Assembly (NCBI GenBank): GCA_913048215.1 | Contig: CAJWXC010000008.1 | Coordinates: 1-33,165, forward strand | Direction of reading: 5' to 3' | From: an uncultured Flavobacteriaceae bacterium | GTDB taxonomy: Bacteria > Bacteroidota > Bacteroidia > Flavobacteriales > Flavobacteriaceae | DNA length: 33,165 nucleotides | Shown here: in pieces, positions 1-33,165 of the stretch | Numbering within the stretch: the stretch's first letter is position 1 | How the letters are laid out: each line of letters opens with the position of its first letter | The notes under the pieces: model-generated | What the model saw: only the letters and a program-made list of their open reading frames with translations | What the model was told of the DNA's origin: nothing | The model's database searches: none | Position numbers and translations under genes: made by a program

Positions 1-492
1 AATGCTGGTGGAGCTTGGGATAATGCTAAAAAATCTTTTGAAGCAGGTGTTGAAATTAATGGTGTAATGACATACAAAGGTTCTGAGGCTCACAAGGCTG
101 CAGTAACTGGAGATACTGTCGGAGACCCATTTAAAGACACTTCTGGTCCATCTATGAACATCCTAATTAAACTTACGTGTTTGATTGGCCTTGTTATTGC
201 TCCAATTCTAGGGGGTCATGCAGTAGCAGATACCTCAGCAGATGCCACTCAAGAAAATACCATACAGGTAAATACTGAAAAACAAGTGAGCGTAGAGATG
301 AGCTCTGATGATGATGGGTTATTTACAGCCACCGTTACCATTACAACACAAGAAGATGGGTACACAACAAAAATGAGTAAAATTTTTAAGGGAACTATGG
401 CTGAAGTAACAGCCCAGATTGAGGCATTGGAAGCTACGAAAGTGGTACCTCCAGCACCTCCAGTTACTGTTTCTGAAACACAAAACAAGTAA
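1..492 (+). CDS. hppA: Membrane-bound ion-translocating pyrophosphatase, 3' end only
   Basis: The gene enters from the left edge, so only the last 163 codons are seen, in frame from base 1. The enzyme couples hydrolysis of cytoplasmic pyrophosphate to H+ and/or Na+ export across the inner membrane. The first residues ([11 protein letters not shown]) and the later [14 protein letters not shown] motif are the highly conserved C-terminal substrate-site region of this family, followed by the last membrane helix (N-I-L-I-K-L...I-A-P). Family members normally stop soon after this helix. Here about 90 further residues follow, with alternating beta-like hydrophobics and a Pro-rich end. By known family topology the C-terminus faces the periplasm. 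Ion specificity cannot be judged because the deciding residues lie outside the window. Family assignment is very secure. Confidence 0.95.
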
Positions 493-513
493 TATACCCA
501 ATTTTATAATTAC

Positions 514-550
514 AAAAAAAGGGCTGTCTTTTAAAGACAGCCCTTTTTTT
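514..550. terminator. Bidirectional intrinsic terminator between hppA and the kinase gene
   Basis: A perfect 10-bp G/C-rich stem (521-530 with 534-543) has a 3-base loop, a run of A before it and a run of T after it. It can therefore end transcription from both convergent genes, hppA (+) and the deoxynucleoside kinase (-). Confidence 0.9.
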
Positions 551-579
551 ATGAGGGTTATTACATGTTGCTGTTTTTT

Positions 580-1194
580 TTAAAACAGCCCGTTAATCTC
601 TGCATCAATTTTACTAATTACTTCACCAAGATGCTCTGGGTTTTCAACAAAATCAATATCATCTACATCTAGAATAATTACTTTTCCTTTATTGTAGGTA
701 GTAATCCAAGCTTCATAACGCTCGTTGAGACGGCTCAGGTACTCGATGCTTATTGAGTTTTCATAATCTCGCCCACGTTTGTGAATTTGCTTTACTAAAT
801 TGGGTATGGAGCTACGCAGGTAAATTAGAAGATCTGGTCCTTTGGTAACACTCTCCATTAAATCAAACAGTGATTTATAGTTTTCAAAGTCTCTGTTGGT
901 CATCAGTCCCATGGCATGAAGATTGGGAGCAAATATGTATGCGTCTTCGTAGATGGTTCTGTCTTGTATTACTTTTTGACCCTGCTCTCTTATCTCTAAA
1001 ATTTGACGAAAACGACTGTTTAAAAAATAGACTTGTAGGTTAAAAGACCAACGTTCCATTTCATTGTAAAAGTCATCAAGATATGGATTGTCCTCCACAT
1101 CCTCATAATGAGGTTTCCATTTATAGTGCTTTGATAATAAACGTGTAAGAGTGGTTTTTCCTGAACCAATATTTCCTGCTATGGCAACGTGCAT
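580..1194 (-). CDS. Deoxynucleoside kinase (dNK family)
   Basis: Predicted to phosphorylate deoxynucleosides at the 5' position with ATP, for nucleotide salvage in the cytoplasm. The 204-residue protein has the P-loop G-N-I-G-S-G-K-T-T at residues 7-15, the D-R-T motif at 78-80 that in this family follows the substrate-binding helix, and a basic lid segment (K-R-G-R-D-Y-E) in the last third. Length fits bacterial deoxyadenosine/deoxyguanosine kinases. Which base is preferred cannot be read with confidence. The start is 4 bases from the stop of the upstream gene (1199-1975), so the two are probably co-transcribed. Thymidylate kinase is less likely because the D-R-T and Y-E-D-A context is typical of dNK. 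Confidence 0.9.
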   Translation of the reverse strand: MHVAIAGNIGSGKTTLTRLLSKHYKWKPHYEDVEDNPYLDDFYNEMERWSFNLQVYFLNSRFRQILEIREQGQKVIQDRTIYEDAYIFAPNLHAMGLMTNRDFENYKSLFDLMESVTKGPDLLIYLRSSIPNLVKQIHKRGRDYENSISIEYLSRLNERYEAWITTYNKGKVIILDVDDIDFVENPEHLGEVISKIDAEINGLF

Positions 1195-1198
1195 ACTT

Positions 1199-1975
1199 TT
1201 ATTTATTTGGTTTTTGTACTACAAATGAGTGAATATTTTCTCGATCATAAATATACAAGAAATCTTCAAACACTTGCAAGTCTTGTATGCTTATTTGAGT
1301 AGTTTTTATAGATAAGAGTTTGAAGCTATTTTCTATTATTTCATAGATCATATTATCTTTAACTACCAAAACCCTTCCCTTGTGAGTTATCACTTTTTCA
1401 CCTCCCTGAAACGCAACACTCTTTACAAGTCCTCCAAAAACTGTATAGACTTTTACACCACTAGGGGTTAGGAGATAATTGTAATTAAAATCACTGGCTT
1501 GATCTGTAGGGATTTCAGCAATAGGTAGCGAGATGCTATTTTTTGTATTATTCCTGTAATTGTAGAGTTCTAATTGTTGTGAATCTGCATTGAAAAGCCA
1601 TAACTTATTTCCTCCAGCGTTGCTCACGCTACTAATATTAGCTATATCTTCTAATAGATTAAAGTTAATTTGTTCAATAAGGGAGAGTTTGTTGTCAAGT
1701 AAAATGACCGTGTTGGTTTGTGCATAAAAGACTACTACATTAAAAGGATTGATAATATCTACACTAGTGATGTTTCCTAACTGGAAATCTGTGAATTTAT
1801 ATCCCTGCGTTGCATTTTCTTTACTTAACACTTGATCTGTTATAGTGTAAAAGTTATCATAGCTATCATAACCAATAAACTGGCTTGCAGATAATGGGGT
1901 TTGAGTAGTTTTGTTGTACCCTTGGCCTACAGCAGTTTGAATACATAGTACTATTATAAGAACAAAATACTTCAT
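1199..1975 (-). CDS. Secreted protein of unknown function, beta-propeller-like
   Basis: I do not recognise a named family. The chosen start gives M-K-Y-F-V-L followed by a clean hydrophobic signal peptide ending near A-V-G-Q-G. A start five codons upstream is possible but would precede the signal peptide with M-Y-L-G-A. The remaining 240 residues show repeated pairs of beta strands (for example V-V-V-F-Y-A then V-I-L-L-D-N), as in small beta-propeller or WD-like proteins that read out a quantity. It lies directly upstream of the deoxynucleoside kinase with a 4-base gap, so it is probably in the same transcript. No functional link between the two is evident. Confidence 0.75.
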   Translation of the reverse strand: MKYFVLIIVLCIQTAVGQGYNKTTQTPLSASQFIGYDSYDNFYTITDQVLSKENATQGYKFTDFQLGNITSVDIINPFNVVVFYAQTNTVILLDNKLSLIEQINFNLLEDIANISSVSNAGGNKLWLFNADSQQLELYNYRNNTKNSISLPIAEIPTDQASDFNYNYLLTPSGVKVYTVFGGLVKSVAFQGGEKVITHKGRVLVVKDNMIYEIIENSFKLLSIKTTQISIQDLQVFEDFLYIYDRENIHSFVVQKPNK

Positions 1976-1987
1976 AGCCCCAAGGTA

Positions 1988-2025
1988 CAAAAAAGCCTCG
2001 TTATAGATAACGAGGCTTTTTTTTA
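1988..2025. terminator. Intrinsic terminator downstream of pruA
   Basis: A 12-bp perfect stem (1993-2004 with 2007-2018) carries A and T runs on its two sides. Read on the minus strand it sits just after the pruA stop and before the secreted-protein gene, so it separates two transcription units of the same orientation. Confidence 0.88.
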
Positions 2026-2038
2026 AAATGATAACATC

Positions 2039-3664
2039 TTATCCTAGAAAAGGGTATTTGTAATCTGTAGGTGTTACAAATGTTTCTTTTACCATTCTTG
2101 GAGAACACCATCTATATAGGTTTAACTTACTACCCGCTTTGTCGTTGGTTCCGCTTGCTCGGGCACCTCCAAAGGGTTGCTGTCCTACAACGGCCCCTGT
2201 AGGCTTGTCATTGATGTAGAAGTTACCTGCTGCATTTTCTAAAATTTTGACACCTACTTCTAAGGCGTAGCGGTCTTCACTAAATACCGCTCCCGTCAGG
2301 GCATATTCACTTGTTTGATCTACAAGGTGGAGCGTGTCCTCCCAGGCGTCATCTTCAAAAACATATACGGTAACTACAGGGCCAAATAGCTCTGTACACA
2401 TAGTTGTATATTTTGGGTCATTGGTTTTAATAACAGTGGGCTCAATGAAGTACCCTTTGCTTTTATCATAACCACCACCTGCAATGATTTCTGCATTAGT
2501 GTCTTTTTTTGCTTGATCTATAAACCCTGCAAGTTTGTCAAAAGATCCTTCATGTATTACAGCAGTGATAAAGTTGCTCATATCTTCTGGAGATCCCATT
2601 TTAAAAGTTTCCATCTGTGCTTTTAGATGTTTTTGTGTAGCCTCCCAAATACTTTTTGAAACATATACTCTACTGGCTGCACTACATTTTTGACCTTGAA
2701 ATTCAAAAGCACCTCTCGAGATGGCGGTAGCCACCTGAGCAGGATTTGATGATTTGTGCGCAACAATAAAATCTTTACCGCCAGTCTCTCCAACAATACG
2801 AGGATAGGTTTTATAGTTGTGGATGTTTACTCCAATTTTTTTCCAAAGCTCTTTAAAGATAAAGGTTGATCCAGTGAAATGAAGCCCACTGAAATCTGGA
2901 CTATCTAGGACTGTATCTGTAATCATCTCAGGGTCACCCATAACCATTTGTATCACTCCAGAAGGTACTCCTGCTTCTTTGAATACATCGAGAACTATTT
3001 TGGCAGAGAATATTTGACTATCACTAGGTTTCCAAACCACAACATTACCCATCATTGCAGCACTTGCTGGTAAATTGGCTGCAATGGCAGTGAAGTTAAA
3101 AGGTGTGATTGCGTAGATGAATCCCTCAAGTGGTCTATACTCTAGACGGTTCCAAACATCACTTGTTGATGCAGGCTGCTCAGCATACATTTGGGTCATG
3201 TACTGTACATTAAACCGCAAGAAATCTATCAGTTCACAAGATGCGTCAATTTCTGCCTGATGAATGGTTTTAGATTGCGCAAGCATTGTTGCTGCATTTA
3301 TTTTGGCTCTGTAAGGTCCTGCAATTAATTCTGCAGCACGTAAAAATATAGCAGCACGTTGCTCCCATGGCATTTGAGACCACATTTTACGGGCCTCTAA
3401 AGCGCTATCAATAGCTTCTTGGATATGTTTTTTCTCAGCCCTGTGGTAGGTCCCTAAGATATGCTTGTGATCATGCGGCGGTGACATAGTTGCCGTGTCC
3501 CCAGTGGTAACATCTTTTCCATTTATATACATTGGCACATCAATGGTGCTATTATACATTTGTGTATATGTTTTTGCAACAGTTGCTCGTTCAGAAGAGC
3601 CTGGAGCATATGTTTTTACTGGTTCGTTAACAGCAACTGGAACTTTGTAAAATCCTTTTCCCAT
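2039..3664 (-). CDS. pruA: 1-pyrroline-5-carboxylate dehydrogenase
   Basis: Oxidises L-glutamate-gamma-semialdehyde/P5C to glutamate with NAD+, the second step of proline breakdown. This is an aldehyde dehydrogenase fold of 541 residues. The catalytic Cys is in G-Q-K-C-S-A-A-S-R (about residue 327) and the general-base Glu is in G-E-T-G-G-K-D (about 293). The substrate-side P-F-N-F-T-A and the C-terminal P-F-G-G-A-R-A-S-G-T-N motifs are intact. Length near 540 with the N-terminal G-K-G-F-Y-K-V-P is the stand-alone PruA form, not the fused PutA. I chose the ATG at 3664; an in-frame ATG ten codons upstream would add a non-conserved M-P-S-N-C stretch. No proline dehydrogenase gene is in the window. 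Confidence 0.95.
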   Translation of the reverse strand: MGKGFYKVPVAVNEPVKTYAPGSSERATVAKTYTQMYNSTIDVPMYINGKDVTTGDTATMSPPHDHKHILGTYHRAEKKHIQEAIDSALEARKMWSQMPWEQRAAIFLRAAELIAGPYRAKINAATMLAQSKTIHQAEIDASCELIDFLRFNVQYMTQMYAEQPASTSDVWNRLEYRPLEGFIYAITPFNFTAIAANLPASAAMMGNVVVWKPSDSQIFSAKIVLDVFKEAGVPSGVIQMVMGDPEMITDTVLDSPDFSGLHFTGSTFIFKELWKKIGVNIHNYKTYPRIVGETGGKDFIVAHKSSNPAQVATAISRGAFEFQGQKCSAASRVYVSKSIWEATQKHLKAQMETFKMGSPEDMSNFITAVIHEGSFDKLAGFIDQAKKDTNAEIIAGGGYDKSKGYFIEPTVIKTNDPKYTTMCTELFGPVVTVYVFEDDAWEDTLHLVDQTSEYALTGAVFSEDRYALEVGVKILENAAGNFYINDKPTGAVVGQQPFGGARASGTNDKAGSKLNLYRWCSPRMVKETFVTPTDYKYPFLG

Positions 3665-3680
3665 AGTGAGTTTATTTATG

Positions 3681-3698
3681 CAATTGCTTGGCAATTTG
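3681..3698 (-). other. Small hairpin just upstream of the pruA start
   Basis: A 6-bp inverted repeat (3682-3687 with 3691-3696) with a 3-base loop lies 18-32 bases before the pruA start codon. It may mark a leader structure or operator half-sites, but it is AT-rich and could be chance. Confidence 0.3.
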
Positions 3699-3727
3699 CG
3701 ATTTGTTTAAGACAAAATTTTGAACTG

Positions 3728-3735
3728 CGAAGATA
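3728..3735 (-). promoter_or_regulatory. Possible -7 box for pruA
   Basis: On the minus strand this reads TATCTTCG, one mismatch from the Bacteroidota -7 consensus TAnnTTTG, about 63 bases before the pruA start. No TTG lies at the expected upstream distance, so support is weak. Confidence 0.3.
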
Positions 3736-3837
3736 CAAAAAATATGCTCCTATAATAGCGTGTACTGGGGTCGGTTTTACACTGTATTAGGAGGGTACAT
3801 TAAAATAAAAATGAATTTTGAAAGTGCTCTACTTAAA

Positions 3838-4224
3838 TTAATTCATAGAAAATGGAGCACTTAATTTAAAGTTTGGGATGCTTACTTTAAAGTTTTCGGT
3901 AGAAGAAAAATTAACCATTTCATAATAACCGCTCATAGATCCAAAAGGACTAAGTAATATGCAACCACTACTGTAGGTGTGAGAGCCACCAGGCTTAATA
4001 ACTGGTTTTTTGCCAACAACACCTTCTCCAAAAACCATGTCAATGTCGTTTAGGGCATCTTTTATTTTCCAGTGGCGAGATTTAAGTTGTACCACATCTT
4101 TACTATTATTCTCAATACGGATGATATAAGAAAATGCATACTGTTGTTTCCCATTAGATACAAAAGCGTCCTCAAAACGGGTTTTGATAGAAACTTTTAT
4201 TCCTAGGGTAACTTTTTGCGTCAT
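3838..4224 (-). CDS. apaG: ApaG domain protein
   Basis: A 128-residue protein spanning one ApaG/DUF525 domain, an immunoglobulin-like beta sandwich. Visible family marks are G-E-G-V-V-G (66-71, the GxGxxG turn), R-H-W-K-I (50-54) and the S-P-F-G-S-M-S-G-Y-Y-E-M signature (92-103). The family is linked genetically to Co2+ resistance and Mg2+ efflux in enterobacteria, but its biochemical role is not settled. It stands alone, with about 170 bases on its 3' side before pruA and 123 on its 5' side. Domain call is very secure; role is not. Confidence 0.93.
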   Translation of the reverse strand: MTQKVTLGIKVSIKTRFEDAFVSNGKQQYAFSYIIRIENNSKDVVQLKSRHWKIKDALNDIDMVFGEGVVGKKPVIKPGGSHTYSSGCILLSPFGSMSGYYEMVNFSSTENFKVSIPNFKLSAPFSMN

Positions 4225-4347
4225 TTAATTATATTGAGTAAACAGTTGTTGTTAAATATAGATAACATAAAAATACAAATTTTATTATTATATATACAAT
4301 TAAGGTCTCAATGATTAAGTAGGAGATTAAAAATCACACACAAAAAA

Positions 4348-5736
4348 TTAATTCTCCTGGGCTTTTAAAGAGAATAAAGAGTCATTATTTGTTACAAATT
4401 CTTCACAAGTTTTAAAGAAGTTAATAATGTCTTTGTCATCATTTCCAGCATTAATGGTAACAAGACGGACAAATTCTGTTTCTCTAAAAATTCCAAAACC
4501 TACCATTGCTTCTGCATTTTGATATAACAATGTGCAAAGGTCTTGGGCAGGAATTCCTTTATAGTTGTAGCAAATAGATATTGAATCATCAAAACTATAG
4601 AGGGTGTAATCTGGATTATTTCTTATGTAATTTCTGGCTACTTCTGCCAAATGAAATTGGTGATCTACAATTTTTTCTAATCCCAGAGTTCCAACAGATT
4701 TCCAAAGTGTCCAAAATTTTAGTGCGTCATTTCTTCTACCGCACTGAATAGATGTTTTTCCTAGATTGTAATCATCACCATCTGTTTGGTATAGATAGGA
4801 GGCGTCATTGCTAAAACTTTCGTGTAAGTATTTTTTATGTTTGGTTAGTATAATAGAGCAGGTAAGAGGCGTCCCCATCATCTTATGGGCATTGTAACTA
4901 AAAGAATCTGTAAGGGCTATCCCTTCAACCAAATGCTTGTATTTTTTACTGAAAATAACACTACCACAGTATGCCCCATCTACATGAAGCCAGAGTTGAT
5001 GCTCTTTACAAATTTTAGATAATGGTGTTATCTGGTCAAAGGCTCCAAGTACGGTTGTTCCAGCAGTAGCATTTACAAAAAATGGTTGCAAACCTAAGGT
5101 GATGTCTTCATTGATTTTAGCGCTCAAGTCTTCAGGGTCCATTTGCCCATACTCATTGGTGGCTACATACCTAACTTGTTCACGCCCAATGCCGATAAAT
5201 GCAGCATTTTTTGAGGTAGAGTAGTGAGATTCTATAGAGGTGTAAGCTGTCATTTTTTGCAACACTCCTTGGTTTTTAATAGTTTCATTGTGGGCATCAC
5301 GGGCCATTAAAATGGCCATAAAATTACTCATAGATCCTCCAGGTGCAAAGGTTCCGTCTGCATCTTTACCATAGCCAATCAAATCACAAGATTTGCGTAA
5401 AATTTCCTTTTCAATTCCTACCTGAGGTCCAGCAACCTTGTAGGTGTACATGCTATTATTGAGTAGTACGGCCAGTAAATCTCCTAAGGTGGCCTTTGGA
5501 TTTCTGCCCCCAAAGAGCTGATTAAAAAATAGGTTTGTTGCAGTGCGGGGGGTGTTTAAAACAAGTTTTTCTAGTGCTTTTTCAAAAAAAGCATCATCTG
5601 CGGGTTGCTCCTGGAGGGCTAGGGGTAAGATATTGAAAAGTTCCTTGGGTGGGATTGGAGTGGTTATTGGCTCCTGGTTTTCAGCGGCGATTAATTTTTC
5701 AGCTAATTTTTGAAACAGTAAAAGTTCTTTTTGCAT
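4348..5736 (-). CDS. PLP-dependent group II amino acid decarboxylase
   Basis: Member of the glutamate/cysteine-sulfinate/diaminobutyrate/aromatic amino acid decarboxylase family (fold type I). In the 462 residues the PLP-binding Lys is K285 in N-A-H-K-M-M-G, the aspartate contacting the pyridine nitrogen is D253 in H-V-D-G-A-Y, the ring-stacking His is H171 in S-H-Y-S, and the phosphate loop is G-G-S-M-S-N (133-138). The substrate is not certain. The sequence looks closer to acidic amino acid decarboxylases (glutamate, aspartate, cysteine sulfinate) than to aromatic ones, but this is inference. It is monocistronic, with its own promoter-like box and an upstream 9-bp inverted repeat. Confidence 0.88.
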   Translation of the reverse strand: MQKELLLFQKLAEKLIAAENQEPITTPIPPKELFNILPLALQEQPADDAFFEKALEKLVLNTPRTATNLFFNQLFGGRNPKATLGDLLAVLLNNSMYTYKVAGPQVGIEKEILRKSCDLIGYGKDADGTFAPGGSMSNFMAILMARDAHNETIKNQGVLQKMTAYTSIESHYSTSKNAAFIGIGREQVRYVATNEYGQMDPEDLSAKINEDITLGLQPFFVNATAGTTVLGAFDQITPLSKICKEHQLWLHVDGAYCGSVIFSKKYKHLVEGIALTDSFSYNAHKMMGTPLTCSIILTKHKKYLHESFSNDASYLYQTDGDDYNLGKTSIQCGRRNDALKFWTLWKSVGTLGLEKIVDHQFHLAEVARNYIRNNPDYTLYSFDDSISICYNYKGIPAQDLCTLLYQNAEAMVGFGIFRETEFVRLVTINAGNDDKDIINFFKTCEEFVTNNDSLFSLKAQEN

Positions 5737-5756
5737 TTGAAGGTCTTAGTTTAACA

Positions 5757-5764
5757 CAAATATA
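5757..5764 (-). promoter_or_regulatory. Likely -7 promoter box of the decarboxylase gene
   Basis: On the minus strand this is TATATTTG, a perfect match to the Bacteroidota TAnnTTTG box, ending 20 bases before the ATG at 5736. A TTG lies 25 bases upstream, slightly further than usual. The predicted leader is very short, about 15 bases. Confidence 0.5.
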
Positions 5765-5801
5765 ATGTAAAAAGATGCCTAAAGGAACTCAAAGGTGTTA
5801 T

Positions 5802-5828
5802 GATTTAGAGGTTTTTTAACTCTAAATC
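5802..5828. repeat. 9-bp perfect inverted repeat upstream of the decarboxylase
   Basis: GATTTAGAG (5802-5810) is matched by CTCTAAATC (5820-5828) across a 9-base spacer. It lies just upstream of the predicted promoter of the decarboxylase and 37 bases past the stop of the plug-family gene. No T-run follows on the minus strand, so an operator is as likely as a terminator. Confidence 0.5.
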
Positions 5829-5865
5829 TAAAAGATGTTATTTAAAGAATTGAGGGAATGTTTTT

Positions 5866-7122
5866 TTAGTTATTTGAAATTTTACTGGAATTAGCAGCGC
5901 CTTTTCCAAGGAGTCTATCAAACCTAGACCCAGGAGCCCTGTAATATACCAGCACCGTATATTGGTTCTCTGTTTGCCAGAAATTACCGCTTATTGGTCC
6001 TTGCTCTACACTGCCATCTCTGTTTACCATTACGTATTTGTAATTATAGAAACCTTGTTTAAAAAGTCTTGCGTTTTGGTAGGTATCTGTTTTTTCATTG
6101 TAGCGCATGTAGGTGGTTTGGTCTATGGTCCAGTTGTTAAAATTTCCGTAGATATGTATTTCTTTATCACCCAACGACCCATAATGCTGCAGGTTAAAAT
6201 GCATCAGGACATAGTCTGCCTCTATGTTTTGATTTTGAGAGGCATATAGATTTCTAACCCTGAAGTTACCGTTAATGTCCGGGTTGTAAGTATAAGGCCT
6301 TACGCTTCTGTCTATGTTTGTAAACAGAAAATTTTCATACAGTTCATTAAGCGCTACAGATCTCACCCCGTTTGTGGAGGATCTGAGGTCTTTGTTGTCA
6401 AAAAATAAAAATTCATTGCCACCCCAAAATGCTGCCTCTTGGTCATACCGATAAATGAGCTCAGTGCCAATGGTATATTGTGGTTTTAAATTAGTGATGG
6501 CATTTTTTAAATTATTGTTTTGAAAAACAATTGTTTTCACATTTTGCTTTGGGTTTATCAAAAGCAAACCAGGGGAGTTTATTTTAAACTGTACTACTTG
6601 TTGTTGGTCTATGTTTTTTATTTTTCTTGCTCTTTTGATTTCTACCGCTACGCTTAAAAGGCGTTCTAAAACCATAAATTTTCTAGAAAAAACAATCTCG
6701 CTGTCATCATTAAAAATTCTCAATAAGTAATTTCCACTTTTTTTAATAGCCCGGGTTTCTCTGTTTGGAATACTTAGTTTATAGTTTGAATAAAGCTGTA
6801 GGGTATTAAAGCTGTTTTCATAGGTTTCTATCCTAACATCATCAAAGCCATCTAGGTATTCTCCTTTTGATAAATCACTAGGAGTCCAGTCAAAATTAAA
6901 ATGCTCAATGGTGTAAAAGTAATCTGCTTCATTACCAATGATATCATCAAAAGAAAGTTGCAGTTTTTGCCCCAATTCTATTACAGGCAATGTGCTTTGT
7001 GATGAAGATCCTTTTAGCTCAATAGTTCTAATATACTCAGGCTCAATTGTTTGCTTTACTTGAGCCACTCCTTCCGGGATTTGATAAAAAAAGAGAATAA
7101 ATAAGAGAGTAATGGTGCGCAT
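5866..7122 (-). CDS. Type IX secretion plug-family protein (DUF5103)
   Basis: A 418-residue exported protein with an N-terminal signal peptide (M-R-T-I-T-L-L-F-I-L-F-F, cleavage near G-V-A-Q). It matches my knowledge of the DUF5103 family, whose Flavobacterium member is the plug that closes the periplasmic end of the giant SprA translocon of the type IX secretion system. Visible features are the aromatic-rich N-terminal domain (E-H-F-N-F-D-W-T-P-S) and the later H-I-Y-G-N-F-N-N-W segment that opens the C-terminal beta-sandwich domain. It is monocistronic and divergent from nqrA, sharing a 202-base intergenic region. No other type IX gene is in the window. Confidence 0.85.
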   Translation of the reverse strand: MRTITLLFILFFYQIPEGVAQVKQTIEPEYIRTIELKGSSSQSTLPVIELGQKLQLSFDDIIGNEADYFYTIEHFNFDWTPSDLSKGEYLDGFDDVRIETYENSFNTLQLYSNYKLSIPNRETRAIKKSGNYLLRIFNDDSEIVFSRKFMVLERLLSVAVEIKRARKIKNIDQQQVVQFKINSPGLLLINPKQNVKTIVFQNNNLKNAITNLKPQYTIGTELIYRYDQEAAFWGGNEFLFFDNKDLRSSTNGVRSVALNELYENFLFTNIDRSVRPYTYNPDINGNFRVRNLYASQNQNIEADYVLMHFNLQHYGSLGDKEIHIYGNFNNWTIDQTTYMRYNEKTDTYQNARLFKQGFYNYKYVMVNRDGSVEQGPISGNFWQTENQYTVLVYYRAPGSRFDRLLGKGAANSSKISNN

Positions 7123-7220
7123 GGTTTGTTGGTGTAAGTGTTAAATATAAACAAATTTTACGCCTTAAAATTGCATCACATTTTTTTGGGACAGTAAAGA
7201 GATAAAAATATCTTAATAAA

Positions 7221-7252
7221 TTGGAAAATTGCTCTTTTAATTCTTAAATTTG
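7221..7252 (+). promoter_or_regulatory. nqr operon promoter
   Basis: TTG at 7221-7223, 21 bases, then TAAATTTG at 7245-7252. This is the Bacteroidota sigma-A arrangement (TTG, 19-21 bases, TAnnTTTG). The predicted start of transcription near 7259 gives a leader of about 65 bases before nqrA. Confidence 0.7.
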
Positions 7253-7324
7253 CGTTCCCTAAAAAGACATACTATTTTGGATGCTTTTTAAGAAAATAAA
7301 AGACAATTTTAACACGACTATCCT

Positions 7325-8677
7325 ATGTCCAAAGACATTAAGATTAAAAAGGGTCTTGCCATCCGCCTAAAGGGTGAAGCAGATAAATCACTTTCAAACG
7401 CACCGCGTTCACGCACCTTTGCTATTCGTCCTTCAGATTTCCACTTGTTTACACCAAAATTGGTGAAAAAAGAAGGGGATAAAATGCTCGCTGGAGAGAC
7501 CTTATTTTACAGCAAACAAAACCAGGCAATCACTTTTTCATCACCAGTAAGCGGTACCCTTACCAAGATTGAAAGAGGGCCAAAACGTGTAATTACATCT
7601 ATAACCATTGAAGCTGATCAAAAAGACACTTTTATGGATTATGGAGTAAAAACTCCAGAAAGCCTTTCATCTCAAGAAATTAAAGATCATTTACTTGCCT
7701 GTGGGTGCTGGCCTTTTGTAAAACAACGTCCTTATGATGTTATTGCAAATCCAAATAACAAGCCAAAAGCAATATTTATCTCTGGTTTGGCTACTGGAGC
7801 TTTAGATGCAGATCTAGATTTTGTTTTACAAGGAAAAGAAAAAGAAGTGCAAACCGCCATTACAGCACTTAGTAAACTAACAGATGGTGCTATTCACCTT
7901 ACTGTTGCAAAAGATAGCGTTTCTATGTTATCTGAGTTGAAACATGTTGTTTTACACAAAACAAATGTATTGCATCCTGCAGGAAATGTGGGTACACAAA
8001 TAAACAAGATAGATCCAATTAATAAAGGGGAAACTGTTTGGACGGTAGCTGCTCAAGATTTGGTAATTATTGGAGAATTATTTTTAACAGGAAAATACAA
8101 CGCAGAGCGTATTGTGGCTCTGGCAGGTTCTTGTATTAAGGCTCCAAAATATTATAAAACTAGAATTGGTAGTGAAGTTGCTACCATGATTTATGACTCT
8201 GGGCTTACTCAAGAAAATGTTCGCGTGATTAGCGGAGGTGTTTTAAGCGGAGATACCATTTCTCCAAAACTTCACCTTGGTTTTTATCACAATGCAATAA
8301 CAGTTATTCCTCAGGGTGATGATTATGAGTTTTTTGGCTGGAACAAGCCTGTGTTTGATAAAATCTCTCCATCAAGAGCGTTAACTTTTTCTTGGATGCA
8401 ACCCAAGAAAGAATTTGATTTAACAACAAACACCAATGGTGAGCATCGTGCTTTTGTTGTAACGGGTAATTACGAAGAGGTATTTCCTCTGGATATATAT
8501 CCTCTACAAATTTTAAAGGCTTGTTTGGTGAAAGATTTGGATGCAATGGAAGCCCTAGGAATGTATGAGGTGGCACCAGAAGATTTCGCCTTGACAGAAT
8601 TTGTATGTGTTTCAAAGCAGCCACATCAACAAATCATAAGAGAAGGATTAGACTTAATGTATAAAGAAATAGGATAA
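7325..8677 (+). CDS. nqrA: Na+-translocating NADH:quinone reductase subunit A
   Basis: First subunit of the six-subunit respiratory complex that oxidises NADH, reduces quinone and pumps Na+ out. NqrA is the cytoplasmic subunit that packs on NqrB and contributes to quinone binding; it has no covalent cofactor. The 450-residue length is usual. Typical segments are the N-terminal K-G-L-A-I-R-L-K-G with the R-P-S-D-F loop, the hammerhead-like S-P-V-S-G-T-L stretch, and the C-terminal M-E-A-L-G-M-Y-E-V-A-P-E-D-F-A motif near the end. It is the first gene after a well-formed promoter, with nqrB starting 3 bases after its stop. Confidence 0.97.
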   Translation: MSKDIKIKKGLAIRLKGEADKSLSNAPRSRTFAIRPSDFHLFTPKLVKKEGDKMLAGETLFYSKQNQAITFSSPVSGTLTKIERGPKRVITSITIEADQKDTFMDYGVKTPESLSSQEIKDHLLACGCWPFVKQRPYDVIANPNNKPKAIFISGLATGALDADLDFVLQGKEKEVQTAITALSKLTDGAIHLTVAKDSVSMLSELKHVVLHKTNVLHPAGNVGTQINKIDPINKGETVWTVAAQDLVIIGELFLTGKYNAERIVALAGSCIKAPKYYKTRIGSEVATMIYDSGLTQENVRVISGGVLSGDTISPKLHLGFYHNAITVIPQGDDYEFFGWNKPVFDKISPSRALTFSWMQPKKEFDLTTNTNGEHRAFVVTGNYEEVFPLDIYPLQILKACLVKDLDAMEALGMYEVAPEDFALTEFVCVSKQPHQQIIREGLDLMYKEIG

Positions 8678-8680
8678 GTT

Positions 8681-9889
8681 ATGGGTTTAAAACAGAATTT
8701 ACATACCTTAAAAATGAAGTACAAAGGTACCAAGATGGCTCCTGCGTTTAACGCGTTCCATACCTTTTTGTACTTGCCCAATGAGACTACCCATAATGGT
8801 ACTCACATCAAAGCAGCTGATGATTTAAAACGCACCATGAACATGGTTATCATGTCACTAGTGCCTTGTTTACTGTTCGGGATATTTAACGCTGGATATC
8901 AATACAATCTTCAAACAGAAGAGGTCACTAGTGCACTCAGCTTTTTTAGTACAGAGTTCTGGAACTTCTCAAACTTTACTATTGGCGCCTGGAAAGTGTT
9001 ACCACTTGTGGTAGTCTCTTATGGTGTTGGACTTATTGTAGAATTTATTTTTGCGGTTATAAAAGGTCATGAGGTAGAAGAAGGATATTTGGTAACGGGA
9101 ATGCTCGTACCTTTAATAGTTCCTGTAGATATACCGCTGTGGATGCTGTCTATAGCAGTTATTTTTGGTGTAGTGATAGGGAAAGAAGTCTTTGGAGGAA
9201 CTGGAATGAATATTTTAAATCCTGCCTTAACCATAAGAGCCTTTTTATTCTTTGCCTATCCAACTTGGATGTCTGGAGATAAAGTTTGGGTTACTGGCGC
9301 TGTAGATACAGTAGGGCAGCCTGATGCTATTTCTGGAGAGACCATTTTAGGATCATTGGCTCAAAATAATGGGTTTGGAGATTGGAGTATGATGGATCAA
9401 TTTTTAGGATTTATTCCTGGCTCTGTAGGAGAAACTTCAAAGCTTCTTATTATAGTTGGAGCCCTTATTTTAATTCTTTCAAAAATAGGTAGTTGGAGAA
9501 TCATACTAAGCACACTAGCCGGTGCTCTTTGCATGGGGCTTATCTTTAATGGTGTTGTAAACGCCGGATGGGTTACAGAGAGTTCTAAATTCTTTGGGCT
9601 TATGAGCGTTGATTTTTGGCAACATTTGTTTATTGGTAGTATTTTATTTGGTGCAGTATACATGGCAACAGATCCAGTTACAGCCTCTCAAACAAATAAA
9701 GGAAAATGGATTTACGGTTTTTTAATAGGTTTTATATCTATTATGATACGCGTGTTTAATCCAGCATATCCAGAGGGAGTATTCTTGGCTATTTTACTAA
9801 TGAATGTATTTGCACCAACGATAGATCACTACGTATTGGAAGGAAATATCAAGAAAAGAGCAAAACGTTTAAAACTAAAAACAGCTTAA
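8681..9889 (+). CDS. nqrB: Na+-translocating NADH:quinone reductase subunit B
   Basis: Polytopic inner-membrane subunit (402 residues, about ten helices) that carries covalent FMN and riboflavin and forms the Na+ path. The N-terminal cytoplasmic part (1-50) is followed by hydrophobic segments from residue 53. The expected FMN attachment site is the segment D-A-I-S-G-E-T (215-221), with T221 as the acceptor. In Vibrio enzymes this tetrapeptide is SGAT, so the Ala to Glu change at 220 is noteworthy. The G-G-T-G-M-N-I-L-N-P-A-L loop (182-193) is a family signature. It sits between nqrA and nqrC with gaps of 3 and 2 bases. Confidence 0.97.
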   Translation: MGLKQNLHTLKMKYKGTKMAPAFNAFHTFLYLPNETTHNGTHIKAADDLKRTMNMVIMSLVPCLLFGIFNAGYQYNLQTEEVTSALSFFSTEFWNFSNFTIGAWKVLPLVVVSYGVGLIVEFIFAVIKGHEVEEGYLVTGMLVPLIVPVDIPLWMLSIAVIFGVVIGKEVFGGTGMNILNPALTIRAFLFFAYPTWMSGDKVWVTGAVDTVGQPDAISGETILGSLAQNNGFGDWSMMDQFLGFIPGSVGETSKLLIIVGALILILSKIGSWRIILSTLAGALCMGLIFNGVVNAGWVTESSKFFGLMSVDFWQHLFIGSILFGAVYMATDPVTASQTNKGKWIYGFLIGFISIMIRVFNPAYPEGVFLAILLMNVFAPTIDHYVLEGNIKKRAKRLKLKTA

Positions 9890-9891
9890 TT

Positions 9892-10641
9892 ATGGCAGTT
9901 AATAAAGATAAAAACAGTTACACAATGATTTTTGCCGTTATTATGGTACTAGTTGTTGGTACATTATTGGCAGGATTTTCAAGCGGATTGAAGCCTATGA
10001 TTAAGGCAAATGAAAAGTTTGAAAAACAACAAAACATCTTATATGCTATGGGTGTTAATGATAATGTAGGGTCAGGTGATGTGGCTTTTATAGCTACAGA
10101 TAGAGTAGCAGATGCCTTTAACACCTATATCAAAGAGCAATTAGTTATTGAAGGGGCTACTTCCTCACAAAACGACAAGGCTTATTTAATAGATGTTAAA
10201 AAAGAGGGTGCAAAAGCAAAAAAAGCGGGTTATCAAAGAAAACTTCCTTTGTTTATCGGTGAAAAAGATGGTAAGAAATTATATATCATGCCGGTAAGAG
10301 GAAAAGGACTTTGGGATGCAATTTGGGGCTTTGTGGCTGTAGACAAAAGCATGACGGTACAAGGCGTGTATTTTGATCATAAAGGAGAAACACCAGGTCT
10401 GGGTGCAGAAATCAAACAGCGTTATTTTATGGATGATTTTATTGGAGAAAAACTCTTGGAAGGAACCACCTATAAGGGTATAAAAGTTGCCAAAGGAAAC
10501 AACGACCCAAAGAATATGATAAAAGACGATTATGAGGTGGATGCTCTAGCGGGTGCCACTATTACTGGAGATGGGGTTTCTGCAATGCTTAAAAAGGACA
10601 TTGCTATGTATGTTCCTTACTTTAAAACTATAAATAACTAA
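9892..10641 (+). CDS. nqrC: Na+-translocating NADH:quinone reductase subunit C
   Basis: Single-pass membrane subunit with a large periplasmic FMN domain. The anchor is residues 12-30 (M-I-F-A-V-I-M-V-L-V-V-G). The covalent FMN site is D-A-L-A-G-A-T (217-223), T223 being the acceptor, close to T225 of the Vibrio cholerae protein. The usual Ser two residues before Ala is here Ala. The preceding G-E-T-P-G-L-G-A-E segment (165-173) is a strong family signature of flavin domains attached by ApbE. At 249 residues it is of normal length. The flavin must be added by ApbE, encoded 6 kb downstream. Confidence 0.96.
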   Translation: MAVNKDKNSYTMIFAVIMVLVVGTLLAGFSSGLKPMIKANEKFEKQQNILYAMGVNDNVGSGDVAFIATDRVADAFNTYIKEQLVIEGATSSQNDKAYLIDVKKEGAKAKKAGYQRKLPLFIGEKDGKKLYIMPVRGKGLWDAIWGFVAVDKSMTVQGVYFDHKGETPGLGAEIKQRYFMDDFIGEKLLEGTTYKGIKVAKGNNDPKNMIKDDYEVDALAGATITGDGVSAMLKKDIAMYVPYFKTINN

Positions 10642-10645
10642 GAAG

Positions 10646-11293
10646 ATGGGATTACTTTCAAAAAAAGACACGCGGTTAATCTTAGATCCACTTGCAGATG
10701 ATAACCCAATTACCATACAAGTGTTAGGTATTTGTTCTGCCTTGGCTATTACAGCACAATTAAAGCCATCTATAGTAATGGCAGTTTCTGTAATATTTGT
10801 TCTTGGTCTGGGAAATGTAGTTATTTCACTGATGCGAAATATCATACCATCAAAAATTAGAATTATCGTGCAGCTAATTGTTGTTGCAACACTTGTAATT
10901 ATTGTAGATCAGGTATTAAAAGCATTCGCTTATGAGCTTAGTAAAGAACTATCTGTCTTTATTGGTCTGATAATTACCAATTGTATTATTATGGGGCGTT
11001 TTGAGGCATTTGCTTTGGGTAATGGACCTTGGAAATCTTTCCTTGACGGTGTAGGTAACGCGTTAGGATATGGTGTAATACTTATTATAGTAGGTTTCTT
11101 TAGAGAATTATTAGGCTCTGGAACTTTGTTTGGTTTCAAAGTATTGGGTGATTCTGTAGAGAAAACCGGATTGTATGCCATTGGTTATGAAAACAATGGT
11201 TTTATGGTCCTGCCTCCAATGGCCCTCATTGTGGTGGGTATTATTATATGGGTACAGCGCAGTAGAAATAGCGCATTAATTGAAGAAAACTAG
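10646..11293 (+). CDS. nqrD: Na+-translocating NADH:quinone reductase subunit D
   Basis: Six-helix inner-membrane subunit of 215 residues that forms an inverted-symmetric pair with NqrE. The two intramembrane cysteines that help hold the iron-sulfur centre between NqrD and NqrE are present: C30 in G-I-C-S-A-L-A and C113 in T-N-C-I-I-M-G-R, matching C29 and C112 of Vibrio cholerae. It starts 4 bases after the nqrC stop. Confidence 0.97.
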
Positions 11294-11322
11294 TACTAGT
11301 AAAAAATAAAATTTTAGAACAT

Positions 11323-12069
11323 ATGTTAGAGCATATAGAATTATTTTTCAAATCAATCTTTGTAGACAACATGGTATTTGCATACTTTTTGGGTATGTGT
11401 TCTTACCTAGCGGTGTCAAAGAAAGTAAGTACCGCAGTAGGTCTTGGAGCAGCTGTTATTTTTGTATTAACAGTAACGGTTCCTTTAAACTGGTTTTTAG
11501 ATCAGTACATACTGCAGCCTGGAGCATTGGCTTGGCTTGATGGCAATCGTGAAACTCCAGAACTGAGCGCTTACGCAGATTATGATTTAAGTTTCTTATC
11601 CTTTATTTTATTTATTGCTACCATTGCAACTATGGTGCAGTTGGTAGAGATTATTGTTGAAAAATTTTCACCATCATTGTATAATTCATTGGGTATTTTC
11701 TTACCCTTGATTGCGGTAAACTGTGCCATTTTAGGAGGGTCATTGTTTATGCAATCAAGAGAAATTGAAACTGCAGCCTTGGCTTTAAATTATGGTTTTA
11801 GCTCTGGTATAGGATGGTTTTTAGCTATTGTTGCTATCGCTGCCATTAGAGAGAAAATAAGATATAGTAATGTGCCACCACCACTTAGAGGGCTTGGTAT
11901 TACCTTTATTATTACAGGGCTAATGGCCATTGGATTTATGAGTTTTGGAGGAATGTTAACCGGTGGAGAAGATGCCCCGACAACCCCTCAAGGACAAAGC
12001 ACTCAAACAAACACACTACCAGCCATTGAAAATGAAATAGAAACAACTCCATTTGTTGTTTCAGAATAA
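11323..12069 (+). CDS. nqrE: Na+-translocating NADH:quinone reductase subunit E, extended form
   Basis: Partner of NqrD in the membrane. The cysteines for the shared iron-sulfur centre are C26 (G-M-C-S) and C134 (V-N-C-A-I-L-G-G). At 248 residues it is about 50 longer than the roughly 198-residue Vibrio protein. The extra length comes from an insert of charged and polar residues between helices (about 62-88) and a Thr/Pro/Gln-rich acidic tail after the last helix (about 214-248). A 29-base gap precedes it, the largest inside the operon. Confidence 0.96.
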
Positions 12070-12081
12070 AAAATTAAGTAT

Positions 12082-13389
12082 ATGTTTTTAGCAGCAAGTA
12101 TTACAGGAGTTATCGCGGCAACAGTCATCGCTTTTTTGGTGTTGACACTTTTATTAGTTACGTTATTACTTTTTACAAAACAAAAATTATCTCCATCTGG
12201 TCCTGTGACTATTACTATTAATGGTGAAAAGGAAATTGAGGTTGCCAGTGGAAGTACCCTACTAACGACCTTAGGGGATAATAAAATTTTCTTACCATCT
12301 GCATGTGGTGGTGGTGGAACATGTATTCAATGTGAGTGTCACGTTCTTGAAGGTGGTGGAGAAGCATTGCCTACAGAGACTCCTCATTTTAGCAGAAAAG
12401 AACTCAAAGACGGTGCTCGTTTGTCTTGCCAGGTAAAGGTAAAACAGAACATGAATATCACCATTCCAGAAGAAGTTTTTGGCATAAAGAAATGGGATGC
12501 AGTGGTAGTGAGAAATTACAATGTAGCCTCTTTTATTAAAGAATTTGTAGTAGAGATTCCAGAGGACATGAACTACAAAGCGGGTGGATATATTCAAATA
12601 GAAATTCCTGAGTGTGAAGTAAAATTTGAAGATATGGATATCACCGCACATCCCCAGGAGCATGATACACCAGATAAATTTCAGGCAGAATGGGATAAAT
12701 TTGGTTTGTGGCCACTTGTGATGAAAAACAAAGAAGTAGTGGAGAGAGCCTATTCAATGGCTTCCTACCCAGCAGAAGGTCGTGAGATTATGCTGAACGT
12801 TCGTATTGCTTCCCCGCCTTGGGATAGAGCAAAAAACCAGTGGATGGATGTAAACCCAGGTATTGCATCTTCTTATATATTCAACCTTAAAAAAGGAGAT
12901 AAATGTGTTATTTCTGGACCTTATGGAGAGTTTTTTATCAATCCATCAGAGTCTGAAATGTTATACGTAGGGGGTGGAGCTGGTATGGCTCCAATGCGTT
13001 CTCACTTGTACCATCTCTTTAGAACCCTTAAAACAGGAAGAAAAGTGACTTATTGGTACGGAGGGCGTTCTAAGAGAGAATTGTTTTATTTAGATCACTT
13101 TCAGCAATTAGAAAATGACTTTCCAAACTTTAAATTTTATTTGGCACTCTCTGAACCTATGGAAGAAGATAACTGGAAAGTAAAAGATGGGATAGATGGA
13201 GACGGAGACGGTTTTGTTGGATTTATCCATCAAGTGGTTATAGATAACTATCTTGATTTGCACGAATCACCTGAAGATATTGAGCTTTATTTCTGTGGTC
13301 CACCTCTTATGAACCAAGCTGTTCAAAAGATGGGAGAAGATTACGGGATTCCTGATGAACATATACGTTTTGACGATTTTGGGGGATAA
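12082..13389 (+). CDS. nqrF: Na+-translocating NADH:quinone reductase subunit F
   Basis: Electron-entry subunit: takes a hydride from NADH onto FAD and passes electrons through a [2Fe-2S] cluster. In order it has an N-terminal membrane anchor (10-31), a ferredoxin domain with C75, C81, C84 and C116 (C-x5-C-x2-C...C spacing), and a ferredoxin-reductase module with the FAD motif R222-A-Y-S225, the nucleotide loop G-G-G-A-G-M-A-P (297-304) and the C-G-P-P-L-M-N segment near the C-terminus. The 435-residue protein ends in the typical F-D-D-F-G-G. It is the last gene before the operon terminator. Confidence 0.97.
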   Translation: MFLAASITGVIAATVIAFLVLTLLLVTLLLFTKQKLSPSGPVTITINGEKEIEVASGSTLLTTLGDNKIFLPSACGGGGTCIQCECHVLEGGGEALPTETPHFSRKELKDGARLSCQVKVKQNMNITIPEEVFGIKKWDAVVVRNYNVASFIKEFVVEIPEDMNYKAGGYIQIEIPECEVKFEDMDITAHPQEHDTPDKFQAEWDKFGLWPLVMKNKEVVERAYSMASYPAEGREIMLNVRIASPPWDRAKNQWMDVNPGIASSYIFNLKKGDKCVISGPYGEFFINPSESEMLYVGGGAGMAPMRSHLYHLFRTLKTGRKVTYWYGGRSKRELFYLDHFQQLENDFPNFKFYLALSEPMEEDNWKVKDGIDGDGDGFVGFIHQVVIDNYLDLHESPEDIELYFCGPPLMNQAVQKMGEDYGIPDEHIRFDDFGG

Positions 13390-13410
13390 AAGCCCTTAGT
13401 ATTATAACTT

Positions 13411-13450
13411 TAAAAAACCGCTATCATATTTCTGATCGCGGTTTTTTTTT
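13411..13450 (+). terminator. Intrinsic terminator of the nqr operon
   Basis: An AACCGC...GCGGTT stem, continued after one mismatch by ATCA/TGAT, closes a 6-base loop and is followed by nine or more T. It lies about 25 bases after the nqrF stop. Confidence 0.88.
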
Positions 13451-13460
13451 GTCAAATTAT

Positions 13461-13484
13461 AATAACAAACTATATAGTGTTATT
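13461..13484. repeat. Imperfect palindrome upstream of the TPR-HTH regulator
   Basis: AATAAC, two unpaired A, then ACTATATAGT (self-complementary), then GTTATT. The whole is a 24-base dyad with a 2-base bulge, 92-115 bases before the regulator's start codon. It is AT-rich, so chance is possible; it has the form of an operator. Confidence 0.4.
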
Positions 13485-13575
13485 GGCAGAAAGTAAATTA
13501 TAACAAAAACGCCTAGACAATGTATGGGTATGTTTTTCAAATATTTGCTATTTTCGTGGTACTAACTCCGTTATA

Positions 13576-15297
13576 ATGCAACAGCTGCGTCTTTTTATAA
13601 TAGGTATTTTATGTATGTGTCTAAGTGTTTTTGTTACTGCAAACACAGAGGGCTTAACAGATATGCTTAGCTCAACCAATGATTCTATTAATTTAAAAAA
13701 GCGGGACTCTCTGCGACTAGCTCTAAGCATTCCAGTCAATGATTCTCTGTTAAATCGTGACGGTGCAACGCTCAGAAAAATATTTTTTAAATTATATAAC
13801 AAAAAATCTTTACAATATTATTCTCCTGATAAAGAAGAACTAAAAGACCTTATACAGAGCATCGAGTTATATGCCAAGCAAAAGAATGATGCTACATTAG
13901 GTTTTTTTATGATGTACACAAAAATAGTACTGAATTTAGATAACCTTTCTGAAAAAACATTAGAGCAGCATTATTTTGCCCTACATAGCCCTGCCAAAGA
14001 TTTAAATTTATATTGGTTACAATCTAAAATTGACTACCAGTTAGGAATTTTATATATTCGATCTAATCGTGTGTCTAAAGGATTTAATAGCTTATTTAGG
14101 GCACTCTATGTACTAGAAAATAATCTGTCAGATCCCGAAACAACCTATGATGTTATTTCCTATATTGGTTTGCTAGCCTACCAGCATGAACAATACCAAC
14201 TTAGTAAACGTTATTTTAAAAAGGCTGTTGATACAAAAAAGTATAAAAAACTAGGGGCATACAATAATTTAGCACTAGCTTATACTAGGTTAAAGATGTT
14301 AGATTCTGCAAATTATTATTTTAACTTAGAAAAACAATTTGCTATTTCTGAAAATGATGATGATTTTCTTATTATAGTAAATGGCAATATTGGTGAGAAC
14401 CTTTATCGAAAAGGTAACTCTAAAGCTGCATTGCCTTTACTTATCGCAGATGCTAATTATTCTTTATCTAAAAACTGGTTTGGTAATGCTTCAAATGCAT
14501 TAATTTATATATCTGCTTGTTATTTGGAATTAGATGAGCCAGCTAAGTCAGAACAATTTATGTGGAAGGCTTATCGGTTCGCAAAAAAAGACAACGAACT
14601 GAGAAGAATGAAGCCCATTTACAAGCAGCTTGCTAGATGGTATGCTTACAAGGGAGATGCTAATAAAACGCTTTTGTATAGTGATTCTTTACAATATGTG
14701 AGCGAACAGTTACACATTAAGTTTGATGAATTTTCTGGATTTGAAGCAGATAAATTAGTCAAGCTCAGTGCAAGTGAGTTAGAGCTATTACAAAAACAAA
14801 AACAACAAGAGGTGTCAAAAAAAGTCATATGGATTTTGGTGATTTCCAGTATCTTTACTATTGTTCTTTCGTTGCTATTGTTTGTGAACTTTAGGTCTAG
14901 AAAACTTTTAAAAGAAAAAAGCCTGGCTTTAAGCAACTCACAACTTAAAGGAAGGCTTGAGGATGCTACATCACAGCTAAACATATATTTAAAAGAAACT
15001 CAGCAAAAATTACTCATAGAAAAAGTAATACTAACTGATGCAGACTGGAGAGAGTTTCTTCAATTTTTTAATAAAGTATATCCCAGTTTTTTCTCGAGCA
15101 TAAAGCAGAAATACCCCAAGCTGTCTAAGGCAGAGCTGCGGTTTTGTTGCCTTAGTTATCTTTCTTTGTCTGACAAAGAGATGTCTGCAATGTTGGGAGT
15201 AGGTCGTGCTAGTATTAGAGTCACTAGGGGGCGTACAAGAGCTAAACTTCAGCTAACAGCAACAGATTCTTTAGAAAAACTACTTTTATTAATTTAG
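13576..15297 (+). CDS. Membrane-anchored TPR protein with C-terminal LuxR-like helix-turn-helix
   Basis: A 573-residue one-component regulator of a type common in Bacteroidota. It has a signal peptide or N-terminal helix (5-22), a periplasmic helical region with TPR-like repeats (about 100-385; for example A-Y-N-N-L-A-L-A-Y-T and Y-F-K-K-A), one membrane helix (417-437), a coiled coil (440-485), then a cytoplasmic DNA-binding domain (about 490-573) with a LuxR-like core L-S-D-K-E-M-S-A-M-L-G-V-G-R-A-S-I-R. There is no receiver or kinase domain, so the signal probably passes through the membrane directly to the HTH. The likely targets are unknown; the next genes downstream, beyond a 383-base gap, are candidates. 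Confidence 0.87.
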   Translation: MQQLRLFIIGILCMCLSVFVTANTEGLTDMLSSTNDSINLKKRDSLRLALSIPVNDSLLNRDGATLRKIFFKLYNKKSLQYYSPDKEELKDLIQSIELYAKQKNDATLGFFMMYTKIVLNLDNLSEKTLEQHYFALHSPAKDLNLYWLQSKIDYQLGILYIRSNRVSKGFNSLFRALYVLENNLSDPETTYDVISYIGLLAYQHEQYQLSKRYFKKAVDTKKYKKLGAYNNLALAYTRLKMLDSANYYFNLEKQFAISENDDDFLIIVNGNIGENLYRKGNSKAALPLLIADANYSLSKNWFGNASNALIYISACYLELDEPAKSEQFMWKAYRFAKKDNELRRMKPIYKQLARWYAYKGDANKTLLYSDSLQYVSEQLHIKFDEFSGFEADKLVKLSASELELLQKQKQQEVSKKVIWILVISSIFTIVLSLLLFVNFRSRKLLKEKSLALSNSQLKGRLEDATSQLNIYLKETQQKLLIEKVILTDADWREFLQFFNKVYPSFFSSIKQKYPKLSKAELRFCCLSYLSLSDKEMSAMLGVGRASIRVTRGRTRAKLQLTATDSLEKLLLLI

Positions 15298-15680
15298 CAA
15301 TTAATATCCTCTTGGTATATAGCTTTATTTCTCCCTATTTTTCTAATTTTTTTTAACTCATTCACAACATAGTTTTAATCGTAATTTGTTATTTCAAATA
15401 AATTTTTTCTCTGCAATGAGGCTCTAGTATTTATTTGTAATATACCATATACACACAAATACAACATCTTGTTACTTTTTGTTACAGAAATAACTTGAGA
15501 GTCTTTGTTTTTTGTCGTTAATTACACGCATTGATAAAAAAAATAAAAACATTTTTGTCTTTAAAATACTCAACTTTATAAAATTTTGAACATAATTTCA
15601 AATGCCTTATTCTAATCATTACCCAAATTTTACACACATGTTTACACACATGTTTACACATATTTTAAAAACCAAATAAA
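15298..15680. other. Long AT-rich intergenic region
   Basis: This 383-base gap holds no credible reading frame on either strand. It contains an AT-only 7-bp inverted repeat right at the regulator's stop (too weak for a terminator) and the 12-base direct repeats at its 3' end. No exact TAnnTTTG box is placed sensibly for the gene at 15681. It most likely holds the control region of that gene. Confidence 0.6.
15629..15664 (+). repeat. 12-base tandem repeat, three copies
   Basis: Unit TTTACACACATG occurs at 15629-15640 and exactly again at 15641-15652, with a third copy at 15653-15664 matching 10 of 12. The array ends 16 bases before the start codon of the small protein gene. Each junction contains the palindrome ACATGT, repeated at a 12-base interval, close to one helical turn plus. 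Confidence 0.8.
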
Positions 15681-15992
15681 ATGAATAAATACTCTACTGC
15701 TTATTTAAGTATATTCTTATTATTGTTTGTATCACTATGTGCTTATTCTCAACAGAATTTTAACACTAGTAACTCAATTTTGGTAGCTCAAAATTTGATA
15801 GAAATGGTGCCAATTAACAATACAAGTTTGTCTGTTCCTTTATCAAACTCCTATAACAATGGGGTAGGATATGTTATTTTTAGCGAAAGTGTTTTGGATG
15901 AAGACTCAAACAACTATAGCGATTATATTTACATTTCATTATTAGCTATTTTGGCAATATTTTGTTTGTATAAACTCTTTAGAAAAGAATAA
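15681..15992 (+). CDS. Small exported membrane-tail protein of unknown function
   Basis: I do not recognise this 103-residue protein. It has a clear signal peptide (residues 1-24, ending C-A-Y-S-Q-Q), an Asn/Ser-rich extracytoplasmic stretch of about 55 residues, a C-terminal hydrophobic helix (about 82-100, Y-I-Y-I-S-L-L-A-I-L-A-I-F) and a short basic end (K-L-F-R-K-E). Signal peptide plus C-terminal helix plus basic tail is the layout of sorting-type tails, but I see no recognisable sorting motif. It follows the 12-base repeats and precedes a 41-residue membrane peptide by 17 bases, probably in one transcript. Confidence 0.7.
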   Translation: MNKYSTAYLSIFLLLFVSLCAYSQQNFNTSNSILVAQNLIEMVPINNTSLSVPLSNSYNNGVGYVIFSESVLDEDSNNYSDYIYISLLAILAIFCLYKLFRKE

Positions 15993-16009
15993 GCCAGTAA
16001 AATTAAATT

Positions 16010-16135
16010 ATGAAACTAAATAATAAACTTAGACAAGGTCGTAGTGAGGAGCATGCCAAAAGAAATGAGAGGTGTATTACCTTGGCTTTTTTTATTGGTG
16101 TATTTTTAACTATTCTTGTTTTTATTATTAGTTAA
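16010..16135 (+). CDS. 41-residue single-pass membrane peptide
   Basis: A short frame with ATG at 16010 and TAA at 16133-16135. The first 21 residues are strongly basic and polar (M-K-L-N-N-K-L-R-Q-G-R-S-E-E-H-A-K-R-N-E-R). The rest is one hydrophobic helix (about 24-40) ending I-I-S. By the positive-inside rule the basic end is cytoplasmic. It begins 17 bases after the stop of the previous small membrane protein, which supports co-expression. No family is recognised. The amphipathic basic segment joined to a helix argues for a real gene, but its length keeps this tentative. Confidence 0.5.
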   Translation: MKLNNKLRQGRSEEHAKRNERCITLAFFIGVFLTILVFIIS

Positions 16136-16300
16136 TAATAATACTTATTTAGTCTATTTAATTAATGCTATCTATCACGTTAAGTTAAAAAAACTTTTTC
16201 TTTTTAATCCAAAAAGGTGATAAGAAGATATTTTTGTCATGCCTTCCTAGATAAATCACATTACCGTATTTTTGTATTGAATTACTCTAAAAAACCTTAC

Positions 16301-16663
16301 ATGCCTCAAGAGCTTACCAAACAAGAATTGCACAATCTTGCCATGAATATTGTAGGAGAAGATATGAAATCTCAGGGATTTGAGTTTTTGGGTGTCAATA
16401 GTAAAATTGGTAAAGATCCCCAGTTTGTAGGTTTAAAAAACAAAGATTTACATTTTGTTATTGTACGCGTTAGTCATTATCCCGATGATGCCAACACCTA
16501 CGATCCTGTATTTATGCAAACCATAAAAGAACACGCCAATGGTTTTGAGGCTAAAACTTATTACGCTGGTGTTGGTCTTGGGCATGGTACTGATTACGCA
16601 AAACCAGTTTTAAAAGATCAAGAGTATACTATGGTTTATAAAGGATTACAGGAAATCAAATGA
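16301..16663 (+). CDS. Small protein translationally coupled to apbE (uncharacterised, often labelled NQR-associated)
   Basis: A soluble protein of 120 residues with no signal peptide. I chose the ATG at 16301 (M-P-Q-E-L-T-K-Q-E-L-H-N-L-A-M-N) because upstream codons encode an unconserved Arg/Phe-rich stretch. From memory, similar proteins in Flavobacteriaceae genomes carry the label NQR subunit F, but this one has none of the NqrF cysteines or flavin and NAD motifs, so that label should not be taken literally. Its stop overlaps the apbE start by 4 bases (ATGA), which argues for a joint role, perhaps in flavin delivery to NqrB or NqrC. The function is inferred from position only. Confidence 0.75.
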   Translation: MPQELTKQELHNLAMNIVGEDMKSQGFEFLGVNSKIGKDPQFVGLKNKDLHFVIVRVSHYPDDANTYDPVFMQTIKEHANGFEAKTYYAGVGLGHGTDYAKPVLKDQEYTMVYKGLQEIK

Positions 16664-17670
16664 AAAAATTATTTGCCCTTTTATTTTTTGTAGTTTTTAT
16701 TTCTTGTACTGACACCCATTTTTTAGAAAAAAAAGTATTGCAGGGAAATGCCTTTGGTACTACCTACACCATACAGTATTTTACCAATTCAAATTTTGAT
16801 GCTCAAAGGCAAATAGACTCAGTATTATATAGGGTTAATAAGTCTATGAGCACCTATATTTACCAGAGTGATATTTCAAAAATAAATAGAGGAGATAGCA
16901 CCATTGTTGTAGACGCTTTGTTTAAAGATGTATGGCAAATATCTCAGAGGGTACATACAAACTCTTTGGGCTATTTTGACCCCACGATTGGTAGCCTTCG
17001 TAATTTGTACGGATTTGGAGACACCCCTTACCTGGAGACCATAAATGCTCGGGTTTTGGATAGTGTTAGGGCTTTGGTCGGTTTTAATAAAGTAGCCATT
17101 AAAAAAGATGGTACCGTGCATAAAGACAATCCAGATATATATCTAGACTTTAATGCGGTAGCAAAAGGCTATGGTATTGATTGTTTAGGCAATATGTTGA
17201 GTAGTTATGGTATTACAGATTATATCATTGAGCTAGGAGGTGAGGTTTTAGCTAAAGGAAAAAATATTTCTAAAAATAGACCTTGGACAAGTGGTGTAGA
17301 GGCTATTATCTCTGATATAGATAATAGAAAAGCGGTGGTATATTTTACCCTTAAAGACCGTGGATTAGCAGGCTCTGGAAATTACAGAAAATACCGAATT
17401 GATGATAACACAGGTAAAAAGTATGTACATACCATAAACCCCTTAACAGGTCTTGCACAACAAAACAATATTACAAGTGCAACTATAATAGCACCTACAT
17501 GCGCCTTAGCAGATGCCTATGCAACTGCGTGTATGGCCATGGGTTTTCAAAAAGCCAAAGCAATGCTTGATAGATTAGAAAATATTGATGGGTATTTGAC
17601 TTACCTCGATGCTAATCAGGCTTCTCAAAGCTACACCACCAAAGGATTTGAAAATCTAATTTTAAAGTAG
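16660..17670 (+). CDS. apbE: FAD:protein FMN transferase, lipoprotein
   Basis: Transfers FMN from FAD to a Thr or Ser of target proteins such as NqrB and NqrC. The 336-residue protein has a lipoprotein signal (C16 in F-I-S-C-T-D) placing it outside the inner membrane, where the NqrC flavin domain also lies. Family motifs in order are F-D-P-T-I-G-S-L (106-113), D-F-N-A-V-A-K-G-Y-G (163-172), E-L-G-G-E (191-195), H-T-I-N-P-L-T-G (257-264) and A-D-A-Y-A-T-A (284-290), the last binding Mg2+. Its start overlaps the previous stop by 4 bases. Its end lies 3 bases from the convergent methyltransferase stop, with no terminator visible between them. Confidence 0.95.
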   Translation: MKKLFALLFFVVFISCTDTHFLEKKVLQGNAFGTTYTIQYFTNSNFDAQRQIDSVLYRVNKSMSTYIYQSDISKINRGDSTIVVDALFKDVWQISQRVHTNSLGYFDPTIGSLRNLYGFGDTPYLETINARVLDSVRALVGFNKVAIKKDGTVHKDNPDIYLDFNAVAKGYGIDCLGNMLSSYGITDYIIELGGEVLAKGKNISKNRPWTSGVEAIISDIDNRKAVVYFTLKDRGLAGSGNYRKYRIDDNTGKKYVHTINPLTGLAQQNNITSATIIAPTCALADAYATACMAMGFQKAKAMLDRLENIDGYLTYLDANQASQSYTTKGFENLILK

Positions 17671-17673
17671 GTT

Positions 17674-18438
17674 TTATTTTCTACAAACGGGTAGTAATTC
17701 TCCCCTGCAGAGTCTGTAACGCTCAATATCTTCGCCGCTCATATTAGCTGTATAATCTAAGGCATCAACATCAAAACCTATACTAGATAGCTTTTTAAAA
17801 TAATCCATACCATACACCCTAAGGTGGTCATACTGTCCAAAAATACGGGTGCGTTGTTTTTGATCTGTGATGGTGTTGTCTTCAAAGGTTTTACTGAGGT
17901 TTGCATCATAAGGAACTTGCAAAATAGCGGTCCCTTTTGGAGCCAGTACACGATATAATTCTTGCATGGCTTTAATGTCATCGGGGATATGCTCTAAGAC
18001 ATGATTGCAAATAATAAAATCAAAACTATTATCCTTAAATGGTAAGTCGCAAATATCTGCTTTTACATCTGCAATAGGAGAGTTGAGATCTGTGGTAGTG
18101 TAGTTTAGATTTTTTTGTTTTTTAAACTTTTGCACAAATGCCTGCTCTGGTGCAAAGTGTAATACTCTTAATGGCGCAGTGAAGAAAGAGGTTTCATTTT
18201 TTAAATACAACCAAAAAAGACGATGTCTTTCCAGAGATAGAGTGCCAGGTGCTAGTACATTTTCTCTAACCTTAGCGTATCCATAAGGAAGAAACCTTCT
18301 GTATGATTTTCTGTCTATGGGGTCTGTATATCTATTACCCCTCAATAAAAATGCGATTAAGGGCCTTACTGCATAACTTAGTTTAATAAGTAAGGTTCTT
18401 GGAAATAGATTTAAAAAAAATTTAAAAAGTGAGTTCAA
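17674..18438 (-). CDS. Class I SAM-dependent methyltransferase
   Basis: A 254-residue protein with a Methyltransf_11-like core. Motif I is V-L-H-F-A-P-E (92-98), an unusual version in which the usual glycines are replaced; the acidic ribose-binding residue is probably in T-T-D-L-N (115-119). Then come D-L-P-F (131-134), F-D-F-I-I-C-N-H-V-L-E-H-I (139-151) and L-A-P-K-G-T (165-170). The N-terminal 60 residues are hydrophobic and basic and may attach to the membrane. The substrate is unknown. It is the last gene of the probable DUF5522-hutU-DUF4136 operon, 17 bases after the previous gene. Confidence 0.85.
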   Translation of the reverse strand: MNSLFKFFLNLFPRTLLIKLSYAVRPLIAFLLRGNRYTDPIDRKSYRRFLPYGYAKVRENVLAPGTLSLERHRLFWLYLKNETSFFTAPLRVLHFAPEQAFVQKFKKQKNLNYTTTDLNSPIADVKADICDLPFKDNSFDFIICNHVLEHIPDDIKAMQELYRVLAPKGTAILQVPYDANLSKTFEDNTITDQKQRTRIFGQYDHLRVYGMDYFKKLSSIGFDVDALDYTANMSGEDIERYRLCRGELLPVCRK

Positions 18439-18455
18439 AAGAGTGAATCTAGTGC

Positions 18456-18998
18456 TTATTTATTGGTTGTGTCTGGAGGGTATTGTTCTAGTATTTTGGA
18501 TACAATAAGATTAATTTTTTCTTCACGTTTTTCTATATCATTGCCCTTATATATACCGCTATGACTTACACCTTGCCAAAGTAATTCGTTGGTTTTTGCA
18601 TCGATAAGATCAATAAAGAGGCTACCTTCTATATTTGAGGTAATCATTCTATTGTTGTTGAAGTTTCCTCCCCAATATGGATTCCAACCCCAGGCTCCAC
18701 CAAAGTTATTTTGATAAATATCAACACGCTGGCTTTCTTTGGTAAAAATACTTACCAAAATATCTGGATTTCTATTTTTATTCATGCCTTTGGCTATTAA
18801 ATTACTTTGTATGGCGCGCAATATTCTTTTTTTGTCAAGATCGCTTATTTTGGCCTTATCTATACCTGGTTTATAAAAGGCAAATGAGCTGTAGTTGTCA
18901 AAGTTGGTTGCTTTATCATAATCACTCACAACACGAATGGTGTTACAAGAAGTTAAAACAAGCAAAAAAATAACAGAAGATATTTTTAATAAGTTCAT
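18456..18998 (-). CDS. DUF4136 family lipoprotein
   Basis: A 180-residue lipoprotein (lipobox L-T-S-C-N, C18) followed by the DUF4136 pattern: V-V-S-D-Y-D near the mature N-terminus, F-D-N-Y-S-S-F-A-F-Y, then I-Q-S-N-L-I-A-K-G-M, and a later G-S-L-F-I-D-L-I-D-A-K-T-N-E-L-L-W-Q-G strand pair. Family function is unknown; members are outer-membrane or periplasmic lipoproteins. A Gly/Trp/Asn-rich loop (G-G-A-W-G-W-N-P-Y-W-G-G) sits mid-protein. It starts 7 bases after the hutU stop, so it is almost surely co-transcribed with hutU. Confidence 0.88.
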   Translation of the reverse strand: MNLLKISSVIFLLVLTSCNTIRVVSDYDKATNFDNYSSFAFYKPGIDKAKISDLDKKRILRAIQSNLIAKGMNKNRNPDILVSIFTKESQRVDIYQNNFGGAWGWNPYWGGNFNNNRMITSNIEGSLFIDLIDAKTNELLWQGVSHSGIYKGNDIEKREEKINLIVSKILEQYPPDTTNK

Positions 18999-19005
18999 AG
19001 TGTTT

Positions 19006-20985
19006 TTAATTTAATAGTGAATCATCTACAAAATTTGGAAGTGTTACTTTGAGATTCGGGTTGCGTTTCATTTCTCTTTTAATAGCAAATACAGCTTCCT
19101 CATTTCTTGCCCAACTACGTCTTGCTATACCATTGTTAACATCCCAAAAGAGCATATTTTCTAGTCGTCTTTGTGCATCATCACTACCATCAAGAACCAT
19201 ACCGAAACCACCATTGATGACCTCACCCCAGCCAACACCGCCACCGTTATGAATACTCACCCAAGTAGCACCCCTAAAGCTATCTCCTATGACATTTTGT
19301 ATTGCCATATCTGCCGTGAAGCGGCTTCCGTCATATATATTGCTGGTTTCACGGTAGGGAGAATCTGTGCCGCTTACATCGTGATGATCACGGCCAAGGA
19401 TAATTGTATCAAGATGACCCTCTTTAATGGCCTTATTAAAAGCGCGGGCAATTTTAATTCTTCCCTCTGAGTCTGCATATAATATTCTTGCCTGAGAGCC
19501 CACCACTAACTTATTTTCTTGCGCCCCTTTAATCCATTGTATATTATCTGCCATTTGCTGTTGCACCCGGGTAGGAGCATCTTTCATGATTTCTTCTAGT
19601 ACTTGACAAGCAATAGCGTCTGTTTTGGCCAAGTCTTCTGGATTTCCAGAACCGCAAACCCATCTAAAAGGACCAAATCCGTAATCAAAACACATAGGAC
19701 CCATAATATCTTGAACATAACTTGGGTATTTAAAATCTATGTTGTTTTCTGCCATGATGTTTGCCCCTGCTCTAGAGGCCTCCAGTAAAAAGGCATTTCC
19801 GTAATCAAAAAAGTAAGTTCCCTTTGCAGTATGTTTGTTTACTGCTGCTACATGGCGTTTAAGCGTTTCTTGTATTTTTTCTTTAAATAATGCAGGGTTT
19901 TCTGCCATCATCAAGTTAGATTCTTCATAGGTCAAGCCCATTGGGTAATACCCTCCAGCCCAAGGATTATGTAGCGAAGTTTGATCACTCCCTAAATCTA
20001 TATGAATATTTTCTTTGTCAAAATGTTCCCATACATCTACAATGTTTCCATCCCAAGCAATAGACACTGCTTGTTTTGCTGCCAAGGCCTGCTTGACTCT
20101 TTTGGCAAGTTGGTCTAGATCACTAATCACCTCATCTACCCATCCTTGCTCGTGTCTGGTTTTGGTTGCTTTTTTATTTATTTCTCCGCAAACAGTAACA
20201 CATCCAGCTATATTTCCAGCTTTGGGTTGCGCACCACTCATACCTCCCAAGCCAGAGGTAACAAATAATCCACCTTTGGGAGATTTATTAATTTTTCTAA
20301 AACCGTTTAGCACTGTAATTGTTGTGCCGTGAACAATACCTTGGGGTCCAATATACATATAACTACCTGCTGTCATTTGGCCATATTGGGTAACACCAAG
20401 TGCATTAAATTTTTCCCAGTCATCTGCCTTAGAGTAATTGGGTATCATCATTCCGTTGGTAACAACCACTCTAGGTGCATCCTTATGAGAGGGAAATAAA
20501 CCCAGTGGATGGCCAGAGTAGATCGCCAGAGTTTGTTGGTCTGTCATTTGGGCCAGATACTGCATCACCAGGCGATATTGAGCCCAGTTTGAGAATACTC
20601 CTCCATTACCACCATAGGTAATCAACTCATCAGGGTGTTGTGCCACTGCATGGTCTAAGTTGTTTTGTATCATCAGCATGATTGCCTTTGCCTGGGTAGA
20701 CTCACCAGGGTACTCTTGTATTGGTCTTGCGTAAATTTTGTAATCTGGTTTAAAGCGGTGCATGTAAATACGACCGTATGTTTCAAGTTCATGCTTGAAT
20801 TCTGGCAGGAGCGTAGCATGATGTTGAGGTTCAAAATAGCGTAGTGCATTTCGGTATGCAAGGGTTTGTTCCTCTGAGGAGAGTATTTTTTTTCTCTTTG
20901 GAGCATGATTTACTTGGGGGTCATAGGTCTTTATGGCAGGCAGTTCAGTGGGTATTCCAGCTAGTATTTCTTCTTTAAAAGTCAT
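19006..20985 (-). CDS. hutU: Urocanate hydratase
   Basis: Converts urocanate to imidazolone propionate in histidine breakdown, using tightly bound NAD+ as electrophile. The 659-residue protein has the N-terminal Y-G-G-N-G-G (124-129), the glycine-rich NAD+ loop G-L-G-G-M-S-G-A-Q-P (245-254), the conserved Cys in F-G-P-F-R-W-V-C-G-S-G (C444) and R-D-H-H-D-V-S-G-T-D-S-P-Y-R-E-T near the active site. It is about 100 residues longer than the Pseudomonas enzyme, the long form also seen in animals and other Bacteroidota. No hutH, hutI or hutG is in the window. It is flanked in its operon by a DUF5522 gene (48 bases upstream) and DUF4136 (7 bases downstream). Confidence 0.96.
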   Translation of the reverse strand: MTFKEEILAGIPTELPAIKTYDPQVNHAPKRKKILSSEEQTLAYRNALRYFEPQHHATLLPEFKHELETYGRIYMHRFKPDYKIYARPIQEYPGESTQAKAIMLMIQNNLDHAVAQHPDELITYGGNGGVFSNWAQYRLVMQYLAQMTDQQTLAIYSGHPLGLFPSHKDAPRVVVTNGMMIPNYSKADDWEKFNALGVTQYGQMTAGSYMYIGPQGIVHGTTITVLNGFRKINKSPKGGLFVTSGLGGMSGAQPKAGNIAGCVTVCGEINKKATKTRHEQGWVDEVISDLDQLAKRVKQALAAKQAVSIAWDGNIVDVWEHFDKENIHIDLGSDQTSLHNPWAGGYYPMGLTYEESNLMMAENPALFKEKIQETLKRHVAAVNKHTAKGTYFFDYGNAFLLEASRAGANIMAENNIDFKYPSYVQDIMGPMCFDYGFGPFRWVCGSGNPEDLAKTDAIACQVLEEIMKDAPTRVQQQMADNIQWIKGAQENKLVVGSQARILYADSEGRIKIARAFNKAIKEGHLDTIILGRDHHDVSGTDSPYRETSNIYDGSRFTADMAIQNVIGDSFRGATWVSIHNGGGVGWGEVINGGFGMVLDGSDDAQRRLENMLFWDVNNGIARRSWARNEEAVFAIKREMKRNPNLKVTLPNFVDDSLLN

Positions 20986-21033
20986 GGTACTGTTTTTGAT
21001 AATTTACATTTGTAGACAGAAAATTAAAGCTGT

Positions 21034-21204
21034 CTATTGTTGTGTGTTTGTTTTTTTGTTGAAACCATAAGGGCAATGACGACAACCACTTTCACAACAA
21101 TAGGTCCTTTTAAGATGGTATTGTTCTGTAAAGCATTTGTAGCCTTCTGGTGTGAGGTAGAAATCTCCTTCTTCCAGTTCTATTTTTTTCTTAGGAAATA
21201 ACAC
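21034..21204 (-). CDS. DUF5522 small cysteine-rich protein, GTG start
   Basis: A 56-residue protein too short for usual ORF cut-offs. The core F-Y-L-T-P-E-G-Y-K-C-F-T-E-Q-Y-H-L-K-R and the cluster Y-C-C-E-S-G-C-R-H-C-P-Y-G match what I know of the DUF5522 family. C36, C37, C41 and C44 make a C-C-x3-C-x2-C set likely to bind a metal. The frame is closed by a TAA directly before GTG 21204, and there is no ATG before the conserved part, so GTG is the only usable start. It lies 48 bases upstream of hutU in the same direction. Family function is unknown; the sequence identity of the motif makes it a real gene. Confidence 0.85.
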   Translation of the reverse strand: MLFPKKKIELEEGDFYLTPEGYKCFTEQYHLKRTYCCESGCRHCPYGFNKKTNTQQ

Positions 21205-21208
21205 TTAA

Positions 21209-21216
21209 CAAAAATA
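21209..21216 (-). promoter_or_regulatory. Possible -7 box at the head of the DUF5522-hutU operon
   Basis: On the minus strand this reads TATTTTTG (TAnnTTTG), ending only 4 bases before the GTG start. If used, transcription would begin at about the start codon, giving a leaderless message. No well-placed TTG is seen upstream. Confidence 0.35.
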
Positions 21217-21290
21217 CGCAAAGTTGTTAGTATAAGTAGCTTGATTTTATGTTGCAATAAAATTTGTTACATAGAATGTTAAAAATAAAA

Positions 21291-21317
21291 TTGAAACTCT
21301 CATGTTTTGTAAATTTG
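21291..21317 (+). promoter_or_regulatory. Likely promoter of the ACC deaminase-like operon
   Basis: TTG at 21291-21293 and TAAATTTG at 21310-21317 with 16 bases between, slightly short for the Bacteroidota arrangement. The -7 box is a perfect match, 40 bases before the ATG at 21358. Confidence 0.5.
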
Positions 21318-21357
21318 TCTTATATTTTTTCTTAAAAAAAAGGTAATCTATTTTAAA

Positions 21358-22251
21358 ATGAATCAAAATATAGATGTTTCTTCTCTTGGAGGTGATGTTA
21401 GCTTATCTATAAAAAGAGAAGACCTTTTACATCCTATTATTTCTGGGAATAAGTATAGAAAATTAAAGTACAACGTTGCCCACGTATTGCAGAGGGCACA
21501 AAAATGCATGCTCACCTTTGGAGGGGCATACTCAAATCATATTGCAGCTGTGGCAGCTGCGGGAAAATTAAATAATCTAAAAACCATTGGTATTATAAGA
21601 GGAGAGGAGCTTGCAGGGATGTATACCCAAAATCCAACATTATGCTATGCAAAGCAGCAAGGGATGCAACTTGTATTTGTCTCCAGAGCGCAATATGCCT
21701 TGAAAGACACTCCAGCATTTTTGAAAACTTTGCATGATAGCTATGGTGATTTTTACACAATCCCAGAGGGTGGCACCAATGATCTAGCAGTAAAAGGGTG
21801 TGCAGAAATTTTAACACCAAAGGACGCAGACTATGATTATATCTGTCTTTGCACAGGAACAGGAGGCACAATGGCGGGCGTTGTGTCCTCGTTAAAAGAG
21901 CATCAAAAAGCTATTGGTTTTTCTGCCCTAAAAGGTACATTCCAAGACCAGGTAGTTTCAAAATACACCTCAAATAAAAATTATAGCATTACAGATGCAT
22001 ATTGTTTTGGTGGCTACGCCAAGGTGAATACATCTTTAATAGAATTTATAAATACCTTTAAACAAACCTATAGTATTGGTTTAGATCCTGTGTATACTGG
22101 TAAATTATTGTACGGTGTTTTTGATCTTATTAAAAAAGATTATTTCAATAAAAATAGCCGTATTTTAGCACTCCATACTGGTGGAATGCAGGGCATATCT
22201 GGCATGAACTTAAAACTGAAAAAGAAAAATTTACCTCTAATTAATGTGTAA
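21358..22251 (+). CDS. ACC deaminase / D-cysteine desulfhydrase family PLP enzyme
   Basis: A fold type II PLP enzyme of 297 residues. The cofactor Lys is K32 in S-G-N-K-Y-R-K-L-K-Y, followed by F-G-G-A-Y-S-N-H (53-60), whose Ser and Asn-His flank the substrate. The phosphate-binding loop is T-G-T-G-G-T (about 167-172). Family members either open the ring of 1-aminocyclopropane-1-carboxylate or, more often in bacteria without plant contact, cleave D-cysteine to pyruvate, H2S and ammonia. The residues that separate the two are not decided here. It is a little shorter at the N-terminus than the usual 325-340. First gene of a plus-strand operon with the glucosaminidase and hemL. Confidence 0.87.
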   Translation: MNQNIDVSSLGGDVSLSIKREDLLHPIISGNKYRKLKYNVAHVLQRAQKCMLTFGGAYSNHIAAVAAAGKLNNLKTIGIIRGEELAGMYTQNPTLCYAKQQGMQLVFVSRAQYALKDTPAFLKTLHDSYGDFYTIPEGGTNDLAVKGCAEILTPKDADYDYICLCTGTGGTMAGVVSSLKEHQKAIGFSALKGTFQDQVVSKYTSNKNYSITDAYCFGGYAKVNTSLIEFINTFKQTYSIGLDPVYTGKLLYGVFDLIKKDYFNKNSRILALHTGGMQGISGMNLKLKKKNLPLINV

Positions 22252-22252
22252 T

Positions 22253-23080
22253 ATGTTTCACAAAATCTCAATAGTGTGTGTTATTTGTCTTGTTTTGCTA
22301 TCTAGTTGTAGGGCCAAAAAAAATAGCATATCTACAACTACTACTAACAAGATTTCTCAAAGTAACTCTTATGCTAAACAAGAAACTTCAAAAAAACAGG
22401 CAACTGCTCCTCTACCAGCAAAAAGTTATACCAATGTTGTAGAAGATTATATTGATCAATTTAGTGAAATAGCGATGCAAGAGATGAAACAATATGGTAT
22501 CCCTGCTAGTATTACCTTAGCGCAGGGTATTTTGGAGAGTGGTGCTGGACAAGGCACTTTAAGTGTTAGGGCTAATAATCATTTTGGTATCAAGTGCCAC
22601 AGCGCCTGGAAGGGTGATTATGTGCATCATGATGATGATGAGGATCAAGAATGTTTTAGAAAGTATGTAGATGCAAAATATTCTTACAGAGATCACTCTT
22701 TATTTTTAACAACTAGAGGCAGGTACAGTTTTTTGTTTGACTTATCAAAAAAAGATTATAAGGGATGGGCCAAGGGTTTAAAAAAAGCAGGATATGCAAC
22801 AGATCCAAAGTATCCCAATAAGCTAATTAGCATTATAGAAAGATACCAGCTTCAAGATTTTGACAAAAAAGCCTTAGGCTCAAAAAAAAGTAAAAGAAAA
22901 TCAAAAAACAAATCAAATCCTGAAGCATTAAAAATTTACACTGTTACAAAAGGAGATACGCTATATAGTATTTCCAAAAGGTTTGATATTTCAGTAGAAG
23001 ACTTAAAAAAGTATAATAATTTAAAAGATACTACTTTGTCTATAGGACAAGAGTTGTATGTAAAAGGCTCAAAACAATAG
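22253..23080 (+). CDS. Glucosaminidase-LysM lipoprotein (peptidoglycan hydrolase)
   Basis: Cleaves peptidoglycan glycan chains in the periplasm or at the outer membrane inner face. The ATG at 22253 gives a lipoprotein signal with C19 (L-L-S-S-C-R). A Lys/Ser/Thr-rich linker is followed by a FlgJ-type glucosaminidase domain (about 62-205) with the catalytic Glu E95 in G-I-L-E-S-G-A-G and the N-N-H-F-G-I-K segment; then a basic linker and one LysM domain (about 227-271; Y-T-V-T-K-G-D-T-L-Y-S-I-S). An in-frame ATG at 22244 would overlap the previous gene by 8 bases and is an alternative. It is probably co-transcribed with its neighbours. Confidence 0.9.
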   Translation: MFHKISIVCVICLVLLSSCRAKKNSISTTTTNKISQSNSYAKQETSKKQATAPLPAKSYTNVVEDYIDQFSEIAMQEMKQYGIPASITLAQGILESGAGQGTLSVRANNHFGIKCHSAWKGDYVHHDDDEDQECFRKYVDAKYSYRDHSLFLTTRGRYSFLFDLSKKDYKGWAKGLKKAGYATDPKYPNKLISIIERYQLQDFDKKALGSKKSKRKSKNKSNPEALKIYTVTKGDTLYSISKRFDISVEDLKKYNNLKDTTLSIGQELYVKGSKQ

Positions 23081-23083
23081 TAA

Positions 23084-24376
23084 ATGAAATACCAAAGAAG
23101 TAGTGCACTTTTTGCAGAAGCGCAAAAAGTAATTCCTGGGGGTGTTAACTCTCCAGTGCGCGCGTTTAAAGCCGTGGGTGGTGACCCTATTTTTGTTGAA
23201 AAAGCCAAGGGCGCTTATTTATATGATGCAGACGGCAACCGCCTTATAGACTATATAAATTCATGGGGGCCTATGATTTTGGGACATGCTTATGAGCCTG
23301 TAGTGAATGCTATTGTAGATAAAGCCCAGCTAGGAACTAGCTTTGGAATGCCCACCAAAATAGAAACCCAAATTGCTGAGTTGGCAATATCTATGGTGCC
23401 AAACATAGAAATGATACGATTTGTTAACAGCGGTACTGAGGCTTGTATGAGTGCTGTACGTTTGGCAAGAGGCTATACCAATAAAGATAAAATAATAAAG
23501 TTTGCAGGGTGCTACCACGGCCATAGTGATTCTTTTTTGATACAAGCAGGAAGTGGAGCCGTTACCTTTGGCAGCCCAAACAGTCCAGGAGTTACTCAGG
23601 GAACTGCAAAAGACACCTTACTTGCCAGATATAATGACTTGACTCATGTAGAAGAAATTATAGCTCAAAACCCTCAACAAATTGCTTGTATTATCATAGA
23701 GCCTGTTGCAGGTAACATGGGATGTATCTCTCCAGCTCCGGGATTTTTGGAGGGCCTAAGAGCGCTTTGTGATGCCCATAAAATACTACTAATCTTTGAT
23801 GAGGTTATGACCGGCTTTAGACTTGCTCCTGGTGGTGTACAAGAACTTAAAAATGTAAAGGCAGATATAGTAACTTTTGGGAAAGTTATTGGAGGAGGTT
23901 TACCTGTTGGCGCCTTTGCTGCCAATAAAGATATCATGAGCTATTTAGCTCCCTTGGGGCCTGTTTATCAAGCAGGAACCTTGAGTGGAAACCCTCTTGC
24001 CATGGCAGCTGGTTTTACCATGCTTAGTGAGCTTAACCAGCGAAGAGAAATCTTCACTTCTTTAGAGAAGAAAACAAAGTATTTACACCAGGGGCTCTCA
24101 CAGGTATTGACCTCAAGAGGTGTTGCTCATACCATCAATAGAGAGCAGTCTATGATTTCTGTTCATTTTAGCCAAACTCCTGTTACAGATTTTGAGACAG
24201 CAGCAGCTGCAGCATCAAACGGAATGTTTAACACCTTTTTTCACGGTATGTTAGATCAAGGGATTTATATAGCACCTAGTGCTTATGAAACTTGGTTTTT
24301 AACAGATGCCCTCACCTATAAAGACTTGGATCAAACAATACATGCTGCAGCGCATGCAGCAACATTATTGGTATAA
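23084..24376 (+). CDS. hemL: Glutamate-1-semialdehyde 2,1-aminomutase
   Basis: Makes 5-aminolevulinate from glutamate-1-semialdehyde, the last step of the C5 route into haem. A fold type I PLP enzyme of 430 residues. The cofactor Lys is K267 in [11 protein letters not shown], the F-D-E-V-M-T-G-F-R (238-246) segment holds the PLP aspartate, and N-S-G-T-E-A (115-120) binds phosphate. The N-terminal [11 protein letters not shown] is the hallmark that separates HemL from other class III aminotransferases. It starts 3 bases after the glucosaminidase stop. Other hem genes are not in the window. Confidence 0.96.
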
Positions 24377-24408
24377 AAAAAAGTCCTACTTGTAAGTAGG
24401 ACTTTTTG
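24375..24408. terminator. Bidirectional intrinsic terminator after hemL
   Basis: A 13-bp perfect stem (24379-24391 with 24394-24406) has A and T runs on both sides, placed between the convergent hemL and the small secreted-protein gene. It can serve both directions. Confidence 0.9.
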
Positions 24409-24426
24409 ATTGTATAGAAACAATAT

Positions 24427-24777
24427 TTATTTTTTCTGCATTGCTTTCCAGGCAGTAAACTGCTCTGGGGTTAGCGTTTTTTTCATGGCTCTTTCCAGTG
24501 AAGCTGCAAATTTTGCTTTATATGCAATTACCTCTGGGCTATTTGCATCCTGTCCAGCAACATTTTTTCTTGTATCTACCTCGTTTGCAGTAAGGGCTCT
24601 AAAAATATAACGTTGCTGAGTCCCGTCAAGACCTAGTGCTTTGCTTAATTCAGCAGTTTTTTGTTTGGCAATTGTCTCTGGCCTGTCTTGGTTAACAGTT
24701 AATGATTGTGCTGTCGTGTTTTGTATACCTAAAACAAATATGGCAGCTATTGCTATAGTTTTTAATAAATTTTTCAT
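24427..24777 (-). CDS. Small secreted helical protein with LTPEQ motif
   Basis: A 116-residue exported protein with signal peptide (M-K-N-L-L-K-T-I-A-I-A-A, cleavage near T-T-A-Q). The mature part is mostly helical and charged. Near its end is L-T-P-E-Q-F-T-A-W, which resembles the LTxxQ repeat of the periplasmic Spy/CpxP stress chaperones, and an earlier L-G-L-D-G-T-Q-Q-R-Y-I may be a degenerate first copy. The exact family is not sure. It is monocistronic, closed by the shared terminator with hemL. Confidence 0.75.
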   Translation of the reverse strand: MKNLLKTIAIAAIFVLGIQNTTAQSLTVNQDRPETIAKQKTAELSKALGLDGTQQRYIFRALTANEVDTRKNVAGQDANSPEVIAYKAKFAASLERAMKKTLTPEQFTAWKAMQKK

Positions 24778-24930
24778 TTTGTTGCGTTTAATTTATAGAC
24801 CACTAAAGTATATAATTTCAATTCAATAAACCAATAATTAAGCCAAAAAACATATAAATCCTACCAAGGGACAATTTTAGGTAATACGGGCTAATTTATC
24901 TGTGTACAAAGTAATACAGTAAGAGGCTTG

Positions 24931-25803
24931 TTAGTGCTCTTTTTTAAACCCATAGGTATTTTGACCAATAAAATCTTTAGGGAAGGTAGCGTCCCCCTTG
25001 AAACCAAGTGCAACCTCACCACTATCTTCAGGGATATAGTTGGTTTTAAACAGGTAATCCCAGAGGCTCAAACTAATGGCGTAGTTTACTCCCCGCCTGC
25101 CTTTAGGAACTTCGCTGGCGTGATGATACAAATGCATTACTGGGTTGTTAAAAACATATTTTAAAGGTCCCCAAGTAATTTTAATATTAGCATGATTGAA
25201 ATGCCCAATTGCAATGGTGATGAAATGAACAATAAATGCCTGTTGAGGCTCAAAACCTCCCAAGATCATTACACCAAAAGTTTTGAGGGGCTTGTAGAGT
25301 ATGTTCTCCATCCAGTGGTATCTCAAATGAGAAGCAAAACCCATTTGCTTTACACTATGGTGGACTTTATGAAATCTCCATAGCAAAGGATATTTGTGTA
25401 AGGTTATGTGTGTGAGCCATTGTACAAAATCTAGCACAACAAAAAACACCAGCAATTGTATTATGGGTGCCCAATTTGATATATCAATAAGTGCAATGCT
25501 TTTTTCATCAATATTAATTTGAGTGAATGACAGTTTTAACACCTGATACACTCCTTCTATAACAATAGAGAATACAAAAAAATTAAAAAACATATAAAAT
25601 CCATCCAGCCAAAAATCTTGCCTAAATACTGCTTGGTTTTTACGCCATGGAAAGGCAATTTCTAACCCCCAAACGACCAGAGAAATTAAAATAAGCCCCC
25701 AAAAATAATTTGTATAGATAGGTACTTCAAAGACAATAGAATTCCAGGTCCAATCTAAGGTCCCCAAAAAAGCATCTGTAAAAGCGTCTATATATTTTTT
25801 CAT
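24931..25803 (-). CDS. Sterol desaturase / fatty acid hydroxylase family membrane protein
   Basis: A di-iron membrane enzyme of 290 residues. The eight-histidine set is visible: H132-x3-H136, H145-x2-H148-H149, H201-x2-H204 and H224-x2-H227-H228. About four hydrophobic segments lie before and between the clusters (33-51, 69-90, 114-131, 187-200). The family oxidises C-H bonds of lipids (hydroxylation, desaturation, carotenoid hydroxylation); the substrate here is not known. The gene follows lysS in the same direction with a 24-base gap, so it may be co-transcribed with it. Confidence 0.9.
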   Translation of the reverse strand: MKKYIDAFTDAFLGTLDWTWNSIVFEVPIYTNYFWGLILISLVVWGLEIAFPWRKNQAVFRQDFWLDGFYMFFNFFVFSIVIEGVYQVLKLSFTQINIDEKSIALIDISNWAPIIQLLVFFVVLDFVQWLTHITLHKYPLLWRFHKVHHSVKQMGFASHLRYHWMENILYKPLKTFGVMILGGFEPQQAFIVHFITIAIGHFNHANIKITWGPLKYVFNNPVMHLYHHASEVPKGRRGVNYAISLSLWDYLFKTNYIPEDSGEVALGFKGDATFPKDFIGQNTYGFKKEH

Positions 25804-25827
25804 TTTAGTACCTGTGTGTAAAATAAT

Positions 25828-27519
25828 TTAAGCCATTGTAACCAACAAACCTTCAGATGTTTTCTCAACTTTGACAAGGTTATGTTTTGTAAGTCCTTTT
25901 ATGGTTTTGTCCCACTTTTTATTACTAAGCCCAGATTGTTGTTTTAGGGTGTTTAAATCTGCGGGGGACGCCACTTTTAGCAAATTGAAAACAGCTTTTT
26001 CATCCTCACTCATGGCAACTTGCTTTTGCTCTGGCTTCATTTGAGGGAAAAACAACACTTCTTGTATGGAGGCATTATTGGTTAAAAACATAATCAAGCG
26101 ATCCATTCCAATTCCCATACCAGATGTTGGGGGCATTCCGTACTCCAGGGCTCTTAAAAAATCTTGGTCAATAAACTCTGTTGCCTCATCATCACCACGT
26201 CCAGCAAGTTTTACTTGATCCTCAAAGCGTTCTCTTTGATCCACAGGATCGTTTAGCTCAGAATAGGCATTGGCCAATTCTTTACCACATATAATTAATT
26301 CAAAACGTTCTGTAAGCTCCGGGTTAGAGCGGTGCTCCTTGGTTAAGGGGCTCATCTCCTTTGGATAGTCTGTAATAAAGGTAGGTTGTATGTAATTTGC
26401 CTCACATTTCTCACCAAAAATCTCGTCTATTAATTTTCCTTTACCCATGGCAGGATCTACTTCAATACCCATACTTTTGGCCGCCTCTCTAATTTCATTT
26501 TCTGTTTTGCCTGAGATATCAAAACCTGTAAAATTTTTAATGGCATCTGTCATCGTTACTCGGGCATAGGGAGCTTTAAAATTAATTTCATGATCACCAA
26601 ACACTGTCTTTGAACTTCCATTTACTTGGGTAGCACAATACTCTAGGAGCTCCTCTGTAAAATCCATCATCCAATTATAATCTTTGTAGGCCACATAAAT
26701 CTCCATCATGGTAAACTCTGGGTTGTGTGTTCTGTCCATACCCTCGTTTCTAAAGGTCTTTGCAAACTCATACACCCCGTCAAAACCACCTACAATTAAT
26801 TTTTTTAGATACAACTCACAGGCAATTCTCATATACATAGGAATGTCTAGAGAATTATGATGTGTTTGAAATGGTCTTGCAGCGGCACCTCCCGGTATAG
26901 ATTGCAGAATGGGCGTTTCTACCTCAAAATAACCACTATTATTAAAAAAGGTGCGCATGGCTGTAAAGAGTTTGGTTCTTTTCACAAAAACCTCTTTAAC
27001 TTTTGGGTTTACAACCAAATCTGCATAGCGTTGTCTGTAACGCATTTCTGGATCAATAAACTCATCATAGGTATTTCCTTGGCTGTCTGTTTTTGGCAAG
27101 GGTAAGGGCTTTAAGGCTTTACTTAACAGCTTAAAATCTTTAACCAATACGGTAATCTCTCCTACCTTAGTTGTAAATAACTCTCCCTCAACTCCTATAA
27201 AATCTCCAAGATCAAGTAATTTTTTAAACAGCTCGTTGTATTTCATTTTATCTTCACCAGTGCAAATTTCGTCCCTGTTGAAGTACACTTGTATTCTTCC
27301 CTCACTATCTTGAAGTTCGGTAAAGGAGGCTTTTCCTTGTATTTTTTTACGCATCAATCTTCCAGCAATAATCACTTTTTTACCTTCCGTGTATTGCTCT
27401 TTAATTACTTTACTAGTATGATCCACAGGATATAGCTCTGCTGGATATGGATTAATACCTAAGGCTCTTAATTGACTTAGTTTTTCTCTACGAATGATTT
27501 CTAGTTCAGAAAGTTGCAT
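25828..27519 (-). CDS. lysS: Lysyl-tRNA synthetase (class II) with C-terminal extension
   Basis: Charges tRNA-Lys. The 563-residue protein has an N-terminal OB-fold anticodon-binding domain (about 45-135) and the class II catalytic core: motif 2 F-R-N-E-G-M-D-R-T-H-N-P-E-F-T (256-270) and motif 3 G-M-G-I-G-M-D-R-L (467-475). The bacterial enzyme normally ends near residue 505. Here about 60 further residues (503-563) follow, with a pattern of helices and a final beta pair (L-V-K-V-E...G-L-L-V-T) that looks like a winged helix. The start ATG lies 18 bases after a TAnnTTTG box. Confidence 0.96.
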   Translation of the reverse strand: MQLSELEIIRREKLSQLRALGINPYPAELYPVDHTSKVIKEQYTEGKKVIIAGRLMRKKIQGKASFTELQDSEGRIQVYFNRDEICTGEDKMKYNELFKKLLDLGDFIGVEGELFTTKVGEITVLVKDFKLLSKALKPLPLPKTDSQGNTYDEFIDPEMRYRQRYADLVVNPKVKEVFVKRTKLFTAMRTFFNNSGYFEVETPILQSIPGGAAARPFQTHHNSLDIPMYMRIACELYLKKLIVGGFDGVYEFAKTFRNEGMDRTHNPEFTMMEIYVAYKDYNWMMDFTEELLEYCATQVNGSSKTVFGDHEINFKAPYARVTMTDAIKNFTGFDISGKTENEIREAAKSMGIEVDPAMGKGKLIDEIFGEKCEANYIQPTFITDYPKEMSPLTKEHRSNPELTERFELIICGKELANAYSELNDPVDQRERFEDQVKLAGRGDDEATEFIDQDFLRALEYGMPPTSGMGIGMDRLIMFLTNNASIQEVLFFPQMKPEQKQVAMSEDEKAVFNLLKVASPADLNTLKQQSGLSNKKWDKTIKGLTKHNLVKVEKTSEGLLVTMA

Positions 27520-27536
27520 ATGCTTTATTTATACTA

Positions 27537-27544
27537 CAAAATTA
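27537..27544 (-). promoter_or_regulatory. Possible -7 box of lysS
   Basis: On the minus strand this is TAATTTTG (TAnnTTTG), ending 17 bases before the lysS ATG. No TTG is seen at the right distance upstream. Confidence 0.38.
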
Positions 27545-27627
27545 GCCTATTTCCCTATTTTAATCTTAAAATTTTTACAAAATTTTGTTTCCCTACTCAA
27601 CAGGTACTAAAAGAGAATGAATGTTGG

Positions 27628-27732
27628 TTGTAATTTTGTCAAACATGTAGCTAATTCATCCAAATGAGTTTCCTTACTCTTGTAACAAAACAAAAAGCAG
27701 CAGACCTATATTATAAATAATTGTAATTTTGT
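27628..27732 (+). repeat. Two copies of a 12-base promoter-like word
   Basis: TTGTAATTTTGT occurs at 27628-27639 and again at 27721-27732, 93 bases apart. Each contains TAATTTTG, a TAnnTTTG box. The second lies 16 bases before the Pmp3-like gene and is its likely promoter; the first has no gene close downstream. Confidence 0.45.
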
Positions 27733-27747
27733 AACATAATATAACCT

Positions 27748-27906
27748 ATGAGTTTTTGGAGAGTAGTGCTTTCGATTTTATTTCCACCCCTTGCCGTAAT
27801 TGACAAAGGATGTGGCTCTGTATTAATTGTTTTAATTTTAACCTGTTTGGGTTGGATTCCTGGTGTAATTGCTGCCCTTATAATTTTAAATAACCCAGAT
27901 AATTAA
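27748..27906 (+). CDS. Pmp3/YqaE family small membrane protein
   Basis: A 52-residue protein below usual ORF cut-offs. Two hydrophobic helices flank a short loop: first with L-S-I-L-F-P-P-L-A-V, then G-C-G-S-V-L-I-V-L-I-L-T-C-L-G-W-I-P-G-V-I-A-A. The P-P-L-A-V and L-T-x-L-G-W-I-P-G motifs are the signature of the Pmp3/UPF0057 family, stress-induced membrane peptides thought to affect membrane potential or ion leak. It has a perfect -7 box at 27724-27731. Independently transcribed, between lysS and lipB. Confidence 0.88.
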   Translation: MSFWRVVLSILFPPLAVIDKGCGSVLIVLILTCLGWIPGVIAALIILNNPDN

Positions 27907-27999
27907 TTTAATGCCAGTAATAAAAACATCTTAGGTATTAATTAAGGTGTTACCAAAACATACAGCACACCATCAAAGGTGTCTTAGAAACCAACTATA

Positions 28000-28695
28000 T
28001 TGAACAAACAACTACAATTACAAGACCTTGGTCTAAAAGATTACAAAGAAACTTGGGCGTACCAAGAAACTCTTTTTGCTGCTATAATTGATATAAAAAT
28101 CAAAAACAGAAGAGAAGCTGCCGGACTTCAAACTCCAAACCATTTTTTGTTTGTAGAGCACCCCCATGTATATACCCTAGGGAAGAGTGGTGATCTAGAG
28201 AATCTTTTGATACCTAAAGATACATTGAAAGCTATTGGTGCTACTTTTTATAAAATAAACAGAGGAGGGGATATTACCTACCATGGTCCGGGACAAGTTG
28301 TGGGATATCCCATCATGGATTTAGAAAATTTCTTTACAGATATCCACAAATATCTACGCCTACTGGAAGAAATGGTGATATTAACTCTCGCTCAATATGG
28401 CATAAAAGCAGAACGATCAGAGGGCGAAACAGGTGTTTGGCTTGATCCAGGCACTCCTTTTGCCAGAAAAATTTGCGCCATGGGTGTTCGTGCCAGTCGC
28501 TGGGTGACCATGCACGGTTTTGCATTAAATGTAAATGCAGATCTAGGCTATTTTGACCACATGATACCTTGCGGGATTAAAGATAAAGCCGTTACGTCCC
28601 TCAATGTAGAATTGGGCGTGCAACAGGTGTCTATGGAAGATGTTAAGGCATCATTACTAAAACATTTTTTAGTACTTTTTAACGCCCACCTATAG
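28000..28695 (+). CDS. lipB: Octanoyl-[acyl-carrier-protein]:protein octanoyltransferase, TTG start
   Basis: Moves octanoate from ACP to lipoyl domains, the first step of lipoate synthesis. The 231-residue protein has R-G-G-D-I-T-Y-H-G-P-G-Q (88-99) and the catalytic pair K157 (A-R-K-I-C) and C191 (I-P-C-G-I), whose spacing of 34 equals that of K135 and C169 in Escherichia coli. The conserved N-terminal L-Q-L-Q-D-L-G begins right after the start and an in-frame TAG lies 15 bases upstream, so the start must be the TTG at 28000 (or ATA before it). Its stop is one base from the stop of the convergent lipoprotein gene. Confidence 0.94.
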   Translation: MNKQLQLQDLGLKDYKETWAYQETLFAAIIDIKIKNRREAAGLQTPNHFLFVEHPHVYTLGKSGDLENLLIPKDTLKAIGATFYKINRGGDITYHGPGQVVGYPIMDLENFFTDIHKYLRLLEEMVILTLAQYGIKAERSEGETGVWLDPGTPFARKICAMGVRASRWVTMHGFALNVNADLGYFDHMIPCGIKDKAVTSLNVELGVQQVSMEDVKASLLKHFLVLFNAHL

Positions 28696-28696
28696 T

Positions 28697-31090
28697 TTAT
28701 TTAACTTGGTATACAATACACTTTGTGTCATCCTCTTTTGTTACTATAAACACGCTTTTGTTTGACGCAATAACCTCTGCGCTACTAGCACCATATACCG
28801 GAAATCCTTTTAGTAACTCACCTTCAAAGTTGTACAAGTAGGTCTTTTTTTCTTGGGTTTCTGTGATGGTTATATACCCTTTTTTATTTGCGTAGTATAC
28901 ACTTGGTGTTGTGTAAATACCAAAGGGAAGCTCTATGTGTTTTGAGTTTACCCGTAGATGGTTGTCTGACAGTGAAATGATATTGTCTCTCACAATACTT
29001 AGAGCGAATTCATTGGGAGTGTTTATTTTTTTACTTGTTATTTTTCCTTTTTGAGTTATGGTTTTTTGCTGATTGTCTTTTGTTACTAAAATAAAATTTG
29101 TTCTGGTCTTTAAAACAGGTGCTCCTGTAAGATTAAGTTTTTCTGAAACAGTAACACGATCTTTTCCTGTTCTAGAAAGTATAGAAAGTGTTCCGTTTTC
29201 TTGCTGAAATAGTAAATAATCTTTGTTCTGAAGCCGTATGTGCTGCGCCATACCAATAATGTTGCTTTTTGCTTTTTTAAAGGTAAACCCCTTGACTGTC
29301 TTCCCCTTTTTATCGAGCATCACTACCTCATTGTCTTGAATGATAACAAACCTATATTTTTTAGTATTATCATAATCAAAAACAGCCAGAGGTTGCGTGA
29401 TTTGATCCCTAAAGGTAATTGGAAAAGGAGCTACTTGCTTGCCGTTTCTATCCAAGACATGTAACTTGTTTTTGGTGGCAAACGCAAGTTGTTTCTTACC
29501 ATTAGCAAGCAGGTCTATCTCAACAATACTTCCCAGTATTGGGTTTTCTAAAGCTTTGCTCCAAAGTTTGTTGCCACTTAAGGCAAATAAATGAAGTTTG
29601 TTATCTGTGTCTTGGACTACAATTTCTTTTTCATTTGTTTTATGATTTGTAAAAAATTGAGGGTCACTAAGCATGGTTTTTCCAACATCAATACTTACTA
29701 ATTGAGTAACACCTTTTGCTTTTTTAATTTCTTTACCAGCTTTATGGTTTATAAAATTAATATGGGCGAAAGAGGTATCATACTTGTATTGAAAAATAGC
29801 GATTGGAAAATCATTGGCTATTTGCTTGGTGGCTTTATCTCCCATTGCTTGTTTAGAAAACCCCGCTGTATGCTGCTGTTCAAAAACAAATAACGAGCAA
29901 GTGGTTGGTAACTGCTCACTAACATTTTTAAAATATGAAGTTTCAGCGAGTGTGTTGCCAGTTTCTATGGCGTTTATGTATTGTTGTGCAACCTCCATAG
30001 TACTGGCCCCTACAATATAATTTTTTATACTAAAAAGCACATTCATTTGATGTCCTTCTAGTAAAGGGCTAAATGTGTTGGTAACCAAACTTGGGGCGTT
30101 ACAGGTATAAAGTACTACATCTCTATAGGGTTGTGCTCGAGAGATGTACTTTGCCAAACTCTCTAAAGTTAATTGGCTGTCTAGACTCTCCATGAGGGTA
30201 ATCTCACCATTATTTAAAACGATTTGCCCAATACTCTTTAATGTTTCAAAGACCTCTGTAGGGGCTATTTGTGTGCTGTCTTTTTTGTAAATAGTGATGT
30301 TTTGCTGTAAAAGCCCAGCATTTGAGTACCCTATAGCCCTTCCCCTTAGGGCTGTATTTGGTATCATGCTAGCCATAGAAAACTCATGTGCTTTCTGCCC
30401 TTTAAACACAGAGAGTACATGTAAACTATCTTGTATCATGGCAATTCCAGATCCTTGTACTCCTTTAGAAACTAAGGTTAAATCAAGCCCGTTCCAGGAG
30501 CTCAATACCTCCTTAGTGCTTAAAAAGGCATTATTTTTGGAATAAACACTAATCCCTTTAAACGTATTAGAACCCATAAGTTTGGCTAGGTCTTGATCCT
30601 GATTTTTTTCTTGACTTTTGGCCTTTTTAAGCCATTTTTTTACCCCAGAATACAAAATATAATCTCCAAGTTGTACTTGATAAATAGAATCTTGAGCAAC
30701 TTGAGATAGTACAATTTCTTTTGTTGGAGTGTTTGTTTTTTGCAAACTATCTAGGGCTCTTGCTTTTTGAAATTTGGCAATAACAAGAACATTATTTGTA
30801 GTATCCTTGCCCCCGGGCAGCGCTATTGCTATTTCTGAGGTGTAGGGAAGTTTGCCAATAAAAGGATATTTTTTTAGCACTTGTTGTAACCTTGTGGTGC
30901 TCATTTGATCTATAAGCACATTGTCCTGAAGGTCCTTTTCTACCTGTGAGATCTCATCAATGGTATAAATTAATGACCAACTAGGATCTATAAAATCAAG
31001 TATGGAGGTGTGCGATGACTTGGAAGAGTCACAGCTGCTCATCAAAAGAGAAATTATAAAGAGTAAGGTGATTCTTTTTAAAGATGTCAT
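28697..31090 (-). CDS. Large lipoprotein with beta-propeller-like C-terminal half, unknown function
   Basis: A 797-residue protein. The ATG at 31090 gives a clean lipoprotein signal (M-T-S-L-K-R-I...L-M-S-S-C-D, C20); a start 13 codons upstream would place hydrophobic residues before it. Residues about 25-430 form a mixed domain I do not recognise. From about 470 on the sequence has repeated strand units with D-x-x-G-K turns (V-L-D-R-N-G-K-Q, M-L-D-K-K-G-K-T, I-L-S-R-T-G-K-D, L-Y-N-F-E-G-E-L), like the blades of a PQQ-type propeller. It is 74 bases downstream of rnhB in the same direction. No function is assigned. Confidence 0.8.
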   Translation of the reverse strand: MTSLKRITLLFIISLLMSSCDSSKSSHTSILDFIDPSWSLIYTIDEISQVEKDLQDNVLIDQMSTTRLQQVLKKYPFIGKLPYTSEIAIALPGGKDTTNNVLVIAKFQKARALDSLQKTNTPTKEIVLSQVAQDSIYQVQLGDYILYSGVKKWLKKAKSQEKNQDQDLAKLMGSNTFKGISVYSKNNAFLSTKEVLSSWNGLDLTLVSKGVQGSGIAMIQDSLHVLSVFKGQKAHEFSMASMIPNTALRGRAIGYSNAGLLQQNITIYKKDSTQIAPTEVFETLKSIGQIVLNNGEITLMESLDSQLTLESLAKYISRAQPYRDVVLYTCNAPSLVTNTFSPLLEGHQMNVLFSIKNYIVGASTMEVAQQYINAIETGNTLAETSYFKNVSEQLPTTCSLFVFEQQHTAGFSKQAMGDKATKQIANDFPIAIFQYKYDTSFAHINFINHKAGKEIKKAKGVTQLVSIDVGKTMLSDPQFFTNHKTNEKEIVVQDTDNKLHLFALSGNKLWSKALENPILGSIVEIDLLANGKKQLAFATKNKLHVLDRNGKQVAPFPITFRDQITQPLAVFDYDNTKKYRFVIIQDNEVVMLDKKGKTVKGFTFKKAKSNIIGMAQHIRLQNKDYLLFQQENGTLSILSRTGKDRVTVSEKLNLTGAPVLKTRTNFILVTKDNQQKTITQKGKITSKKINTPNEFALSIVRDNIISLSDNHLRVNSKHIELPFGIYTTPSVYYANKKGYITITETQEKKTYLYNFEGELLKGFPVYGASSAEVIASNKSVFIVTKEDDTKCIVYQVK

Positions 31091-31164
31091 AAATACAAAA
31101 GTATAAAGTATTGCCAAAAATATGGACATTGTTGTTTTTGTTTATTGAGGGGTTTTCAACACCT

Positions 31165-31764
31165 TTAAAAATCTAGACGTAATTGATCTGGTAGTAATTT
31201 AAAACTCTTACGATGGAAGGGAGAAGGTCCATATTTGAAAATTGCAGCTCTATGTTCTTTGGTTGGATATCCTTTGTTTTTCTTCCAGTTATACATAGGG
31301 TATTGCTCATGGAGTTTCTCCATATATGTATCTCTTGCTGTTTTGGCCAAAATAGAGGCAGCAGCAATATGTAAATATTTTGCATCTCCTTTTACGACAC
31401 ATTCATACCTTACTTTATGATAGGGCTTAAAACGGTTGCCGTCTATGGCAATAAATTCTGGGCGAATAGTTAACTTGTCTATAGATTGGTGCATGCCCAA
31501 AATAGATGCATTTAAGATATTTATTTGATCAATTTCTTCCATCATTACATGACTTACTCCATAACTTATTGCGGCAGCCTCAATAATAGGTTTAAGCTCC
31601 ATTCTCTTTTTCTTGCTGAGTTGTTTTGAGTCTGTAAGAAACGGATGAGTGAAATCATCGGGTAGAATTACTGCAGCCGCTGTAACAGGACCGGCAAGAC
31701 ATCCGCGACCTGCCTCGTCTGTACCACACTCTAAAAGATTTGGGTGTATTTTTAGTGCTAACAT
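31165..31764 (-). CDS. rnhB: Ribonuclease HII
   Basis: Removes RNA from RNA-DNA hybrids, including single ribonucleotides in DNA. The 199-residue protein has the N-terminal catalytic pair in C-G-T-D-E-A-G-R-G (D16, E17), a third acidic residue in A-I-D-G-N-R, and the [11 protein letters not shown] signature with its Asp. The start at 31764 was chosen because the core begins soon after and an upstream ATG would add ten unconserved residues. It is the first gene of a two-gene minus-strand unit with the large lipoprotein. Confidence 0.95.
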
Positions 31765-32020
31765 GGGTGTGTTTTTGTGATATAAAGATACCATTATTTA
31801 AAATGCCTCGAATAAAAAACAATCCTAATAAAACTACTCAGTCCTTCTTCATGTTTGCCATCAGAGATTTTTAAGTATACTTAAAATGTGTTTTTTTCGA
31901 AACCCTACTTGCTTAGTAAAACTTTAACATCCTTAGTTAAATTACAGCCAAATGGATTCTAAAGTTCAACTCAAACCAAAGACAGTTTATATATTGCAAG
32001 TCTAATCAAAACATTAAACC

Positions 32021-32983
32021 ATGAAAAATTTATTTAGAATTAGTCTTTTAGCCCTAGCAATTGTCTTCACCTCTTGTAGTGATGATGATGACAACCAAAC
32101 AACTCCAGTAGAAACAAATACTATTGTAGATATTGTTGCTGGTAATCCAGATTTTAGCACCTTAGGAAGTGCTCTTGCCATTACAAACTTAACGTCAGTA
32201 TTAGCCTCTGACGGACCATTTACAGTATTTGCTCCCACCAATGATGCATTCGCAGATTTTTTAACTGCCAATGGTTTTGCAACTCTTGAAGATGTTCCTG
32301 TTGATGCCCTTGCAAGCACCTTATTAAACCACGTAGTTGGAGGAGTAAATAATGCAGCAGACCTTTCTACTGGGTATATCAATACCTCAGCCACTTTTAA
32401 CGGTGAAGCTGACGCGCCACTTAGTATGTATGTGAACACCGCAGATGGTGTAATGTTAAACGGAATATCTAGCGTAACTACTGCTGATGTTTCTGCAGAT
32501 AATGGTGTGATACACATTGTAGATGCTGTAATCACTCTCCCAAGTGTTGTAACTTTTGCAGCAGCAGACGCAGCTACATTCTCTGAGTTAGTAGGGGCTC
32601 TTACAAGAGCAGACCAACCAGATTACGTAAGTGTATTAACTACTGCCAACGGAACTGATCCAGCACCTTTTACAGTTTTTGCTCCAACCAATCAAGCTTT
32701 TGCTAATTTATACGCAGAGCTTGGTGTTGCAGGTATTGATGATGTAGATGGAGCTGTATTAACAGCAACTCTCAACACACACGTAGTGGCGGGAGCAAAT
32801 GTTCGTGCAGAAGACCTAGTAACTGGAGAAGTAGCTACTCTTGGTGATGCTCTAGAAATTGACGCAACAACGGCAATCATTACAGATCCAAATGGTAGAA
32901 CAAGCCAAGTTATTGTAACAAATGTACAAGCTGCAAACGGGGTGATACACGCAATAGATACAGTGTTGTTACCACAGCTATAA
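32021..32983 (+). CDS. Lipoprotein with two fasciclin (FAS1) domains
   Basis: A surface or periplasmic adhesion-type lipoprotein of 320 residues. Lipobox F-T-S-C-S with C19, followed at once by S-D-D-D-D, which fits the acidic export signal that sends Bacteroidota lipoproteins to the cell surface. Two FAS1 domains follow (about 34-175 and 179-319), each with the F-T-V-F-A-P-T-N-x-A-F core and the G-V-I-H-x-x-D closing motif. The gene is monocistronic, divergent from rnhB, and closed by its own terminator. Partner or ligand is unknown. Confidence 0.93.
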   Translation: MKNLFRISLLALAIVFTSCSDDDDNQTTPVETNTIVDIVAGNPDFSTLGSALAITNLTSVLASDGPFTVFAPTNDAFADFLTANGFATLEDVPVDALASTLLNHVVGGVNNAADLSTGYINTSATFNGEADAPLSMYVNTADGVMLNGISSVTTADVSADNGVIHIVDAVITLPSVVTFAAADAATFSELVGALTRADQPDYVSVLTTANGTDPAPFTVFAPTNQAFANLYAELGVAGIDDVDGAVLTATLNTHVVAGANVRAEDLVTGEVATLGDALEIDATTAIITDPNGRTSQVIVTNVQAANGVIHAIDTVLLPQL

Positions 32984-33004
32984 CATACATAAATCCATAT
33001 AGCA

Positions 33005-33046
33005 AAAGCCATCCTATCTTTATTTTTGATAGGGTGGTTTTTATTT
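33005..33046 (+). terminator. Intrinsic terminator after the fasciclin gene
   Basis: A 10-bp stem with one G-T pair (33009-33018 with 33028-33037), preceded by AAAA and followed by a T-rich run, 20-odd bases after the stop. Nothing can be assigned from there to the window end. Confidence 0.82.
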
Positions 33047-33165
33047 TTAGGGTGTCTTTAAACGTATTTAGGTGTGTAACACAACAGTATAAGCAATAGA
33101 AGAAGTAAGCTGTCGCTAGATATATGCCGCTATAATTGATCTTTAATTTTTAGTAACTCAGATTT

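What the first reader, a model, noticed from the sequence alone, without database searches (positions are those of the whole stretch)
16301..17670. Uncharacterised small protein coupled to apbE
A 4-base start-stop overlap ties a 120-residue soluble protein to the FMN transferase, with the nqr operon close by. It has none of the NqrF cofactor motifs, so any subunit F label on relatives would be a mis-annotation. It may be an assembly or flavin-supply factor of Na+-NQR.
Basis: partly seen in the sequence, partly recalled or inferred. Interest (0 to 1): 0.6.

Follow-up and report, generated by a model that had tools for sequence, protein, structure and literature searches.

The report
Nuclease-fold protein paired with apbE
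A small protein of marine flavobacteria, made together with the enzyme that attaches flavin to the sodium-pumping respiratory complex, has the predicted shape of a DNA-cutting enzyme that has lost its cutting site, and its steady place beside the pump genes suggests that it helps build or control the pump.

Summary
Window 16301-16663 (+) encodes a 120-residue soluble protein (X) whose TGA overlaps the ATG of apbE, with nqrABCDEF upstream. X belongs to a real conserved family without a Pfam or NCBIfam model and is not NqrF.

New here: two AlphaFold2 models (pLDDT 87.9, 94.0) give the PD-(D/E)XK nuclease fold; best solved matches are a tRNA-splicing endonuclease (Z 10.0) and Hjc (Z 9.9). The metal-binding signature is gone: by alignment to YraN, Glu, Asp and Glu become Met15, Gln41 and Ile/Val/Leu54; Met15 and Gln41 are invariant in 95 of 95 members.

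The nqr link is strong, not absolute. In a one-per-genus family sample, 110 of 110 genomes with both genes on one listed contig have X downstream of nqrF, same strand, within 17.5 kb. Two genomes keep X-apbE without NqrF or NqrB; many NQR-bearing lineages lack X.

X looks cytosolic and ApbE exported, so direct flavin supply is unlikely. Best guess (inferred): a cytosolic NQR biogenesis factor on a dead nuclease fold.

The parts
16301..16663 (+). X: 120-residue soluble protein, predicted PD-(D/E)XK nuclease fold without the catalytic residues
16660..16663 (+). ATGA: stop of X overlapping start of apbE; same in-frame overlap in 32 of 80 related loci
16660..17670 (+). apbE, FAD:protein FMN transferase with lipoprotein-type signal
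   Evidence: PF02424 E 9.5e-70; signal read by eye
16267..16274 (+). TAnnTTTG, flavobacterial sigma-A -7 box candidate before X (TATTTTTG; the same box precedes X in L081 and L082); another copy at 16229-16236
   Evidence: consensus from passages of PMC9723704
13412..13450 (+). terminator-like hairpin with T run just after nqrF
   Evidence: read from the sequence; such hairpins in 39 of 39 short nqrF-X gaps of relatives
12082..13389 (+). nqrF
   Evidence: TIGR01941 E 6.8e-167
11323..12069 (+). nqrE
   Evidence: position and similarity; name recalled
10646..11293 (+). nqrD
   Evidence: position and similarity; name recalled
9892..10641 (+). nqrC
   Evidence: position and similarity; name recalled
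8681..9889 (+). nqrB
   Evidence: PF03116 match at 8789-9850
7325..8677 (+). nqrA
   Evidence: position and similarity; name recalled
13449..16253 (.). 2.8 kb between nqrF and X that is absent from the nearest named relative (L081)
   Evidence: blastn of window against L081

Best explanation
X is a cytosolic biogenesis factor of the Na+-translocating NADH:quinone reductase of flavobacteria. It has a PD-(D/E)XK nuclease fold whose metal site has been replaced by a conserved non-acidic pocket (His11, Met15, Asn16, Ser34, Pro40, Gln41), and it would use that pocket or its sheet face to bind an NQR subunit or cofactor on the cytosolic side (NqrA, NqrF, or the cytosolic face of NqrB/D/E) during assembly. 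It is made in a fixed ratio with ApbE through the overlapping stop and start codons, so that cytosolic maturation by X and periplasmic flavinylation by ApbE are supplied together. Shown by computation: the gene and overlap, conservation, fold prediction, loss of the carboxylates, the nqr link. Inferred: the cytosolic place, the binding partner, the role in assembly, the matched dosage.
For: Fold: two models from different queries (pLDDT 87.9 and 94.0) match Hjc and tRNA-splicing endonucleases (VIA Z 10.0/9.9, rmsd 2.3/2.2 over 83/92 residues; Z 9.7/9.6); one member matches YraN models collinearly though weakly (PRK14688 7-65 to 6-64 of 121, E 0.0028; TIGR00252 18-89 to 18-87 of 123, E 0.024); hhalign to UPF0102 E 3e-4 for one target. 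Dead site: Met15, Gln41, Ile/Val/Leu54; Met15 and Gln41 in 95 of 95. Partner: X-apbE within 300 bp in 78 of 80 nearest loci; nqrF within 300 bp upstream in 39 of 80 and within 8 kb in 51 of 63 evaluable. Family sample: 110 of 110 same-contig genomes have X after nqrF on the same strand, 33 bp to 17.5 kb away, 37 under 300 bp; 11 more have them on different contigs. Co-occurrence 15/0/1/14 in 30 family genomes (Fisher 2e-7, relatedness ignored). X follows two divergent nqr operon types (NqrA about 60-94% or about 50% identical).
Against: No direct sign of a contact with any NQR subunit; complexes could not be modelled. Two genomes keep X-apbE without NqrF or NqrB. With NqrB counted, the family-sample table (170/26/2/1) is not significant (p 0.36), as nearly all its genomes have nqr. 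NQR works without X in many lineages: 49 of 68 order genomes with NqrF lack X. X is away from apbE in 9 of 20 order genomes and away from nqrF in some families (about 50 kb in G054, G070, G003). The 14 double absences are of one genus (g2).
Confidence: 0.42

Rival explanations
1. X is a nucleic-acid-binding regulator, or a metal-independent ribonuclease of the tRNA-splicing-endonuclease type, acting on transcripts of the nqr/apbE region.
For: Nearest solved folds are nucleic-acid enzymes, top-ranked a tRNA-splicing endonuclease, an enzyme class that needs no metal (recalled). [quoted passage not shown] In G072 and G030 X abuts a DEAD-box RNA helicase gene.
Against: X is acidic (mean net charge -2.5, median pI 5.9, n 95; 29 YraN-type proteins average -0.1). 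The helicase neighbour was seen in two genomes of one genus only. No DNA-binding domain. Fold does not show function.
Confidence: 0.22
2. X is a stable, lineage-specific seventh subunit of NQR on the cytosolic side.
For: Constant place after nqrF in the family (110 of 110 same-contig genomes); no cofactor motifs and few cysteines, fitting a structural part.
Against: X often has its own predicted promoter, and a terminator-like hairpin lies between it and nqrF (39 of 39 short gaps), unusual for a stoichiometric subunit; it is coupled to apbE, a maturation enzyme, not to nqr genes; absent from many NQR-bearing genomes.
Confidence: 0.14
3. X serves flavin supply or works on ApbE itself.
For: X-apbE is the most constant pairing among the nearest loci (78 of 80) and survives in G232 and G251, where NqrF and NqrB were not found.
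Against: ApbE has an export signal, X has none; the ApbE review states a periplasmic place for most ApbEs (passages, PMC12052999). Order genomes with apbE but no X are common (75 of 99 have apbE, 20 have X). X and apbE lie apart in 9 of 20 order genomes.
Confidence: 0.1
4. X has a general role outside NQR and merely shares a conserved gene neighbourhood.
For: X-apbE kept without NqrF or NqrB in two genomes; other neighbours of X in places: a DUF4846 gene in 15 of 80 loci, OsmC in G003, a DEAD-box helicase.
Against: Within genus g2 X was found in 2 of 3 NqrF-bearing genomes and in 0 of 14 without NqrF; strand and order relative to nqrF are kept in 110 of 110 same-contig genomes.
Confidence: 0.12

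Closest known systems
YraN / UPF0102 (PF02021, TIGR00252), PD-(D/E)XK superfamily
   Same: About 120 residues, same predicted order of helices and strands, collinear weak profile matches.
   Different: No PF02021 hit; Glu/Asp/Glu of the metal site replaced; YraN-type genes were found in 60 of 61 phylum genomes, X in a restricted set; the window's own genome has both.
Archaeal Holliday-junction resolvase Hjc (1gef, 2wcw)
   Same: Fold: VIA Z 9.9, rmsd 2.2 over 92 residues.
   Different: No sequence-level match in the PDB search; the catalytic carboxylates of the superfamily motif are absent.
tRNA-splicing endonuclease (2zyz, 3ajv, TSEN)
   Same: Best fold match (2zyz_C, Z 10.0).
   Different: No sequence match; whether X carries that enzyme's own catalytic residues was not tested.
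NqrM (DUF539, PF04400), NQR maturation factor of Vibrio
   Same: Small protein encoded beside apbE after nqrF (passage of PMC12174285); proposed similar role.
   Different: NqrM is membrane-bound and serves an iron-sulfur site; X is soluble and nearly cysteine-free.
NqrF
   Different: No similarity.

Membership tests
PD-(D/E)XK nuclease superfamily (fold) | Mixed four-stranded sheet flanked by helices (alpha-beta-beta-beta-alpha-beta core) | tested here: met
   Two AF2 models and VIA/Foldseek matches; prediction only, and Foldseek E never reached 0.001 (best 1.2e-3)
PD-(D/E)XK nuclease superfamily (active nuclease) | Acidic metal-binding residues and Lys of the bipartite motif | tested here: not met
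   By alignment to UPF0102: Asp to Gln41 (95 of 95), Glu to Ile67/Val18/Leu10 at 54, helix Glu to Met15 (95 of 95), Lys to Arg79/Lys14/Gln2 at 56
YraN / UPF0102 | Match over curated cut-off of PF02021 or TIGR00252 | tested here: not met
   No Pfam family for window X, PF02021 not among the families matched by the 16 members; TIGR00252 at 14.6 bits against a cut-off of 69.05 in one of 16
NqrF | TIGR01941 match; FAD, NADH and 2Fe-2S motifs | tested here: not met
NqrM | Membrane-bound protein of the PF04400 family | tested here: not met
   X has no membrane segment and no Pfam match
tRNA-splicing endonuclease | Its metal-independent catalytic residues | not tested
   Residue-level structural alignment was not available; fold match only
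NQR assembly factor (function) | Loss of X impairs NQR activity or assembly | not testable with these tools
   Needs a deletion strain
NQR-linked gene | Presence tracks nqr across genomes | tested here: inconclusive
   Strong in 30 family genomes of the phylum sample (15/0/1/14) and in the order sample (19 of 20), but 2 X-bearing family genomes lack NqrF and NqrB and the NqrB-corrected family table is not significant

The most novel reading that the evidence does not exclude
A dead PD-(D/E)XK nuclease domain has been recruited as a dedicated cytosolic maturation factor of a respiratory sodium pump, doing in flavobacteria the job that NqrM does in Vibrio, with a new pocket in place of the nuclease metal site.
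Probability: 0.12. Interest if true: 0.8.

Novelty: new variant of a known kind. Interest (0 to 1): 0.5.

Why it matters
NQR carries unusual cofactors and only two helper proteins were named in the review passages seen (ApbE and NqrM; PMC12174285). How flavobacteria, abundant in the sea, build the pump is open. X is a concrete, testable candidate: small, soluble, conserved, always at hand for deletion or co-expression. If confirmed it would also be a striking reuse of a nuclease fold in bioenergetics.

Tried and rejected
Rejected: X as NqrF or an NqrF fragment. X as an active nuclease of the usual metal-dependent kind. X as a phage or defence protein: no PADLOC match for 2 proteins, PHROGs only 0.035-0.067 for two of 3 proteins, no plasmid match. 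X as a simple tail gene of the nqr operon: hairpin and promoter-like box in between in many relatives.

Led nowhere: PDB sequence search with either alignment, best E 0.35 and 0.67, unrelated chains. NqrM search: 0 of 99 genomes, but no control genome rang, so absence is not shown. Pfam scan of 16 members: only scattered weak hits, best 0.014 to Flavodoxin_1 in one member and 0.027 to B12-binding in two. NCBIfam scan of 16 members also gave weak hits to an NqrC model in 3 members (best E 0.0051), a FlaF model and corrinoid models; I treat these as chance, but they are of the same strength as the YraN ones, which I credit because several YraN-type models match collinearly and the fold agrees (that the PRK14674/14675/14678/14688 models are YraN-type is recalled). 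Global hhalign to UPF0102 gave probability 2 and local 40, so sequence alone would not decide. Literature: searches showed no paper on X in their listings; this is a held open-access library only.

Rows dropped: from the 20 order hits, L010, L016 and L017 were missed by my motif pattern and L020 is broken, so alignment A1 has 16; L082 duplicates L081 in A2 (80 rows with the window). In one search I entered 148 X rows, one per genome, of 172 X genomes (second copies in G221 and G256 left out); 27 had no listed NqrF row. The 80 loci are the nearest relatives of a capped scan, so counts on them are biased to close kin. Shuffle controls keep base composition only.

Full report
The thing itself. 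Window 16301-16663 (+) codes for X, 120 residues, and its TGA shares four bases with the ATG of apbE at 16660. apbE is confirmed by PF02424 and nqrF at 12082-13389 by TIGR01941. X has no Pfam or NCBIfam match at E<=1. The window's own genome (83% complete, 151 contigs) has one copy.

A real family. X was found in 20 of 99 genomes of the order, the window's own included, 172 of 199 of the family sample and 17 of 296 of the phylum sample, two of them weak and partial. A capped scan of named genomes gave 565 relatives, of which the best 80 were kept. Named carriers include Aequorivita, Ulvibacter, Dokdonia, Leeuwenhoekiella, Christiangramia, Salegentibacter, Mesonia, Robertkochia and Muriicola. 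In 95 distinct members His11, Met15, Asn16, Gly19, Ser34, Pro40, Gln41, Phe52, Val55, Val91 and Gly92 never vary.

Fold. AlphaFold2 on the window protein with 79 relatives gave pLDDT 87.9 and pTM 0.81, with elements helix-strand-strand-strand-helix-strand-strand. A second model, of the Muriicola protein with 33 relatives, gave pLDDT 94.0 and pTM 0.86 and the same elements. In both, the highest ranked solved structures are of the nuclease fold: tRNA-splicing endonucleases, Hjc, TSEN, SPARDA nuclease domains, VRR_NUC, XisH. Best values are VIA Z 10.0 (2zyz_C, rmsd 2.3 over 83) and 9.9 (1gef_E, rmsd 2.2 over 92). Caveats: no Foldseek match reached E 0.001 (best 4.6e-3 and 1.2e-3), and the tool notes that best Z of 7 to 8 is common by chance; the unanimity of the list is what persuades. 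Sequence support is weak but consistent: collinear sub-threshold matches to YraN-type models and hhalign to 29 UPF0102 proteins (E 3e-4 for a single target, probability 40). That alignment sets Gln41 on the catalytic Asp, position 54 (Ile 67, Val 18, Leu 10) on Glu, position 56 (Arg 79, Lys 14, Gln 2) on Lys and Met15 on the helix Glu. The E-(V/I)D-E(V/I)K motif of the YraN group is given in passages of PMC1189080. So the metal site is lost, while the residues that replace it are fixed, which suggests a pocket put to another use (inference).

Link to nqr. Order sample: 68 of 99 genomes have NqrF over the cut-off, and 19 of 20 X genomes are among them; the exception, G077, is 67% complete and has an NqrB fragment. 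Family sample: NqrF in 193 of 199; of 172 X genomes 170 have it. The six without NqrF were checked for NqrB, except G002: G210, G254 and G278 have NqrB and lack X; G232 and G251 have neither and carry X-apbE. Phylum sample: 55 of 296 have NqrF; the 15 clear X genomes are all of the window's family and all have NqrF; the 39 NqrF genomes outside the family have no X. Within the family part of that sample (30 genomes) the table is 15 both, 14 neither, 1 NqrF only, 0 X only. In genus g2 alone it is 2, 14, 1, 0. Fisher p values (2e-7 and 0.022) ignore relatedness, and the 14 double absences are all of genus g2.

Position. In the family sample (nearly one genome per genus) coordinates were listed for X in 148 genomes and for NqrF in 121 of these. 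In 110 both are on one contig, and in all 110 X lies downstream of nqrF on the same strand, 33 bp to 17.5 kb away (37 under 300 bp); in 11 they are on different contigs. In the 80 nearest loci apbE follows X within 300 bp in 78. Outside the family the arrangement loosens: in the order sample apbE lies within about 160 bp of X in 9 of 20, within 3 kb in 2 and not near in 9, and in one family (f15) apbE stays beside nqrF while X is elsewhere. So co-occurrence with NQR outlasts the pairing with apbE.

Transcription. All 39 nqrF-X gaps under 300 bp hold a terminator-like hairpin (13.8 expected from shuffles) and 29 hold TAnnTTTG (4.0 expected). Of 79 loci with enough upstream sequence, 53 have TAnnTTTG within 60 nt of the X start, and in 31 it begins 11-14 nt before the ATG, 26 at exactly 12 (shuffles 0.29). 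Since the flavobacterial -7 box spans -12 to -5 (passage, PMC9723704), these transcripts would start at the ATG, that is leaderless, a class that made up 5.5% of mapped mRNAs in F. psychrophilum (same passage). In the window the nearer box starts 34 nt before the ATG, so a short leader is expected there. In 15 of 80 loci X instead abuts a DUF4846 gene.

How it probably works. X has no export signal; ApbE has a lipoprotein signal, and most ApbEs act in the periplasm (passages, PMC12052999). X therefore should not meet ApbE's active site or the flavinylated faces of NqrB and NqrC. The cytosolic side of NQR is where NqrA, NqrF and part of the intramembrane 2Fe-2S site would be reached (recalled architecture). 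A cytosolic biogenesis factor whose dosage is tied to ApbE fits best (0.42). Rivals: nucleic-acid binder or metal-independent RNase (0.22), seventh subunit (0.14), unrelated role (0.12), flavin supply (0.10). The acidic charge of X (mean -2.5) speaks mildly against nucleic-acid binding.

Compared with what is known. X shares the fold of Hjc and YraN but fails the catalytic test of the superfamily and the family cut-offs of YraN. It is not NqrF, nor NqrM, which is membrane-bound (passage, PMC12174285). Inactive PD-(D/E)XK domains are known (passage, PMC1189080); one tied to a respiratory ion pump was not in the listings of my searches. I rate it a new variant of a known kind.

Noticed in passing
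window 13576-15297: 573-residue TPR protein with a C-terminal part weakly like BT3442-family/HTH models, lying in the 2.8 kb that separates nqrF from X here but is absent from L081.
   Followed up: partly
window 15681-15992: 103-residue ORF with a hydrophobic start and a hydrophobic end, no Pfam match.
   Followed up: no
L084, L086, L087, L088, L091, L093, L094, L095, L097, L098, L105, L118, L120, L127, L133: A DUF4846 gene (PF16138 in the three tested) abuts or overlaps the start of X in 15 of 80 loci, giving DUF4846-X-apbE.
   Followed up: partly
L176 6337-7692; L178 7372-8730: In two genomes of one genus (G072, G030) X directly follows a DEAD-box RNA helicase gene.
   Followed up: partly
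G122, G221:C94, G256:C14: Two X copies per genome in three family genomes; in G221 and G256 both lie on one contig about 1 kb apart, after nqrF.
   Followed up: no
L020 (G070:C2:276630-276959): X copy interrupted by two TAA stops; the surrounding genes also look broken.
   Followed up: no
L197 1297-2082, L198 1288-2067 (minus strand): Distant X-like domain as the C-terminal half of 261- and 259-residue proteins in another family (f31); no Pfam match; NqrF not found in these two genomes.
   Followed up: partly
L235 (G429): A genome of genus g2 with a divergent nqr operon (NqrF 56% identical) followed by apbE and no X, perhaps acquired separately.
   Followed up: partly
L081-L160: Two divergent nqr operon types occur in the family (NqrC about 60-95% or about 40-44% identical to the window's), and X-apbE follows both.
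   Followed up: partly
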